Positions 1 through 64,000 of a DNA stretch of 64,000 nucleotides are shown here, in pieces (within the stretch, counting starts at the first letter, position 1; each line of letters opens with the position of its first letter). Where the stretch lies: assembly GCF_041021895.1 (NCBI RefSeq), contig NZ_CP157428.1, positions 1,798,001 through 1,862,000 on the forward strand, in the 5' to 3' direction. The stretch comes from Acinetobacter sp. XH1741. GTDB taxonomy: Bacteria > Pseudomonadota > Gammaproteobacteria > Pseudomonadales > Moraxellaceae. The notes below the pieces were generated by a model. The model was not told the DNA's origin and ran no database searches. It worked only from the letters and a program-made list of their open reading frames with translations. Position numbers and translations under genes: made by a program.

Positions 1-1188
1 ACGAATATATTGCAGCGCAAAACCCTTTAAATATGGCTGTTGAAATGCATAGTTCAGAATGATATTGGACTCAGTCTCATGATTTTTCTCACCATTCGCT
101 GCTTTAAAGTCATTGCCGTAAACATATTTCACCATTGCATTTAAGCCTGGCACATAATCTTTAAAGTCGTAGCCATACATCACATGGTAAGACTTTTCAT
201 CTTTTTTAAAGAAGCCGGTAGCATTCCAGTTAATGAAATAAGTCTCTGGTAAAAAACCATCTGGTAATGGGTACGCCGACTCACCAATAATTTGTTGGTA
301 TCCCAAACCAAAGGTATGGTTTTTTACTTTAAAAGTTTCTAGCACGCCAATGTTTTGTGCATCAATATGAAAAGTGCCGCCGTCATTTTTTGCATTAAAG
401 TATTTAAACTTAGAGGTGAGGGAAAAATTAGGTTGTTTCCAATTATGCTCAAGCCCCACATAATGCTTATTGTAAAGGTCTTCTAAATTACCAAAATAAT
501 ATTCACCCTTGAGTGACGGCGTGAATTGATAACGCAGGTCAATATAATTCAATCCATCAGATTCTTTGGTAATTCCATTTGCCGTGAACGAAAACTTTTT
601 AAAGTCTTCTTCATTTCGTGGAGAGACTTTTTCCACTCGGCCAATTTCAGCATAAAGCTGATCTGAGATTTGAGACTTAAGATTAGTTCCCCAATAAGAG
701 GCAAGTAATTGTCGGCTCGCATCGACAGCCGTTACGGGTAAATCTAGCCAGAGTTCACCGACACTTAAAAGTGTTTTGTCATAACCCAGTTTTAAAGTTG
801 CGCCGTGTTTTAGAAAGTCGGATGCTTGAGATTGCGTTTCCTTATTAAAAGGCAAAACCGTGTCCGCAACGTGTTTATCTGAACTTAAGCGCACGGCGTA
901 TTGAACAGAAGCATCGGCGCCAATGGTGATTGGCTTGTCGGCTATGACTAATGGAGTGTCATGCATTTTCGACTTATAAAATAAAGATGCGGCTTGAGAC
1001 CAACTGCCAGTATCTTTGAGCGCATCATTATCAAAATTACGGTTGATATAGGCATTCTTTAGCGTGAACTTCCATTCATCTTCGCTTTGTTGAGCCGTAT
1101 CTGCTGCCCATAAACTTGAGCTAGTCAAAAAACTTAATAATGTTGCTATTGCTAAATTACATGGTTTAAAGCGGTGTAATAATTCCAT
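1..1188 (-). CDS. benP: OprD-family outer-membrane porin, 3' end outside window
   Basis: An outer-membrane channel that probably admits benzoate or related carboxylates. Translation from the ATG at 1188 gives a typical signal peptide (MELLHRFK, a hydrophobic stretch, then SSLWA) followed by aromatic-rich alternating strands typical of an 18-strand OprD/PhaK barrel; about 396 codons are visible and the C-terminal strands lie beyond base 1. It sits 44 bp downstream of benK on the same strand, so the two are probably one transcript. A benzoate-regulated porin gene benP beside benK is described in A. baylyi; the symbol rests on that context. The family is clear, the substrate is inferred. Confidence 0.72.
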   Translation of the reverse strand, partial: MELLHRFKPCNLAIATLLSFLTSSSLWAADTAQQSEDEWKFTLKNAYINRNFDNDALKDTGSWSQAASLFYKSKMHDTPLVIADKPITIGADASVQYAVRLSSDKHVADTVLPFNKETQSQASDFLKHGATLKLGYDKTLLSVGELWLDLPVTAVDASRQLLASYWGTNLKSQISDQLYAEIGRVEKVSPRNEEDFKKFSFTANGITKESDGLNYIDLRYQFTPSLKGEYYFGNLEDLYNKHYVGLEHNWKQPNFSLTSKFKYFNAKNDGGTFHIDAQNIGVLETFKVKNHTFGLGYQQIIGESAYPLPDGFLPETYFINWNATGFFKKDEKSYHVMYGYDFKDYVPGLNAMVKYVYGNDFKAANGEKNHETESNIILNYAFQQPYLKGFALQYIR

Positions 1189-1232
1189 AATCCATTTCCA
1201 AAAAGATGCGCCAGTCCTCGGCGCATTTATAT

Positions 1233-2591
1233 TTACTGCTGGGTAAGCGTGTTTTGAGGGTTAAAAGTTGATGGAGTCTGTGCAGCAACAGAGGCTTTTA
1301 GATTGACCATAAATATTGCAAGTGCAGCAATTACACCCGGAATGGCAATCGCTAAGAAATTCATTTGGTGAGGAAGCTCAAGTGTGAGTAGGGCGCCTGT
1401 TAAAACAGGTCCAATAATCGCACCGATACGGCCAATTCCAGATGCCCAGCCCATGCCAGTTGAACGAAGTGCGGTCGGATAGAACTGTGCAACGAAGGTG
1501 TAGAGTAAGATTTGTGAACCAATTGTGGCAGCACCAGCAATTGCAATCAGGCTATATAAAATAAATTGTGGACTATTAATCCCAAGCAGAATTAAAGCTG
1601 CCGATCCCACAATAAACATAATGGTAATAACAGGTTTTAAATGGAATCTATCCGCTAAAGCACCGCCACCAATTGCACCAACCATACCGCCAATATTGAG
1701 TGCAAACAGGAACAACATGCTTGCACCTAATGAATAGCCCGCTTGCAGCATGAGTTTAGGTAACCAGCTTCCTAAGGCATACACCATGAGTAAGCACATA
1801 AAGAAAGCAATCCAAAACATAAATGTGCTGAAAGTACGGCCTTGTTGGAAAAGTGCACGCACAGGTGCATCTGTTGTGGTGCTTTCGTTTAACACCAGTT
1901 GTGTATTGGCGGTTACCTGAGTTTGAGGTGCAATTTTACAAACAATACTTTTTGCCTGTTCGCTATGGTTCGATTTCACTAAAAAGGTGAGAGACTCTGG
2001 CAAAAATTTCCAGATCAGTGGGAGCAATAACAGCGGAATACCCGCAATTAAAAACATGATTTGCCAGCCCATATCTTTCACGAGCCATGCACCGAGTAGC
2101 GCAGATGTCATACCACCAATTGCATAGCCACTAAACATGATTGCCACCAATGTACTGCGGATTTTCTTAGGTGCGTATTCGGTCATAAGTGCCACAACGT
2201 TTGGCATAACGCCACCAATCCCTAGACCTGCAATAAAGCGTAAAATAGCAAACTCGGTGGGTCCTGTAGCGAAAGCTCCTATAAAGGTAAATCCGCTAAA
2301 TAAGCTGACACAAATTAGGATGGTTTTTTTTCGTCCCAGTTTGTCTGAAAGCGTGCCGAAAATCATGGCGCCAAACATCATGCCGAATAGAGCAGCACTG
2401 GCGAGTAAACCAGCTTCTACCGCAGTTAAAGACCATTGTTGCATTAACAGAGGAAGAGCAACCCCGTAAATAACTAAATCATATCCATCAAAAATAATAA
2501 TAAGTAAGCACCAGATTAAAACTTTCCAATGGAAAGATGTAAAACATGCCTTATCAATTAGCTCATTAATATTAACCTTGCTCATATCCAT
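1233..2591 (-). CDS. benK: MFS aromatic acid:H+ symporter (benzoate transporter BenK)
   Basis: Inner-membrane symporter of the AAHS family importing benzoate with protons; 452 aa and 12 predicted helices. The first helix carries the FDGYDL aromatic-acid signature, the loop 2-3 motif is GTLSDKLGRKK, and the central loop has PESLTFLVK. The frame is open to 2618, but the first codons of the longer version overlap a GGAGGTGAAG ribosome site that sits 4 nt before the ATG at 2591, so 2591 is the likely start. It lies between benE and the porin. It is separated from the benABCDE transcript by a terminator hairpin, so it probably has its own promoter in the AT-rich gap upstream. Confidence 0.88.
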   Translation of the reverse strand: MDMSKVNINELIDKACFTSFHWKVLIWCLLIIIFDGYDLVIYGVALPLLMQQWSLTAVEAGLLASAALFGMMFGAMIFGTLSDKLGRKKTILICVSLFSGFTFIGAFATGPTEFAILRFIAGLGIGGVMPNVVALMTEYAPKKIRSTLVAIMFSGYAIGGMTSALLGAWLVKDMGWQIMFLIAGIPLLLLPLIWKFLPESLTFLVKSNHSEQAKSIVCKIAPQTQVTANTQLVLNESTTTDAPVRALFQQGRTFSTFMFWIAFFMCLLMVYALGSWLPKLMLQAGYSLGASMLFLFALNIGGMVGAIGGGALADRFHLKPVITIMFIVGSAALILLGINSPQFILYSLIAIAGAATIGSQILLYTFVAQFYPTALRSTGMGWASGIGRIGAIIGPVLTGALLTLELPHQMNFLAIAIPGVIAALAIFMVNLKASVAAQTPSTFNPQNTLTQQ

Positions 2592-3069
2592 TTTCTTCAC
2601 CTCCAATTTTTGAAGCATCGCGTTATTTTTTAATAAACTATTTTGTTATTGGATTAGAGTCAAAAACCTAATTGATATATATTTATGTTTTTTAGGTATC
2701 TTGTTTTTATGATTTTAAGTAATTGAAAATTATAAATTATTTTAAATTAATGGGGTGGTCTTGTTACAACACTTAAAATGCGGTTGAATATTGTATTATG
2801 AGAATTTTAAGGATTTTATAGACGTTTTTTTTATAGATTTTATTGGTGAGAATCACAGTTGAAAATATAAATGGGTTTATATTATGAATTGAAGTAAAAA
2901 TATAAGAATAAAATATTAAAGCCTATTATTTAATTATTTTAGAAATTGCTCTTAAAAATGAAATTTAATTTATATTCAATAAAAATCGCCAAATCAGAAT
3001 TAGCAAATTATTTGCTGCCTGATTTGGCGATTTAAGCTGTATTTTAGTTGGAGGGACTTCGATAAAAAA
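2592..3069. other. Gap upstream of benK, AT-rich
   Basis: About 480 bp holding the benK ribosome site and, at its far end, the terminator of the benE transcript. The rest is strongly AT-rich with no convincing ORF. I expected a BenM/CatM operator (ATAC-N7-GTAT) here by analogy with A. baylyi but did not find a clean match. Confidence 0.5.
2983..3033 (-). terminator. Terminator after the benABCDE transcript
   Basis: Inverted repeat AAATCGCCAAATCAG / CTGATTTGGCGATTT (15-bp arms), with a nested AGCAAAT/ATTTGCT stem in the loop. Read on the minus strand it ends in a T run, so it stops transcription coming out of benE before benK. Confidence 0.8.
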
Positions 3070-4263
3070 CTAATTAGTGGCTGGAGCTGAGCGTGGTATA
3101 AGAATGAAATGGGCGATTACACCAATACAAATACCCCAAAAAACTGAGCTTAATCCAAGAAAATGCATGCCTGAAGCTGTCGCTAAAAAAGTAATGAGCG
3201 CAGCATCACGTTGACTATCATTTTTCATGGCAACAGAAATATTGGTGGCAATTGCTCCAAGCAAGGCTAAACCTGCTAGTGCTGCGACCAGTTCTTTAGG
3301 AAGTAGGCTAAATAGCATGACAATACTGCCAGCAAATAAGCCTCCTAAAATATAAAAAATCCCATTGGCAATGCCTGCGATATACCGTTTTTCTTTAAGT
3401 TCATGCGCATCTTTACCCATACATAAAGCAGCGGTAATTGAGGCAAGCACAATCGTAATACCACCTACGCAGGCAACAGCTAAAGAGGCAATACTGGTAG
3501 CAGTAATAATGGGTTTGGCTGGGGTGTCGTAACCGCTGAGTTTCATAATCGCCATACCCGGTAAAAATTGGCCGGTTAGACTGACTAAAATGAGAGGAAC
3601 GGCGAGGTTCAGTGTTGAGTTCCATGTCCATTCTGGGCTAATCCACTGCGGAATAGCTAAACTAAAACTCACATCAACCGGATTCATTTTGCCTAAAATA
3701 AGGCTTAATAAAACTCCAGCAGCTAACACCCAAATCATGGTGTAGCGCGGCATTAAACGTTTGGCAATTAAAAAGACAATGAGCATGCTAAAAACAATAA
3801 AAGGCATGCTATCAGACGCGGTAAATAGACCAATACCGAATTGAAAAAGAATACCCGCCATCATGCCGGCAGCGACATCTTGCGGAATCCACTTCAGTAA
3901 CTTGTCGAAGTAACCTGTAACGCCAATTAAAAAAATAACGATGGCAGAAGTAATATAGGCGGCTACCGCTTCATTTAATGAGACATTTGGAAATAGGGTA
4001 ACTAATAGGGCAGTGCCTGGTGCTGACCATGCGGTTATGACAGGAGTTTTATATTTAATCGAAAGATAAATACCTGAAACGGCGGCACCAATTGAGATTC
4101 CCCAAATCCATGACATCATCATGTCGGTAGACACATGAGCACGCTGAGCAGCTTGGAAAAAAATAATCAGTGGGCCTGAGTAAGAAATTAAAACCGCGAG
4201 AAAGCCCGCAACTGTTGCTGATATAGACCAGTCATTTTGTAATGTCTTTAACAGGGTTGCCAT
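3070..4263 (-). CDS. benE: BenE-family benzoate transporter
   Basis: Membrane protein of 397 aa with about 12 hydrophobic segments, of the benzoate:H+ symporter (BenE/YdcO) family. It would be a second uptake route beside the MFS carrier BenK. The start has a good ribosome site (GGAGG about 9 nt upstream). It follows benD by 57 bp on the same strand and is followed by a strong terminator, so it is probably the last gene of benABCDE. Family membership rests on overall hydrophobic pattern and motifs such as the segment around SAPGTALL; transport of benzoate itself is known for the family and not tested here. Confidence 0.88.
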   Translation of the reverse strand: MATLLKTLQNDWSISATVAGFLAVLISYSGPLIIFFQAAQRAHVSTDMMMSWIWGISIGAAVSGIYLSIKYKTPVITAWSAPGTALLVTLFPNVSLNEAVAAYITSAIVIFLIGVTGYFDKLLKWIPQDVAAGMMAGILFQFGIGLFTASDSMPFIVFSMLIVFLIAKRLMPRYTMIWVLAAGVLLSLILGKMNPVDVSFSLAIPQWISPEWTWNSTLNLAVPLILVSLTGQFLPGMAIMKLSGYDTPAKPIITATSIASLAVACVGGITIVLASITAALCMGKDAHELKEKRYIAGIANGIFYILGGLFAGSIVMLFSLLPKELVAALAGLALLGAIATNISVAMKNDSQRDAALITFLATASGMHFLGLSSVFWGICIGVIAHFILIPRSAPATN

Positions 4264-4320
4264 GTGTGATTGCCTCCATGCAAATCATGTTATTTACCCA
4301 ATCATGCAAAAAGATCAGGG

Positions 4321-5106
4321 TTAACCCTGATCTCCACCTCCGACCGAAATAACCGATCCGGTCATATAGGATGCTTCGTCTGATGCAAGAAATAAAATTG
4401 CATTCACTTGTTCTTGAATTGTGCCATAACGGCCCATAAATGTTCGATCTATAGTTTGATCAACTACTTGCTGCATCCAGTCTTTTTCATTTTGACTTAA
4501 CGGATTGGCATTTCGTGGCACTTTGCGAGGTGGTGCTTCGGTTCCACCAGTCGCAACGGCATTGACTCGAATTCCGTCTTTGGCATGTTCAAAAGCAAGC
4601 GATGCCGTTAAAGCATTTACACCGCCCTTGGATGCAGAGTAGGGAATACGGTTAATACCACGGGTCGCAATTGAAGATACATTTACAATCACACCCGACT
4701 GTTGCTTAATCATGGCGGGTAACACAGCGCGGCAGCACCATAAAGTTGGAAACAATGAGCGATTTACTTCCTTAATGATCTCTTCTTCGGAAAATTCTTC
4801 AAAAGGTTTCATCCAGATCGCGCCGCCTACGTTATTAATCAGGATATCTACCCGACCATAGTGTTCAATGGCTTTTGCAACAACCGCTTGTGCGCCTACA
4901 TAGGTTTCAAGGTCAGCATTAATCGTGACGGCATCGCCACCCGCACTTTGAATTTCTTTAAGAACGTCTTCAACATATTCAGAGCGGTCAGCCATGATGA
5001 CTTGGCCGCCTTCAGTTGCAACTTGTAATGCCACACCACGACCAATACCTTGAGCACTACCCGTAACAATCACGACTTTATTAGTAAATCTTTGACGGTT
5101 TGACAT
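4321..5106 (-). CDS. benD: Benzoate cis-diol dehydrogenase BenD (SDR family)
   Basis: Oxidises 1,6-dihydroxycyclohexa-2,4-diene-1-carboxylate (the cis-diol made by BenABC) to catechol with NAD+ and loss of CO2. A classical short-chain dehydrogenase of 261 aa: cofactor motif TGSAQGIGRG near the N-terminus, NNVGGA, and the catalytic Ser plus YSASK (Tyr-x3-Lys). The frame extends to a GTG at 5121, but that codon lies inside the GGTGGAGAAG ribosome site of the ATG at 5106, which I take as the start. It lies 18 bp after benC in the operon. Confidence 0.92.
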   Translation of the reverse strand: MSNRQRFTNKVVIVTGSAQGIGRGVALQVATEGGQVIMADRSEYVEDVLKEIQSAGGDAVTINADLETYVGAQAVVAKAIEHYGRVDILINNVGGAIWMKPFEEFSEEEIIKEVNRSLFPTLWCCRAVLPAMIKQQSGVIVNVSSIATRGINRIPYSASKGGVNALTASLAFEHAKDGIRVNAVATGGTEAPPRKVPRNANPLSQNEKDWMQQVVDQTIDRTFMGRYGTIQEQVNAILFLASDEASYMTGSVISVGGGDQG

Positions 5107-5124
5107 AGATAACTTCTCCACCTG

Positions 5125-6177
<1,053 letters not shown>

Positions 6178-6212
6178 TCAGCCAACTATCCGTTTAACTG
6201 AGGGGGTATGTC

Positions 6213-6713
6213 TTAAAGGTGGTAAATATCAATAACCTGATTGATGTAGTCATTTTTCAAAACGACATACTTGCTCAAGATTTTTGGTTGATCACCTGAA
6301 AAATCGATCACATAACGTGACATACCGAAATAGCTGTAATTTGTTTTGTAACGGAAACTCAAGGTATTCCAGTTAAAGCGAACAGTGACTTTGTCTCCGT
6401 CGCGATCGAGAACTTCAACATTTGCAATATTGTGGCTCGTGCGTGTGTCCGGCATGGTTGCAGATGAGCGCTCGGTTTTAATACGGAACACGCGATCTTC
6501 TAAACCTTGACGATCTGGATAATAAATAAGTGAAATTTCAGATTGCGGATCTTCAGTTAATCTATCGTCGTCATCCCAAGCTGGCATCCAGAAAGAGGCT
6601 TCCGGTGCATAGCATTCAAGCCAATCATCCCATTGTTCATCATCTAAAAAGCGAGCTTCACGATAGAGAAACTGAGCAATATTTTCTAAAGTTGCTTTGT
6701 CTTGAGCACTCAT
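6213..6713 (-). CDS. benB: Benzoate 1,2-dioxygenase small subunit BenB
   Basis: Beta subunit (166 aa) of the alpha3-beta3 oxygenase; it is structural, of the SnoaL/NTF2-like fold, and has no metal site. Sequence features include the N-terminal [17 protein letters not shown] segment and the central RIKTERS region usual in this family. Its ATG overlaps the benA stop in an ATGA arrangement (6710-6713), which implies translational coupling and balanced subunit synthesis. GGGAG ribosome site upstream. Confidence 0.94.
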
Positions 6714-8092
6714 GCTGTTTCTCCCTGATCAGCAATTTCTTTCTCTGATGCAATCGCATGTTTCATGGTGTGTAACCAATATTGATGTTGGGCAAGATAA
6801 AGACCTTCATCTTCAGTTTTGATACCACTTAACATTGGTTTTAAACCGATTTCATTTGCTGCATCGTCTGGTCCATAAATCCAGTGCTTTGAACCACGGC
6901 ACATGTCATTCCACTCAAGTGCAATACCTGCGTAGCCTGCCTGACAAGCACGGAATTCTTCTAAATCGTCTGGTGTTGCCATGCCTGAGGCATTAAAGAA
7001 ATCTTCATATTGGCGGATACGACGTGCACGAGCTTCGGGTGCTTCACCTTTAGGTGCGATACAGTAAATAGTGACTTCAGTTCTATTGACAGAAAGTGGG
7101 CGAAGTACACGAATTTGCGAACCAAACTGATCCATCAAATAAACGTTTGGATAAAGACACAAGTTACGTGAACGCTCAATCATCCATTTCGACATTGCTT
7201 CACCGTATTTTTCGGTGTATTCGTCTGCTTTCGGGAAGTTTGGACGGTCTTCTGGGTTTGCCCATTGTGTCCAAAGCAACATGTGGCCATTTTCAAAGCC
7301 ATATGAGCCACCTCCTTGTTTCCCCCAAGAACCTGCACTCATGGCACGAATATTATCGGCAGCTTGAGTTTCTTTACGGTGTTGAGTAGTTGCTGCGTAG
7401 TTCCAGTGCACAGCAGAAACGTGGTAACCATCGGCGCCATTTTCAGCGGTGAGTTTCCAGTTGCCTTCGTAGGTATAGGTAGATGAACCACGTAAAACTT
7501 CCAAACCATGTTCAGACTGATCAACAATCATGTCGATGATTTTGGTGGTTTCACCCAAGAATTCTTCAAGTGAAGGAACATCGGGATTTAAGCTACCAAA
7601 TAAGAAGCCTTTGTAGCTCTCAAAACGAGCTACTTTTTTAAGGTCGTGTGAGCCGTCTTGGTTAAAACAGTCAGAATAGCCTGCTTCACTTGGATCTTTA
7701 ACCTTGAGCAATTTACCTGAGTTGTTAAATGTCCAACCATGGAAAGGGCAAGTATAAGTCGCTTTGTTACCACGCTTGTGACGGCAAAGTTGTGCTCCGC
7801 GGTGTGAACACGCATTGATCATGGCATTGAGTTCGCCGTTACGATTGCGGGCAATAATAATTGGCTGACGACCAATGTAGGTGGTGTAGTAGTCATTATT
7901 ATTTGGAATTTGGCTTTCGTGTGCCAAGTAAACCCAATTACCTTCGAAGATGTATTTCATTTCGAGGTCGAATAGAGCTTCATCCGTAAATACTGAGCGA
8001 TGAAGTTTAAATTCACCTGTATCGATGTTATCGACAAGTAATTCATCAATACGGTCAAGATGGCTGGTATTAATTACAGGAATACGTGGCAT
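6710..8092 (-). CDS. benA: Benzoate 1,2-dioxygenase large subunit BenA
   Basis: Catalytic alpha subunit that dihydroxylates benzoate at C1 and C2. The Rieske [2Fe-2S] centre is C95-x-H97 and C115-x2-H118; the mononuclear iron region is around [14 protein letters not shown]. The ORF is open to 8215, but the sequence from the ATG at 8092 ([10 protein letters not shown]) matches the A. baylyi BenA N-terminus I remember and gives 460 aa, close to the usual 461. A GGAG site lies 7 nt upstream, so the extra 41 residues are leader DNA. First gene of benABCDE, divergent from benM. Confidence 0.95.
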
Positions 8093-8293
8093 GTCCGTTC
8101 TCCGACTTTCCAAAAGTGTGGAAGTCACCAAGGCCTTAGCTACTCTTAAAGGTCTTGATATCCTAATGTTGTCAATGAAGCGCATAAGACGCTGGGTGTT
8201 GAACCGTGTATTCATGAAGATGAATCGCTTGAAGATTGCTAGAACAGCTTTTTCACAAAGTAATTCATCACTTCATCGGCTTGTTGCTTGTGT

Positions 8294-8308
8294 ATACCTT
8301 AAAAGAAT
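8294..8308. promoter_or_regulatory. Candidate BenM operator near the benA promoter
   Basis: On the benA strand this 15-mer reads ATTC-N7-GTAT, the form I remember for the A. baylyi site nearest the benA promoter. It lies about 200 bp upstream of the benA start codon within the 277-bp benM-benA gap. The assignment is by motif and position only. Confidence 0.5.
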
Positions 8309-8345
8309 GGGTAAACTGTGTCTAAGACTGAATTTGCATTTTTTT

Positions 8346-8360
8346 ATATCTTAAAGGTAT
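8346..8360. promoter_or_regulatory. Candidate primary BenM operator
   Basis: ATATCTTAAAGGTAT, an imperfect ATAC-N7-GTAT LysR-type site (T-N11-A), lies 10 bp before the benM start. It shares the AAGGTAT core with the second site 52 bp away. This is the place expected for autorepression of benM and activation of benA from looped tetramers. Confidence 0.55.
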
Positions 8361-8369
8361 GGAAACCTG

Positions 8370-9329
8370 ATGGAACTACGACATTTACGGTATTTTGTGG
8401 CTGTTGTTGAAGAACAGAGCTTCACAAAGGCAGCCGAAAAACTATTTATTGCTCAACCTCCTTTGAGTCGACAGATTCAAAATCTGGAAAGCGAGCTTGG
8501 AATTCAACTGTTTGAGCGAGGAAGCCGTCCTTTACAGACAACCCCAGCAGGACATTTCTTTTATCAGCACGCCCTTAAACTTTTGTCGAATGCTGAAGAA
8601 ATAAAAAGTATGACCAAACGTATTGGTCTGATTGAACGTAGTGTGACGATTGGTTTTGTTGGGTCTTTACTCTATGGTTTACTGCCTCGAATCATTTATT
8701 TATTTCGTCAGCAGCAGCCGCATCTGAATATTCAATTGATGGAGTTAAGTACGACTGAGCAACTACAGGCATTAAAAGAAGGACGTATTGATGTTGGGTT
8801 TGGACGTTTAAGAATTAGTGATCCTGCGGTGAGACGTATTTTGCTACGTAAAGAACGCTTGGTAGTTGCTGCGCACACGAGCCATCCGATTGCACAGCGT
8901 ACAGAAGGGGTATATCTGGCCGATCTCATTGATGAAAAGATGTTTATGTATCCCACGTCGCCTAAACCTAATTTTTCGACCCAGCTTTTGAACATTTTTG
9001 CCGAGCATAGTTTGGTTCCAAAAAATATGCATGAAATACGGGAAATTCAGCTGGCTTTGGGCTTGGTGGCGGCGGGTGAAGGTTTGTGTATTATTCCTGC
9101 CAGTGCAGATACTATTCGCTTTCCTCATTTAAACTACATTCCGATTTTAGATAACGGCGCAGTCAGCCCAATTTTTATTACTGCTCGTGCAATGGACCGA
9201 AGTGAAGACTTACAGCTTTTATTTGATTGTATTTATCAGGTGTATGATCTTGAAGGTATTCCATATAAACGCACCGTTTTTACGCTAGATCAGAACCCGA
9301 TCGATGATTCAAACGGTATCGACTTTTAA
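8370..9329 (+). CDS. benM: LysR-type regulator BenM
   Basis: Activates benABCDE in response to benzoate and cis,cis-muconate. 319 aa: winged-helix DNA-binding domain at residues 1-60 (MELRHLRYF, QPPLSRQI), linker helix, effector domain. Residues I recall as effector contacts in A. baylyi BenM are present: S99 and T128 for muconate, and R160 plus an aromatic Tyr at 292 (293 in BenM) for the second, benzoate site. CatM has His and Phe at the last two positions, so this favours BenM over CatM. The C-terminus is about 15 residues longer than the usual 304. Divergent from benA. Confidence 0.9.
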   Translation: MELRHLRYFVAVVEEQSFTKAAEKLFIAQPPLSRQIQNLESELGIQLFERGSRPLQTTPAGHFFYQHALKLLSNAEEIKSMTKRIGLIERSVTIGFVGSLLYGLLPRIIYLFRQQQPHLNIQLMELSTTEQLQALKEGRIDVGFGRLRISDPAVRRILLRKERLVVAAHTSHPIAQRTEGVYLADLIDEKMFMYPTSPKPNFSTQLLNIFAEHSLVPKNMHEIREIQLALGLVAAGEGLCIIPASADTIRFPHLNYIPILDNGAVSPIFITARAMDRSEDLQLLFDCIYQVYDLEGIPYKRTVFTLDQNPIDDSNGIDF

Positions 9330-9338
9330 ATAAGTAGG

Positions 9339-9365
9339 GCATAGCCTCAAAGGTTGAAGCTATGC
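9339..9365. terminator. Hairpin between convergent benM and mphX
   Basis: GCATAGC / GCTATGC arms extended inward by TCAA/TTGA around an AGG loop. There is no strong T run; it probably serves as a shared end for the convergent genes. Confidence 0.5.
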
Positions 9366-9376
9366 ATTGATATGTT

Positions 9377-10258
9377 TTAGAAAGCCCAAATCAGTTTTAG
9401 CCAACTGGTATGGCCTTCGGGACGATATTCGACTTCGGTTTCTTTTAGAAATTTGGCTTCAATAGACCAGTTTTTATCGGCATATTGAATGCCTGGACCA
9501 ACTGCAAAAGCCTGTCCTTTAAACCCAATGTCACTTCCGTTTACTTTGTCATCTGTGGTTTGTTTAAAAGCATAGCCTTCAACTGCAACTTTGAGTTTGG
9601 GGTTAATGCGGTAACCTAAGCTATAGTCACCCGCAATGTATTGTCCAGACTTATAGTCGGTCGCATTGTTACGTGTATTCCAGCTATAAGACAGTTTAGT
9701 TGAAAGATCTAAACCTACCGCGTTGGCATAACTATAGGCAATAATCGGTCGAATGGTGTGATAGTTTTTCCCGAGATTGGCTTCCACTGGATGTGTCGTA
9801 CTTGGAGTGTCGTATTCACCTGTTCCCAGTACGGTTTCTAGAGCTGCAATCCAGTGATGGTTTCCTTTATGCCAGCCGAGCATACCACCCAAAATCAAGT
9901 CTCCGAGACCTTGGTTTGAGTCAGCCATCCCATTTACTTTAAGGCGTAGATCAACCAATGGCTGGGCTGCATAAAACCCGAGTTGTCCATCCATAATTTT
10001 TTGATCGGTCATCCACACCAACCGCGGAACTATGGCGTTGACATCAACATGGAACTGATCGGGACCATTTTGAAACTCTGATGCATGATAATTTTGATAA
10101 TAACTAAGTAGATAGACCCCAGCAGGTGGTAAGGCTCCCGCCATCATACCTTCGGCACCTAAGGCAAAAGAGTCTGAGCCATTTTCTGTCGCAAATGCAG
10201 ATGGAACGTAAATAGCAGTGAGCACACCACATATGATTGCAGAGATTTTGTTATTCAT
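9377..10258 (-). CDS. mphX: SphA/meta-pathway type outer-membrane barrel protein (mphX position)
   Basis: 293 aa with a clean signal peptide (ending near PSAFA) and a beta-barrel-like body ending in an aromatic residue (KLIWAF), typical of the COG4313 meta-pathway family thought to help aromatic compounds cross the outer membrane. Length and position downstream of mphP match a gene named mphX in the A. calcoaceticus phenol cluster, which I recall was reported as a negative regulator of phenol hydroxylase; the sequence itself looks like an outer-membrane protein. It is separated from mphP by a 14-bp-arm hairpin. Confidence 0.75.
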   Translation of the reverse strand: MNNKISAIICGVLTAIYVPSAFATENGSDSFALGAEGMMAGALPPAGVYLLSYYQNYHASEFQNGPDQFHVDVNAIVPRLVWMTDQKIMDGQLGFYAAQPLVDLRLKVNGMADSNQGLGDLILGGMLGWHKGNHHWIAALETVLGTGEYDTPSTTHPVEANLGKNYHTIRPIIAYSYANAVGLDLSTKLSYSWNTRNNATDYKSGQYIAGDYSLGYRINPKLKVAVEGYAFKQTTDDKVNGSDIGFKGQAFAVGPGIQYADKNWSIEAKFLKETEVEYRPEGHTSWLKLIWAF

Positions 10259-10346
10259 AGAATGTCCTATTCTGTGTTGTTTCGCATATCACTAAAAAAC
10301 GTTATTCCTTAACGGTCTTGTAAAATTTGAAATGCAGAACTCCTGT

Positions 10347-10386
10347 GAGCCTTGTATTTGCTTTCTAAATTACAAATACAAGGCTC
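10347..10386 (-). terminator. Strong hairpin at the end of mphKLMNOP
   Basis: Perfect 14-bp arms GAGCCTTGTATTTG / CAAATACAAGGCTC with a 12-nt loop, between mphP and mphX. No long T run follows, so it may attenuate, protect the 3' end, or reduce transcription into mphX rather than stop it fully. Confidence 0.65.
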
Positions 10387-10419
10387 ATTTGAAAAAGCGG
10401 AGTGCTTAAAGGTTTATCT

Positions 10420-11481
10420 TTAAATATGTTTGAATAAAGCCGAACGCGATTGTCCAGCAGCGCCATCGGCTGCACTTAAGAAACGTTCAGTGTGAATGTC
10501 CCGTTCGAATAAGCGACTTTGCATGAGTGTTGAAATTGCCGAGTCAATCATGATTGGAGGACCGCACAAATACGCTTTGTGTCCACCACATCGATTTTCA
10601 AAGTAATCGGCAACAGCCTCATGCACAAATCCGGTAAATCCAGTCCATTGGTCTTCTGCTTTTGGTGCATTCAAGGCAGGGATATAGCGGAAGTTCGGAT
10701 AGTCTTTTACGAGCTGTTCAAACAATTCTCGGTTATATAGCTCTGCCAAGTCTCGTGCTCCTTGGAACAGGTAAATCGTGCGACTATCTCCAGATTCAAG
10801 TAAATCTAAAATCATCGATTGTGGACTTGAAAGACCTGAACCACCTGCAATGAAAATGGCATTTTGATCATCTGACTTGCGTACAAAAAATTGACCATAA
10901 GGGCCTGAAATATCAAGCTGATCACCTATGGCAAGCTGTTCATGTACATAAGTCGTCGCCGCACCACCTTCAACTTTACGAATATGCAGCTCAACTATGC
11001 CGACTTCACTTGGTGAATTGGCAATTGAAAATGCACGAGTTCCTTCAATATCTGGGAACTGGACGTTGATATATTGACCCGCTTGAAATTCGATTGAGCG
11101 ATCTAGTTGTAGTCGGATTCCTTTAATGGTCGGCGACAAGTCTTTTATTTCAATGACGATCGCTTGATAGTCTTGAACCAAATGACCTAAGAAATCTGGG
11201 TCTTCATCGACATCGGCTTCAATGACCATATCGGATTGTGGTTTGCAGCAGCAGGCAAGCACCTTATTTTCATCACGTTCAATATCCATGAGTGCAAATG
11301 GCGAGGCTTCACCAACATCATAAAAACCGTCGGTGACTTGGACCTTGCATGTCCCGCAAGTGCCATGACCACAGGCAAAGGGTAACCAAACGCCTTGGCG
11401 TAGGGCAGCATCTAAAATGGTTTGGTCTTCTTCTACTTCAATCGTTGTTCCGATCGGTTCAATGGTGACTTGATAACTCAT
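10420..11481 (-). CDS. mphP: Phenol hydroxylase reductase component P5
   Basis: NADH-dependent reductase feeding electrons to the di-iron oxygenase. 353 aa: N-terminal [2Fe-2S] ferredoxin with C37, C42, C45 and C77, then FAD-binding (RAFSIANS) and NAD-binding (GGSGLSSP, CGPPIM) domains. GGAGGTG ribosome site upstream of the ATG. Last catalytic gene of the operon, 14 bp after mphO. Confidence 0.93.
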   Translation of the reverse strand: MSYQVTIEPIGTTIEVEEDQTILDAALRQGVWLPFACGHGTCGTCKVQVTDGFYDVGEASPFALMDIERDENKVLACCCKPQSDMVIEADVDEDPDFLGHLVQDYQAIVIEIKDLSPTIKGIRLQLDRSIEFQAGQYINVQFPDIEGTRAFSIANSPSEVGIVELHIRKVEGGAATTYVHEQLAIGDQLDISGPYGQFFVRKSDDQNAIFIAGGSGLSSPQSMILDLLESGDSRTIYLFQGARDLAELYNRELFEQLVKDYPNFRYIPALNAPKAEDQWTGFTGFVHEAVADYFENRCGGHKAYLCGPPIMIDSAISTLMQSRLFERDIHTERFLSAADGAAGQSRSALFKHI

Positions 11482-11495
11482 GACACACCTCCGAA

Positions 11496-11858
11496 TTAAA
11501 CATAGCTGTCGTTATAGCCATTTAACTTTGGCGTAACGAAACGAAGTAATGACTTGTGACTAAAACCAAGCTCTGCCAAAGTTTTTGTACTCTCAGGACT
11601 GATTATTTGACCATCTAAGGTGTATTGCACTTTTGACCAATCAATTTTGGCAAATTCTGGATGTTGGGCAAAGCCACCTGTAATTTGTTGCTCAATCAAC
11701 TGTCCAAAAGTTTGTTGAGGTGAGGCAAGCATGGCATGTGCCGAGCAAAAAAGTGTGTGATGATCCCAACCCACGTAAAGTAAGAATTGATCACCATAAT
11801 TTTTTTGCAGATCAAGCGGTTCAAATTGATAGTTGTTATGTATCGCGCGAACAGTCAT
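11496..11858 (-). CDS. mphO: Phenol hydroxylase component P4
   Basis: Small gamma-type subunit (120 aa) of the phenol hydroxylase oxygenase, of the DmpO/TouE-like family. The frame includes a TTG two codons earlier (11864), but the AAGGAG site is correctly spaced from the ATG at 11858. Between mphN and mphP. Recognised by size, order and residues such as YVGWDHHTLF. Confidence 0.88.
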   Translation of the reverse strand: MTVRAIHNNYQFEPLDLQKNYGDQFLLYVGWDHHTLFCSAHAMLASPQQTFGQLIEQQITGGFAQHPEFAKIDWSKVQYTLDGQIISPESTKTLAELGFSHKSLLRFVTPKLNGYNDSYV

Positions 11859-11917
11859 GTTCAATCTCCTTATTTCCTATCAGGCAGCTTGATGACTGCC
11901 TGAACAATTCCTTGTGC

Positions 11918-13444
11918 TTAAGCTGCGTTGCCTTTCCATTTTTTCCAGCGCTGTTGGTCTGGTGAACCTTCAATATCCAGATTGTCGGCACCGATATTCA
12001 TGCGGTAATAATCGCGGAGCATGGTTTCGAAGTCACCGCCACCACAGTTGCCTTGCAAAATTTGATTTACAGGTAGCCATGCTTGTATATATTTCTCAGG
12101 CTCACGCTCGAAAATGTCATGACAGCCATCTGAACAGGTGTGGTAGCGTTCGCCTTGGTAGATGCTATGGCGATAACTAAACTGAGTCGGATCATCGCCC
12201 ATTTCGGTAAAGGTCATTGGTATCTGACAAACCTGACAAAGCTGTGGCAAACCTGCGCTATAGAAGCGTTTACCTTCAGCTTCCATTTTGCGAGCTAACT
12301 CCCATTTTGGACGGTAGTATTTATCGAAAGTGTCTGGATATTTAGCAGATAACCAATCCATTTCTTCATCGGTTGGAATCCAAGTATGGAAACCAGCAGC
12401 ATGACCAAAGTTGTAGAAAATCCACCATGCCTGATGTGAGACATGCTCTTTTTCTTTCACAATGACATCGCTATATTTCGGCATACGAATGCCATAACGA
12501 CTCAAATCTTTAAATAGCGCACCGCCTGCCTGTTCAAAATAAACTTCCCACGCTTCTTTCCAAGACATCACTTTGTTTGGCAGCATGTAATCCATCATCA
12601 TGCCCACAATTGAAAGTAAACGCGTCCCACGCCAGAACCATTTATCAATCCATTCCTGCACAATCGGCACGTTGTCTTCATGTTGTTCGAGCAAGAATTT
12701 CACGATTTCAAGACCAAGCGTCATGTGGCGCGCTTCATCTGACTGCGCACTAAAACCAAAGGTTACGGTTGCCATATCGCCGTTATAAGCTGCTCCCGAC
12801 ATAAACGGCACAAACAGTAAGTTGGTAAGTACATATTCAAAAGCAAAACTAATGGCTAATAAAAACTCGAAAGGGCCAGCAGAACGGGCATCTTCAAAAA
12901 ATGATTTAGGCACAGACAAATACCAAACGCGGTCATGCATATGCGCCCAGTCCTGAAAACCATCAAAGAACTTGTTGTAATGGCTCATGGCATGAATTTG
13001 AGTCTGTACATGACGCAGCTCATCAATCGATTGCATCTGAGAAGCAATACGTGCACCAATACCACTAAACTGACGGCCTACATGGGCATAGCCTTGATAA
13101 GCCTGATATTCAAGTGGGGTCACCGCCGTTAAAAAGAGCTTGATCGCATTTAAGTAGCGTTCATTGCTGACATTCATCTGACCATTGTTTTGAGCAAAGG
13201 CATCAAAAATGGCATAAAGTTTTTTCTCTTTTTCTGCCTGATATTTCCAGTAAGAATCCATCGTTAAACGGAATGGATCTTCCCATTTAGACCAGTCGGT
13301 AATTTTGATGCCCTCAAATTCTTCATAAGGGAAGGCTTCTTTACGGTCAGCATAGGAAAAATCCCAGTCCAGATCACGAGTTAATGCACGGTAACGATCT
13401 TTCGCATTTAATTTTTTGCTGGTTTCTTTGGTTTGAGTTGTCAT
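11918..13444 (-). CDS. mphN: Phenol hydroxylase large oxygenase subunit P3
   Basis: Catalytic alpha subunit (508 aa) of a bacterial multicomponent monooxygenase converting phenol to catechol. The carboxylate-bridged di-iron ligand set is complete: E112, E142-x2-H145 (IDELRH), E203, and E237-x2-H240 (SDEARH), spaced as in methane and toluene monooxygenases. A C-terminal CxxC/CxxxC-containing tail (QVCQIP, YHTCSDGCH) is also present. AAGGA ribosome site. It follows mphM by 45 bp. Confidence 0.95.
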   Translation of the reverse strand: MTTQTKETSKKLNAKDRYRALTRDLDWDFSYADRKEAFPYEEFEGIKITDWSKWEDPFRLTMDSYWKYQAEKEKKLYAIFDAFAQNNGQMNVSNERYLNAIKLFLTAVTPLEYQAYQGYAHVGRQFSGIGARIASQMQSIDELRHVQTQIHAMSHYNKFFDGFQDWAHMHDRVWYLSVPKSFFEDARSAGPFEFLLAISFAFEYVLTNLLFVPFMSGAAYNGDMATVTFGFSAQSDEARHMTLGLEIVKFLLEQHEDNVPIVQEWIDKWFWRGTRLLSIVGMMMDYMLPNKVMSWKEAWEVYFEQAGGALFKDLSRYGIRMPKYSDVIVKEKEHVSHQAWWIFYNFGHAAGFHTWIPTDEEMDWLSAKYPDTFDKYYRPKWELARKMEAEGKRFYSAGLPQLCQVCQIPMTFTEMGDDPTQFSYRHSIYQGERYHTCSDGCHDIFEREPEKYIQAWLPVNQILQGNCGGGDFETMLRDYYRMNIGADNLDIEGSPDQQRWKKWKGNAA

Positions 13445-13489
13445 GATTGATCATCCTTAAATCTTTGTTAAACAACATCTATGTTGTGA

Positions 13490-13756
13490 TTAATTCCAGT
13501 GAAGGCGGAAAGTATCGTCATCTTCTTCGACGTTGCCGCCCAGCGTAATCATGTTGAGTTGTAAAGATTGGATGTCCCAATCTTGGCCTAGTTTTTCAGA
13601 TACGGTTCCGGCTTTAATCACCAAATCAGTTTCACTTTCAATGCGAATCATGGCTGGTAAATATTGAATTGACGCTTCAGGGTTATCTTCTTCAATCGCC
13701 TCGATGATGTAGCGTGAAGTATCGTTGTCTTGTAATGCGAGATAGACTTTAGACAT
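13490..13756 (-). CDS. mphM: Phenol hydroxylase regulatory component P2
   Basis: Cofactor-less effector protein (88 aa) that docks on the oxygenase and tunes its activity, of the MmoB/DmpM family. Acidic and compact, with the family's IEAIEEDNPEA and MITLGG segments. GGAG site 7 nt before ATG. Lies 11 bp after mphL. Confidence 0.92.
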   Translation of the reverse strand: MSKVYLALQDNDTSRYIIEAIEEDNPEASIQYLPAMIRIESETDLVIKAGTVSEKLGQDWDIQSLQLNMITLGGNVEEDDDTFRLHWN

Positions 13757-13767
13757 GTTGCTTCTCC

Positions 13768-14766
13768 TTAAGCATTTGTAAGTGGTTGTAGGCCGAGTTT
13801 TTTTGCACGTTCAATAACTGCTTGTTCTGCTTGATCGACCGCATCTGCTGTTAAGGCAACTGTTGCCCAAGGTGTAAAGGCCGCTTTTACTTGAGCCAGA
13901 GATTGAGTGAACCATTCATTTAATAGCTGTTTGTTGTGTTTGGACTCTGCTGTGGCAGTTTTAATGACAGTGTCTGACCACTTACGTAAATCAGCTAAAG
14001 TGTCTTTCATAAACTCAGTCAGCATGGCTAAGTCACGAGCATGTTGAGTGACTAACCACTGATCAAACTGTTGATAGACAAGCTCTGTCACAAAGCCGTC
14101 AATCACAAGGTTTTGTAATAAGAAAAGTTTGAAGTAGTCTTGCTCGGTAAGACTTTCTTCACACAGACGGCGTAAGCTTTGCCATGCCGGATGTTGCATC
14201 CAAGCCTGTTTTGCCTGTTGTAGTGAGTCGCCGCTGTTGCCATCTAAAGCTAAACCAATGCGTGAGATGTACTGCGCAATTCCTAAATGATCCATCGCGG
14301 CATAAATACAAGCTTGGGTCAGCACGGTGCCATAACCATAGGCACTGCCAGACATCATGTGTAAGTTTGCAGTTTGTTCAACGTGGCGAAATGGTAATAG
14401 GCATTCAATGACCTTGGCTTTGACTTCATCAGACAAATGTTCTGCAAGCTGACGTTTTTCAAAAAAAGCAAAATTACTTTCGGCGGTGTCTTGTAAACGC
14501 GCACGGTGTTGAACATAAGTTCCATAATAGAATTGACGTGGATCTTTAAATGCATACCAGTCTTGCATTTGCAGGGCAGTATGGGTTTTATCATTTAAAG
14601 TCTTTTCTGGTTTCCACAATGGTCGATAGTGGAAGTTAGTTTCTGCCTGTACATCGAAACTTACTTCTTGATATCGAGTTGCTGGCTTACTACCAAATCG
14701 TCTTTCGATATAGGCATAGTTCTGGCGGATAGGTTCGACATTTGATGTTTTGATTTCTAAAGTCAT
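13768..14766 (-). CDS. mphL: Phenol hydroxylase beta subunit P1
   Basis: Structural beta subunit (332 aa) of the oxygenase; a helical ferritin-like fold without metal ligands. Recognisable by the N-terminal FGSKPATRYQEVSFD and the WYAFKDPRQFYYGTYV segment conserved in DmpL/TouE-type subunits. AAGGAG ribosome site. Lies 21 bp after mphK. Confidence 0.92.
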   Translation of the reverse strand: MTLEIKTSNVEPIRQNYAYIERRFGSKPATRYQEVSFDVQAETNFHYRPLWKPEKTLNDKTHTALQMQDWYAFKDPRQFYYGTYVQHRARLQDTAESNFAFFEKRQLAEHLSDEVKAKVIECLLPFRHVEQTANLHMMSGSAYGYGTVLTQACIYAAMDHLGIAQYISRIGLALDGNSGDSLQQAKQAWMQHPAWQSLRRLCEESLTEQDYFKLFLLQNLVIDGFVTELVYQQFDQWLVTQHARDLAMLTEFMKDTLADLRKWSDTVIKTATAESKHNKQLLNEWFTQSLAQVKAAFTPWATVALTADAVDQAEQAVIERAKKLGLQPLTNA

Positions 14767-14787
14767 GGCTTTATCTCCTTATATTTT

Positions 14788-15075
14788 TTACATCTGATCA
14801 TCGTGATCGTTGCTATTACGTTGCGTGCCGACTAAAGTTGCTTCGGTGCCATAACGCCATTTTTCTTCCTGAGCATCATTAAAAGCTTGCTGCTCTTGGG
14901 TCATTTCAACCACTTGATTGGTCTTACAAAAATCATTAAATGCATGTTTAGGCAAAACCAGTTCTACAAATAGACTTGGGTCATGAATAGCAAAATCGAA
15001 TTCGATAAATTCTGCGTTTAAGTCGCCAGTGACCCGAATATATTTGGTTAATGCTTCGACTTGAGGTTGCGTCAT
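14788..15075 (-). CDS. mphK: Phenol hydroxylase assembly protein P0
   Basis: Small protein (95 aa) of the DmpK family thought to assist assembly or iron loading of the oxygenase rather than catalysis. The ORF is open to a TTG at 15090, but GGAG 6 nt before the ATG at 15075 fixes the start. First gene of mphKLMNOP; its upstream region carries a sigma-54 promoter candidate and upstream inverted repeats. Confidence 0.85.
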   Translation of the reverse strand: MTQPQVEALTKYIRVTGDLNAEFIEFDFAIHDPSLFVELVLPKHAFNDFCKTNQVVEMTQEQQAFNDAQEEKWRYGTEATLVGTQRNSNDHDDQM

Positions 15076-15138
15076 GCTGTACTCCATCAAGACATGGTCT
15101 TGAAATTGATGAATGCTCCTTGCTCTCGCTATAAGCTT

Positions 15139-15155
15139 TACAAAAGCTATGCCAA
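15139..15155 (-). promoter_or_regulatory. Candidate sigma-54 promoter of mphKLMNOP
   Basis: On the minus strand: TTGGCATAGCTTTTGTA, that is TGGCATA-N4-TTGTA against the consensus TGGCACR-N4-TTGCW. The GG of the -24 element is present; the -12 GC is GT. It predicts a start about 55 nt before the mphK ATG. This suits control by the sigma-54 activator encoded divergently. Confidence 0.6.
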
Positions 15156-15218
15156 CTTTATTTTTATCATTAAAAACAGTAAATTGAGTTTTTTATGGGA
15201 AGTGAGACGGTTTTAAGA

Positions 15219-15267
15219 TTCACCATTTCATGAATATTTTTGAATGGTGAAATAGAGATATTCATGA
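15219..15267. promoter_or_regulatory. Nested inverted repeats, candidate MphR upstream activating sequences
   Basis: Two overlapping inverted repeats: TTCACCATT (15219-15227) with AATGGTGAA (15243-15251), and TCATGAATAT (15228-15237) with ATATTCATGA (15258-15267). Both are perfect. They sit roughly 95-140 bp upstream of the predicted mphK transcription start, the usual place for enhancer sites of XylR/DmpR-type activators. Confidence 0.55.
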
Positions 15268-15444
15268 TTTGATGAAGAGGGCCGTAGAAATTTCTTTTTA
15301 GATTGTTTGAGACTTTAAAAGGAGAGATCTAGACATACTTTTTTAGTATGAAGTTATGTCTTTAAGGTACTAGGACATTTATCTTATTCTTCGATAAGAT
15401 GAGATAACACCCAAATGTGTTTAATGGATTAAAACAGATCACTC

Positions 15445-17115
15445 ATGGCTCGAGTAAAATACGATACAACGGGACGATATACAGATCATCCGCAAGAAAT
15501 TCACGATTTGCTGTCTAAACTGCACTTTGATACGGCCCATGGCCAAATCTGGTTTGATGAATATCGAATGCTGCTTTTACACACCAGTATTATGGGATAT
15601 TTGCGTAAAGACTTAGCACACATGATTGGGCTTGAGCGGACCAAACGTTTCTTTATTCGTTTAGGATATCAAGCTGGGTTAAAAGATGCTGAAGTTACAA
15701 CAAAAATGCGTCCCGATTTAAATGAACACGATGCTTTTATGGCGGGTCCACAAATGCATGCGATTCGTGGAATGGTGCAAGTACAGGCTAATCAACTTAA
15801 TTTAAGCCACGATAAAAAACAGTTTTATGCCGATTTAAATTGGCTCAACTCTTTTGAAGCCGATGTGCATTTAGAGCACTTTGGCCCAAGTGATGAACCT
15901 GCGTGTTGGATGCTTTTGGGTTATGCATGTGGATATAGTAGTTTTGCGACGGGCATGACCATTATTTATCAAGAAATAGAGTGTAAAGCTTGCGGCGACG
16001 AGCATTGCCGTATTATCGGTAAACCTTTAGAAGAGTGGGAAAATGCAGATGAGCTGATTCAGTTCATGTCTCCCGAACCCATGGAAAAAGAACTGATTGC
16101 GTTGCAGGCTGAACTGTTTGAACTTAAAAAATCAATTTACAGTGATAGTGAAGCTGATTACCAATTATTTAGTTCTGTGGGTAAGTCAGCCTCTTATAAA
16201 CAGGTCTGTGCATTATTAACCAAAGCAGCAGGTTCGAAAGTTTCCATTTTGCTACAAGGCGAAACAGGCGTTGGTAAAGAAGCTTTTGCACGAGGGGTGC
16301 ATGAAAATAGCCAAAGAAAAGACCAACCTTTTATTGCGGTAAATTGTGCAGCGATTCCACCAGAGTTAATTGAATCTGAGTTATTCGGAGTAGAAAAGGG
16401 TGCCTATACAGGAGCACATCAATCTCGCTTGGGGAAGTTTGAACGAGCTAATGGCGGTACTATTTTTTTAGATGAAGTGATTGAGCTTTCTTCGCGTGCA
16501 CAAGCAGCACTATTACGCATTTTGCAAGAAGGTGAATTTGAGCGAGTAGGAGACTCACAAACTCGTATTTTAGATGTCCGTGTAATTACAGCAACTAATG
16601 AAGACCTTGAGCAAGCTGTGAAAACAGGCCGCTTTCGGGCAGATTTGTACTATCGTTTAAATATTTTCCCAGTGCAGATTCCACCTTTGCGGGAGCGCCG
16701 TGAAGATATTCCTTTACTGGTTGAACACTTTCTTCATCGTTTTGAAAAAATGTACGGCAAAACCATTCAGGGTGTAAGTGAAAAGACCAAAGTTTTTATG
16801 CAGCAATATGAATGGCCAGGCAATATTCGTGAGTTGGAAAACTTATTGGAAAGGGCGGTTTTATTAACGGACGATCAGCAGCTGATTAAGTTAAATGCCA
16901 TTTTCCCACAGATCAAGCATGATCCAGAGCAGGCAGTGACCATAGAAACTGACTTTGAGCAATTATTACAGCCAGAGTTTAATTTAGAAGAACACGAGAA
17001 GCAGTTAATTTTAACGGCTTTAAAAAAGGCAAATCATAATGTGTCTGAAGCGGCACGTTTATTGGGGCTAACTCGGGCAGCACTGGATTATCGAATTAAA
17101 AAATTTCAGCTTTGA
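15445..17115 (+). CDS. mphR: XylR/DmpR/MopR-type sigma-54 activator of phenol degradation
   Basis: Phenol-sensing AAA+ enhancer-binding protein, 556 aa. The N-terminal sensor keeps residues recalled from the MopR structure, shifted by one: H105 and W133 for phenol; C154, E177, C180 and C188 for zinc. The AAA+ domain has Walker A GETGVGKE at about 272, the sigma-54-contacting GAYTGA loop at about 319 and Walker B GGTIFLDEV; a Fis-type helix-turn-helix ends the protein (EAARLLGLTRAALDYRIKK). Divergent from mphK with a 369-bp gap. A small ATCTTAT/ATAAGAT hairpin (15381-15400) lies in its leader. Confidence 0.94.
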   Translation: MARVKYDTTGRYTDHPQEIHDLLSKLHFDTAHGQIWFDEYRMLLLHTSIMGYLRKDLAHMIGLERTKRFFIRLGYQAGLKDAEVTTKMRPDLNEHDAFMAGPQMHAIRGMVQVQANQLNLSHDKKQFYADLNWLNSFEADVHLEHFGPSDEPACWMLLGYACGYSSFATGMTIIYQEIECKACGDEHCRIIGKPLEEWENADELIQFMSPEPMEKELIALQAELFELKKSIYSDSEADYQLFSSVGKSASYKQVCALLTKAAGSKVSILLQGETGVGKEAFARGVHENSQRKDQPFIAVNCAAIPPELIESELFGVEKGAYTGAHQSRLGKFERANGGTIFLDEVIELSSRAQAALLRILQEGEFERVGDSQTRILDVRVITATNEDLEQAVKTGRFRADLYYRLNIFPVQIPPLRERREDIPLLVEHFLHRFEKMYGKTIQGVSEKTKVFMQQYEWPGNIRELENLLERAVLLTDDQQLIKLNAIFPQIKHDPEQAVTIETDFEQLLQPEFNLEEHEKQLILTALKKANHNVSEAARLLGLTRAALDYRIKKFQL

Positions 17116-17140
17116 GTCAATATCAATAAGCTCAAAAATA

Positions 17141-17167
17141 AAGGCCTAATTTTAAACGTTAGGCCTT
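17141..17167. terminator. Bidirectional terminator between mphR and copZ
   Basis: AAGGCCTAA / TTAGGCCTT with a 9-nt loop, flanked by A-rich and T-rich tracts on both sides; it serves the convergent mphR and copZ. Confidence 0.8.
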
Positions 17168-17172
17168 ATTCA

Positions 17173-17367
17173 TTATTGCACTTTCGCTGGAAAACCATCT
17201 TCTTCAAGCGCTTCGGTAATTTTATCGACGCTTTCACTGCTTTCAACAGTCACGATTTTGGTCGCTAAATCTACATCTACTTTTGCATTTGGGTCGATAT
17301 CTTGAATCGTCGCAGTTACACCGCGAGCGCAGCCGCCACAAGTCATATTTTCAATAAGTAGTTTCAT
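17173..17367 (-). CDS. copZ: CopZ-like copper chaperone (HMA domain)
   Basis: 64-aa cytosolic heavy-metal-associated domain with the MTCGGC copper motif; passes Cu(I) to the CopA pump or the CueR sensor. The ATG at 17373 lies only 1 nt from GGAG, so the second ATG at 17367 (7 nt spacing) is the likely start. Divergent from copA, each with its own CueR-type promoter in the gap. Confidence 0.85.
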   Translation of the reverse strand: MKLLIENMTCGGCARGVTATIQDIDPNAKVDVDLATKIVTVESSESVDKITEALEEDGFPAKVQ

Positions 17368-17411
17368 GTTCATACTCCATCAAGAATGAGATGTTTGTTT
17401 GGATAACACTG

Positions 17412-17442
17412 AGTCTAAACCTTGTCATGATTGTAAGGTCAA
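17412..17442 (-). promoter_or_regulatory. CueR-type promoter for copZ
   Basis: Minus strand: -35 TTGACC, 19-bp spacer, -10 TAGACT. The spacer contains the dyad ACCTT...AAGGT. Overlong 19-bp spacers with a central dyad are the hallmark of MerR/CueR-activated promoters. Confidence 0.75.
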
Positions 17443-17466
17443 GACCAATTTTTTAAAAAAATATGC

Positions 17467-17497
17467 TTGACCTTCCCATGATGGGAATCTGTATGCT
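17467..17497 (+). promoter_or_regulatory. CueR-type promoter for copA
   Basis: -35 TTGACC, exactly 19 bp, -10 TATGCT. The spacer contains the dyad TTCCCATGATGGGAA. The start codon of copA lies 43 bp further on. Confidence 0.8.
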
Positions 17498-17539
17498 CAA
17501 TAAAGAATATTAAATTTTGCAGATTTGCAGAGGTGTTTG

Positions 17540-20011
17540 ATGGACTCAAAAAACACAAAATTGCCAGCATATAGTGAAACCCTTCCAATCGAAGGCATGA
17601 CTTGTGCCTCGTGTGTAGGTCGTGTCGAAAAAGCACTTAAGAAAGTTGAAAATGTAGAGATTGCTAACGTTAATTTGGCAACAGAAAAAGCCGTTGTTTA
17701 TTCAAATCAACCAATCCAGCGCGAAGCACTGGTTAAAGCAGTTGAACGAGCAGGGTACGATGTTCCAAAAGCAGCACCAGTGGAATTGTCTATTGAGGGC
17801 ATGACCTGTGCATCTTGTGTGGCGCGTGTTGAAAAAGCACTCAAAAAAGTAGACGGCGTTCAAGAAGCCACAGTCAACTTAGCAACAGAGCAAGCGTGGG
17901 TGCAGGCAGATAATGCTGTCAATGTCGAAGACCTCATTCGCGCTGTTAAAAAAGCTGGTTACGACGCGAAAGCATCTGAAAAAAATCAAGATGAGCAGCT
18001 CGACAAAAAAGCGTCAGAGTTAGATCAACTTAAAAAAGATTTGATCATCTCGATTGTGTTGGCTTTACCTGTGTTTATTCTGGAAATGGGTTCACATCTC
18101 ATTCCAGCTTTTCACATGTGGGTTATGCACACCATTGGTCAATACAATAGCTGGCTTTTACAATTTGTTTTGACCACCTTAGTACTCGTTTTTCCGGGTC
18201 GCCGTTTTTACCAAAAAGGTATTCCAGCCTTATGGCGTTTAGCACCAGATATGAATTCGCTGGTTGCTGTTGGAACCTTGGCTGCCTATAGTTTTTCAGT
18301 TGTGGCAACCTTTATGCCGCATGTGTTACCCCAAGGCACGGTCAATGTTTACTTCGAAGCGGCTGCCGTTATTGTCAGTTTAATTTTGCTTGGACGATAT
18401 TTTGAAGCCAAAGCCAAAGGACGAACCTCGCAAGCGATTCAACATTTAGTTGGAATGCAGCCCAAAACAGCCCGTATTCAGCGTGATGGACAAGTAGTAG
18501 AAGTTGCAGTTGCCGAAGTAGTGAGTGGAACTATTGTAGAAATTCGTCCGGGTGAACGTGTGCCAGTTGATGGTGAAGTAGTTGACGGACACAGCTACAT
18601 TGATGAATCTATGATTACGGGTGAGCCTGTTCCTGTTGAAAAAAGAATAGGCCATCAAGTGGTCGGTGGTACGGTCAATCAAAACGGAACACTGAACATT
18701 CGGGCAACCGCAGTGGGTAGCTCGTCTGTACTCTCACAAATTATTCGCATGGTTGAACAAGCTCAAGGTTCTAAACTTCCGATTCAGGGTTTGGTCGATA
18801 AAGTCACCATGTGGTTTGTACCGGCTGTCATGCTAATTGCAGCAATCACTTTCTTGGTTTGGTTTATTTTTGGGCCAGAACCCGCGCTGACTTTTGGATT
18901 AGTGAATGCTGTTGCTGTACTGATTATTGCGTGTCCTTGTGCGATGGGACTTGCAACGCCAACTTCTATTATGGTCGGTACTGGGCGTGGTGCTGAGTTA
19001 GGAGTTCTGTTTCGTAAAGGTGAAGCTTTGCAGCTTTTACAAGAAGCACAGGTCGTTGCAGTTGATAAAACGGGCACACTCACCGAAGGCAAACCGACAC
19101 TGACAGACTTTAATGTGCAATCAGGTTTTGAGCGTGAACAAGTGCTAACTCTAGTTGCCTCGGTCGAAGCCAAGTCTGAACACCCAATTGCACACGCTAT
19201 TGTTCAAGCAGCAGAAAGCGAAGGTCTAAACTTATTACCCGTAACAGCATTTAACTCGATTACAGGTTCAGGTATTGAAGCGGAAGTTTCAGGTCAAAAA
19301 GTACAAATTGGCGCAGACCGTTATATGCACCAACTTGGTTTAGATACCAACTCATTCCAAACGATTGCTGCTCAATTAGGTGAAGAGGGTAAAACACCGC
19401 TATATGTCGCTATTGATCAGAAACTTGCTGCAATTATTGCCGTGGCAGACCCAATTAAAGAAACAACCTATGCTGCGATTGAGGCCTTGCATCAATTAGG
19501 CCTCAAGGTTGCCATGATTACAGGAGACAACCGTCATACAGCACAAGCGATTGCTAAAAAGCTGAATATTGATGAAGTTGTGGCAGAAGTTTTACCCGAT
19601 GGCAAAGTGGACACAGTTCGCCAACTGCAAAAACAATATGGTCGCTTGGCCTTTGTAGGTGATGGTATTAACGATGCACCAGCCTTGGCACAAGCAGATG
19701 TTGGCTTAGCCATTGGTACAGGAACAGATGTTGCCATTGAAGCAGCCGATGTTGTGCTGATGTCTGGTAGTTTAAAAGGCGTACCGAACGCAATTGCATT
19801 AAGTAAAGCAACCATGCGAAACATACGTCAAAACCTGTTCTGGGCATTTGTATATAACGTTGCTCTAATTCCAATTGCAGCAGGTGCGCTATATCCAGCA
19901 TTTGGTGTATTACTTTCACCTATGTTTGCAGCAGGCGCGATGGCACTTTCTTCGGTTTTTGTTTTAGGCAATGCATTACGCTTAAAACGTTTTCATGCGC
20001 CAGTACAGTAA
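17540..20011 (+). CDS. copA: Cu(I)-translocating P-type ATPase CopA
   Basis: Exports cytosolic Cu(I) at the cost of ATP. 823 aa: two N-terminal HMA domains each with GMTCASC (near residues 19-25 and 87-93), eight transmembrane segments, TGEP actuator loop, CPC metal site in helix 6 (about 463), phosphorylation motif DKTGT (about 508) and GDGINDAP (about 706). The frame extends to a TTG at 17525 but AGAGG is spaced for the ATG at 17540. Downstream cueR probably shares the transcript in part, with an inverted repeat between. Confidence 0.95.
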
Positions 20012-20030
20012 GGGTGCTGAAAATCAACTT

Positions 20031-20065
20031 TTGGTTTAAGATCATGACAGCAGGTCTTAAACCAA
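20031..20065 (+). terminator. Inverted repeat between copA and cueR
   Basis: Perfect 11-bp arms TTGGTTTAAGA / TCTTAAACCAA with a 13-nt loop. A weak T tract follows; it may attenuate transcription from copA into cueR. Confidence 0.55.
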
Positions 20066-20086
20066 ATTTAATATTCGAGGTGTGAG

Positions 20087-20488
20087 ATGAATATCGGTCA
20101 GGCATCCAAACATTCAGGCATTTCGGCGAAAATGATTCGCTACTATGAAGAAATCGGTTTACTTGAAGCCGCTCAGCGTTCTGCTTCTGGCTATCGTATT
20201 TATTCAGAAACAGACCTTAAAACTTTAAACTTTTTAAAACACGCTAGAGAGTTAGGTTTTTCATCTGAACAGATGAAAGAACTTATTTCGCTTTGGAAAA
20301 ACACAGATCGGCAGAGTGCAGAGGTGAAAGCCTTAACTGTAAAACACATTGCCGAATTAAAACAGAAAATTACCCATCTACAAGAGATGGTTAATATTTT
20401 GCAGGCTTCAGCCGATGATTGCTGCGGTAACCAGCAAGCTTCATGTGCCATATTAGATCACATTGAAAAAGGTGCGGGTGTAAGCTAA
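20087..20488 (+). CDS. cueR: CueR-like copper-responsive MerR regulator
   Basis: 133-aa activator. N-terminal MerR helix-turn-helix (NIGQASKHSGISAKMIRYYE), coiled dimer helix, and a C-terminal metal loop with cysteines separated as in CueR (DDCCGNQQASC). It would sense Cu(I) and switch on copZ and copA at the two 19-bp-spacer promoters. Sits 75 bp after copA. Confidence 0.88.
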   Translation: MNIGQASKHSGISAKMIRYYEEIGLLEAAQRSASGYRIYSETDLKTLNFLKHARELGFSSEQMKELISLWKNTDRQSAEVKALTVKHIAELKQKITHLQEMVNILQASADDCCGNQQASCAILDHIEKGAGVS

Positions 20489-20513
20489 AACTCATTAAAA
20501 TAAAAAAGGAAAA

Positions 20514-20924
20514 ATGATGACTTATACAGCTTCCTGTCTTTGTGATGGGATTCAACTACAAATTAATAGTGAATTAGAACCCATCATGGTCTGTCATTGT
20601 AAGCAATGTCAAAAAGCGCAAGGGGCTGCTTTTGCTGCCATTAGCCAAGTACAAAAAAATGATTTGAATATTGTGCAGGGTGAAAACCTGTTACAGGCTT
20701 ATTTTGCATCGCCTAATAAAAAGAGAGTGTTCTGTAAAACTTGTGGTTCGCCTATCTGGAGTGAGCGTTTAGATAAACCTGATGTGGTGCGTTTAAGGGT
20801 AGGGCTCATTAATGAAGAAATACCAACCCAAGTTGTTTCTCATGCTTTTGTCACTTCAAAGGTGAAATGGTATCCAATTTGCGATAATGCTCGACAATAT
20901 CCAAATGGGGTAGAAAACTCTTAA
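20514..20924 (+). CDS. GFA-family (glutathione-dependent formaldehyde-activating) zinc protein
   Basis: 136 aa with the Gfa/CENP-V zinc-fold cysteines: CLCDG near the N-terminus, CHCKQCQ in the middle and CKTCGSP in the second half. Family members bind zinc, and some were proposed to handle glutathione adducts; the real substrate is not known. Tandem ATG codons after a GGAAAAATG site make the start uncertain by one codon. 25 bp after cueR, so possibly in the copper transcript. Confidence 0.75.
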   Translation: MMTYTASCLCDGIQLQINSELEPIMVCHCKQCQKAQGAAFAAISQVQKNDLNIVQGENLLQAYFASPNKKRVFCKTCGSPIWSERLDKPDVVRLRVGLINEEIPTQVVSHAFVTSKVKWYPICDNARQYPNGVENS

Positions 20925-20996
20925 ATATTAAGGTTTGATCATGTTTTATTCATTTGTAAAAAAACGTGAACAACACTCGCCATGAATAAATAATGT

Positions 20997-21175
20997 GCTA
21001 TAAATGTACCTAGGGTAATCGTAATATCTCCTCGATCCACAGGGAAACTTGGGACAGGAAAAAAGATACGATAAGACCTTACATATAGCTAGCAAAGAGC
21101 ATGTAAGAGATGGATAGACACAAATCTTAGTTTGCTCACCGTTGCAGAAAAGCCCGTGAAACGGGCTTTTTTAAT
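20997..21175 (+). ncRNA. Candidate structured small RNA
   Basis: No ORF, but a promoter-like TATAAA at 21000, then a nested hairpin closed by ATCGTA/TACGAT (21018-21072) with inner pairing TATCTCCT/AGGA..GATA and TCC/GGGA; a second stem CTTACAT/ATGTAAG (21078-21107); and a textbook terminator at the end (AGCCCGT/ACGGGCT then six T). Expected transcript about 165 nt. I do not recognise an Rfam family. Confidence 0.55.
21151..21173 (+). terminator. Rho-independent terminator of the candidate small RNA
   Basis: AGCCCGT-GAA-ACGGGCT followed by TTTTTT. There is no protein gene immediately upstream, so it implies a non-coding transcript. Confidence 0.85.
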
Positions 21176-21327
21176 GTCTGTAAAAGCTCTTTCTTATTTA
21201 GAAAGAGTATAGATTTTTAAACTATTTATGAAAAAGTAATGTAAAAATAATAAAATATTTTAAATATACAGACTATTCTGTATTGCAATTTGCTTTGATT
21301 AAGGGTACATTTAGTTAACGGTTTAAA

Positions 21328-21406
21328 GTTCAAGCTTAATAATGAACTCATGGTCGTTGTGGGAGATCTAAGAGCCTGCATTTTCCCCAAGATGCGGGTT
21401 TTTTTT
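21328..21406 (+). ncRNA. Possible second short non-coding transcript with terminator
   Basis: A small stem GTTCA/TGAAC (21328-21347) is followed by a terminator CCTGCAT/ATGCGGG (21375-21398) and eight T. No ORF precedes it. It could be a separate small RNA or a second terminator for leftover read-through. Confidence 0.4.
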
Positions 21407-21525
21407 ATGCCTGAAGAAAAGTAGTTATTTATTTCATCTAAAACTTTAACTTTCTCATTGTTTGTTCTTTAAAATTTTAAAACCTACGAACATCATAGAT
21501 CGTAGGTTTTTAAGTAAACTCGAAA

Positions 21526-21882
21526 TTAAGCACGATACGCCTGACAAGCTTTGGCACATGCTAAACAAGCTTTTGCACATATTTGGCAATGCTCATGTTG
21601 GTGTTTACCACATTCAGCTGCGCAAAGTTGGCATGCGCTGGCACATAATTGCATAGCTTGTTCAGCAAGCTCCGAATGTCTTAATTCTAACGATGTACAT
21701 AGTTGACAGGTTTCAATACAAGTCAAACAGTGTTTAATGCATTCACGCATCATATGCACATGGTCTTCTTGTAAGCATGCAGAAGCACAATGCTTACAAG
21801 CAAACATGCATTCAATGCAAGCTTGAATCGAAGTAGATGCTTGACTAAACAGGGAATGATTGGGTTCTTGTGAGCTATTCAT
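21526..21882 (-). CDS. Cys-rich four-helix copper storage protein (DUF326/Csp type)
   Basis: 118 aa with 19 cysteines spaced in CxxC and CxxxC patterns along predicted helices (CIECMFACKHCASAC, CIKHCLTCIETC, CASACQLCAAEC, CQICAKACLACAKAC), as in Csp proteins whose four-helix bundles store many Cu(I) ions. No signal peptide is seen, so a cytosolic Csp3-like store is likely. It lies 3.5 kb from copA and cueR and may be part of the same copper response. Confidence 0.8.
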   Translation of the reverse strand: MNSSQEPNHSLFSQASTSIQACIECMFACKHCASACLQEDHVHMMRECIKHCLTCIETCQLCTSLELRHSELAEQAMQLCASACQLCAAECGKHQHEHCQICAKACLACAKACQAYRA

Positions 21883-22188
21883 TTTAATATTCTCCTTCTG
21901 AAAGGCTATTATTAAAAAACCGAATATTGTTATCTTTTTTCATTTTATAAAATCATTTTTCCTATAGGGCATTTTGAAATGAAAGATCTACAAATGCTCA
22001 ATAAGTAATTAACCTCGTATAAGAATGTTACATGTACTTTTCTAATTAAATTTTTGAAAGATGATGAAGACGGGACAAGAAATTTCGTAAAACAAGATAT
22101 AAAATTTATTTCGATATAATACTTTTGGCTAATTTTTTATTGCATGAAAAATAGGCAAATTATGTATGTGAACTTTAAGGACACATGT
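21883..22188. other. Gap of about 300 bp, AT-rich
   Basis: Promoter region of the copper storage protein on one side and of a 38-aa ORF on the other. No ORF or clear regulatory palindrome seen. Confidence 0.4.
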
Positions 22189-22305
22189 ATGGAAAACATT
22201 GAACAATACGCTCACGGAGCTGAGCACGAAGTCCATGTACACTGCAAACGATCATTTGGTACCTTAATACTCAGTCTATTTGTATTAATTACAACTGGTC
22301 GGTAA
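22189..22305 (+). CDS. Small ORF, 38 aa, His-rich start and hydrophobic tail
   Basis: ATG at 22189 follows AAGGA with 7-nt spacing. The product has a polar, histidine-containing first half (YAHGAEHEVHVHCKR) and one hydrophobic helix (TLILSLFVLIT) near the end, ending GR. A terminator (AAAGCACC/GGGTGCTTT) follows directly. An in-frame ATG nine codons upstream lacks a ribosome site. Function unknown; it could be a small membrane protein. Confidence 0.5.
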   Translation: MENIEQYAHGAEHEVHVHCKRSFGTLILSLFVLITTGR

Positions 22306-22310
22306 AAGAA

Positions 22311-22333
22311 AAAGCACCTAAGGGTGCTTTTTC
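22311..22333 (+). terminator. Terminator after the 38-aa ORF
   Basis: AAAGCACC / GGGTGCTTT then T-rich. Also suitable for the convergent unknown gene to the right. Confidence 0.7.
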
Positions 22334-22355
22334 TATATATGAGTAATAGGCTTGT

Positions 22356-22685
22356 TTAAGAACCAGTAAAGCCACGACGTTTTTTATAGGCCTTTCGGTC
22401 ATAAGAAGGGATATTGGACTTTTGAAGATCAATAGCCAGTTGCTTCTTGCGTTGAAATTGTACTTCACTTAAAAGCGCATCATAGATTTTGGGACGATCA
22501 GTTTTAAACGTATCTACATCCAATGGAATCTTATTGTCCTCTTTTACAATATATAAAACAGAGCCATTACCGTTCGTTTCATATATTGTCCAACCAACCC
22601 GTACAGTGTATAGGCCGGTTTTTAAATTCTTTCCTAGATATGATTTGAAACCATCAGGATGAGGGCGAACATAAGCATTCATCAT
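22356..22685 (-). CDS. Hypothetical protein, 109 aa
   Basis: Not recognised. A soluble basic protein with a central WTIYETNGNGSVLYIV beta-like stretch and a Lys/Arg-rich end (SYDRKAYKKRRGF). GGAGG lies just upstream of tandem ATG codons; overlap with a 31-aa ORF by ATGA supports the first ATG at 22685. No membrane segment. Confidence 0.55.
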   Translation of the reverse strand: MMNAYVRPHPDGFKSYLGKNLKTGLYTVRVGWTIYETNGNGSVLYIVKEDNKIPLDVDTFKTDRPKIYDALLSEVQFQRKKQLAIDLQKSNIPSYDRKAYKKRRGFTGS

Positions 22686-22777
22686 GCATCCTCCATCAAC
22701 TGTTTAACTCGATGAAAGCGGCGATTAATGAATTGATGGGGAACAATACATCTATTCAGTAAAATCACGATTTTCAT
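22682..22777 (-). CDS. Small ORF, 31 aa, translationally coupled to the next gene
   Basis: Begins MKIVILLNRC and ends LMEDA. Its TGA overlaps the ATG of the 109-aa gene (22682-22685), the arrangement expected for coupled translation. Basic middle (INRRFHRVK). No strong ribosome site of its own. Too short to classify. Confidence 0.4.
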   Translation of the reverse strand: MKIVILLNRCIVPHQFINRRFHRVKQLMEDA

Positions 22778-23137
22778 GTGTATATATATTGATCAATTCT
22801 GCAATTTCAAGGTTTTTGGTCTTTCTTTTTATTGCTCAAAATGAAGGAGAGGTAGATTAAAAATTACTCCCATATAAGTCCTTTATTTAAAGAATAAAGA
22901 CCGATCAAATTGTAGACTAATTTTTAAATTAAGGGAGCCATATCACAATTTGTGTGACGTATTGTGCAAATATAAAATTAAAACAACTTTTAGTGAAACG
23001 CGCGTTCACTATTTATTAAGATTCTGATTTTTAAAAATAAAAAATAAGAAAAATATTTCTTGTTACAACGAATTTGTCGACAATATATGATTGTTTTTGA
23101 CATATTTGCCTTGCGTAATTACTTGAGTTTCTTGCCT
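22778..23137. other. Gap upstream of a LysE-type exporter
   Basis: AT-rich apart from a GC island holding a dyad at 22992-23010. A frame continuous with the exporter is open from 23060 but lacks a good start. Confidence 0.4.
22992..23010. promoter_or_regulatory. Dyad resembling a TetR-type operator
   Basis: AGTGAA and TTCACT flank an ACGCGCG core, standing out from AT-rich surroundings about 130 bp before the exporter gene. The form is common for TetR-family operators; no TetR gene is adjacent. Confidence 0.35.
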
Positions 23138-23734
23138 ATGACGGTGTCATTTTTGTTTATTGGACTTGTAGTCACTATTTTATTGACTCCAGGACCAACA
23201 AATACATTGTTAGCCTCAGCTGGTATACAGGCAGGGGTAAGGCAGTCTCTTAAATTGATTCCAGCAGAAGTGGTGGGTTATCTGATTGCGATTACGTCAT
23301 GGGGTGTTTTACTTGAGTCTGTGTCCCACTTCCTTCCATGGCTTCCAGCACTATTAAAACTGATGAGCGCGAGTTTTATTCTTTATCTGGCTTTTAAACT
23401 CTGGATGACATCAACTGAAGATATTAAGTTAGACCGACCACTTATTACGCCAAAAGCTTTATTTCTTGCTACACTCTTAAACCCGAAAGCTTTACTTTTT
23501 GCTACGGCTATTTTCCCACATGCAGCGTGGGAAGTACCGCACTTGTATTTTATTCATATTGTTGTCTTTTTATCTCTAATTACCCCAATTGCTTTTTTAT
23601 GGATTATGTTTGGGACAGTATTAATTTCAAATAAAGTCACTTGGTTAAATCAACGTAATTTACAACGTACAGCTGCATTTATTTTAACTTTCTTTGCAAT
23701 GCCAATCGGCTATTCAGCGATTAGCTCATTTTAG
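23138..23734 (+). CDS. LysE/RhtB-family amino-acid or metabolite exporter
   Basis: 198 aa, about six transmembrane helices, with the family hallmark near the N-terminus (LLTPGPTNTLL) and the mid-protein LLNPKALLF motif. Members export amino acids or homoserine lactones; the substrate here cannot be read. I start at the ATG at 23138 because it places helix 1 at the N-terminus; 26 more codons are open upstream. Confidence 0.82.
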   Translation: MTVSFLFIGLVVTILLTPGPTNTLLASAGIQAGVRQSLKLIPAEVVGYLIAITSWGVLLESVSHFLPWLPALLKLMSASFILYLAFKLWMTSTEDIKLDRPLITPKALFLATLLNPKALLFATAIFPHAAWEVPHLYFIHIVVFLSLITPIAFLWIMFGTVLISNKVTWLNQRNLQRTAAFILTFFAMPIGYSAISSF

Positions 23735-23784
23735 ACCTAACAATTTAATTTATATTAAAAAATTTAATATACAGGAGTTTTTTT

Positions 23785-24003
23785 ATGAAAAGATTAAAAG
23801 TCATTATTAAGGATCAGTTTGACAAAGAATCAATTGCTTTAGCAAAAGTTAGACCTATGAACGATCACGCGCTTGAGCTTCATAAAAGCGTTGAACATAT
23901 TGAAATTAATGATGATATTATTCTTCCTAATATGGATTTACTGTATGAAAATCCAAAAGATGGCAAGATTTATCAATTAATTGGGCCATTCAATGAAGAA
24001 TAA
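23785..24003 (+). CDS. Hypothetical protein, 72 aa
   Basis: Preceded by an ACAGGAG ribosome site. Small, charged, soluble; sequence such as EHIEINDDIILPNMDLLY and a C-terminal IYQLIGPFNEE. Not recognised. It lies 50 bp after the LysE-type gene. Confidence 0.55.
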   Translation: MKRLKVIIKDQFDKESIALAKVRPMNDHALELHKSVEHIEINDDIILPNMDLLYENPKDGKIYQLIGPFNEE

Positions 24004-24161
24004 TTCTTAAACTAAGTTTAACAATAAACATGAGCAGAGCTTGTGTCTGGTTTGATCTTAATAAAAGAAGTTTTAGTTTTAAGATGTGATTAAAATTAAG
24101 CCAAACTAACGTATAGACACAATTAAAATATTGAACATCGAAATAGGTTATGGGACTATGT

Positions 24162-24262
24162 TTTTGCAAAAGTGTGACCTAATCCTCACTTTTGTATTTC
24201 AGGACTAAGTGGTGTTCACTAAGCCCATTTCTTCAATGAGAAGTAGAAATGGGCTTTTTTTA
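24162..24262 (+). ncRNA. Hairpin plus terminator, possible small RNA or shared terminator
   Basis: CAAAAGTG / CACTTTTG (8-bp arms, 12-nt loop) is followed by a strong terminator AAGCCCATTTC / GAAATGGGCTT (24221-24256) with seven T. The terminator can serve the convergent xseBA genes on the other strand less well, since its T run is on the plus side. A short non-coding transcript is possible. Confidence 0.35.
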
Positions 24263-24270
24263 TAGAAAAA

Positions 24271-24465
24271 TTATTCTTTGAACGTCTCATCTAAAGCTTG
24301 TTGAACGGCTTCAATACGAGATTTACACGCTTTATAAGCGCTAATCGACTCTTCAACAATTTTCATTAAATTATCAATATCGGGGCTTTCCTGAGATTCA
24401 AGTAATTCAGCATTTCGCTTTAAGATGTCATGACCTTCTTTAAAAGATAGCTCTTTATCATTCAT
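24271..24465 (-). CDS. xseB: Exodeoxyribonuclease VII small subunit XseB
   Basis: 64 aa helical protein (SFKEGHDILKRNAELL) that binds the XseA large subunit; the complex degrades single-stranded DNA into oligonucleotides. Usual length for the family. Overlaps xseA by 8 bp (ATGAATGA), consistent with coupled translation. GAGG ribosome site within xseA. Confidence 0.85.
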   Translation of the reverse strand: MNDKELSFKEGHDILKRNAELLESQESPDIDNLMKIVEESISAYKACKSRIEAVQQALDETFKE

Positions 24466-25720
24466 TAGGAATTACCTCAGTAATATTAGCTTTAAGAGTG
24501 CCATCTTGCATTTCAACTGTAATGGCAGAGCTTGAAATTTGGTGAATAGATCGAATGGCTTTACCTTCTGATCTCACTATTGCATAACCCTTTGCTTGAA
24601 TTTGCTGCGGATTTTGTAGAAGAATTTCTCTCATAAGAGATTCAGTTTGTGTCAAAGAAAATTTAACCTGTTGCTGTGACACAAATTGAATGCGTTCTTT
24701 GAGCTGTTCAACGACCTGTTGTGCTGAATTAAGCTGAGCTTGAGCAGAGGATTTAATATGCTGAAGGTATTGATCACTTTTACTCTGATATGTCGTAATT
24801 TGATGCCGTGACAAGAGCTTAATCGTCTGTAGACTGTCTACCGCCTCTTGAACACGTTCAACAATATGATTACGAATACCAGCAATCACTTTACTCGGAG
24901 TGTCAAATGAACGGTGCGCAATTTCATCAAGGATAGTGCGATCCTTTTCATGTCCAATACCTACCCAAATCGGTACACTGCGTTTGCAGAGTAGAGCCGC
25001 AAGCTCATAGTCATTTAAGTAAGCTAAATCATTAACAGCACCACCACCACGAATAATCACAATCAGATCTGGTGGAAAGCTAAAACTACTGACCCATTGC
25101 TTTAATCCTGTTGCAAGCGATTCCATCAAGCTAGTAGCGGCGGTATTTCCCTGAAAAGTAGCGGTTTGATAAACAAAATGACACACATCATTTCTTTCTA
25201 AAGCATCGGCATCTTTTTTGAAATCACCTAGACCTGCTGCATTTTGTGGGGCAATGACTAAAACATGGTGTATATCAAAAGGAGTAGGTAATAATTTATT
25301 CTTATGAATCAAGCCTTCTTGAGTTAAGCGCTCCACAATTTGTTGGTAGCGTTTTGCAATTTCCCCGAGCGTAAAACTTGAATCTATTTCTTCAATATTG
25401 ACTGAAAATCCATATTGAGGGTCAAAACGTGCTCTAATTTTAATGAGAACATTTAAATCACTTGAAAGCTCAATTCCCGTTTCTCTTTCAAACTTAAGAA
25501 CAATTTTACTGGCTGAAAACTTCCATATAGTTGCTTTACAACTGGCAATGACCTTGTCTGTATCGGAGTCTTTTTCTGCAAGCTCTAAATAATAATGTCC
25601 ACCTTTAATATTTAGATTCCGAATTTCTGCTCTAACCCATACCGGCTCATCAAAGGTCAGGCGTATAACTTCCTGCACAGTGCCGAGATATTCACTAAGG
25701 GAGAACTGAGGATCAGACAT
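24458..25720 (-). CDS. xseA: Exodeoxyribonuclease VII large subunit XseA
   Basis: 420 aa. N-terminal OB-fold (SLSEYLGTVQEVI), catalytic domain with the family sequence IIRGGGAVNDLAYLND and the GIGHEKDRTILDEIAHRSFDTPSK block, then a long coiled-coil arm and C-terminal KGYAIVRSEGKAI. Metal-independent single-strand exonuclease in repair. No clear ribosome site before the ATG. Confidence 0.93.
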   Translation of the reverse strand: MSDPQFSLSEYLGTVQEVIRLTFDEPVWVRAEIRNLNIKGGHYYLELAEKDSDTDKVIASCKATIWKFSASKIVLKFERETGIELSSDLNVLIKIRARFDPQYGFSVNIEEIDSSFTLGEIAKRYQQIVERLTQEGLIHKNKLLPTPFDIHHVLVIAPQNAAGLGDFKKDADALERNDVCHFVYQTATFQGNTAATSLMESLATGLKQWVSSFSFPPDLIVIIRGGGAVNDLAYLNDYELAALLCKRSVPIWVGIGHEKDRTILDEIAHRSFDTPSKVIAGIRNHIVERVQEAVDSLQTIKLLSRHQITTYQSKSDQYLQHIKSSAQAQLNSAQQVVEQLKERIQFVSQQQVKFSLTQTESLMREILLQNPQQIQAKGYAIVRSEGKAIRSIHQISSSAITVEMQDGTLKANITEVIPNE

Positions 25721-25984
25721 ATAAACTATAAATGTATAAATGATGGGATGAAACTAGATAGTATAAAAGCTATTCAAGCAAGGCAATTGATGTCTATGAA
25801 TATCGGGTTCTATTTAAAATAAATACAACAATTTAAAGAATTAAAAGTTCAAAATGGATAGGCATATCTAGACTGAATAGATAAAAAGAAAAATTAATAA
25901 AAAGATAATTCTTAATAATTACAACCGATTAAAAAATAAAGTTTGCTTTATAAAATATATGGGCGTATAAAGCTTACTTCCAAT

Positions 25985-26061
<77 letters not shown>

Positions 26062-26230
26062 AAATATTATGCTCTGTGATGTACTACTTTTCATGATAGG
26101 AATTCATGAAAAGCAATTAGCTTATAAATAACCCTATATCAAGCTAAATATTAAATTCTAGACGAATTGTCCATACCTTAAATCTAGCGTTCTAATTAAA
26201 TACCGTTAAATCACATGAGCTCAGTAATGA

Positions 26231-26470
26231 GTGAATACGATTGTGAATATAGTAAATGAGTGGCAAATTGCTACAGCCGTAAATGGCAATGAAATTAATG
26301 TGAGAGTCATTCCTCATATCCGTAAGCAAAACTCGCTTGATGGTTATCGTTGGGTTGAAGTTGGAAAGAAAATTCAGCTTCAAACTGGTGAAGAAATTGA
26401 GTTGAACCAAGATGGTAAGAGCTTTTATGCTGGCTTTAATCAACTTTATCGTTTAAATACATATTGTTGA
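26231..26470 (+). CDS. Hypothetical protein, 79 aa (GTG start)
   Basis: Not recognised; a beta-rich small protein with GYRWVEVGKKIQLQTGEEIEL in the middle and FYAGFNQLYRL near the end. The first possible start is GTG at 26231, with another GTG at 26243; neither has a good ribosome site. A strong terminator follows (26493-26527), which supports a real transcription unit. Confidence 0.5.
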   Translation: MNTIVNIVNEWQIATAVNGNEINVRVIPHIRKQNSLDGYRWVEVGKKIQLQTGEEIELNQDGKSFYAGFNQLYRLNTYC

Positions 26471-26492
26471 TAACACTATGGCACTAAAGCGA

Positions 26493-26527
26493 AAAAACCT
26501 ATCCCTTTTTAAAGAGATAGGTTTTTT
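26493..26527 (+). terminator. Terminator after the 79-aa gene
   Basis: AAAAACCTATC / GATAGGTTTTT with an 11-nt loop and seven T. Confidence 0.8.
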
Positions 26528-26621
26528 TATGTTTATAGGTTATATAAATAATTAAAATTATAAAAAAGTAAAACCTATGAAAATTTTGAAATTATTATTT
26601 TAGCTATATTTAATAACTCAA

Positions 26622-27293
26622 TTAACCTGCTCGCCAGAACTGACGCCCCATCACTTTAAAGTTTTTTCCGTTCTCTTCGGTTACACGGCGGTCTCTAAAT
26701 TTTTCATTTAAGCTATGCAAAATTAAAGAACCATCTGCTTCTTTAAAAATTTGCTTAATCATTCCTTCGCCAGCGAAATAAACAGCATAAATTTCTCCAT
26801 CAACGACTTCAGTCTGGGAAATATCAATCCCCACCAGATCTCCATCCTTAATGTAGTCCGTCATACTATCGCCTTTAGCTTTAATAATACGCATGCATTC
26901 TTGTGGAACCCGTTTTTCTTTAAAGAACGAAGCAGGAAAAGGGATTTTTCCATTAATTGCATCGAAATGAAATTCGATAGACTCACCTGTACCACAGGAA
27001 AAGCTCGCCTCAACCACCGCAATCCATACATATTGATCTGCTGCATCGCTACTCACAACAGTAGGGCTAAATACATCACTTTCCCTAAAAGAATCTTCTG
27101 TGTTTCCTGTGGTAAGCCAATATGCGTCTACACCTAAAAACTGTGCAATGAGGGGAAGAAAAGCAGATTTTAAGTTCTTTCCCGATTCTAAAGCTTGATA
27201 AGCAGGCTGAGACATTTTTACTGCTTCAGCAACTTCTGCCTGAGTTTTTTTAGCTTTAATTCTTGAATCTTTTAAACGGTCTTTAAGAGCCAT
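26622..27293 (-). CDS. S24-family phage-type repressor (LexA/cI-like, self-cleaving)
   Basis: 223 aa. N-terminal XRE helix-turn-helix (TQAEVAEAVKMSQPAYQALE), C-terminal S24 peptidase with catalytic S143 (GDSM) and K180, 37 residues apart as in LexA. A candidate cleavage site C100-G101 (FSCGTG) precedes it, a Cys-Gly bond like that of UmuD. RecA-stimulated self-cleavage would relieve repression during DNA damage. It is divergent from the holin-endolysin genes and faces three matching palindromic operators. No integrase or replication gene is nearby. Confidence 0.88.
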   Translation of the reverse strand: MALKDRLKDSRIKAKKTQAEVAEAVKMSQPAYQALESGKNLKSAFLPLIAQFLGVDAYWLTTGNTEDSFRESDVFSPTVVSSDAADQYVWIAVVEASFSCGTGESIEFHFDAINGKIPFPASFFKEKRVPQECMRIIKAKGDSMTDYIKDGDLVGIDISQTEVVDGEIYAVYFAGEGMIKQIFKEADGSLILHSLNEKFRDRRVTEENGKNFKVMGRQFWRAG

Positions 27294-27324
27294 AATGATC
27301 GCACCAGCTAACTTAAAACAAATA

Positions 27325-27386
27325 TATAACTAAAGTTATATCTAGTAAAACAACTATAGTTATTGACTAGTAATAACTATAGTTAT
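27325..27386. promoter_or_regulatory. Three palindromic operators of the S24 repressor
   Basis: Repeated AACTWWAGTT cores: TATAACTAAAGTTATA at 27325-27340, CAACTATAGTTATT at 27351-27364, and ATAACTATAGTTAT at 27373-27386. A half-like CAGTTATAA follows at 27392-27400. Spacing and number resemble OR-type repressor operators. Confidence 0.75.
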
Positions 27387-27391
27387 AATAT
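27363..27391 (+). promoter_or_regulatory. Rightward promoter overlapped by operators (PR-like)
   Basis: -35 TTGACT (27363-27368), exactly 17 bp, -10 TAATAT (27386-27391). The -35 abuts the second operator and the spacer contains the third, so bound repressor would block it. It points toward the short ORF, holin and endolysin; no plus-strand terminator is seen before the holin gene. Confidence 0.75.
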
Positions 27392-27572
27392 CAGTTATAA
27401 GAAATTATTGATAGAACAATGAAAATATTCTACACAAATATATTTTTAAATTTTATCAATAGCTTATATGGAAGTCTTAATTATTCTGCCTCAATGGACG
27501 ACAGAATATAAAAATGGTGATAGTCGAAGAGTGAACTAAATGGACTATTAAAAACAAAAATTGAATTAAAAA

Positions 27573-27597
27573 AAGCCCGATTCCGTGGATCAGGCTT
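27573..27597 (-). terminator. Minus-strand terminator inside the lysis-cassette leader
   Basis: AAGCCCGAT / ATCAGGCTT with seven A on the left, i.e. seven U on the minus-strand transcript. It implies a leftward transcript ending here, antisense to the rightward leader. It lacks a U run in the plus direction. Confidence 0.6.
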
Positions 27598-27598
27598 A

Positions 27599-27733
27599 AT
27601 GTTCGTCGATAAAGGGTATCAAGAACATGGAGAATCTAACAAAGAATTTAATTCGCCACAAAAGTTTCCGATATACGGCAAGGTGTTATCTCAAATTTTT
27701 GGTCAAAAACCTACAAGTAAGCCAATTCATTAG
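27599..27733 (+). CDS. Short unrecognised ORF, 44 aa, first in the rightward unit
   Basis: ATG at 27599; product begins MFVDKGYQEHGESNKEF and ends PTSKPIH. The composition is protein-like rather than AT-driven, and the same frame is open back to 27536 (LKKARFRGSG precedes), so it may be the tail of a longer gene that lost its start. A different frame is also open at 27627-27815 but looks less natural. Function unknown. Confidence 0.4.
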   Translation: MFVDKGYQEHGESNKEFNSPQKFPIYGKVLSQIFGQKPTSKPIH

Positions 27734-27797
27734 TTCTTCAGCTTTGACTTGTTTTTATGAGCGTACCAGAAGCTTTGAAACTAAAGGAGTGATGAGC

Positions 27798-27866
27798 CTA
27801 GAAACCTTGGTATAGCAGAGTGATAAATGAAAATATGAAAAATAACAAGGCGGTCAAGAGTTTCAT
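27798..27866 (-). CDS. Possible 22-aa hydrophobic peptide antisense to the holin leader
   Basis: Reads MKLLTALLFFIFSF and continues to a stop after YQGF: one charged residue then a single membrane-spanning stretch, like small type I toxins. It is upstream of the minus-strand terminator at 27573-27597, so a short leftward transcript is conceivable. No good ribosome site; in AT-rich DNA a hydrophobic ORF this short can arise by chance. Confidence 0.2.
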   Translation of the reverse strand: MKLLTALLFFIFSFITLLYQGF

Positions 27867-27900
27867 TTTTCAAGCTTTGTCTTTTAAACAGGATTAAATT

Positions 27901-28290
27901 ATGGAAAAAATTTTAGCAGAAAGTGCATTGGCCACTATGTTTCATCTCTATGGCACCGTCATGATGGTTGCTCTAGCAATTAGTCTTGTTGTCGCGGTTG
28001 TTTTAATCATGCGATTTCCACGTTCGCCTCAAGAATGGGTGGTAGGCTTAATCTGCACTATCGTTTCAAGTTTGACTGGTGGCTCATTCATTATCATGAA
28101 ATGGAATCTGCATGAATGGGTGACAGATATTTGGGGAATGATCACTTTAGGTGGCTTCTTCTTTATTTGTGGATTACCTGGTTGGGCAATTGTGAGATGG
28201 ATTTTTAATTTCATTAATAAACAGGAAGGAAAAACCATTATTGAAGTCATGAAAGACTTAAAAAAAGCAAAAGATGATATCCAAAGCTGA
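27901..28290 (+). CDS. Holin-like membrane protein
   Basis: 129 aa with about three hydrophobic helices (near residues 15-38, 47-65 and 77-98) and a charged Lys-rich C-terminal tail (EVMKDLKKAKDD), the layout of phage holins. It sits 36 bp before a muramidase-type endolysin, so it would form the inner-membrane lesion that lets the enzyme reach peptidoglycan. Identification rests on topology and neighbour. Rightward promoter with repressor operators lies 510 bp upstream. Confidence 0.7.
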   Translation: MEKILAESALATMFHLYGTVMMVALAISLVVAVVLIMRFPRSPQEWVVGLICTIVSSLTGGSFIIMKWNLHEWVTDIWGMITLGGFFFICGLPGWAIVRWIFNFINKQEGKTIIEVMKDLKKAKDDIQS

Positions 28291-28326
28291 TACTTCATAG
28301 GCTGAAATATAGATGAGGGCAATACA

Positions 28327-28872
28327 ATGAATATTGAACAGTATTTAGATGAACTTATAAAACGTGAAGGTGGGTATGTGAATGACCCAAATGATCCCGG
28401 GCATGCGACTAAGTTTGGTATTACACAAGCAGTTGCACGTGCATATGGATATCAAGACAACATGGAAAATTTATCTTTAGAGAGGGCTAGAGATATTTAT
28501 AAAAAGCAATATTGGTTTGAACCGCGATTTGACCAAGTTAATTTGATGAGTGCACCTATAGCTGAAGAGCTGTTCGATACAGCCGTTAATTGTGGTATTG
28601 GTTTTACAAAACCACTGTTACAACGCGCTTTAAATTTGTTGAATAGACAAGGCAAAGAAGGTTGGGTAGATCTTATACTCGATGGTGAATACGGGACAGC
28701 TACTTTAAATGCTTTATCAATATATATTCAAAAACGCGGTACTGAAGGGGAAAAGGTATTGGTTCGACTTCTTAATATTATGCAAGGTCAGCACTATATT
28801 GAGATCACCGAGAAAAACCCAAAGTACGAGCAATTCTTCTATGGCTGGCTGGCGAACCGTATAAGCTTGTGA
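28327..28872 (+). CDS. GH108-family endolysin (N-acetylmuramidase)
   Basis: 181 aa. N-terminal GH108 signature with catalytic Glu14 in KREGGYVNDPNDPG and the following TKFGIT; a C-terminal peptidoglycan-binding-like half with FDTAVNCG and DGEYGTATL. No signal peptide, so export needs the holin next door. Strong terminator directly after the stop closes the unit. Such enzymes are phage lysis proteins, but no phage morphogenesis operon is present nearby. Confidence 0.87.
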   Translation: MNIEQYLDELIKREGGYVNDPNDPGHATKFGITQAVARAYGYQDNMENLSLERARDIYKKQYWFEPRFDQVNLMSAPIAEELFDTAVNCGIGFTKPLLQRALNLLNRQGKEGWVDLILDGEYGTATLNALSIYIQKRGTEGEKVLVRLLNIMQGQHYIEITEKNPKYEQFFYGWLANRISL

Positions 28873-28938
28873 AAAAGCCAACTTGCTAAAATTGTTTTAA
28901 GCATAAATGCGATGAAACGTTTAACAAGTTGGCTTTTT
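28872..28938 (+). terminator. Long-armed terminator after the endolysin
   Basis: Perfect 14-bp arms AAAAAGCCAACTTG / CAAGTTGGCTTTTT, 39-nt loop. The flanking A and T tracts make it bidirectional, also ending the convergent LysE-type gene. Confidence 0.8.
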
Positions 28939-28965
28939 CTTTTTAATGGAGAAACACGTAGGGGC

Positions 28966-29583
28966 TTATTGAGTAATCAGCAAAATAGCCAGAAGAAAGA
29001 AAATACAACCACTCACTTTATTGAGTTTTGAAAAATTATTCCCTGCAAGCATTTTCTCTTTAAAAATCGAAGAAAAGTTGGCATAAACTAAATGAATAAA
29101 AAAACCAATTAGGCAAAAAGTTAAAGATAAAACAAGAAACTGATTTAATATTTCTTTTTTAATATCAATAAACTGTGGGAAAAGCGCAATAAAAAACACG
29201 ATTGTTTTTGGATTAAGCAATGAAGCAAATAAACCTTGATAGAAAAGTTTTGATTTTTTTACCCCTTTCTTGTCATGCTCAGTTTCTAATAAATCTTGAG
29301 TCGGAGATTTTTTAATAAAATTTTTATAGCCTAAATACATGAGGTAAAAGGCCCCGATAAATTTTAAGACAGTAAAGATGGTTGGATTACTCGTAATAAT
29401 AAGTCCCACGCCACTCGCAGAAATCACTGCAATAATGAACATACCAATAATTAAACCACTAATACCAAATAGAGCTGTACGTACCCCGTAATTGATTGAG
29501 TTCGTGACTGTAAATAAAACGCCTGGTCCAGGGCTTGATAAAGTAAGAAAAGCAATGGTTATAAAAACTAAAAGACCGTTCAC
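28966..29583 (-). CDS. LysE/RhtB-family exporter
   Basis: 205 aa, six predicted helices, with LTLSSPGPGVLFTVTNS at the N-terminus and SLLNPKTIVFF in the middle, as in LysE/RhtB exporters. A second member of this family in the window (the other at 23.1-23.7 kb); they are not close copies. Substrate unknown. It stands alone, facing the lysis cassette terminator. Confidence 0.82.
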   Translation of the reverse strand: MNGLLVFITIAFLTLSSPGPGVLFTVTNSINYGVRTALFGISGLIIGMFIIAVISASGVGLIITSNPTIFTVLKFIGAFYLMYLGYKNFIKKSPTQDLLETEHDKKGVKKSKLFYQGLFASLLNPKTIVFFIALFPQFIDIKKEILNQFLVLSLTFCLIGFFIHLVYANFSSIFKEKMLAGNNFSKLNKVSGCIFFLLAILLITQ

Positions 29584-29884
29584 GTTGTTACTTCCTGTTT
29601 ATCATCAATATGTTAAATGGCATTGTTAGATTAAATCACAATAGTTAAATTGTATACAGACAAGTACGTATATTTTATAAAAAAGTAAGTTATTTTATAA
29701 ACATGTATAAGTGGGTATTGATGCCATAATTATAGTCGATTTTCACGCAAAAATTTCTTTGTTAAAAATTTAAATATACTTAATTAATATATAAAAAATT
29801 ATATTTTTTAATTTAAAAATCAATAAATTAGCATTTCTGACGTGGGGTTGTATTTAGTGTGAATTTAATTATTTAAGATATAGA
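29584..29884. other. AT-rich gap between exporter and cold-shock gene
   Basis: No ORF or clear palindrome seen before the csp promoter. Confidence 0.4.
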
Positions 29885-29912
29885 TTGCAATTCGTTAGGA
29901 AGCGTGTATAGT
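29885..29912 (+). promoter_or_regulatory. Promoter of the cold-shock gene
   Basis: -35 TTGCAA, 16-bp spacer, -10 TATAGT. It implies a leader of about 155 nt before the csp ATG, the long 5' UTR typical of cold-inducible csp mRNAs that refold at low temperature. Confidence 0.55.
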
Positions 29913-30076
29913 CAAACGCAACTACAAAAATATTCATGTTCGCCTAAATCTCTCTTTTCGCAGTTTTATTTATAATCCTCCGTGTATTTTTAGATATTTA
30001 AGTAAATGTATGTTTTTTAGCTCAATTGGTTTATCCAATAATAAATGATAATTGTTTTAAAAGTTAGGATTAATTT

Positions 30077-30292
30077 ATGTCTAATACTACTGGTACAGTA
30101 AAGTGGTTTAACGAAACTAAAGGTTTTGGTTTTATTCAAACTGATGAAGGTAAAGATGTTTTTGCACATTTTTCTGAAATTCAAACACAAGGCTTTAAAG
30201 TTCTTCTAGAAGGTCAACGTGTTCAGTTTACTGTGACGCAGGGTAAAAAAGGCCCACAAGCTTCGAATATCACTATTGTGACGAATGCTTAA
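30077..30292 (+). CDS. CspA-family cold-shock protein
   Basis: 71-aa single OB-fold RNA chaperone with RNP1 (KGFGFIQTD) and RNP2 (VFAHFSEI) motifs, starting [14 protein letters not shown]. Melts RNA secondary structure and binds single-stranded nucleic acids. Long leader and a downstream terminator (30374-30405). It is one of several csp paralogues expected in Acinetobacter, so no specific letter is given. Confidence 0.93.
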
Positions 30293-30373
30293 ATTTATAT
30301 AATTTGATGATTTTATTTGAATTCTTTAGAGCGAATTGCTCAAGTAAATGATCTAAAATTATCAGTGTAGTTA

Positions 30374-30405
30374 AAAAACCCACTTCTTCCTTTGTGGGTT
30401 TTTTT
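30374..30405 (+). terminator. Terminator after csp
   Basis: AAAAACCCAC / GTGGGTTTTT followed by further T. Confidence 0.82.
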
Positions 30406-30496
30406 ATATGAATAATCAAATAAGTTGATTGTTTGTTTTATATAATATAAAAATCAAACTAATGCTCAATAAGTTAACTTAATAATTGGTATAAAA

Positions 30497-30718
30497 ATGG
30501 ATATTTGTATTGGTGGTATTTTAAACGGTAAAGTTAGAAAGAATAATGAAAATTGTTTCAGAACAGGAAATCCTCATACACAAGATGTAGTTGAATATCA
30601 AAAGCAGTACTTCCATTTAAAGGGGAAGCTCTTGTCATTTTGGGTATGTAATGAGTTAAATTTTCAAGAAGCAGCACGTATAGCTGAAAGTTTCTTGGAA
30701 AAGAACAAGGATTTTTGA
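30497..30718 (+). CDS. Hypothetical protein, 73 aa
   Basis: Not recognised. Small soluble protein with three cysteines (DICIGG, ENCFRTG, FWVCNEL) and an amphipathic C-terminal helix (EAARIAESFLEKNKD). No clear ribosome site. Isolated between csp and a proC-like gene. Confidence 0.5.
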   Translation: MDICIGGILNGKVRKNNENCFRTGNPHTQDVVEYQKQYFHLKGKLLSFWVCNELNFQEAARIAESFLEKNKDF

Positions 30719-30999
30719 AGTAAATATTAAATAAAGTAGTTTAAACATGATTAAGCTCTTTTTAAGAAAGAGATAAACTAAAAATATTTTTAATTACATA
30801 TTTTTAACAATTTGGATTAATTTGTTATCCCTAAAATCATAAGTAAAGGGTACTCTAAGCTCAAGATATAGATTTGTTGTAAAATTAAACTTAACATTCA
30901 TAAAAATTTATTAAATTTTTATCGTATTAACAATGCATGACTTAAGTCATAAATAATATTTCTTTTTGTAGTATATCTAAAGGAAGGAAATACTTCTCA

Positions 31000-31815
31000 A
31001 TGTTGAATGTAGTACAACCAAATATTTGCTTTATTGGCAGTAGTAATCTGTCGTTAGCTTTAATTGGAGGCTTGGTTTTAAAAGGTTTCCAAAAAGAAAA
31101 AATTAATCTTATAGAGGAAATTAAATTCGATAATGAAATTATTCTAAAGCAAAAGCAGCATGAGGTGAAAAAGGCAGATATTGTTATTTTATTGCTAGAC
31201 CCGAAAGATCTAAAAAACATACTTGTGCCATTAAAAAAGTGGCTAGTTGATAAAACTATCGTCTCAATGATGGCTGGAATTAATATCAAACAATTGATGA
31301 ATATTACTGGTTCAAAAAAAATTATAAGAATTATCTCTAATCCACCTGTATTAACTTATGCCGGTACACATGTGCTGATTGGTTCGGAAAATTTAGAGCC
31401 AACAGATAAAGAAGCAATTGAGGAAATTTATTCGGCAACTGGGAAGACCTACTGGGCAAATTCAGAATCGGAAACTGATGCGATTATCGCTTTGTCTGGT
31501 TCAGGACCCGCTTACTTCTTTTATATTCTCGACAGTATGGTAAAAACAGGTGTTTCCATGGGGCTGGATAAGCAATTTGCTTTAGATCTGGCTTTGCAAG
31601 CTGCTTCAGGTGCTGTGGAAATGGTTCGTAAAAGTAATGTTCAGCCGAGTGAGTTATGTGGCAAGGTGACATTGGCCAATGGAATTACAGAATCTGCATT
31701 AAGAATGTTTGAATTAGGAAATCTTTCTGACGACATTCGCTTGGCTTTAAAAGCGGCGTATCATCGTAGTCGGGAAATCAGTGCAGAAATTAATGCAGAG
31801 ATTGCCACACACTAG
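31000..31815 (+). CDS. Divergent pyrroline-5-carboxylate reductase (ProC-like)
   Basis: 271 aa. The C-terminal dimer domain is well kept (ALSGSGPAYFF, GKVTLANGITESAL), which identifies the family that makes proline from pyrroline-5-carboxylate with NAD(P)H. The N-terminal Rossmann half is unusual: the glycine motif is GSSNLS instead of GGGNM, and the segment before ADIVILLLDPK is short. It is probably a second, acquired copy rather than the housekeeping proC. Three hairpins crowd its 3' end. Confidence 0.8.
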   Translation: MLNVVQPNICFIGSSNLSLALIGGLVLKGFQKEKINLIEEIKFDNEIILKQKQHEVKKADIVILLLDPKDLKNILVPLKKWLVDKTIVSMMAGINIKQLMNITGSKKIIRIISNPPVLTYAGTHVLIGSENLEPTDKEAIEEIYSATGKTYWANSESETDAIIALSGSGPAYFFYILDSMVKTGVSMGLDKQFALDLALQAASGAVEMVRKSNVQPSELCGKVTLANGITESALRMFELGNLSDDIRLALKAAYHRSREISAEINAEIATH

Positions 31816-31932
31816 TTCTAGTGTAGTGCTCAGTACCTTTCAATTTTGAGATCACTTGTATATGCAAGGTACTTCCCAAAAGATTAACTTGAATTATGTG
31901 AGAGAGATAAACGTTTAGTTTATTTCTCTCAC
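31809..31932. repeat. Cluster of three hairpins downstream of the proC-like gene
   Basis: ACACTAG/CTAGTGT across the stop codon (31809-31824), AGTACCTT/AAGGTACT (31832-31873), and GTGAGAGAGATAAAC/GTTTATTTCTCTCAC (31898-31932, one mismatch). There is no clean T run after the first two. Possible RNA 3'-end structure or a structured non-coding element. Confidence 0.5.
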
Positions 31933-31975
31933 TAAAGCCGCCTTACTACTTACTTTTTTGATGTAAAGCTTTAAC

Positions 31976-32095
31976 TTATGGAGTCTGTAGGAAATATTCC
32001 CAAATAATAAACCCTAAACCGAACCCTAACATTGAGTAGAGAGTGATAATAAATAATACAAAACTAGCTTTATTTTTCTTTCTTAAAAAACTCAT
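31976..32095 (-). CDS. Small membrane protein, 39 aa
   Basis: ATG at 32095 has an AGGTAG site 6-7 nt upstream. Product starts MSFLRKKNKASF, then one membrane helix (LFIITLYSMLGFGLGFIIW) and a short tail. The positive-inside start and single helix fit a small inner-membrane protein. No family recognised. Confidence 0.55.
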   Translation of the reverse strand: MSFLRKKNKASFVLFIITLYSMLGFGLGFIIWEYFLQTP

Positions 32096-32579
32096 GTTAG
32101 CTACCTCGTGTCTCGATGTGACTATCATGAACAAATATCATGTGTAATCATAGATACAGAGTTTTTTTAAAAAAATATAACAGATGTCACGGTTGTTATA
32201 TTCTGGACTTTAATTAAATTTTTCTTGAAATTGATCGTGTATAAAGACTGCCATATAGAAGGGAGGATTTAACAAAAAGAATGTCAGAAAGAGAGGTTTA
32301 TATTGATTATTAAATACTTCGATTTAGTCTAATACTTAATAATAATCACTTACAATTGCAAGAAGATATGTCTAATTAATTAAAATTATTAAGTAAATTG
32401 TGAAAGGGTTATCTAAATTTTAATTCTTATGTGATTTATTTTGGTGCAATTTTACACAAGACAAGTAGTTTTTACATTGCCATCTAATTTATTTTCACTC
32501 AATTACAATTAATCTATCATAATGAGAATATGAATATTTTTTAATTTCAAATGGTTATAATAATATTGAGGAGGAAGAA
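32096..32579. other. AT-rich gap of about 480 bp
   Basis: No ORF, tRNA or palindromic array seen. It contains the promoter regions of the small membrane protein and of the first of two paralogues. Confidence 0.4.
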
Positions 32580-33038
32580 ATGCCAAAGTATTTAGCTATA
32601 GCAGATAAAGTATATAAAGAAATTAAAAAAGATAAATTGTTCACGGAAGATACTATTCAAAATCTAAATTGTTTAATAAGTTTGATTCGTAAAGCCATTA
32701 AAGGTACCGAATTTAAACTTAAATACAATTTTATAAATTTTGAAGAATGTTTAAATCAATTTAATAAAGAAAAATCAGTACACGTCGATTTAAGCCTGAT
32801 GCCAAAGCATCAAAATGAAGGGGAGTTTATTTTATGGCTTGCTGGCTTTATTGAACGCATGACTATAGGAGGTAAAGAAAAGCTTCCTCCTATTTCGAAC
32901 TATATTCCAAAAGGCTTCAGCCTTGATAAGGTTGAAGCTCCTGTAGCTGTTGAGCAAATCAAAGAAGAAAATGCCGAGATGATCATTAACTACTTTAAAT
33001 CTGAGGACTATATCAAAAATAATAAAGTATCCTCTTAA
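32580..33038 (+). CDS. Unknown protein, tandem paralogue A (152 aa)
   Basis: Strong GAGGAGG ribosome site. Shares with the gene at 33388 a common core: YLAIADKVY, LKYNFINFEECL, VDLSLMP and EFILWLAGFIERM. It differs by a C-terminal extension of about 45 residues rich in Pro, Lys and Glu. No signal peptide or membrane helix; no family recognised. A GC-rich terminator follows. Confidence 0.65.
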   Translation: MPKYLAIADKVYKEIKKDKLFTEDTIQNLNCLISLIRKAIKGTEFKLKYNFINFEECLNQFNKEKSVHVDLSLMPKHQNEGEFILWLAGFIERMTIGGKEKLPPISNYIPKGFSLDKVEAPVAVEQIKEENAEMIINYFKSEDYIKNNKVSS

Positions 33039-33095
33039 TAAATATAGAAGTGCTTTTCCACCGTACTTCTATATCTGGCTGATAAAAATTCAGCT

Positions 33096-33118
33096 ACCGC
33101 CTTCTGGGGCGGTTTTTT
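33096..33118 (+). terminator. Terminator after paralogue A
   Basis: ACCGCC / GGCGGT then six T. Confidence 0.8.
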
Positions 33119-33387
33119 ATTATAAGTAATACTCAATTGAACATGAGAGTAGTTCTTATAAAATAGTCTTCCATTTTAAAAATTTTATTTATTGCTTAAT
33201 GGGCCTAATTTAAAATGTCAGAAAATATGGAATTGTTTTTTAAATAAATAATAATTATATAAAAAATAGATATTTGGGGGATATGGCGTTATTTCTGTTG
33301 AAGTATTTTTCACATAAAAATAATCTTAAATTACGTATAGAAACGTTTACTAGTACATACTTTCTAAAAAAATAGGAAGATAACGAG

Positions 33388-33732
33388 ATGAATGAGAATG
33401 CTGAACTCATTAAATATTTAGATATTGCCGAAAACGTCTATGCAAATATTTATGAAAAGTATCAGATCACCAATAATCCTGTGACGAACTTGAATAGGGT
33501 TATGGCGGAAATTAAAAAAGAAGCTGATCAAAACGATTTAAAGTTAAAGTACACTAAAATTGATTTTGAAGAATGTTTAAGTAAACCTCTTTCAGAAAGA
33601 GAGATAAAAGTCGATTTAAGTTTGCTTCCTCGTTTTGAGTATAGAGATGAATTTATTTTATGGTTGGCTAATTTTATTGGGAATATTAGTGTGCAGAAAA
33701 AATTTATAAAACAAAATTTTCACTTTAATTAA
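33388..33732 (+). CDS. Unknown protein, tandem paralogue B (114 aa)
   Basis: Same core as the 152-aa protein at 32580: YLDIAENVY, LKYTKIDFEECL, VDLSLLP, EFILWLANFIGNI, but ending soon after it. The pair arose by duplication and diverged to roughly half identity by eye, with different C-termini. Each has its own upstream gap of about 350 bp or more. Function unknown. Confidence 0.62.
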   Translation: MNENAELIKYLDIAENVYANIYEKYQITNNPVTNLNRVMAEIKKEADQNDLKLKYTKIDFEECLSKPLSEREIKVDLSLLPRFEYRDEFILWLANFIGNISVQKKFIKQNFHFN

Positions 33733-33821
33733 CTTGTTATGTGACAAGAGTTTTAATCACTATCTTAGAACTTAGCGATATAAAAAGAACAATAAAGTAC
33801 GCCTGAGTAGAGGTAACTTCT

Positions 33822-34928
33822 ATGAAGAATATTACTGAAAAATCACTTTTCGATGTGTTTACACAACATCAAGCCTATCTTTATAGGGCATCTTCAAGAA
33901 CAGTAAATGACATTCTTAAGCTCTTTTATAGTAAAACATTCGATATGCTTGATAAGTTAGAACCTTTACTAAAAGTCTTAGATGAAACGGAAAGATTTAC
34001 TTTAGCAGGCGGCGAGTACACCACTCATAGTTTAAAAAAAATCCAACGTGTTATTTCGGATTGGTTTATTTCAATTAGCACTGCTGTATCACAAATTTTT
34101 ACTGACTCAGCTACTTCTCTAGCGATATATGAATCTAAGTATATGGCTAAACTATTTGGCAAAGTTATTAAAGAAGTGAGAGGAGAAGCCTTATATACGT
34201 TAATAAAACGAGTTCCCTTAGCAGGTGGGGCTTTGATGGATGAGTCCTTAGCTCAAATGAGTGAAAACACCCTACAAAGAGTTGAATATGCTATTCGTGA
34301 TGGAATGAATACAGGGATGACTCCCCAGCAGATTATTAAACGTATTAGTGGTACTAAACGCCTTAAATATGAAGATGGGTTACTCAACACTAGCAAAGTC
34401 GACATTGAGCGGATTGTGAGAACCTTACGCAGCCATATATCAAATCAAGTCTATTTATATAACTTTAAAAACTTTAATTTTGAATACGTAAGATTTGTGA
34501 GTGTGTTGGACGGAAGAACTTCTAAAACCTGCGCAGCAATTGATGGCTCTATTTGGGAATTAAATGATCCAACGAAAAAAGTACCTCCTTTACATCCTAA
34601 CTGCCGAAGTATTTTGGTACCGGTAAGTAGGGATGGCCGACTTATCGGTAACCGATCTTTTCTTATGGATGAAAGGAAAGTACGAGACATTCCTAAACAT
34701 GAACGAACTCAGTTAATGGGGTATATAGATGCCAATATTTCCTTTAAAGAATTTTTTAAACTGACAGATAGTTTTTTCCAAAAAGAATGGCTAGGTCCTA
34801 AACGTTATAAATTATATAAAGAAGGCCAATTTGATTTTGATAAATTTTTTGACCCTAAAGGGCGACTCTATACTCTGGATGAGTTGAGTGAACTTGATGA
34901 AAGAACCTTTAAAATACTTGGGTTGTAG
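33822..34928 (+). CDS. Mu gpF / SPP1 gp7-like phage head morphogenesis protein, orphan
   Basis: 368 aa. The diagnostic region is VSVLDGRTSKTCAAIDGS followed by VPPLHPNCRSILVPV, the Cys/His motif of phage minor head proteins that join the portal and help early capsid assembly. N-terminal half helical. No portal, terminase or capsid gene lies next to it, so it is a prophage remnant or a reused domain. An AntA-type gene 3 kb on is also phage-derived. Confidence 0.82.
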   Translation: MKNITEKSLFDVFTQHQAYLYRASSRTVNDILKLFYSKTFDMLDKLEPLLKVLDETERFTLAGGEYTTHSLKKIQRVISDWFISISTAVSQIFTDSATSLAIYESKYMAKLFGKVIKEVRGEALYTLIKRVPLAGGALMDESLAQMSENTLQRVEYAIRDGMNTGMTPQQIIKRISGTKRLKYEDGLLNTSKVDIERIVRTLRSHISNQVYLYNFKNFNFEYVRFVSVLDGRTSKTCAAIDGSIWELNDPTKKVPPLHPNCRSILVPVSRDGRLIGNRSFLMDERKVRDIPKHERTQLMGYIDANISFKEFFKLTDSFFQKEWLGPKRYKLYKEGQFDFDKFFDPKGRLYTLDELSELDERTFKILGL

Positions 34929-35012
34929 GTGGAATTAGTCAGTAATAACCTTTTAAAACTTAATTTTTAATGCATAAGTTGTTACCCTTGCACGTGAAAT
35001 TAAGGTGAGATT

Positions 35013-35336
35013 ATGAAATTTATATTCCTCTTTATGAGCGCAATTACTCTTCCATGCTACGCAGCATCACCCACAATGGAAATGCACTATTGTCATCTTG
35101 TGAAAAATGCAGCAAAAGGAGTAATGGATGCAAGGCAACATGATGTGCCGGTAATTGAATTACAAGAGATTGCCAGTCATCTTGAAGAAGTAGAGGCGAA
35201 GCAGCTTTATCAAGAACTCATTGATACGGCATACTCGTCAAAATTATTTGAAGATCCTTTAATTAAGACAAAAGCTGTTGAAGACTTTCAGTCAGTATGG
35301 CATGAAAAATGTTTAGCGAGAAGTTCTGTAAGCTGA
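35013..35336 (+). CDS. Small secreted two-cysteine protein, copy 1 (107 aa)
   Basis: Signal peptide (MKFIFLFMSAITLPCYA) then a helical mature part with one Cys near its start (MHYCHLV) and one near its end (HEKCLAR), likely disulfide-bonded in the periplasm. Shares layout with the proteins at 38369 and 38812 (Cys, Gln-rich helix with RQ and P, AY, then F and Cys) and is closest to the decayed copy at 36604. Function unknown. Terminator directly after. Confidence 0.65.
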   Translation: MKFIFLFMSAITLPCYAASPTMEMHYCHLVKNAAKGVMDARQHDVPVIELQEIASHLEEVEAKQLYQELIDTAYSSKLFEDPLIKTKAVEDFQSVWHEKCLARSSVS

Positions 35337-35355
35337 GACGTCTATGTAAATCGGG

Positions 35356-35378
35356 CCTACTCTTAGAGTAGGTTTTTT
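35356..35378 (+). terminator. Terminator after secreted copy 1
   Basis: CCTACTC-TTA-GAGTAGG followed by TTTTTT. Confidence 0.85.
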
Positions 35379-35613
35379 CTTAAAGCGAATAAAATAAATA
35401 CCAAGCTGCAGCAGGTTTATAGTAGTTTTAATTTTTATGACAAAATTATTAAAAATTTAGAAATAACAAAGTATTTACAACAAATTAAGTTGTATAAAAG
35501 TTCAAAACAGTATTTATAGGAAAAATTTGTATTTTATTTTTACTCTTAATTTAACCTTAAGGCTTGGGCTATTAGATATCGGCTAATGAATACGTATGTT
35601 TGGAGAACATACA

Positions 35614-36378
35614 ATGATAAGTCATGAAAGTTTATCTAAAACTTTGAGTAAAGTTCCAGAAGTCACGTTACTGTTCTGGATCATTAAAATTGCTGCTACT
35701 ACCTTGGGTGAAACTGCCGGAGATGCGCTATCTATGTCCCTAAATTTGGGATATGTCATTAGTACAGCAATTTTCGCAGTGATATTTGCAGTTTTTGTCG
35801 GTCTGCAAATTAAAGCCAAGAAATACAATTCATTTTTTTATTGGGCAACCATTATTGCCACGACTACGTTAGGGACTACAATTGCCGATTTTGTTGACCG
35901 GACTTTAGGTGTGGGCTATGCAGGCGGAAGTTTAATATTAGTTATTTTATTAGGCCTCTCTCTCTTCGTTTGGTATTTAAGCTGCGGCACAATATCGGTA
36001 AAAAGTATCCAATCTGCTAAAAGTGAAGTCTTTTATTGGTTAACCATCATGTTCTCTCAAACATTAGGGACAGCATTAGGTGACTGGACGGCTGATACTC
36101 AAGGGTTAGGCTATACGAGTGCTGCGTTAATTTTTGGTACTTTATTACTGGTATTAGCGATCTGCTATTTTTATACCAAAATCTCAAGAACCTTACTATT
36201 TTGGTTGGCCTTTGTTCTTACTCGACCACTCGGGGCGGTTTTAGGTGATTTCCTTGATAAACCTATCGCACATGGTGGGTTAGAGCTAAGTAGATTTAGC
36301 GCATCTTTCGTCTTGTTTGCTTTTATAGTGGTTTGTTTAATGGTCTTTAAACCTAAGGCAGCACAAACATCTCATTAA
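35614..36378 (+). CDS. DUF347/COG4705-type membrane protein with four internal repeats
   Basis: 254 aa, about eight hydrophobic helices. Four internal repeats carry a TLG-x3-GD / LGxGY theme: TLGETAGD...LNLGY, TLGTTIAD...LGVGY, TLGTALGD...LGLGY and RPLGAVLGD...AHGGL. This matches the repeat family known as DUF347, whose function I cannot state. The ATG at 35596 overlaps the GGAG site that serves the ATG at 35614. A terminator follows. The family also occurs outside phages, so this may be cargo. Confidence 0.78.
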   Translation: MISHESLSKTLSKVPEVTLLFWIIKIAATTLGETAGDALSMSLNLGYVISTAIFAVIFAVFVGLQIKAKKYNSFFYWATIIATTTLGTTIADFVDRTLGVGYAGGSLILVILLGLSLFVWYLSCGTISVKSIQSAKSEVFYWLTIMFSQTLGTALGDWTADTQGLGYTSAALIFGTLLLVLAICYFYTKISRTLLFWLAFVLTRPLGAVLGDFLDKPIAHGGLELSRFSASFVLFAFIVVCLMVFKPKAAQTSH

Positions 36379-36396
36379 ACTAATTATCAATTAAAA

Positions 36397-36430
36397 AGCC
36401 ACATTATTCTTTTGGGTGATGTGGTTTTTT
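36397..36430 (+). terminator. Terminator after the DUF347 gene
   Basis: AAGCCACAT / ATGTGGTTT (one G:T pair) then six T. Confidence 0.75.
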
Positions 36431-36481
36431 ATGTGAGCGCAAAAGATTAAATGAAGCATCATTTATACTTTTTTCGGACGT

Positions 36482-36512
36482 AAAAAAGCCCTTGCTCGAA
36501 AGCTAAGGGCTT
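36482..36512 (-). terminator. Minus-strand terminator without a known gene
   Basis: AAGCCCTT / AAGGGCTT preceded by an A tract, so U-rich on the minus strand. No minus-strand gene is seen to its right, which suggests a short or non-coding leftward transcript. Confidence 0.5.
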
Positions 36513-36603
36513 AGTCATTCATTGATCTAGCAATGAACTATATAAGGCTCATCTCATACTGAGGTCAGTATATATGAAAGTGAGTCAATAAAGAAGGTGA
36601 TCC

Positions 36604-36776
36604 ATAGCAGATTATCTTGAAGAGCAACAAGCCAAACAACTTTATCAAGAACTTATCAAATTCGCATGTCCTTGAAAGCTATTTGAAGCCCCCTTATTAA
36701 GTCAAAGGCTATCGAGAACTTTCAAACGACTGAGTATGGACGATGTTTGGCAAAAGGATTAGCGAAAAATATTTGA
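36604..36776 (+). pseudogene. Decayed copy of the small secreted two-cysteine protein
   Basis: Reads IADYLEEQQAKQLYQELI, close to ASHLEEVEAKQLYQELI of the 35013 gene, then a TGA, then FEAPL, then after a frame change IKSKAIENFQ and GRCLAKGLAKNI, matching IKTKAVEDFQ and EKCLARSS. So the copy has lost its 5' half including the signal peptide, gained a stop, and shifted frame. A terminator of the usual kind for this region (36813-36847) still follows it. Confidence 0.75.
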
Positions 36777-36812
36777 GGGTGATAGGGAGAAGTAGCTAAC
36801 TAACGGATACTA

Positions 36813-36847
36813 AAAAACCACCTATTTTTTAAGCTAGGTGGTTTTTT
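36813..36847 (+). terminator. Terminator after the decayed secreted-protein copy
   Basis: AAACCACCTA / TAGGTGGTTT with a T run; similar arms recur in the terminators at 38297 and 40541. Confidence 0.75.
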
Positions 36848-37394
36848 AATTTTAGAGAGGGAAAAACGAGCTTTAACGAATGATCTTAATTTTGGCTAGA
36901 CTTTAATTTAGTGCTGTTGAGATAAATAGTTATGACGTTGAGAATTCTACATGCTTATTAAAACTCATGACTAGAATAAAGGTGAAATAATACGATTTAA
37001 AAATTTAAATGAGCGTTGTAGCTAAGGAGTAGCTCATTATTAAGTTTAAGTTTTATCGCTCGAAAGAGTGGTAAATTTGTAATTAAATATTTCTTTAAGG
37101 AATGAAATTATGCATAAATGAATAATAACTGCGTTATTAATTTATAACTTAGATTATGAATCTAGCTTCATATTAGGTAATAAAAGGTAATACTAGGTAA
37201 GTTATAAGTTGGATAATGAATTTTATAATTTATTTAATAACAAAGTTATTCATATAATGAATAATTATGATGTAACAAAATACAGCAGTTGTTTGGTAAA
37301 CATCTAGTTATTTAAGCACAACTCTTATAAAGTAAAAACCAGAACTCTTCCATATAGAAAACTGTTTTACCAGCTTGTTGACTTTGTGGATAAA

Positions 37395-37507
37395 AAAAAG
37401 ACCAAGTACTGCAATACTTGATCTTTTTTGTGGTTCAGGTGGTTTCTCATAACTGCAATCATGAGAGACCTTAATTTCTAACCGCTGCTGACCAGCACAA
37501 ATTAAGG
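37395..37507 (+). ncRNA. Consecutive hairpins, possible structured RNA
   Basis: First, AAGACCAAGTA/TACTTGATCTT with six T after it (37395-37429), terminator-like. Then GGTTTCTCAT/ATGAGAGACC (37441-37470, one mismatch), and CCTTAATTT/AAATTAAGG (37469-37507) with an inner TGCT/AGCA stem. The last two share bases and would be alternatives or stack. Not recognised. Confidence 0.35.
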
Positions 37508-37540
37508 ATACTTAACATGTAAAACGGTTAAAAATTAACT

Positions 37541-37576
37541 TTAGTAAAGCATGCTTTACTAACTTTAGTTAGTAAA
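37541..37576. repeat. Two overlapping perfect palindromes
   Basis: TTAGTAAAG-CATG-CTTTACTAA (37541-37562) and TTTACTAAC-TTTA-GTTAGTAAA (37555-37576), centres 14 bp apart. They sit 190-225 bp before the AntA-type gene and look like protein binding sites. Confidence 0.6.
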
Positions 37577-37598
37577 TATTAGTCTAGAGGTTTATGTA

Positions 37599-37661
37599 AG
37601 TAAACATTTTGTTTACTTTAGTAAACCTTTGGTTTAATCCACTAAACATTTCGTTTGGTAG
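37599..37661. repeat. Three tandem 21-bp repeats (iteron-like)
   Basis: Units start at 37599, 37620 and 37641, each of the form AGTAAACMTTTKGTTTA. Each is itself a dyad around TTT or TTTC, with centres at 37608, 37629 and about 37650, i.e. two helical turns apart. Copies 2 and 3 drift at the 3' end. They could be operators or origin iterons. Confidence 0.65.
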
Positions 37662-37763
37662 GCTTCTCTTTTCCTAATTTATAACTAACTAATAAAATTT
37701 ATTTTTTCGTTTTATTTCCTTGATTTTGTAGCGTAGCGGAACTCTTTATAAGAGGACTTGCAT

Positions 37764-38282
37764 ATGTATAAACCCCACACATTACACAATTCTTTAATTC
37801 TAGTTGTGGATGCCATAATTGGTGGAGAGATTCAACCTTGTGTTGATGCCCGCACTTTACATCAATGGCTGAAAAGTGAAGATCTTTTTGCTGACTGGAT
37901 AAAAAGGCGAATCAAAACTTATCGATTTGTTGAAAATGAAGACTATATTGTTTTTTCGGTAAAAGGCGAAAGACTCTATAGTAGAAAGGCTTATCAGGAG
38001 TATTTATTAACACTGGACGTTGCCAAAGAGCTATCAATGGTAGAAAACAATGAGCAGGGGCGAATTGCACGCCGTTACTTTATTAACTGTGAGAAAGTAT
38101 TAAGGCAATCAGCTTTCCATTTAATAGATCAATTTAATCGAGCTACATTGGATCTTGAGACTTTAACAGACATTGCTTCTAAAGCTGGAAGGACTTTATG
38201 TTTGGTTGGTAAGCAACTTAAACCGAAAGCAAAATATAAAGTTGAAGAGTTAAAACAAAAGATGCAGCCACTTTTAATCTAA
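37764..38282 (+). CDS. AntA/AntB-family antirepressor protein, orphan
   Basis: 172 aa. N-terminal AntA/AntB domain: CVDARTLHQWLKSEDLFADW, FVENEDYIVF, TLDVAKELSMVENNEQG and RRYFINCEK, all typical. In phages such proteins counter a repressor or modulate lytic entry. It stands alone here behind the palindrome/iteron-like array, so it may act on those sites or on the S24 repressor 10 kb away. AGAGGA ribosome site 7 nt before the ATG at 37764; a TTG two codons earlier is less likely. Confidence 0.85.
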   Translation: MYKPHTLHNSLILVVDAIIGGEIQPCVDARTLHQWLKSEDLFADWIKRRIKTYRFVENEDYIVFSVKGERLYSRKAYQEYLLTLDVAKELSMVENNEQGRIARRYFINCEKVLRQSAFHLIDQFNRATLDLETLTDIASKAGRTLCLVGKQLKPKAKYKVEELKQKMQPLLI

Positions 38283-38296
38283 GCGATTAAAGAAGA

Positions 38297-38321
38297 AACC
38301 ACCTTTCGAGGTGGTTTTTTT
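38297..38321 (+). terminator. Terminator after the AntA-type gene
   Basis: AACCACCT-TTCG-AGGTGGTT then T run. Confidence 0.85.
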
Positions 38322-38368
38322 ATATCTTAAATGTTAGATTTTGACCATTAGTAATAAGAGGTAGTTTC

Positions 38369-38716
38369 ATGAAAAGAATAATTTTAATAGGTGTAATTTG
38401 TTTTCCTGTACTAGCATTAGCAAAACCAGTTCAACCTGTAAGTGATAGCGAGCATGAGCAAAATTGTAGAAATACAATGGAAATTGCAAATGTAATTATG
38501 CAACAAAAGCAAAATGGGATGCCTTTAATAAAGGCATTGGAGGCTAATGATTATGCATTCAAAAAGAACCCTGATAAAAATATGCAAAAGATAATTAACT
38601 TAATTACACGTGATGCTTATGAACAACCAAGTTATTCAACACCTTCAATAAAACAGGAGCAGTTAAATGAATTTTCTGCTAAATATTATTTAGGTTGTAT
38701 GGCACTGTATGAGTAA
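38369..38716 (+). CDS. Small secreted two-cysteine protein, copy 2 (115 aa)
   Basis: Signal peptide (MKRIILIGVICFPVLALA), then Cys in EQNCRNTM, the helix with QKQNGMPLIKAL, RDAYEQP, and a final Cys in YYLGCMAL. Two cysteines bracket the mature domain as in the copies at 35013 and 38812. AAGAGG ribosome site. Followed 95 bp later by a related gene, so the two are a tandem pair. Function unknown. Confidence 0.65.
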   Translation: MKRIILIGVICFPVLALAKPVQPVSDSEHEQNCRNTMEIANVIMQQKQNGMPLIKALEANDYAFKKNPDKNMQKIINLITRDAYEQPSYSTPSIKQEQLNEFSAKYYLGCMALYE

Positions 38717-38811
38717 AAGAGATATTCATTAATTGTGGGTGATAAGTTCAGGTATAATTTTTAGGGTGTAAATATGAAAAATTCAACTCTACAAAATTTG
38801 TGGGAAGTAAT

Positions 38812-39156
38812 ATGAAAAAGCTTTTATATTTAGCTATATCTACATTTATTTCTACCCAAACTTTTGCTAATGAGCCACTCACAACTGATAAAATAGTTGA
38901 GAAATGCTCAGGGTTTGCGGAGGTGACGGAATCTGCAGTACAAGCTAGGCAAAAAGGCATCCCTGCTGCACATATGTACAAATCACTAATCAATAAAGAT
39001 AAAAATACACAAGCCATGTTAAAACTTGCGCTTGATGGAGCATACAAAACACCTTTGGGAAGATCTAAGGAGGAAAAAGAAACTATAATTCTTTCATACA
39101 CAAATGAAACTTTTAACGATTGTATGAAATTTCTTACTGAATATAGTGGGAAATAG
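38812..39156 (+). CDS. Small secreted two-cysteine protein, copy 3 (114 aa)
   Basis: Signal peptide (MKKLLYLAISTFISTQTFA), then VEKCSGF, ARQKGIPAAHMY, DGAYKTPLG and NDCMKFL. Same order of features as the neighbour at 38369: Cys, Q/RQ-G-x-P helix, AY-x-x-P, Cys. GGGAAG lies 5 nt before the ATG at 38812; the frame opens four codons earlier at a GTG that overlaps it. Likely periplasmic and disulfide-bonded. Function unknown. Confidence 0.65.
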   Translation: MKKLLYLAISTFISTQTFANEPLTTDKIVEKCSGFAEVTESAVQARQKGIPAAHMYKSLINKDKNTQAMLKLALDGAYKTPLGRSKEEKETIILSYTNETFNDCMKFLTEYSGK

Positions 39157-39183
39157 AAGTTATAAAAATAGGATTAAAGCACC

Positions 39184-39279
39184 CTAGGGTGGTTTAGCCA
39201 ACCGATTCACTGCTGCTTGAATAATATCAAGTAAAAGTTTTTTAGGACCTTTGCGGTCAGCAATAGCTTTATTATAAAT
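39184..39279 (-). pseudogene. Possible short coding remnant
   Basis: Minus frame reads NKAIADRKGPKKLLLDIIQ and AAVNRLAKPP before a stop, 31 codons with protein-like composition and no start codon. It may be the tail of a deleted gene. Weakly supported. Confidence 0.25.
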
Positions 39280-39374
39280 CCTCTTTAAAAAATAAATTTA
39301 TTGATTTATATACTAAAGGCTAGTATAAAGTGCTCCCATGTGAGGGTAGATTAAATTTAATCTTGTAAAACCTT

Positions 39375-40010
39375 ATGAATAATAATAGCTATGTTAATTT
39401 AAAATGGGTTCATCTAAGAATACAATATATGAAAAGTACAGTTTTAAAAATTGAAGAAGCAGGAATATGGCTTGTAACTTATCTAGGAGCTATATTAGTT
39501 TTTTTTTGTATTGTTGCATTATTTGGAGAAAAAGTTAAAAATTTTTTTGAAAGCAGAAGTAAGGTGAAGGCTCTTTCTGATAATGATTTTAATTATGTTT
39601 CAAGTACTTATGGTGAAACTAATAATTCGTATGTATATATAAATAATATTTTAGATTTTCTTAACTCTTATATTCCAAGTAATATCTTAATTTTATTGTT
39701 CCTAGGAATTATTTATTTTTTATATTTGCTTACAGTAGGTTATATAAAAAATATTAAACCTAATAGAAATAGTTATTTAATATATTTTTCGAATGCACTA
39801 GCATCTATTGCTTCTGGGGTTTGTTCTTTAATGTTCTTTATTACCTCAACATTAATTATTTCAACTGTATTTATTGTAAGTGTAGGAATGCTTTCAAGTA
39901 ATATATTCTTATTTGTACTTTGCTTTACTATCATATATATAACACTTACTATTTTTATATTTTTCGTTGATAAATCTCTGTCGGAAGCTGTGAATAAAAG
40001 TGTACGTTAA
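39375..40010 (+). CDS. Hypothetical membrane protein, 211 aa
   Basis: Four hydrophobic segments (near residues 35-52, 107-127, 140-168 and 175-200), with a charged segment (GEKVKNFFESRSKVKAL) after the first. Not recognised; very AT-rich codons suggest foreign origin. The start is uncertain: an alternative ATG 18 codons in lacks a ribosome site, as does the first. Confidence 0.5.
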   Translation: MNNNSYVNLKWVHLRIQYMKSTVLKIEEAGIWLVTYLGAILVFFCIVALFGEKVKNFFESRSKVKALSDNDFNYVSSTYGETNNSYVYINNILDFLNSYIPSNILILLFLGIIYFLYLLTVGYIKNIKPNRNSYLIYFSNALASIASGVCSLMFFITSTLIISTVFIVSVGMLSSNIFLFVLCFTIIYITLTIFIFFVDKSLSEAVNKSVR

Positions 40011-40586
40011 ATTACTATAATAAATAAATTCTAACGGTTAGAATAAAAACTAACTGTTAGAACTATTTTTTTAGTTTATAGTAAAAATTTACTTTATAAA
40101 GACGGCTTACATGATTTAATTTTTCATCAATCTAATGTTTCCTTATTATGTAAATACAAACCTAACCTATAAAAATATCTTTTACTTTAAATGATCTTTA
40201 TATTCATCTTTATATATTCCTGCTGCAGATGTTTTATTCTTCGTGTTGATAAGCCTCGCATTCAAACCATGCATAAGCTACTTTCAGTTTGTTTCTCTTG
40301 TTGATGCACTACATCTAGGGAAGGAACAAGCAGAAGTAAGATTAATAAATTTTTTTCTCACATTTTTTATAATTGATTAAGGCCATTTTTTTCTCTAAAG
40401 TGGTTTTTGAGCCTTTAAATTTACTTTGAAATAGTTACAAGTCAATTTTCATTGTTATGTCAAAATAATTTTAAATATTAGTTATTAAATTGCATGTGAT
40501 AGGTATAGGGCATAGCTTGATTTTAGTTAACCAACAACCCATAAAAAAACCACCTAACTCTTTCGAATTAAGTGGTTTTTAAATTT
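40011..40586. other. AT-rich gap between the membrane protein and tRNA-Gly
   Basis: Two related dyads near its left end: ATTCTAAC-G-GTTAGAAT (40028-40044) and CTAAC-T-GTTAG (40050-40060), centres 19 bp apart and followed by seven T, so perhaps a terminator or operator pair. The tRNA terminator is at the right end. Short coding-like fragments in between were not convincing. Confidence 0.45.
40541..40580 (-). terminator. Terminator of tRNA-Gly
   Basis: ACCACCT/AAGTGGT-type arms (one mismatch) around AACTCTTTCGAATT, with a U run on the minus strand, just after the tRNA 3' end. Confidence 0.75.
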
Positions 40587-40662
<76 letters not shown>

Positions 40663-40725
40663 AATGTGAGCACATTATAGAGTGTTTCATTAAAGTGTCA
40701 ACACTCTTGTGATCTAATTGAACGT

Positions 40726-42159
40726 TTAATCAGCACGACGCCAAACTGTACCTTGACGTGTATCTTCAAGAACTACGCCTTGGTCGAGTAAAGACTGACG
40801 AATACCGTCCGCTTTAGCAAAGTCCTTTGCTTTTTTCGCATCAACACGTTGTTGAATGAAATCTTCAATTTCAGCATCAGACAGAGTAAGTGCTTCTTGT
40901 CCAATATCTGACTTTAAGAAATCATCTACATTGTGTTGTACCAAACCTAAAATGTTGGTGAGGTGACGTAATGTCGAATAAAGCACAGTCGCTTGGTCAG
41001 CTTGCTCTTCTTTTACAGCACGGTTTAACTCTTTGTTGAGTTCAAACAATACCGCCATTGCTTCAGCAGTATTGAAATCATCACACATCGCATTGTTAAA
41101 GCGTTCGATAAAGTTTTGATCAAGCGATTCAGTTGTCGTTTGATCGTACACTTGTTGATAAGCTTTAAATGAATGGTAGAAGCGAGTTAAAGAAGTTTTT
41201 GCTTCTTTAAGTGCTACATCAGAGAAGTTCACAGGGCTACGGTAGTGTGAAGACACAATAAAGTAGCGAATCACTTCAGGGTGGAATTTCTCCATCACGT
41301 CGCGAATAGTAAAGAAGTTGCCTAAAGACTTAGACATCTTTTCACCATCAACGTTAATGAAGCCAACATGCATCCAGTAATTTACATACTGTTCACCAGT
41401 TGAGGCTTCACTTTGCGCAATTTCATTTTCATGGTGTGGGAACATTAAATCTGAACCGCCACCATGAATGTCAAAGTGATTGCCTAGGCAGCAAGTCGAC
41501 ATTGCAGAACATTCTATGTGCCAGCCCGGACGACCATTGCCCCAAGGAGATGCCCAAGATGGTTCATTTTCTTTGGCATGTTTCCAGAGTACAAAGTCAA
41601 ACGGATGTTTCTTTTCAACTTCTACGTCAACACGTTCACTTGCGCCAGCTTGCATATCGTCAAGCTTACGGCCAGAAAGACGACCGTATTTTTCAAATTT
41701 GGTCACTTCAAAATACACATCGCCATTTGAAGCAGGGTAAGCAGAACCTTTATTGACCAAATTGCCAATCATATTTTGCATTTGCTCAATATATTCAGTG
41801 GCTTTTGGTGCTTCGTCTGGAGCTAAACAGCCTAAGTTCGCTGCATCTTCATTCATTGCATCGATAAAGCGAGTAGTGAGCTGTTGAATGGTTTCGCCAT
41901 TTTCATTTGCGCGCTTGATGATTTTGTCGTCAATGTCGGTAATGTTGCGAATGTAGCGAACATTCCAACCCTGACTACGTAAAAAGCGAATAATGTAGTC
42001 AAATGCAACCATAACTCGAGCGTGCCCGATATGACAGTAGTCGTAAACGGTCATACCGCAGACGTACATATCGATGTGACCTTCTTTGCGAGGTACAAAT
42101 TCAACTTTTTTTCGTTGCTCAGAGTTATATAAAACAAACGGTTGCATAAGGGTTTTCAA
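40726..42159 (-). CDS. cysS: Cysteinyl-tRNA synthetase CysS
   Basis: Class I synthetase charging tRNA-Cys. 477 aa. HIGH motif in CHIGHARV, zinc-binding Cys/His residues ([25 protein letters not shown]) and KMSKS in [12 protein letters not shown]-terminal DALR and tRNA-binding parts follow. Full family length. Core gene that ends the accessory stretch. Confidence 0.96.
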
Positions 42160-42361
42160 ACACTCAACAAAAATAGTGTTACATCATAACTGATGCATCA
42201 TTTTTAAAAAAGTTTTATGCATTAATTTTATAAGCTTGTGAAATCTTATACATTTAAAAACGTGTAACTGATTGAGTTATGCTAGAATGCCCCCAAATCT
42301 TTTGATTAAAATCACCGATCTCAATTGAGAGATCAGATCAATTATTTTGAGTCAAACTCGT

Positions 42362-43339
42362 ATGCCTAATCCTACAGATTTCCAGAGCAGTGCATTAGCT
42401 ACATTGCGTATTGAGCAACAAGCCATAGATGTATTAGCAACACAAATTGATGACCGTTTTAGCCGTGCTTGCGAAGTACTGTTGCAGTGTAAAGGTCGTG
42501 TTGTGATTACAGGTATGGGTAAATCTGGGCATATTGGTCGAAAAATGGCGGCAACATTTGCCTCTACAGGCACACCGTCTTTCTTTATGCATCCTGGTGA
42601 AGCAGGGCACGGCGATTTAGGTATGCTGGTTCGTGGTGATGTACTCATTGCAATTTCCAACTCAGGAAAAAGCGATGAAATCATGATGCTTATGCCACTT
42701 ATTAAACATCTTGGCGTACCTATGATTACGATTAGTCGTAACGATAAAGGTCCAATGCCGCAAAATGCCGATATTGCTTTAACTTTAGGTGAGTCAGATG
42801 AAGCTTGTCCTTTAGGCTTAGCACCAACCTCTAGTACAACAGCGACTTTGGTGTTAGGCGATGCTTTAGCGGTAGCCTTACTTGAAGCACGTGGTTTTAC
42901 TGCTGATGATTTTGCTCGTTCGCACCCGGCTGGTGCATTAGGCAAACGCTTGCTTTTACATGTAAAACATTTAATGCATACAGGCGATGAGTTACCAAAA
43001 GTTTCACCTGAAACACCAATGAATCAAGTGCTTTATGAGATTTCAAATAAGCGTTTAGGCTTGACAACAATTGTTGATGAACAAGACCATTTGCTTGGTA
43101 TTTTTACAGATGGGGATTTACGTCGTCTGATTGATAAGCAACAAGGTTTTGATGTGAATTTACCTGTTTCTGAAGTCATGACTAAAAAGCCATCAACGAT
43201 TTCTCAAGAAGCACGTGCTGTAGAAGCTCTACAACAGCTTAACCAGAAAAAAATCAGTCAGTTTGTGGTGGTTGATGATCAAAATAAAGTGATTGGTGTA
43301 ATTAGTATGCATGACCTTATTCAGGCAGGGGTGAATTAA
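42362..43339 (+). CDS. kdsD: D-arabinose 5-phosphate isomerase KdsD
   Basis: Makes arabinose 5-phosphate, the first step to Kdo for lipooligosaccharide. 325 aa: SIS domain (GMGKSGHIGRKMAATFASTGTPS, ISNSGKSDE) then two CBS domains. A TTG five codons upstream is also open; neither start has an obvious ribosome site. First gene of kdsD-kdsC-lptC-lptA-lptB. Confidence 0.93.
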   Translation: MPNPTDFQSSALATLRIEQQAIDVLATQIDDRFSRACEVLLQCKGRVVITGMGKSGHIGRKMAATFASTGTPSFFMHPGEAGHGDLGMLVRGDVLIAISNSGKSDEIMMLMPLIKHLGVPMITISRNDKGPMPQNADIALTLGESDEACPLGLAPTSSTTATLVLGDALAVALLEARGFTADDFARSHPAGALGKRLLLHVKHLMHTGDELPKVSPETPMNQVLYEISNKRLGLTTIVDEQDHLLGIFTDGDLRRLIDKQQGFDVNLPVSEVMTKKPSTISQEARAVEALQQLNQKKISQFVVVDDQNKVIGVISMHDLIQAGVN

Positions 43340-43342
43340 TTC

Positions 43343-43882
43343 ATGGCATCGTATGCATTGTTAGAACAAGCACGTCATTTGCAGGCATTGGTTCTGGATG
43401 TTGATGGTATTTTGAGTGATGGCTTTGTGACTTTAACCAACACGGGCGATGAAATTAAATCGTTTGATATTCGTGATGGTTTGGGCATGAAACTTGCGCA
43501 AAAAGCAGGTATGAAAGTCATTATTATTACTGGCCGAAAAAGCAATATTGTTGAAAAACGTATGTCTGATTTAGGCGTTGATCTGGTTTTTCAAGGTCGT
43601 GAAGACAAAGGCTCTGCACTTCGTGAAGCCTGTGCACAGTTTAATATCCTACCTTCTGATTGCTTATATATGGGCGATGATTGGCCTGATCTTTCAGCAT
43701 TTGCAATTGCTGGAATGAGCGTTACTGTTCCAAATGGACATGAAGAAGTACGTCGCCGTGCACATTTGGTAACCCAAGCCATGGGTGGTCGTGGTGCTGT
43801 ACGTGAAGTCTGTGATATGTTGCTGATCGCAAAAGGCATTTACCAAGAACTTCTTGAAAAATATCTTGCAGTACCGCATTAA
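43343..43882 (+). CDS. kdsC: Kdo 8-phosphate phosphatase KdsC
   Basis: HAD-superfamily phosphatase (179 aa) releasing Kdo from Kdo 8-phosphate. Motif I LVLDVDGILSDG, motif II IITGR, motif III around the QGREDKGSAL lysine and motif IV YMGDDWPDL. Starts 3 bp after kdsD. Confidence 0.94.
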   Translation: MASYALLEQARHLQALVLDVDGILSDGFVTLTNTGDEIKSFDIRDGLGMKLAQKAGMKVIIITGRKSNIVEKRMSDLGVDLVFQGREDKGSALREACAQFNILPSDCLYMGDDWPDLSAFAIAGMSVTVPNGHEEVRRRAHLVTQAMGGRGAVREVCDMLLIAKGIYQELLEKYLAVPH

Positions 43883-43919
43883 TAACTAGATTACTTAAAA
43901 AGGTAGGCTATTCCTGCTC

Positions 43920-44468
43920 ATGGATACCAGAGTTTTATATATTGTTGCTGTAGTGGTTGCTGCTGTAAGTGGTGGTTACTACTACTATAGCGGCAAGGCA
44001 AAAAAACTGGACATTGGTTCGGCGAAGAATATGACGTATTCAGCGCAGGGCGTCCATTTGACTCAAACTGATGACAAAGGCAATTTGTATATTCGTGCTG
44101 AAGTTCGTCAGCTTGAGCAGGATATGCAACAAAAGACATCAAAGTTGGATCAACTTAATGCCTCTATGTATAAATTAGGTAAAGTTGATGCAACATTCTT
44201 TGCTAAACAAGCTTATGGATATGATGATAATCAAAAGGTTGTGTTATCGGGTGATGTGGTAGCAACTAAGCTAGCACCTCAAGGAACACTTGAGTTTCAA
44301 ACCGATGAATTAACGGGTTATCCAAAAACCAGAGATATTGAAACGAATCACCAAGTGACTGTTCAGTCTCCACAAGGCGAGTTTGTGAGTAAAGGATTAA
44401 AAGGCAATTTGAATAATGGTCAGTACGAATTTTTTAATATTCGAGGAAAGTATGCACCAAAGTCTTAA
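43920..44468 (+). CDS. lptC: LPS export protein LptC
   Basis: Bitopic inner-membrane protein (182 aa) that takes lipid from LptB2FG and hands it to LptA. Single N-terminal helix (VLYIVAVVVAAVSGGYYYY) and a beta-jellyroll periplasmic domain. Operon position between kdsC and lptA is standard. Overlaps lptA by 17 bp. Confidence 0.88.
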   Translation: MDTRVLYIVAVVVAAVSGGYYYYSGKAKKLDIGSAKNMTYSAQGVHLTQTDDKGNLYIRAEVRQLEQDMQQKTSKLDQLNASMYKLGKVDATFFAKQAYGYDDNQKVVLSGDVVATKLAPQGTLEFQTDELTGYPKTRDIETNHQVTVQSPQGEFVSKGLKGNLNNGQYEFFNIRGKYAPKS

Positions 44469-45000
44469 TTTAAAACGTTCTTCAGCTTTCCTAAAACAAG
44501 CTGCGGTAATTACACTCGTTGCTTTATCATCTGCTTCGACTTTTGCTTTGCCGTCTGACCGTAATCAACAAATTTCATTGGTTGCAGACCGTGCAACTTA
44601 CAATGATAAGACTGGTTTGACGACTTACACGGGTAACGTCGTGATTGAACAAGGTACGATGAAGCTTCAAGCTGACTCGATTGTTGCAAATCTAAACTCG
44701 AAACGTGAAATTCAGGTGATTACTGCAAAAGGTAGACCAGCCAAGTTCCAACAGCAAGTCAATGCCAATAAAGGCGTTGCACGTGGTGAAGGACAGACCA
44801 TTGTTTATAATGCAGACACAGGCATTATTACGTTGTCTGGCGGCGCGTACTTATATCAAGATGGTTCAAGTATTCGTGGTAACTCTCTGAAATATAGTAT
44901 GAATAAAGGTGATGTTGAAGCTCAAGGTTCTTCTTCAAACCGCGTACAAATTATTATTCCACCTTCAAGTTCAAAAAGTTTCCCAGGAGCGCGTGACTAA
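44452..45000 (+). CDS. lptA: LPS transport periplasmic protein LptA
   Basis: 182 aa periplasmic beta-jellyroll bridge protein. Signal peptide ends near STFA; then [20 protein letters not shown], as in LptA/OstA. The frame opens at 44416 but GAGG lies 5 nt before the ATG at 44452, inside lptC. Stop overlaps the lptB start by one base (TAATG). Confidence 0.9.
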
Positions 45001-45746
45001 TGCAACAAGCTCTTCAACAACCGCAAACTTTGTGTATTAAACACTTAGCAAAAAACTATAGTAAGCGTTGGGTGGTTAAAGACGTCTCTTTTAGTATGCA
45101 AAGTGGACAGATTGTTGGTTTGCTTGGTCCTAATGGTGCCGGAAAAACAACGAGTTTCTATATGGTCGTTGGGTTGGTGCGTATGGATAAAGGCGAAATC
45201 CATCTTGATGACTTGGATATGTCCGACTTGGCAATGCATGAGCGTGCACGTAAAGGTATTGGTTATTTACCTCAAGAAGCTTCTATCTTTAGAAAGTTGA
45301 CGATTGCTGAAAATATTATGTCGATCTTAGAGACGCGTAAAGATTTAAATAAACAGCAACGTCAACAACGTCTTAATGAATTATTAAATGACTTTAAAAT
45401 CAGTCATATTAAAGATTCACTAGGGATGAGTGTTTCTGGTGGTGAACGCCGCCGTGCAGAAATTGCGCGTGCGTTGGCAGCAGATCCTAAATTTATGCTC
45501 TTAGATGAACCTTTTGCTGGTGTTGACCCGATCTCGGTTGGGGATATTAAAGACATTATCCAGACACTCAAAGATCGTGGAATTGGTGTACTCATTACAG
45601 ATCATAATGTACGTGAAACTTTGGCGATCTGTGAGCGCGCTTACATCGTAAGTGAAGGCTCGGTTATTGCCGAAGGCACCCCACAAGAAATTTTAGATAA
45701 TGAACAAGTGCGTAAAGTCTATTTGGGCGACGATTTTACAGTTTAA
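45000..45746 (+). CDS. lptB: LPS export ABC ATPase LptB
   Basis: 248 aa cytoplasmic ATPase powering LptFG. Walker [12 protein letters not shown], signature [16 protein letters not shown], Walker [13 protein letters not shown] and H-loop ITDHNVRE. Last gene of the operon, with a terminator 25 bp on. Confidence 0.96.
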
Positions 45747-45771
45747 TTAAAGTAATTAATCTAATTGGTTA

Positions 45772-45796
45772 AAAAGAGGTCAAGGCCTCTTTTTTG
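45772..45796 (+). terminator. Terminator after lptB
   Basis: AAAAGAGG / CCTCTTTT followed by T run. Confidence 0.85.
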
Positions 45797-45953
45797 TTTT
45801 TTGGTGTTTTATAAATAAAAACAAACATATATACCACTCATTTAATAAAAAAATAATGTGTGATTTATTCGACCAATTATGCTGTTTTCGTTGAAAAACT
45901 ATGTAGAATGGAGATGCTTTTAAACGATAACAAACAACATCAACAAGATAAGC

Positions 45954-47486
45954 ATGATTGGATATAACCAGAAAAGAGTGAAAGGGAAATGTAGTAAGCA
46001 GGCTTTCCTGAAAGGGCTGATGCTTCTAAGTACACTACATGTTCCTGTCGTGGTATATGCTGCTAAACCAAGTGAGCAATATCACACCCTGAAAGATAAC
46101 CTGTCACAACTTTTTGTCCCTAAAAGTAGTGATGAATTTAAAGTTGCCAAGATGCAAGAGCTTAGTAATTTTAAGCTAGATCGTTCTATTGCACAGGAAT
46201 TTCCAACAGTTCAGCTTAATGATAAGTCGGCCTCATCTTTAGCCAACTTGCCGTCTAGAACGATGACCTTGCAGGATGCTGTAAAAATTGCCATTCAGCG
46301 TAGCCCGGATATTTCACAATCTATTGCAACTTTAGCAGGTCAAAATTCAGGAGTTGACGTTGCTAAAGCAGGTTACTATCCCCAGCTTGCTGGAGGGATT
46401 TCAACTGGTGATTTAAGCAGTGGAGAGAGAGGTAGGCAGTTACTTACTTTAAGTGCCACTCAAATGCTTTATGACTTTGGTAAAGTCAAATCAGGCGTCA
46501 ATATTGAGCAATCTAAAGTTCAGGTTGAACAAGCGAATGTATTAGTTAGTATTGACACGCTAGCGCTTGATGTTGCACAGACCATCGTTAATATCCAACG
46601 TTATCTTCAACTTAATAAAATTGCTGAGCAGCAAATAGCAGGTATTCAACGTATTCAAGACATTGCTAACCTGCGTGCAAATGCTGGTGTCGCGAGTCAA
46701 GCTGACCCTATTCAAGCCCAATCCTATTTACAGGCCGCACAAGCTACATTGATTGCCCAGCAATCATTGCTACGACAGTATCAACAGCATTAAAGAACAC
46801 TATTAGGTGCCGATGTTAGTCGTACTGGATGGATTATTTCCGACGATCTTGTTAAGCAATCAGACTTATATAGCGAACCTGAATTTAATACCATTCCTAA
46901 AATGATTGCAGCACAGGCAAGTGTTGAAGTCGCTAAAGCACAAAAAGAGCAAACTCGTTTAACTCGCTACCCGACTTTAGCTGTCAAAGGCTCGGTCAGT
47001 CAGGCGATTAACGGTAAAAATCCAAATAATGATAAAGATGATGGTCTATATAGTTCCGTCATGCTTGAAGCAACAAGCCAGTTTTATCAAGGTGGAGCAA
47101 CTGCTTCACAAGTAAAAATGGCAAGCTATGCTGAAGAAGCAGCTAAATCTAAGGTGAATTCTGTTTATCTGGAAGTTCTGGATCAAATTAGAACAAGTCG
47201 TGAACAAATTGAAAATAAACAACGGCAAATACAGGTATTAGTAAGCCGCCAAGCAACAACGGTTCGTACGCGCGAACTGTACCAAGAACAATATAAACTC
47301 GGTACCCGTTCACTCGTCGATTTATTAAATGCTGAACAAGCGATTCACAGTGCCGACTCAGACCTCGAATCAGCACGTTATGATATTTATAACAGTATTG
47401 TTCAGTACATAGCAGCAACAGGACGTTCCCGCCAAGCCTACGGCTTAAATAATATTTCAATTCAGGGGTTCGAAGTACAACCATGA
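45954..47486 (+). pseudogene. TolC-family type I secretion outer-membrane protein with in-frame stop
   Basis: A single 510-codon reading frame interrupted by TAA at 46791-46793 (codon 280), inside RQYQQH-stop-RTLLGAD. Both halves stay in the same frame and together cover the full TolC/LapE-type outer-membrane factor: signal region, first repeat (LQDAVKIAIQRSPD), second repeat (VARTR region and YKLGTRSLVDLLNAEQAIHSAD). A CAA-to-TAA change would explain it. The stop should cut the barrel-tunnel protein in half; reinitiation at the ATG at 46902 would not restore export. It heads a type I secretion operon with the ABC and HlyD genes. Confidence 0.85.
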
Positions 47487-49618
47487 TGACAAAAATAAAT
47501 TACCAGCCTTGGTTACAGGCGGTCTTAACTATTGCCAAACATTATCGAATTGAACCTTCAGAAGAAAGAATTCGTTTACAACTCGATTGGAACCAAAATC
47601 AGAATTTAGATGACGTGTTACAGTTAATGACGCGTCAGGTCGGCATGAATCTGCGTAAAGCACCATTTTCTTTAGACTTGTTAAACCCATGGCGTTTACC
47701 AGTTATGGTAGAGTTTTTTGATGGGCAAGTTGGTGTTATTGATAAAGCCGATACGCAAGGAAACGTTAGTATCCAGTTCAGTGGTGATCAGGGACTTTCG
47801 CAAAATTTATCTTTAGACGCTTTAAAAACGACAATTAAAAATGTCTATATTTTGCGTCCTGAGACATCTATTCCAGATGCGCGTATTGATGAATATATCA
47901 AGCCATATGAAGCAAACTGGTTCTGGTCAATCGTTTTAAGAGACTGGAAACGCTACGTTGATATTATGTTTGCCTCACTCATTGCCAATATTTTGGCATT
48001 GGCAACCATTATTTTCTCGATGCAGGTTTATGACCGTGTTGTGCCATCTCAGTCGATTCCAACGCTATGGGTTTTGGCAGGTGGTGTTCTCATTGCAGCG
48101 CTTTTCGAATTTACCTTACGTATATCACGGGTGTATTTATCCGATATTATTGGTAAACGTGCAGACCTACGTGTGTCTGACCGCGTATTTGGTCATGCCT
48201 TACGTATTAAAAATAAAGACCGCTCTAAATCTACCGGTAGTTTTATTTCTCAAATTCGTGAACTCGAAGGTGTTCGTGAGCTAGTTACCTCCACAACGAT
48301 TAGTGCAATTGCCGATTTCCCATTCTTTTTCTTATTCCTGATCATCTTTGGGATTATTGGTGGGAAATTATTCTGGGTTATGCTCGTTATTGTGCCTCTT
48401 ATGATCTTGCCTGGTGTTTTGGTACAAAAGAAACTGGCACAGCTTGCTCAAGAAGGTATGCGAGAATCTTCAATCCGTAATGCAATTCTTGTAGAAGCGG
48501 TGCAGGGTATTGAAGACATTAAGCTATTACGTGCTGAATCACGTTTCCAAAACCAGTGGAACCACATGAATGAGGTTGCCGCTGATGTTGGGATGAAACA
48601 GCGTAAAATTGTCGGTACTTTAATGGCTTGGACTCAAATGATTCAAGGCTTAACGTATGCGGTTGTGGTATTAGTCGGCTGTTTTGCTGTGATGGATGGA
48701 GAGATGACAACGGGTGCGCTTGTTGCATGTTCGATTCTTTCCTCACGTATGTTGGCGCCAATTGCCCAAATTACTGGAGTGTTGGGTCGCCTACAGCAAG
48801 CAAAAGTTGCTAAACAAAGTCTAGATGAGCTCATGCAGCGTCCAATTGATCAGGCGGATCGTGCGCATTTAGTTCATAAAGCAGTTCTAAATGGTAATTA
48901 CGAATTAAAAAATCTAACGTTCCAATATGGTGATGATGATCCAAAACCGAGTCTTGCAATTCGCCATTTACAGATTCGTGCTGGGGAAAAAGTTGCAATT
49001 TTAGGACGTAATGGTGCAGGTAAGTCGACACTGCTTCAACTTCTATCGGGTATGCAAGTTGCAACTCAAGGCGCAGTGCATTTAGATGGTTTAGATCTTT
49101 CTTTAATTGATCCGTCAGATGTACGTCGTGACATGGGGCTTCTGAACCAAAATGCACATTTATTCTACGGAACAATTCGTGAAAACCTCACTTTAGGTGC
49201 GCCGCTTGCGACCGATGAAGATATTCTTCGTGCATTGGTAGTGACAGGTGCATTACCTTTTATTCAAGAGAAAAAAGAAGGACTCGATCACCTGATTTTA
49301 GAAGGTGGTGTCGGTTTCTCTGGTGGTCAAAAGCAAGCGTTATTGCTTGCACGTTTATTGATTCGCCAACCAAATATTTTATTACTCGATGAGCCGACCG
49401 CGGCGATTGATGATGTGGCAGAAAAGCAACTTATTGATCATCTAAAAGGCTGGTTGGCACATCGCACATTGATCGTTGCAACCCACCGCCGCGCTGTTTT
49501 AGAACTGGTCGACCGTATTATTGTCGTGAACGAGGGCAAGATCGTCATGGATGGGCCAAGAGATCAAGTACTTAATCAATCAACAGCCCAACAAAAACAA
49601 GTAAGCCAAGGGGGTTAA
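47483..49618 (+). CDS. Type I secretion ABC transporter (LapB/HlyB-like)
   Basis: 711 aa. N-terminal C39-like domain without the catalytic cysteine (so non-cleaving, as in HlyB/LapB), about six membrane helices, then an ATPase with LGRNGAGKSTLL (about residue 510), FSGGQKQALLLA and ILLLDEPTAAID. Exports large RTX or adhesin-type proteins together with the HlyD and TolC partners. Its ATG overlaps the upstream stop (ATGA). No substrate gene is in the window. Confidence 0.9.
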   Translation: MMTKINYQPWLQAVLTIAKHYRIEPSEERIRLQLDWNQNQNLDDVLQLMTRQVGMNLRKAPFSLDLLNPWRLPVMVEFFDGQVGVIDKADTQGNVSIQFSGDQGLSQNLSLDALKTTIKNVYILRPETSIPDARIDEYIKPYEANWFWSIVLRDWKRYVDIMFASLIANILALATIIFSMQVYDRVVPSQSIPTLWVLAGGVLIAALFEFTLRISRVYLSDIIGKRADLRVSDRVFGHALRIKNKDRSKSTGSFISQIRELEGVRELVTSTTISAIADFPFFFLFLIIFGIIGGKLFWVMLVIVPLMILPGVLVQKKLAQLAQEGMRESSIRNAILVEAVQGIEDIKLLRAESRFQNQWNHMNEVAADVGMKQRKIVGTLMAWTQMIQGLTYAVVVLVGCFAVMDGEMTTGALVACSILSSRMLAPIAQITGVLGRLQQAKVAKQSLDELMQRPIDQADRAHLVHKAVLNGNYELKNLTFQYGDDDPKPSLAIRHLQIRAGEKVAILGRNGAGKSTLLQLLSGMQVATQGAVHLDGLDLSLIDPSDVRRDMGLLNQNAHLFYGTIRENLTLGAPLATDEDILRALVVTGALPFIQEKKEGLDHLILEGGVGFSGGQKQALLLARLLIRQPNILLLDEPTAAIDDVAEKQLIDHLKGWLAHRTLIVATHRRAVLELVDRIIVVNEGKIVMDGPRDQVLNQSTAQQKQVSQGG

Positions 49619-49621
49619 TTC

Positions 49622-50812
49622 ATGAGCGAACAACAACAAGAACTCACCCGTTCAATGAATGTATCTTATAGTGAACCGCCATTACCACGTGCCAGTTTAG
49701 TCATCTGGATTGTTGGTATTGGGCTCGTTAGTTTATTTATTTGGGCATGGTTTTTTAAGTTAGAAGAAGTGTCGACAGGTACAGGTAAAGTCATTCCATC
49801 GTCTAAAGAACAGGTCATTCAGTCTTTAGAAGGCGGTATTTTAACTAAACTGAATGTACAAGAAGGTGACATTGTTCAAAAAGGACAAATTCTTGCTCAG
49901 TTAGATCCAACCCGATTTGCATCAAATGTGGGTGAGTCAAGATCTTTGCTGATTGCAGCTCAGGCAACAGCAGCACGTTTACGTGCGGAAGTGAATGGTA
50001 CACCGTTAGTTTTTCCTGAAATGGTTGCAAAAGATCCAAAGCTTGTCCATGAAGAGACGGCTTTATATGAGTCTCGTAGAGCTGATTTACAGCAAACCCT
50101 TTCAGGTTTAAAGCAAGCATTAGAGTTAGTTCAACAGGAACTAGCGATGACTGAACCTTTAGTTGCTAAAGGCGCGGCGAGTGAAGTGGAAGTTTTACGC
50201 TTACGCCGTGAAGCGAATGATTTGCGAAATAAAATGAACGATGCACGTAACCAATATTATGTGAAGGCTCGTGAAGAGTTATCTAAAGCAAATACGGATA
50301 GCCAAACTCAACAACAAGTAGTGATGGGTCGTAATGACAGTTTAGAGCGTGCAATATTTAGAGCACCTGTACGTGGCGTTGTAAAAGAAATTACAGTAAC
50401 AACGCATGGTGGTGTTGTTCCACAAAACGGTAAGCTAATGACGATTGTCCCAATTGATGAGCAATTGTTAATTGAAGCTCGCATTTTGCCTCGAGATATT
50501 GCGTTCATTCGCCCTGGCCAAGAAGCGTTAGTTAAGATTACAGCTTATGACTATTCTATTTATGGTGGTTTAAAAGGGAAGGTTACGGTTATTTCTCCAG
50601 ATACCATTCGTGATGAAGTGAAGCAAGACCAATTCTACTATCGTGTTTATATCCGAACAGATACCGATAAGCTTTACAATAAACAAGGCAAAGCTTATGG
50701 AATTACACCGGGTATGGTGGCAACTGTAGATATTCGTACAGGTGAGAAAACTGTACTGGATTACTTACTTAAACCATTTAATAAAGCGAAAGAAGCGCTG
50801 CGAGAAAGATAA
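49622..50812 (+). CDS. HlyD-family membrane fusion protein
   Basis: 396 aa periplasmic adaptor linking the ABC transporter to the outer-membrane channel. One N-terminal helix (LVIWIVGIGLVSLFIWAW), lipoyl halves (VIQSLEGGILTKLNVQEGD and APVRGVVKEI), a long coiled-coil hairpin between them, and a C-terminal PGMVATVDIRTGEKTVLDYL end typical of HlyD/LapC. Starts 3 bp after the ABC gene. Confidence 0.92.
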   Translation: MSEQQQELTRSMNVSYSEPPLPRASLVIWIVGIGLVSLFIWAWFFKLEEVSTGTGKVIPSSKEQVIQSLEGGILTKLNVQEGDIVQKGQILAQLDPTRFASNVGESRSLLIAAQATAARLRAEVNGTPLVFPEMVAKDPKLVHEETALYESRRADLQQTLSGLKQALELVQQELAMTEPLVAKGAASEVEVLRLRREANDLRNKMNDARNQYYVKAREELSKANTDSQTQQQVVMGRNDSLERAIFRAPVRGVVKEITVTTHGGVVPQNGKLMTIVPIDEQLLIEARILPRDIAFIRPGQEALVKITAYDYSIYGGLKGKVTVISPDTIRDEVKQDQFYYRVYIRTDTDKLYNKQGKAYGITPGMVATVDIRTGEKTVLDYLLKPFNKAKEALRER

Positions 50813-50815
50813 TAA

Positions 50816-50845
50816 AAAAAGCCCCGAAGTTCGGGGCTTTTTTTA
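50816..50845 (+). terminator. Terminator of the type I secretion operon
   Basis: AAAAGCCCCGAA / TTCGGGGCTTTT with a 1-2 nt loop and T run. Confidence 0.9.
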
Positions 50846-50905
50846 TAGGTTTGATTCTATTAAATTCACGTTATAATTTGATTTTTATTGTGCTTTATTT
50901 AATTT

Positions 50906-51505
50906 ATGGCTTTTACGATTGCATCACCCGTTACATTTGAAGAAGAAATTAAAAAAAGTAGATTTCAGGCGATTGCTGCGCCAGTAGAAAATGAACAGCA
51001 AGTGAAAGAATTTTTAGAAATCAATAAAGATATATCGACCACGCATCAGTGTTGGGCATGGAAAATTGGACATAATGTTCGCTTTAACGATGATGGCGAG
51101 CCATCAGGTACAGCAGGGCGTCCAATCTTGGCAACTATTGAGGGAAATGACCTGACCAATATTATTGTGATGGTCAACCGTTGGTATGGCGGAATCAAGC
51201 TGGGAACTGGTGGTTTGGTACGGGCCTATGGCGGTTGTGCTGGGCAATCATTATTGTTGGCTGAGCGGATTGAGCTGATTGCGAAGAAAACCATTCACTT
51301 TTCTTGTCATTTTAATGAATGGGCCATCTTTCAGTATGAGCTTTCGCAGCAGCAAATAGAATATCAAGAAACCTATACCGCAACAGGTGTAGATATTGAA
51401 GCGAGACTGCAAATCCACCAAATTGAACCACTTGCCTTGAAACTCCGAGATGTAACCCGTGGTCGTGAAGAATTAAAAGTTGAGGAGGAATTAACTGATG
51501 ACTGA
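50906..51505 (+). CDS. YigZ/IMPACT-family protein
   Basis: 199 aa. Family signature HQCWAWKIG...DDGEPSGTAGRPIL and VNRWYGGIKLGTGGL; C-terminal ferredoxin-like domain. The eukaryotic relative acts on translation control; the bacterial role is unsettled. Overlaps the acyltransferase gene by 8 bp. Confidence 0.88.
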   Translation: MAFTIASPVTFEEEIKKSRFQAIAAPVENEQQVKEFLEINKDISTTHQCWAWKIGHNVRFNDDGEPSGTAGRPILATIEGNDLTNIIVMVNRWYGGIKLGTGGLVRAYGGCAGQSLLLAERIELIAKKTIHFSCHFNEWAIFQYELSQQQIEYQETYTATGVDIEARLQIHQIEPLALKLRDVTRGREELKVEEELTDD

Positions 51506-52109
51506 CTCCTTACTTAAATACCGTGAGCAACATAAGCACCGTTTAAATTACATGCCATGGCTATATTGGACTCTAAAGCCTAAACACCGCGCTTGGGCCG
51601 AAGAATGGCAAAAAGAATATCAAGCTTATTTAATGGATATGGAAACAGTCGAGATCGGTGAGAACTGCTTTATTTCACCGTTGGCTCATATTTTTGCTGA
51701 GCCGGGCCGTAAAATTAAGATTGGTGATAACTGTTTTATTGCAGCCGATTGTAGTTTGCATGGGCCGCTTGAGATTGGTAATGAAGTTGCTATTAACCAC
51801 CATTGCATTTTAGACGGTGGTCGGGCCGGCATAAAATTGCATGATCAAGTTCGTATAGCTGCTTATTGTCATCTCTATGCATTTGATCATGGTATGCAGC
51901 TAGACCGTCCGCTTTACCAACAGCCTGTTACTTCCAAAGGAATTGAGATTGAGCAAGATGTTTGGTTAGGGGCGCATGTCGGGGTGAAAGACGGTATTAA
52001 AATTGGTAAACACACCGTAATTGGTATGAATAGCATGGTCACCAAGGACATTGAACCCTACCATATTGTGGGCGGAAACCCTGCAAAATTTATTCGTTTA
52101 AGAGAATAA
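51498..52109 (+). CDS. Hexapeptide-repeat (left-handed beta-helix) acyltransferase
   Basis: 203 aa with repeating IGDNCFIA / IGNEVAINH / VWLGAHVGVK / IGKHTVIGMNSMVTKD turns and the C-terminal IVGGNPAKFIR, as in sugar O-acetyltransferases. Acceptor unknown. Coupled to the upstream IMPACT gene by overlap. Confidence 0.85.
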   Translation: MTDSLLKYREQHKHRLNYMPWLYWTLKPKHRAWAEEWQKEYQAYLMDMETVEIGENCFISPLAHIFAEPGRKIKIGDNCFIAADCSLHGPLEIGNEVAINHHCILDGGRAGIKLHDQVRIAAYCHLYAFDHGMQLDRPLYQQPVTSKGIEIEQDVWLGAHVGVKDGIKIGKHTVIGMNSMVTKDIEPYHIVGGNPAKFIRLRE

Positions 52110-52265
52110 TACAGTCATAAGAATGTAATAAAATGTTTGATCTTTAAACAAAAAGTTTGTTTTTAATACATAAACCTTAACATACAAATTTTTATCTATG
52201 TTAAGTTAAAGCTAAGTTATAGAAAAATCTCCAAGGCAAATAGACCTGAAGAAGAGAGGCAACAA

Positions 52266-53108
52266 ATGAACCGTGTTATTGCGTGTATTGACTCATCACC
52301 TTGTATTAATGCGATTGCAGATGCAGCAGCTTGGGTTGCCAAAGCAACCGGACGAGAGCTTGTGTTATTACAAATTCTAGATTACTACCCAGCAAGTTAT
52401 CACCTCGGTGAAATTAGTGGTGTAATCGGCTTTGAAAGCAATGCAATGTTGCTTAAAGAGTTATCTGAATTAGAGCAAAAACAAAGTGAACTTGCTTTAG
52501 ATTACAGCAATAATTTACTCAGACATATTTCTGATGTAATTAAAGAAAAACACGGAATTACTTGTTCAAAAATTCAAGAAAAAGGTGATTTTTTAGAACA
52601 AAGTTTTAATCTCTTGCATGAAAACGATATTGTTATTTTAGGTCGAGTTGGCGAAAGAGCTGCCGAAAAACATAAACCAATTGGTAGTAATGTTGAAAAC
52701 TTTATTCGCGGAGCGAACTGTACGGTTTTGACCATTGGTGAAAACTTTAAAGTACCAACGCGTTTTATTTTCGCCTATGAATATTCACCTACATGTCAAA
52801 AAATGATGCACCGTATTGCACAAAGTGATTTGTTACGCACATTGCAATGTCATTTAGTATATGTCGGCGATCATCCTGAAATACTAAATGAGCCAGAGCA
52901 TTACCTCAAACAAGCGGGGCTAGATGTGGTTACCGTTTACCGTTATGGTGATGTAGCCCAAAATATTCTTGAATATCAACAAGAGCACGGTATTCAAATT
53001 ATTGTACTGGGTGCATTTAGTCACAGCAAAATTCATCAATTCTTCTTGGGAAGTATTGCAACCACTATATTCCGAAACGCGACTGTCCCATTACTTGTGG
53101 CTAAATAA
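52266..53108 (+). CDS. Universal stress protein, tandem-domain type
   Basis: 280 aa with two UspA domains: the first begins VIACIDSSPCINAIADAAAW, the second RFIFAYEYSPTCQKMM and ends with the nucleotide-loop-like GAFSHSKIHQFFLGS and the final TTIFRNATVPLLVAK. Likely a cytosolic stress-adaptation protein. AGAGAGG ribosome site. Confidence 0.87.
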   Translation: MNRVIACIDSSPCINAIADAAAWVAKATGRELVLLQILDYYPASYHLGEISGVIGFESNAMLLKELSELEQKQSELALDYSNNLLRHISDVIKEKHGITCSKIQEKGDFLEQSFNLLHENDIVILGRVGERAAEKHKPIGSNVENFIRGANCTVLTIGENFKVPTRFIFAYEYSPTCQKMMHRIAQSDLLRTLQCHLVYVGDHPEILNEPEHYLKQAGLDVVTVYRYGDVAQNILEYQQEHGIQIIVLGAFSHSKIHQFFLGSIATTIFRNATVPLLVAK

Positions 53109-53117
53109 TGAGATAAG

Positions 53118-53154
53118 CATATAGTTATCCGCAAATCTTGTGGATAACTATATG
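53118..53154. terminator. 13-bp-arm palindrome with DnaA-box-like arms
   Basis: Perfect CATATAGTTATCC / GGATAACTATATG, 11-nt loop, between the convergent usp and methyltransferase genes. The arms contain TTATCCGCA (one mismatch to the DnaA box) and TGTGGATAA (perfect DnaA box on the other strand). Probably a terminator; DnaA binding is possible. Confidence 0.55.
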
Positions 53155-53224
53155 GAAAAGCAAGGGTAATAAAAGTAATTTGTTGATTATAAATAATAAA
53201 ATGTAAAAGATGATTTTTTGATCA

Positions 53225-53893
53225 TTATTTCACAATTGCAATCGCGAAGCCATCGTGACCTTTTGAGCCAACGGTTTGTAACGCGGTACAAGACAGAATT
53301 TGCGGATGGTTTTCTAAAGCTTTGAACGTTTCACGAATGCCTTCAATGCTTGGCTTTTTGTTTTCCGGATTTAAAATATCACCAGCACGAATAACATTGT
53401 CGAGCACAATAATCGTGCCTGATTTTGAAAACTTAAGGCTGAGTTCCAAATATTCCGGATAACCCTGTTTGTCGGCATCGATAAAGATAAAATCGAATGG
53501 TTCCATCGACTGCGGATCAATTGCTGAAAGTATATCGGCAGCACGACCCGCTTTTAGCTCAACTTTTACAGGCAGATTTGCATGGTCGATATTTTTTTGA
53601 GCTATTTCTGCATGAGTGTCACGGCCTTCAATGGTAAGTAAATAACCATCTTCAGGGAGGGCACGTCCTAACCAGATGGTGCTGTAGGCAGCAAAAGTCC
53701 CAATTTCTAAAACACGTTTGCATTTATTCATCTGAATCAGCATTTGCAAAAGCATCCCTTGGTTTGGAGCAACTGCAAGATGATTTGAAAAGCCGTGTTC
53801 GTCGGTATTTTTTAATGCAAAGTCGAGTCGGGGATCTTCGGGAATTAAATGTGAGTCGATATATTCGTCAATGTCTGTCCACAACTGCTGCAT
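53225..53893 (-). CDS. SAM-dependent O-methyltransferase (class I, MdmC/caffeoyl-CoA type)
   Basis: 222 aa Rossmann-fold enzyme: VLEIGTFAAYSTIWLGRAL (SAM motif I), FDFIFIDADKQGYPEY with the metal-binding Asp, and LDNVIRAG. Family members methylate catechol-like hydroxyls with Mg2+. The ATG at 53893 is favoured over a TTG two codons earlier. Confidence 0.88.
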   Translation of the reverse strand: MQQLWTDIDEYIDSHLIPEDPRLDFALKNTDEHGFSNHLAVAPNQGMLLQMLIQMNKCKRVLEIGTFAAYSTIWLGRALPEDGYLLTIEGRDTHAEIAQKNIDHANLPVKVELKAGRAADILSAIDPQSMEPFDFIFIDADKQGYPEYLELSLKFSKSGTIIVLDNVIRAGDILNPENKKPSIEGIRETFKALENHPQILSCTALQTVGSKGHDGFAIAIVK

Positions 53894-54094
53894 AGTCAAA
53901 TTTACCTGTATATTGATAGGCGTATTTTAAACGTTTATCACTAGAGTGCAAAAATCTTCGATTGAAGAATTTTTGGTTGCTTATGGAATGAGCAAAATAC
54001 TGTTCCTACGTAGCTAAACCAAATTAAAAAATAAATATAAAAGGCTCATTTCTTGCTTATTTTTTCAATGTCTAGTTAGTAATGTATAAATGAG

Positions 54095-54541
54095 ATGGAT
54101 ATTACGTTTGGTGTGTTCACAAGTGTAGATTTTGAAGAGGGTGCAGAGGTTTATTGTTCCGCTTTTAGTAATGAGCCATGGAATGAGCGGTTTGATGATT
54201 TAGAACCAATTAGAAAATATTTTGAGAGTTATTTCCAATATTCATGTTCTTTAGGCTTTTGTGCAAAATGGGAAAACCAATTAATTGGTGTTGGGATGGG
54301 GCATATTCATCCAACTATACAAGGGATTCGTTATTATTTAGATGATTTTTTCATTCATATTGAATATCAAGGAAAAGGAGTTGGCTCTAAGCTTTTAAGT
54401 TATATAGAAGGAAAGTGTAGAGAAAATAATATAGAAACTATTGTTTTGCACACCTTAAGAGAATCTATTTCAGAAGATTTTTATAAAAAGCATGGCTTTA
54501 AACCCCGTTTAAAACTTATTTCTTTAGCGAAACGCTTGTAA
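54095..54541 (+). CDS. GNAT-family N-acetyltransferase
   Basis: 148 aa with the acetyl-CoA loop EYQGKGVGSKLLSYIE (Q/RxxGxG/A) and a final FYKKHGF motif. Substrate unknown. A bidirectional terminator (54554-54585) separates it from the convergent lipoprotein gene. Confidence 0.82.
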   Translation: MDITFGVFTSVDFEEGAEVYCSAFSNEPWNERFDDLEPIRKYFESYFQYSCSLGFCAKWENQLIGVGMGHIHPTIQGIRYYLDDFFIHIEYQGKGVGSKLLSYIEGKCRENNIETIVLHTLRESISEDFYKKHGFKPRLKLISLAKRL

Positions 54542-54553
54542 TAGGGCTTAAAT

Positions 54554-54585
54554 AAAAACTCCTTTCAGGTGAAAGGAGTTTTTTT
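54554..54585. terminator. Bidirectional terminator
   Basis: AAAAACTCCTTTC / GAAAGGAGTTTTT, 4-nt loop, between the GNAT gene and the M15-type lipoprotein. Confidence 0.88.
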
Positions 54586-54586
54586 C

Positions 54587-55309
54587 TTAGAAATGACACA
54601 TAGAAGAGTTTCGGGTTAAGTCAGGGCCCCAAGTACGATAGCCTTGAGTATCAATATGGATTTGTCCTGAACTATATAAACCAATCCCTAAGTTTAAACT
54701 TTGGCCATGTTGAGCCCAGAATTGACACAATTTAAACTTGGTATTTTCAATAAATGCATAGTCTTGTGGCTGCGGAACTTCTGGCCCAATACGGAAATCG
54801 ATAGCCGAGTTAAACAAATGTTTAGATGAGCTTGCACCACCAGCACATTGGTTTAATGGAAGGTCACGATAAACAGAAGTCACTTCAAAGTCAGTTAAAA
54901 TTTTTGCGGCAACTAAGTATTTAAAGACACGTAAAGTCGATAAAGAGTTATTCCACAGCTCACGATTGGGTACGGCATATTCTGAACTGCCGCATTTTTG
55001 CCAATCACGGGCGGATCTTAATAATTCAAAACTTGGTACGATGCCTGCCACATCATTACGCGCTAGAAATTTTTCATATTCGCGTACACGTTCATAATGA
55101 TCGCCTGTATTTAACCAAGCGCGATAAGAAGCAGGCTCAACTTTAGGGGGAACTGGGCGTTCGATAGTAACGCGCTCTTGAGGAATAAAGATGCGTTTAC
55201 CGTTTGGAGAGGTTTTGCCTGTTGTTGTGTGTTGGGGAGAGCTGGCACAACCCACCATAATCGCTGGGATTATGCATAAGGGCACCAAGCTCTGCAAAAA
55301 CTTCCGCAT
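54587..55309 (-). CDS. M15-type (D-Ala-D-Ala carboxypeptidase-like) lipoprotein
   Basis: 240 aa. Lipoprotein signal with lipobox ending VGC; the C-terminal domain has a peptidase M15-like metal site (SVYRDLPLNQCAGGASSSKH, then AIDFR, and GQIHID). Would trim peptidoglycan peptides at the envelope. The frame opens at a TTG (55321), but the ATG at 55309 places the signal peptide correctly. Confidence 0.75.
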   Translation of the reverse strand: MRKFLQSLVPLCIIPAIMVGCASSPQHTTTGKTSPNGKRIFIPQERVTIERPVPPKVEPASYRAWLNTGDHYERVREYEKFLARNDVAGIVPSFELLRSARDWQKCGSSEYAVPNRELWNNSLSTLRVFKYLVAAKILTDFEVTSVYRDLPLNQCAGGASSSKHLFNSAIDFRIGPEVPQPQDYAFIENTKFKLCQFWAQHGQSLNLGIGLYSSGQIHIDTQGYRTWGPDLTRNSSMCHF

Positions 55310-55410
55310 AAGAAAAATCAAAAGCTTATAAATATTGCGCCTATTTTAATGCAAAACAGTGCACAAATTACGAGGATTTTGCAATGAAATGTTTGAATAG
55401 GGTATAAAAA

Positions 55411-55437
55411 AGATCAGCGGTTGCTGATCTTTTTTTG
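55411..55437 (-). terminator. Terminator after fdxA
   Basis: AGATCAGC / GCTGATCT with A and T tracts on both sides; fits the minus-strand fdxA. Confidence 0.85.
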
Positions 55438-55440
55438 AAA

Positions 55441-55764
55441 TTATTTTTCTAAATACTGTAACTTATCTGGTTTGCCGTTCCATTCTTCACGGTCAGCAGG
55501 TTGGTCACCAATTTGAGTAATGTTAGGCCATTTTTGAGAAAGCTCAGCGTTTAACTCAATAAATGCTTCTTGACCTTCTGGTAACTCATCTTCAGAGAAA
55601 ATTGCATTTGCAGGGCATTCTGGTTCACACAATGCACAGTCAATACATTCATCCGGATTAATCACTAGGAAATTCGGACCTTCGTAAAAACAGTCTACAG
55701 GACAAACTTCTACGCAATCTTGGTATTTACATTTAATACAATTTTCAGTGACAACAAAGGTCAT
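55441..55764 (-). CDS. fdxA: 7Fe ferredoxin FdxA
   Basis: 107 aa with [3Fe-4S] and [4Fe-4S] clusters: [18 protein letters not shown] then [12 protein letters not shown], and the usual C-terminal extension (LSQKWPNIT). Cytosolic electron carrier of the Azotobacter FdI family. Monocistronic with terminator. Confidence 0.93.
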
Positions 55765-56109
55765 GGCGACAGCTACCTAAAAAATATGGTTTCATTTCGA
55801 ATAGCTTATTTTAGGCAAAAAAGGGGTAAACAAACAATTGCTTTTATTGATATTGTTTATTTATACATATGAAGATAAGTTAATACTTTGATATTCAAAA
55901 GAATGTTCTAGCCTTAAGCTTGGCTAAATTGTGAAATTAAGATAAAAATATATTTTATAAAACAATAGCTTAAGTGAAGTTTTTCCGAGGAGTTTAAATG
56001 TCATTTAAGTCAAGGTATCTATTTGATTAGATACCTTAAATGCAACTTTTGCTTTTGAATTAGGCTTTTGAGCATCATGGATATTCAAAAAATCTTTGAA
56101 TTAGAGTGC
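55765..56109. other. Gap upstream of fdxA
   Basis: About 340 bp of AT-rich DNA with no ORF; promoter of fdxA and the 3' flank of the GNAT gene. Confidence 0.4.
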
Positions 56110-56646
56110 TTAAAGCGTACAAAGCAGGTGAATGTCTTCGGGTTCAAGCTCCCATAATTGCCGATCTGGATGCTTTAATGGCTTTGCACCATGCTTGATA
56201 TAAAAGTCGACTGTACGTTTACTCGGTGTCGCTGAAATATAAAGTTGATGAGCGCCCAGTTGTTTGGCAGACGCTTTCGCTGCCTGCATAAGCTGTGCAC
56301 CAATACCTTGACCTTGTTGGTCGGCATCGACATAAAAATATTGCAGTAACTTTGCATCGGGATAATCAGTAATCACTTGATCTGATACCACACTAATACC
56401 GACTAACTGTTTAGCAGCATTAAAAGCACCTATAAACGATGCACCTTGTTGATAAAGTTCTTTTAATTTGGGTGGGTCATTTTCTAAATGATATGCATCC
56501 CACTGCTGAACGTCATAAAAACATTCTGTTAATTCTAATTGTTCTTGTTTTTGTATATAGAGTTGGGTAATCAGTTCTCGTCGACTAATTTGTTGCCAAA
56601 TTAAATCGATCTCTGCATAGAACAGGGACCTTAAGAAAATAGAAAT
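56110..56646 (-). CDS. GNAT acetyltransferase, apparent ATT start codon
   Basis: The GNAT fold has the acetyl-CoA loop DQQGQGIGAQLMQAA and a final FYIKHGAKPL motif. The shortest ATG/GTG-type reading begins at 56391 (93 aa) and lacks the GNAT N-terminus. The same frame is open without a stop back to 56646, giving about 178 aa including LFYAEIDLIWQQISRREL and FYDVQQWDAYHLEN. A perfect AAGGAG lies 6 nt before an ATT at 56646, exactly where a start should be. Either ATT initiates weakly or an ATG was lost. Confidence 0.72.
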   Translation of the reverse strand: MSIFLRSLFYAEIDLIWQQISRRELITQLYIQKQEQLELTECFYDVQQWDAYHLENDPPKLKELYQQGASFIGAFNAAKQLVGISVVSDQVITDYPDAKLLQYFYVDADQQGQGIGAQLMQAAKASAKQLGAHQLYISATPSKRTVDFYIKHGAKPLKHPDRQLWELEPEDIHLLCTL

Positions 56647-56665
56647 TTTATTCTCCTTAGAGTAA

Positions 56666-56694
56666 GAGCAAACATGTTTTTTACATGTTTGCTC
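56666..56694 (-). terminator. Palindrome between mutS and the GNAT gene
   Basis: Perfect 12-bp arms GAGCAAACATGT / ACATGTTTGCTC, 5-nt loop, just after mutS. No long U run follows; it may be a weak terminator that leaves the GNAT gene partly in the mutS transcript. Confidence 0.6.
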
Positions 56695-56703
56695 AATAAA
56701 TAA

Positions 56704-59349
56704 TTATGAATTGAGCGCTGCTTTTAGCTCATAAAGTTGTTCAAGTGCCTGACGAGGCGTCAAGTTATCTACTTCAATTTGCTTAAGCAAATCTAGAGCA
56801 GGTGAAGGCACTTCAATTTCAATCACTTTCTCGATAACTTGAGTGTTCGATATCGCATTTGAATCGATAGTGGCAAACAAATCGTCTTGAACGCTGGTTT
56901 GTAAGTGTTGCTGTTGCTGCTTCTCTAAAATGCGTAAACGCTTTTGAGCTTCTTTAATAACATTGGCAGGAATACCAGCCAATTTCGCAACTTGTAAACC
57001 ATGGCTTTGGCTTGCAGGGCCTTGTTGAACTTTATGCAATAAAATCAGGTTGCCATTTAACTCTTGAGCAGTTACATGGTAGTTGTCGATACCTGCTTCA
57101 CTGCCTAACTCGGTCAATTCGAAATAGTGGGTCGCAAACAGACATAAGCACTTAACACGTTTGGTTAAATCAATGACACACGCCCATGCTAAAGAAAGAC
57201 CATCGTAGGTACTCGTACCACGGCCAACTTCATCCATTAACACCAACGACTGATTAGTTGCATGGTGCAAAATTTGAGAAGTTTCAGTCATCTCAACCAT
57301 AAATGTTGATTTACCCGTTGACAAATCATCGGCTGAACCAATACGGGTAAAAATACGGTCAATCGGGCCAAGCTTGGCAGCTCTGGCCGGAACATAACTA
57401 CCGCAGTAAGCAAGCAAACTAATTAATGCAGTTTGACGCATAAACGTAGATTTACCACCCATGTTCGGGCCGGTAATAATCGCCATGCGGTGCTGTACAT
57501 CAAGGAAAGTATCATTTGGGGTAAATGGTGCTTTACTTAGGGCCTCAACCACAGGGTGACGGCCGCCTTGAATTTTAATACCCGTTTCTGGTGTAAATTC
57601 TGGACGTGCCCAATTGTTTAAACGGGCTTGATGTGCAAAGTTTGCCACCACGTCAATTTGTGCAATTGCTGAACTCATCATTTGTAGATGAGCAATATTT
57701 TCGCGAAGGTTTTCAAGTAAAGCTTCAAACAGTGCTTTTTCACGAGCTAAAGCACGCGACTCGCTTGACAGTACTTTATCTTCGAAGCTTTTTAGCTCAG
57801 GCGTAATGTAACGCTCAGCATTCTTTAAAGTTTGGCGACGAATATAGTCGGCAGGGGCTTGCTCGGCTTGCGCACGAGTCAGTTCAATGTAGTAACCACT
57901 GACACGGTTATAACCGATTTTTAAGGTATTAATGCCAGTACGTTCACGCTCTTTAATTTCTAAATCAATGAGGAATTGACCTGCATGATCACGAATTTGA
58001 CGTAATTCATCGAGTTCAGCATCGTAACCTTCTGCAATTACATTGCCATCACGAAGTAATACTGGCGGGTTTTCAACAATAGCTGCCATTAAGTGTTGAT
58101 GAAGCGCTTTAAAGTCGCCAAGTTCTTGATCAAGTTGAACTAATAGTTTCGATTTTTTCGCTTGAATCACTGGCGTTAAAGCTGTTCTTAACGCTGGAAT
58201 TTGCGCGCAAGCATGACGAAGCTGAACTAAATCGCGTGGACGAGCACTGCCAAGCGCTACACGGCTTAAGACACGTTCAATATCGCCAATTTCTTTAAGC
58301 ACTAGACGAACAGGGCTTTCATGATACCCCTGAATTAACTGTTCAATCGCATCTAAACGAGCATCGAGCAATGCGGTATCGCGAACAGGTTGCGTGAGCG
58401 TACGGCTCAGTAAACGCCCGCCCATTGCTGTTTGACAGTCATTCACAAGTTGGAATAAAGAGGTTCCATGATCAAATAACGGTTCAATAATTTCTAAGTT
58501 ACGGCGCGTGATTGGGTCGAGCGCAATAAAGTCTGTACTTTGTTCCAGCAAAATTGAACGAATATGCGGTAACGCCGTTTTTTGGGTTTCTTTAGCATAG
58601 TGAATCAGAGCCGCAGCAGCAGCTTTAGCTAAAGGTAATGGGTCTAGTCCAAAACCAGAAAGTGTAGATACCGTGAACTGATCACATAAAGTTTTTTGTG
58701 CATTATTTAGATTGAAGTCTACATTTGGGCGTTTGGTAACAGGGCAATCTAAGTGCTTTTTAATTTGCTCAATAATATGAGTGTCAACCAAATCTTCATC
58801 AATCAAAATTTCACTTGGCATGAGGCGCGCAAGTTCAATTGGAAGTTGTTCTGGTTTGTAGTCTTGTTGCTGAACTTTAAAAATACCCGCACTTAAGTCG
58901 AGTAAAGCAAAACCGATCTGGTTTTGATGAATGCATAGCGCCACAAGGTTAGATGACTGATAACTTGTAAGTAGTGCATCGTCAGTTAAAGTACCTGGCG
59001 TAAGAATGCGAACAACTTTACGTTCAACAGGGCCTTTGCCTGTGACTTCGCCGACTTGTTCGCAAATGGCAACGGTGCGGCCTGCTTTAACCAAGCGTGC
59101 AAGATAACCTTCTGCTGAATGGTAAGGAACACCTGCCATTGGAATCGGGTTGCCGTTTGCTTTACCACGATGGGTTAGGGTAATTCCTAAAAGTTTGGCT
59201 GCTAAATGCGCGTCTTCAAAAAAAAGTTCATAAAAGTCGCCCATACGATAAAACAGCAACGCATGTTGATATTCTTTTTTGACCTTGAGATATTGCTGCA
59301 TCATTGGAGTGTGGGTGGAGAGATCAGCCATGATTTCAGCGCTATTCAT
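56704..59349 (-). CDS. mutS: DNA mismatch repair protein MutS
   Basis: Recognises mismatches and triggers MutL-dependent excision. 881 aa. Mismatch-contacting FYELF in [12 protein letters not shown] near the N-terminus, connector and lever domains, ATPase Walker [12 protein letters not shown] near residue 630, Walker [17 protein letters not shown] and the C-terminal [13 protein letters not shown] tail. Full length. Confidence 0.96.
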
Positions 59350-59508
59350 GCGTAATAAACCCTTAAAAAATCAATAATATTTTACGTTTGGTCATCTAGC
59401 CAATTCTAACAATATCTGTGTGAATTGGATTTAATCTAAGAAAAAAGTATACCTTCTAGTGTACCTTTTTTATGTCAAAATTGAGTCAACAGTGTGAGAG
59501 AGCTTAAC
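59350..59508. other. Gap before mutS
   Basis: Promoter region of mutS on the minus strand; nothing else supported. Confidence 0.35.
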
Positions 59509-59703
59509 TTAATTTCTCAAGGTTGCCATCTTAACAAATTGAGGCTGATTGGCAAAAAGGATTCCTAAAATGAGTGAAGAAATAAACAGCAAAAAGAAAG
59601 TACTCTTATCAGCTTGATCAATAGACAAAATAAAGATTGGCAATGTGAATAAAGCTCCTGTTGGGGAACATATAGATTGCAAATATTTGTGAAAAGCTAT
59701 GTT
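59509..59703 (-). pseudogene. Possible membrane-protein remnant without a start
   Basis: Minus-strand frame that follows the LysR stop directly and reads LQSICSPTGALFTLPIFIL, STFFLLFISSLILGILFANQ and ends VKMATLRN. Two hydrophobic helices, no start codon. It may be the tail of a lost transporter. Confidence 0.25.
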
Positions 59704-60615
59704 TTATGAAGATAGATGACTCAATTTCTCATGCATGAAATCAATAATCGCTCTTGTTTTAGCGGGTAAATACCGACGATTTGAATAAATCGCAAACAAA
59801 TGCAATGGCGCTGCCGATTGCTCAAACTCAATTTCGATTAATCGTCCATCGCTAATGTAGGGTTGGCAAGCTTGTTTGGATAAAATTGCAAAACCAACAC
59901 CTGCTACAGCAGCTTGTCCTGCCATCTCTCCACTGTTTACCCGATAATGCCCTTTGACCTTGATTGTTTCAAACTCTCCCTTTTTATTTACAAACTGCCA
60001 AGGAGCACCTTTGAGTGCAGTTACTGTTGTAATACAGGGTAACTCTTCAAATTGCTGGATATGAGTAGGGGTGCCATAACGCTGAATGACCGAAGGAGCT
60101 GCAACAATAGTGCAAGGGATCGTCACCAACTGACGGGCGATATAGTCACTGTTATCTAGCTGTCCACGGGTAATAATAACCGCTAAATCCAGATCATCTC
60201 GCAGAGACTCGAAACCGGACAAATTTGTGACACAGCTAATTTCTAGGTCTGGATACTGGCAGGCGAAGTCGGCAATAACAGAACCTAGCAGCGCAGGGCC
60301 TATTTCATTGGGAATACAGATACGTAATGGACCCTTGAGCTGTATTTGTCGTAACGTTAACTCTGTTTCAGTTTGCTCAAGCGCTTCTAGTAATGGCTTT
60401 GCTCGGGTATAGAGTAGGTGTCCCGCCTGAGTGAGTTTCATATGTCGGGTGCTACGCTCAATGAGCTGTAGATCTAATTTTTCTTCTAACTGGGAAATAC
60501 AACGACTCACGTTTGATGTCGGCATTTCAAGGATTTTTGATGCCCCAACAAAACTTTCTCTTTCAACCACCGCAATGAACACTTTCAGAGTATTAATATC
60601 AAAAGCCGATCGCAT
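59704..60615 (-). CDS. LysR-family regulator
   Basis: 303 aa: helix-turn-helix start (FDINTLKVFIAVVERESF, SNVSRCISQLEEKLDLQL) and an effector domain. Divergent from an MFS gene 103 bp away, which it probably controls. An inverted repeat (60618-60637) lies directly upstream of the ATG at 60615; a TTG one codon earlier is also open. Effector unknown. Confidence 0.88.
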   Translation of the reverse strand: MRSAFDINTLKVFIAVVERESFVGASKILEMPTSNVSRCISQLEEKLDLQLIERSTRHMKLTQAGHLLYTRAKPLLEALEQTETELTLRQIQLKGPLRICIPNEIGPALLGSVIADFACQYPDLEISCVTNLSGFESLRDDLDLAVIITRGQLDNSDYIARQLVTIPCTIVAAPSVIQRYGTPTHIQQFEELPCITTVTALKGAPWQFVNKKGEFETIKVKGHYRVNSGEMAGQAAVAGVGFAILSKQACQPYISDGRLIEIEFEQSAAPLHLFAIYSNRRYLPAKTRAIIDFMHEKLSHLSS

Positions 60616-60617
60616 CA

Positions 60618-60637
60618 ATTATCCCAAATTTGATAAT
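60618..60637. promoter_or_regulatory. Candidate LysR operator
   Basis: ATTATC-N8-GATAAT, a T-N11-A-containing dyad immediately upstream of the regulator start and within the divergent gap to the MFS gene. Confidence 0.4.
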
Positions 60638-60718
60638 AATAAGTGCCATTTTTAGCACATAATAAACACTATTGATAGCGATTAAACTTGGGTGTCTTTC
60701 ATCCATAGGTTGCTTGCT

Positions 60719-61915
60719 ATGCCTCTAGGCACACCAACATTGAATCATAAAGCCCTTATACGAATAGCGATTGTGATTGCTTTTGTCCAGTTCACCAATG
60801 CGCTGGAATACATGGTGTTCAATCCCATTTTTGTTTTTATGGCAACAGATTGCTCTGTGCCTGTATCATTTTCAGGCTATGTGTCGGGTATGTACACACT
60901 CGGAGCCGTTCTTTCTGGCGTTATAGCCTTTTACCGGATTGATCACTTCAATAAGAAAAATTTCTTAATTGCCAATATGGCACTACTAGGCTTACTGACA
61001 CTATTAACAACTTTCACATCTAGTTTTAGTCTTCTGCTTGCTCTCCGATTTTGTGCAGGGCTGGTAGGTGGTACAACAATGGGTGTGGGTATCAGTATAT
61101 TGATAAACAACGCACCGCCGCACTTACGCGGAAAAATGTTAGCGACAGTGATTGCGTCATTTTCGATAGTCAGTATTGTAGGAATGCCCACTCTAATATA
61201 TCTGTGTATACATTATGGTTGGCATGTGGCTTTATGGGTAATCGCTATATTGTGTCTGTTGGCATTGCCATTGGTGGTATCCATTATACCCAAAGACCCA
61301 GTCTCTTTAGAGGTGTTTCGAGCGCCGTCTCTTGATGGAGATACTTTACTGTTCGCCTCCAGTAATGCGCTTGTACAGTTTAGTCCAATGCTGGTTATTC
61401 CTATTCTAGCGCCATTAATGATTCAGCAATTGGGCGCTTCGCAAGACCTACTACCTTGGCTTTTCTTTTGTGGGGGCATTGTAGGCTATCTATCTACAAA
61501 AATTACAGGCCTGTTAACTTCCCGTTTTTCTGCTTTGCTGTTGGCTACAGCTTCAACCATAGTTTTTATACTCAGTTTGCTCATACCAGTTTTAGGCTAT
61601 CAGCAGGCAGGGTTATTTATTACTTTATTTCTCGGCGCTTCTTACAGTCGTTTGGTGTCATCTTCGGTGGTTACGATGCAATTTCCTGACGATCAGCAAA
61701 GAGCTGGATTCTCTTCATTACAGACATCAATCATGTATCTCATGACAACCATCGCATTTTTCCTGTCTGCTTTTTTATTATCAGACCACGCCATGGCACC
61801 ACAAAGTGTAAATAAGTTACTGGTGTTATGTGCAATTTCCGCAGCAGGATTCCCAATTTTGGTTCTTGTTTTGCAAAAGAAACTGACTAAACGCTTTCAA
61901 CTGAAAGAATTCTAA
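60719..61915 (+). CDS. MFS transporter, arabinose-efflux-like
   Basis: 398 aa with about 12 helices; family features include the helix-4 CAGLVGGTTMGVG and helix-5 SFSIVSIVGMPTL segments. Similar to drug or sugar efflux permeases of the DHA/SET type; substrate unknown. GTG at 60692 is also open, but the ATG at 60719 precedes the natural cytosolic start. Divergent from its presumed LysR regulator. Confidence 0.82.
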   Translation: MPLGTPTLNHKALIRIAIVIAFVQFTNALEYMVFNPIFVFMATDCSVPVSFSGYVSGMYTLGAVLSGVIAFYRIDHFNKKNFLIANMALLGLLTLLTTFTSSFSLLLALRFCAGLVGGTTMGVGISILINNAPPHLRGKMLATVIASFSIVSIVGMPTLIYLCIHYGWHVALWVIAILCLLALPLVVSIIPKDPVSLEVFRAPSLDGDTLLFASSNALVQFSPMLVIPILAPLMIQQLGASQDLLPWLFFCGGIVGYLSTKITGLLTSRFSALLLATASTIVFILSLLIPVLGYQQAGLFITLFLGASYSRLVSSSVVTMQFPDDQQRAGFSSLQTSIMYLMTTIAFFLSAFLLSDHAMAPQSVNKLLVLCAISAAGFPILVLVLQKKLTKRFQLKEF

Positions 61916-62130
61916 AATCGCTGTTTTCGGTACATGCAAAGAGTCATGAGTACAAATAGTTTGGCTTTTGGCTCTACCAATTTGAATAGTACATTTGCTC
62001 AATTCACTCTGGCACATGAGTCCTGAGGGGTAAATACTGATTAAAAATTTTCTTGTCTTGGTCGTCAGGCAATCTATTTTCTTTCAAATAAATATATACT
62101 ATGGGGGAGTATTAATAAAAGACCATAAAT

Positions 62131-63063
62131 ATGGAAATCAATAGCAACTTAGAACGTTACCATTCTCATCAGTTCGATGAAGGAAACCCTCTGGCTCAAA
62201 AGAAAATTTTGATAGCAACTATCCTAACTGCCGTGATGATGGTTTTTGAAATTGTAGGGGGGTGGATCTTTAATTCCATGGCACTTTTAGCCGATGGATG
62301 GCACATGAGTTCACACATGGTTGCGCTAGGGCTGGCTTATATTGCTTACAAAATGGCTCGCCGTTATGCCCATGACAAACGTTTTAGTTTCGGAACTTGG
62401 AAAATTGAAATTTTGGGGGGCTATAGCAGTGCAATCATATTAATGGTGGTTGCGCTTTTGATGGGCGCCCAATCTATTGAGCGATTACTTCATCCTGTTG
62501 ATATTCACTATGATGAAGCGATTTCTATTGCTGTTGTAGGGTTGGCTGTCAATATAATCTGCGCATGGCTATTACATGATAGCCATGACCACCACCATCA
62601 TCACGATCATGGGCATAGTCATCACCATCATGATCATCATCACGATTTAAATCATAAAGCTGCGTTTATACATGTGGTTGCCGATGCTGTAACTTCGGTA
62701 TTAGCCATAGTTGCACTTTTTGCTGGTAAATATTTTGGATGGAATTTTTTAGATGCACTATTGGGGATAGTAGGAGCCATACTTGTTGCCCAGTGGTCTT
62801 GGGGACTTTTACGTGATACAGGAAAAACGTTACTAGATGCCGAAATGTCACATCCCGTTGTCGCTGAAATCCAAGAAGTTATAGAGCAATTGTCCCAAGT
62901 GAAAATTACCGATTTACACGTATGGAAAGTAGGTAAGGGAAAATTCTCATGTATTTTGGCTTTAGAAACGAATAGAACAGATTTAACCCCCGATTTGGTC
63001 AAAAAAGCATTGTCTATTCACGAAGAAATTGTACATGCCAGTGTAGAAATACATTTTGTCTGA
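62131..63063 (+). CDS. CDF-family divalent metal exporter, DmeF-like
   Basis: 310 aa, six helices. Metal site residues HxxxD-type: ADGWHMSSH in helix 2 and HVVADAVTS in helix 5. A His-rich loop (HDHHHHHDHGHSHHHHDHHH) lies between helices 4 and 5. The WHM variant of the helix-2 motif is typical of DmeF-type Co2+/Ni2+ exporters rather than CzcD, so I favour DmeF. Cytosolic C-terminal domain present. Next to a manganese riboswitch-controlled transporter, so the locus handles divalent metals. Confidence 0.85.
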   Translation: MEINSNLERYHSHQFDEGNPLAQKKILIATILTAVMMVFEIVGGWIFNSMALLADGWHMSSHMVALGLAYIAYKMARRYAHDKRFSFGTWKIEILGGYSSAIILMVVALLMGAQSIERLLHPVDIHYDEAISIAVVGLAVNIICAWLLHDSHDHHHHHDHGHSHHHHDHHHDLNHKAAFIHVVADAVTSVLAIVALFAGKYFGWNFLDALLGIVGAILVAQWSWGLLRDTGKTLLDAEMSHPVVAEIQEVIEQLSQVKITDLHVWKVGKGKFSCILALETNRTDLTPDLVKKALSIHEEIVHASVEIHFV

Positions 63064-63107
63064 CCAACGCAGTAGAGTTACAACGAAATCACTGCTAAAA
63101 TCCACCC

Positions 63108-63245
63108 CATTGTCATTGGGGAGTAGCCATTCCTAGTACCCAGCTAGGAAGAGCACGTCAACAAACTTGAGATGAGTATCTCATGGCGTGTTCAGCCGCT
63201 GTATATATACAGTGTGAGCTAGGCGAGACCTTTGGCCACAACGTA
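63108..63245 (+). promoter_or_regulatory. yybP-ykoY manganese riboswitch
   Basis: Contains the two conserved Mn2+-sensing loops: TTGGGGAGTAGCC (63116-63128) and GGCGAGACCTTTGGCC (63222-63236), linked by variable stems (CCTAG/CTAGG, GAGATGAGTATCTC). Stands just before a CaCA-type transporter gene, as in many Mn-export operons. Identified by eye, not by covariance search. Confidence 0.82.
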
Positions 63246-63255
63246 CTTTGCTAGT

Positions 63256-63298
63256 CGGGCGAGGAGCGTTGTTGCGCCAATGGTTTCTTGTTCGCCCG
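63256..63298 (+). terminator. Expression-platform hairpin of the riboswitch
   Basis: CGGGCGA / TCGCCCG arms enclosing 29 nt, 14 nt before the start codon. It could hide the ribosome site, so control is probably at translation initiation. No T run follows. Confidence 0.55.
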
Positions 63299-63312
63299 GC
63301 TGGAATGATTCT

Positions 63313-64000
63313 ATGCTCCTCACTTTTATCTTATTCTTTTTGTCCGCTGGGGCAATTTATCTCGCCTGCGAATATTTCGTTAACGGCATTGAATGGTTTG
63401 GTAAACGTCTTAACCTCGGTGCAACCGCAGTAGGCTCAGTTCTCGCAGCTTTTGGTACAGCGCTACCTGAAAGTGCAGTCACTTTTATGGCCGTTGTATT
63501 TGGTAATACGCCAGAACAAAAAGACTTGGGTGTTGGGGCTGCAATGGGTGGCCCACTGGTTTTGGCAACGTTGGGCTATGCTGTTGTTGGTCTGGTATTA
63601 ATCCTTCATCGTAAAAAGCTGGCACGCGCATCAAATCAGGTACAAGTTGATTACGCTCGCTTAAGTCGAGATCAGGTTTCTTTCCTTGCAATCTTTGTAT
63701 TAAAAGTAGCGCTTGGTTTGGTTGCATTTGCCATTAAGCCTTGGCTAGGCATTTTATTTTTGGCGGCTTATGCAGCTTATGTCTGGCGTGAGATTAGAGA
63801 ATCTGACACAAGCGCTGAAGAAGAAGAACTTGAACCCCTCAAATTTCGTCCAAATACGGCCGAACCATCTTTAGGTTGGGCGGGTCTACAAGTCTTGTTG
63901 GCTTTAGTTGTGATTAGCATTGCATCACACACCTTTGTGGCTCAACTAGAAGCGATTGGTACAGCACTTAGCTGGCCGCCTCACATGGTTGCTTTGCTAC
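63313..64000 (+). CDS. CaCA-superfamily cation/proton exchanger, 3' end outside window
   Basis: The visible 229 codons give helix-rich sequence with the first alpha-repeat motif AAFGTALPES (GxxLPE-type ion site) after an N-terminal helix (FILFFLSAGAIYLAC) and a charged loop (SDTSAEEEELEPLK). This is the Na+/Ca2+ exchanger-like family; with a yybP-ykoY riboswitch upstream it is probably a manganese or calcium efflux protein. The second alpha-repeat lies beyond base 64000. Confidence 0.85.
   Translation, partial: MLLTFILFFLSAGAIYLACEYFVNGIEWFGKRLNLGATAVGSVLAAFGTALPESAVTFMAVVFGNTPEQKDLGVGAAMGGPLVLATLGYAVVGLVLILHRKKLARASNQVQVDYARLSRDQVSFLAIFVLKVALGLVAFAIKPWLGILFLAAYAAYVWREIRESDTSAEEEELEPLKFRPNTAEPSLGWAGLQVLLALVVISIASHTFVAQLEAIGTALSWPPHMVALL

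Follow-up and report, generated by a model that had tools for sequence, protein, structure and literature searches.

The window analysed here, a stretch of 64,000 nucleotides from Acinetobacter sp. XH1741, contains a lysis cassette made up of an S24 repressor, three matching operators, an outward promoter, a leader, a holin-like gene, a GH108 endolysin gene and a terminator. This cassette is probably a prophage-derived, vertically inherited lysis switch, and its intact preservation at a single chromosomal site in a group of related Acinetobacter species suggests a built-in means of single-cell bursting. It is not a decaying remnant. The original prediction of a stand-alone, repressor-controlled lysis unit devoid of structural genes was upheld; Pfam and PHROG detected no integrase or virion gene among the scanned ORFs between positions 25985 and 29583. 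The features of the region are as follows.

25985-26061, plus strand: tRNA-Met (CAT) of the left flank (ARAGORN)
26622-27293, minus strand: S24/CI-type repressor, 223 aa (Pfam S24 PF00717, E 3.5e-20, and HTH_3; PHROG 4, E 2.3e-43)
27326-27339, no strand: operator 1, ATAACTAAAGTTAT (aligned loci and prophage comparison)
27350-27363, no strand: operator 2, ACAACTATAGTTAT, touching the -35 element (aligned loci and prophage comparison)
27363-27391, plus strand: predicted outward promoter TTGACT-17-TAATAT (conservation and prophage arrangement)
27373-27386, no strand: operator 3, ATAACTATAGTTAT, occupying most of the promoter spacer (aligned loci and prophage comparison)
27566-27640, plus strand: conserved leader element, with a hairpin at 27573-27597 and a second hairpin (predicted)
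27627-27815, plus strand: short ORF, 62 aa, without Pfam or PHROG match
27901-28290, plus strand: holin-like membrane protein with three hydrophobic helices (PHROG 1024)
28327-28872, plus strand: GH108 endolysin with PG_binding_3 and without hydrophobic stretch (Pfam, PHROG)
28871-28939, plus strand: intrinsic terminator, arms 28871-28890 and 28920-28939 (fold -30.2 kcal/mol, z -6.2)

The C100-G101 cleavage site and the S143/K180 dyad were all found in the repressor at the positions originally given, and together with PF00717 they make it a putative autocleavable, S24/LexA-like protein. It also has the layout of phage S24/CI repressors, namely an HTH and an S24 domain encoded beside its own operators (footprint comparison). 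Its identity to the other 11 loci is 94.6-98.2%, and with a dN/dS of 0.009-0.022 it is under stronger constraint than the other two cassette genes.

The three matching palindromic operators that had been claimed are present as predicted sites: three copies of AACTNNAGTT occur in 333 bp, a number reached by none of 5000 Markov samples. Loose palindromes in general are mildly enriched (4 versus a mean of 1.01, with 74 of the 5000 samples having as many). When up to one mismatch is allowed, the operator 14-mer is found at five places in the whole 4.0 Mb genome, three of which are in the cassette, and a reversed control pattern at 3. The promoter with an operator in its spacer is likewise where it was expected and points away from the repressor. 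Its consensus match alone is meaningless, since seven such sites were found versus 14.3 expected; it is supported by its conservation, with TTGACT in 11/11 and TAATAT in 10/11 aligned loci, and by the same arrangement in prophages, where the equivalent promoter lies between the repressor and cro.

The leader resembles a stretch located 3' of cro/cII-like genes in prophages, which belongs to the early operon of the phage. Its second predicted hairpin encloses an AAGGG that resembles an SD sequence, along with AU from the start codon of the short ORF. Compensatory changes were seen in 0/30 predicted pairs because the sequence hardly varies. Read-through to the lysis genes is not assured, since a phage early promoter here precedes a hairpin. 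The leader brought to mind the A. baumannii sRNAs of Group 1 (PMC5320573). A C4-like antisense RNA was considered and rejected; no Rfam family matched at threshold (best weak match E 0.27). The short ORF is present as proposed, but only roughly its first 27 residues are conserved and its tail is not; across 12 loci, its start is ATT in one and it is frameshifted in another. Between species, the stretch from leader to holin varies in length and content. The terminator also exists, but its arms measure 20 nt (95% complementary) rather than the 14 claimed.

Both the holin-like gene and the GH108 endolysin gene were confirmed. Since PHROG 1024 is annotated as "unknown function", the name holin is one that we infer from topology and context. 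In a fold search with the holin model (pLDDT 74), nothing matched significantly; a protein named holin is second among the weak matches (E 0.37). The closest solved relatives of the endolysin are 6v3z (Sen1395) and 6v40, both counted among the relatives of TtsA, the muramidase of typhoid-toxin release, and its sole NCBIfam match, "holin-associated N-acetylmuramidase", scores below the cutoff.

Among 175 genomes of the genus, a repressor of at least 95% identity was found in exactly the 17 that have an xseA at least 89% identical, which were taken as the A. calcoaceticus-baumannii complex, so that 17/17 complex genomes and 0/158 others carry it. The holin adjoins the repressor in 16 of the 17, and the remaining one is cut by a contig end. 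PLSDB contains three A. baumannii chromosomes with a complex-type xseA, and all of them carry the cassette. The tRNA-Met also lies near xseA in L203 and L204, two of the six stretches that lack the cassette; it is missing in L201, L202 and L206, and L205 starts too close to xseA to tell. The right-hand flank genes occur in 0/6 cassette-free xseA stretches, two of which (L202 and L205) do not reach far enough on one side to be informative over their whole length. A search for attachment repeats around the cassette gave none that was convincing.

Temperate phages of Acinetobacter have counterparts of the repressor, the operators, the leader hairpin, the holin and the endolysin: the control region is as in L042 and the lysis module as in H3-H30, whereas the cassette lacks everything between the early promoter and the lysis module. 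Most likely, a prophage lost its middle, and its early promoter was thereby joined to the lysis genes. Where the recognition helix of a prophage is of the same type, matching sites recur at the same spacing and differ from the consensus 14-mer at 0-3 positions; L042, L043 and L023 each have three such sites and L044 has two. Those with a differing helix have other palindromes (ABMM1, A785.1, L045-L047). L059 has two exact operator sites and a repressor close to that of the cassette only over residues 3-65. In related prophages, the predicted operators go with the DNA-binding domain of the repressor. Related repressors were examined at 80 loci on viral contigs, and within the fetched flanks the holin and endolysin of the cassette were present only in L116, a copy at 97% that is flanked by the same host genes. 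Trees were built with some of the listed relatives (33 of 120 for the endolysin and 22 of 120 for the holin, top matches resembling the cassette's own being left out). In them, the holins of the cassette group in a single clade (100/99) and its endolysins all fall to one side of a branch with values of 100/99, although 7 of the 33 endolysin relatives are still placed among them.

The shared operators bear on a role in phage defence, in which the repressor would confer superinfection immunity to phages whose operators match and the lysis genes would act as an abortive-infection trap, freed when Cro or an antirepressor of an incoming phage displaces the repressor. Prophages with matching operators do exist in other Acinetobacter (L042, L043, L044, L023), five viral contigs show the two-operator pattern exactly, the cassette-bearing L116/L196 contig being among these five, and the strong constraint on the repressor is compatible with such a role. 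The 17 complex genomes are also free of a second match (E 1e-40) covering the DNA-binding domain, but this is not significant because a full-length repressor of 74-78% identity occurs in just 4/158 other genomes. The PADLOC search, in which the defence families matched no cassette protein beyond weak HTH matches, speaks against defence, and we consider this role unlikely.

For the lysis switch, the following course is proposed. The repressor would shut the outward promoter through the three operators and, in the presence of activated RecA, would cleave itself at C100-G101. Transcription would then pass the leader into the holin and endolysin genes, the holin would open the inner membrane and the GH108 enzyme would cut the wall, so that the cell would lyse without virions and free its DNA and other contents. 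The likely gain would fall to kin in the population through released DNA, vesicles and matrix, as was proposed for Pseudomonas Alp/Lys lysis. That DNA damage induces the cassette and that the cell then lyses is what we infer from the sequence. Acinetobacter prophage genes show RecA-dependent induction by mitomycin although LexA is absent, according to PMC3978071. Mitomycin gene lists have been published for A. baumannii 17978, and in the parts covered here (Table 3 of one paper and the 50 new genes of another) none of the genes named outside prophages is a holin, lysozyme or endolysin, five non-prophage hypotheticals in these lists being unmapped. Provided that 17978 has the cassette, this counts against a strong induction in bulk.

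The closest known counterpart is AlpR-AlpBCDE of Pseudomonas. In P. aeruginosa AlpR-AlpA-AlpBCDE, the repressor self-cleaves after DNA damage and governs putative holin genes and the lysis of a subset of cells (PMC7969949). Both systems are chromosomal and phage-like, and in the cassette, too, a putatively self-cleaving repressor would control holin-type lysis genes. In contrast to Alp, the cassette promoter lies beside the repressor and points straight at the holin-like and GH108 endolysin genes, and no AlpA-type relay was recognised in the cassette with Pfam and PHROG; the 62-aa ORF is alone among plus-strand ORFs of at least 50 aa between repressor and lysis genes, and an ORF of 84 aa in group B species has weak PHROG matches only. 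Another example is the endolysin Lys, which sits in a pyocin cluster, whereas the cassette has no tail genes. In explosive cell lysis of P. aeruginosa, Lys and the holins Hol, AlpB and CidA free DNA from a subset of cells (PMC8131026); the cassette shares this combination of endolysin and holin-type genes. By title and abstract, no paper on a stand-alone Acinetobacter lysis cassette was among the matches listed from the openly licensed literature, and PMC6561030 gave no match to lysis terms.

The kinship of the endolysin with TtsA, which is presumed, and its sub-cutoff NCBIfam match also raise a type 10-like secretion, in which holin and muramidase would free protein cargo and the cell would not be killed. 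The cassette has a GH108-type peptidoglycan hydrolase with a putative holin as neighbour, as in these systems. It differs in that the unit has no further gene, and thus no linked exported cargo, although a cargo might be encoded elsewhere, and in its control by a phage-type repressor; furthermore, Acinetobacter phages commonly use GH108 proteins as endolysins. Such a function appears quite improbable.

The survey of related genomes and dN/dS values that the original prediction had proposed as a check finds the cassette intact and under purifying selection. Repressor, holin and endolysin are all open in the 12 loci examined, and dN/dS is low in all three genes; values for holin (0.05-0.07) and endolysin (0.08-0.11) are close to those of host genes at a mean dS of 0.6-2. 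Locus L040, which meets a contig end after the repressor, was excluded from the alignments and dN/dS. For dN/dS, the orf79 rows were lengthened upstream as far as the initial codon of the query, so that in nine of them a stop precedes the real start; these codons were masked. Retention under selection thus stands, but the decayed phage genes nearby that had been invoked for it do not: those at 32580-34928 are separated from the cassette by host genes, have open reading frames and show conservation among the five loci having them, the nearest head gene (33822-34928) being beyond lysE, csp and proC. A remnant that preserves just the repressor with its autoregulation is very unlikely. The endolysin is indeed the least constrained gene and the leader-to-holin stretch is variable, as such a remnant would have it, but lysis genes drifting over such distances should have gathered stops.

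If the lysis switch works as proposed, a major hospital-pathogen complex bears a small suicide switch that answers the same signal that DNA-damaging antibiotics produce. In a genus capable of transformation, antibiotic stress would then cause DNA, vesicles and matrix to be released, no matter which prophages a strain has. The cassette is also a clean case for studying when a prophage remnant turns into an organ of the host, and the genus offers a second, parallel unit for comparison.

This second unit consists of a distant S24 repressor, a related holin and a GH19-like endolysin, and is found at another locus in 14 genomes that do not have the cassette. It is whole in all 14 genomes with its repressor at 89% identity or more. 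The view that it is fixed in its clade was dropped; nine further non-complex genomes (YceI at least 94% identical) do not have its repressor, and one of these, G166, has just broken pieces of the related holin and endolysin, on other contigs. It is possible, although doubtful, that at least two independent prophage cut-downs to a switch and lysis module at fixed sites, the GH108 type of the A. calcoaceticus-baumannii complex and the GH19-like type of this second group, gave damage-triggered altruistic lysis that would feed DNA to naturally transformable kin. The holin family adjoins two different endolysin families, namely, PHROG 315 in the cassette and PHROG 181 in the second unit.

In a genome of 4.0 Mb (four contigs), the window spans 1.80-1.86 Mb, and the cassette is arranged in it as follows, the cold-shock-type gene and proC being named from the annotation of L002, a locus from another record.

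Left flank, in order: xseA (-), tRNA-Met (+), 79-aa ORF (+)
26622-27293 (-): S24 repressor
27326, 27350, 27373: starts of the three outward operators, followed by the promoter and leader
27627-27815: short ORF
Then: holin-like gene, GH108 endolysin (+), terminator
Right flank, in order: lysE (-), cold-shock-type gene, proC

The repressor has S24 and HTH domains and the residues C100-G101, S143 and K180, and no integrase, replication or virion genes were found among the ORFs scanned between the tRNA and lysE. The anatomy is that of a predicted repressor-gated lysis pair, and the original observation holds.

Three copies of the AACTNNAGTT palindrome arose in 0 of 5000 simulated samples, while loose palindromes in general (4 observed) were as numerous in 74 of 5000. 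With at most one mismatch, AACTNNAGTT occurs at five places genome-wide, three of them in the cassette, and a reversed control pattern occurs at three. The promoter consensus was found at 7 sites against 14.3 expected, and a match to it is by itself worthless as evidence. Support for promoter and operators comes from the conservation of their footprint while the next ~150 bases diverge: across 11 aligned loci, all 11 have three operators at the same places, each with at most 2 mismatches to the consensus 14-mer, and TTGACT is present in 11 and TAATAT in 10. Repressor relatives in prophages of other Acinetobacter adjoin a small divergent regulator gene. The operators track the DNA-binding domain of the repressor: sites match where the recognition helix is alike, differ where it differs, and recur in two further loci. 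The same helix type is found in the repressors of L042, L043, L044 and L023 (74-78% identical to that of the cassette), which have matching operators at the 23-24 bp spacing of the cassette with 0-3 mismatches (two in L044, three in each of the others), and a differing helix in phages ABMM1 and A785.1 and loci L045-L047 is accompanied by differing palindromes. Two exact sites each are present in L059, whose repressor likeness is confined to residues 3-65 (81%), and in L057, whose repressor is 41% identical overall.

S24 repressors self-cleave with activated RecA, and we lean towards the cassette being an SOS lysis switch, for which the proposed mechanism is plausible. Against this, the published mitomycin lists, in their available portions, place lysozymes and holin in prophages only; Table 3 of PMC3978071 (152 genes by its text) confines them there and includes five unmapped non-prophage hypotheticals. 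In favour of the switch, Acinetobacter has no LexA, yet its prophage genes are reported to be mitomycin-induced in a RecA-dependent manner (PMC3978071). Also against it, the available part of a later study gives 175 induced genes, with only 3 of 50 new ones outside prophages (PMC10808703). If A. baumannii 17978 has the cassette as its examined relatives do, bulk induction in that strain would be weak or absent. The AlpR-AlpBCDE (Alp) self-lysis system of Pseudomonas aeruginosa is reported to fire in rare cells (PMC7969949), and by analogy such firing would escape bulk data. On paper the cassette would work like Alp, but Alp membership is not claimed, because no Alp-type antiterminator relay was recognised in it by Pfam or PHROG matches and its induction by damage is putative. 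A role in phage defence is unlikely in comparison with an SOS lysis switch, and one in secretion slightly more so.

Among the 175 genomes of the genus set, xseA is matched at at least 89% in 17 (next best 76%), and the repressor at at least 95% in exactly the same 17 (next best 78%). According to record titles, this group includes A. nosocomialis, A. seifertii, A. pittii, A. calcoaceticus and A. lactucae, and we take it to be the A. calcoaceticus-baumannii complex. The holin adjoins the repressor in 16 of the 17, the last (G045) stopping at a contig edge. In the other 15 of these 16, the leader has a match of ~145 nt (87-96% identity). Loci L033-L041 and L048 largely represent the same genomes and are not independent evidence. 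Three chromosome-sized A. baumannii records filed as plasmids have the complex-type xseA (80-90% DNA identity), and the cassette is present in each of them (96% of the query covered, ~85% identity). A. baumannii protein clusters, counted regardless of genomic site, agree with this: the cluster of the cassette-type holin has 297 members (88%), and the two of the endolysin have 344 and 328 (83%). L002 (CAKLQF020000006.1), which is labelled 'Acinetobacter phage MD-2021a' and carries benzoate and phenol genes on 207 kb, and three PLSDB 'plasmids' of 3.7-4.1 Mb (H62-H64) look like mislabelled bacterial chromosome sequence. The lysE-type gene (28966-29583) was found at E 1e-50 in 6 of 59 sampled genomes, all of the complex; the right flank may therefore be no less lineage-specific than the cassette.

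Selection was assessed in 12 loci (the window, L002, L079 and nine named loci), and in every one of them the reading frames of repressor, holin and endolysin are intact over their full length.

Nei-Gojobori mean dN/dS, with no likelihood test and non-independent pairs: within group A (15 pairs), within group B (15), between these two sets of cassette loci (36)
Repressor: 0.022, 0.009, 0.021
Holin: 0.060, 0.050, 0.073
Endolysin: 0.090, 0.083, 0.107 (dS undefined in 14/36 between-group pairs)
xseA: 0.052, 0.031, 0.047
lysE: 0.029, 0.058, 0.048
proC: 0.051, 0.062, 0.078 (7/36 undefined)
79-aa ORF: 0.061, 0.085, 0.067
Cold-shock gene: 0.052, 0.127, 0.203

A neighbouring core gene changes more than the repressor. 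The open genes, the low dN/dS and the presence of the repressor in 17/17 complex genomes much strengthen the original prediction of retention under selection, and a mere prophage remnant is very improbable. In a tree with a sample of relatives, all 12 cassette holins form one clade (100/99), and in the endolysin tree a 100/99 branch parts the cassette endolysins and 7 of 33 database proteins from the other 26, a pattern that fits one old acquisition followed by descent with the species.

Acinetobacter phage lysis modules are ~70-73% DNA-identical to the cassette holin and endolysin. Sequences resembling the leader hairpin and the start of the ORF follow directly on cro-/cII-like genes in prophages L082, L083 and L085 and in the strain's own prophage at 3,128,676. 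Only one of 80 viral-contig loci with related repressors (flanks up to 5 kb), L116, has the cassette-type lysis pair, and it is a copy of the cassette locus including lysE, csp and proC. Because lysis genes and leader resemble phage parts and the lone viral-contig cassette is this copy, the simplest history would be that a prophage by tRNA-Met lost its middle (cro through head and tail genes), a deletion that would have fused the early promoter to the late lysis genes. No deletion intermediate was found, nor were attachment repeats around the cassette. What appears to be a second kept phage-gene set without a phage lies at 32580-34928. It comprises two genes of PHROG 1023 and one for a Mu-F/SPP1 gp7-like head protein, lacks stops in all five loci having it (window, L002, L079, L033, L034; mean dN/dS 0.054-0.081) and was not found in the stretches fetched from seifertii, pittii, calcoaceticus, WC-141 and lactucae.

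Across 11 loci, positions 27569-27640 scarcely vary, leaving no covariation to be had for the leader structure, which comprises two predicted hairpins; the second contains an SD-like AAGGG together with the AU of the short-ORF start codon. Read on the opposite strand, the first hairpin has a T run at its end and could stop transcription from that direction; that the leader damps leaky transcription is a guess. The first ~27 residues of the short-ORF peptide are kept, with a total length of 45-62 aa, an ATT start in 1 of 12 loci and a frameshift in 1 of 12. In group B (pittii, calcoaceticus, lactucae, WC-141), all six loci have a longer gap before the holin with a conserved 84-aa frame (e.g., L036:9074-9328, -), which has weak PHROG matches (best E 0.0055), is absent from the 3/3 group A loci checked, and could be a fourth cassette gene.

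A further 11 named loci (L060-L069, L071) from A. proteolyticus, A. gyllenbergii, A. colistiniresistens, A. dispersus, A. higginsii, A. vivianii and others appear to hold a parallel reduced unit at another locus. Its S24 repressor is ~30% identical to that of the cassette, and its holin, some 2.4-5 kb from the repressor, is of the same family (40-43%). One locus was scanned in full:

L060:6615-10675: second unit

Its repressor is separated from its holin by two small genes, one of them in PHROG 5656, and by an unmatched protein of 253 aa, and after the holin comes an endolysin (PHROG 181, E 3e-36; Pfam GH19 below cutoff, E 0.0025); we take the gene beside this unit for yceI. L069 has two larger unmatched proteins between repressor and holin. 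The occurrence of one holin family beside two different families of endolysin speaks for its identification as a holin. The second-unit repressor is present at at least 89% in 14 of the 175 genomes, all with the holin 2.3-4.9 kb away and followed by an endolysin gene without stops. The unit is not fixed in the YceI-defined group, because nine other genomes have YceI at at least 94% and no such repressor at at least 89%.

Elsewhere in the window, 63106-63301 matches the manganese riboswitch (yybP-ykoY; Rfam RF00080, 67.4 bits).
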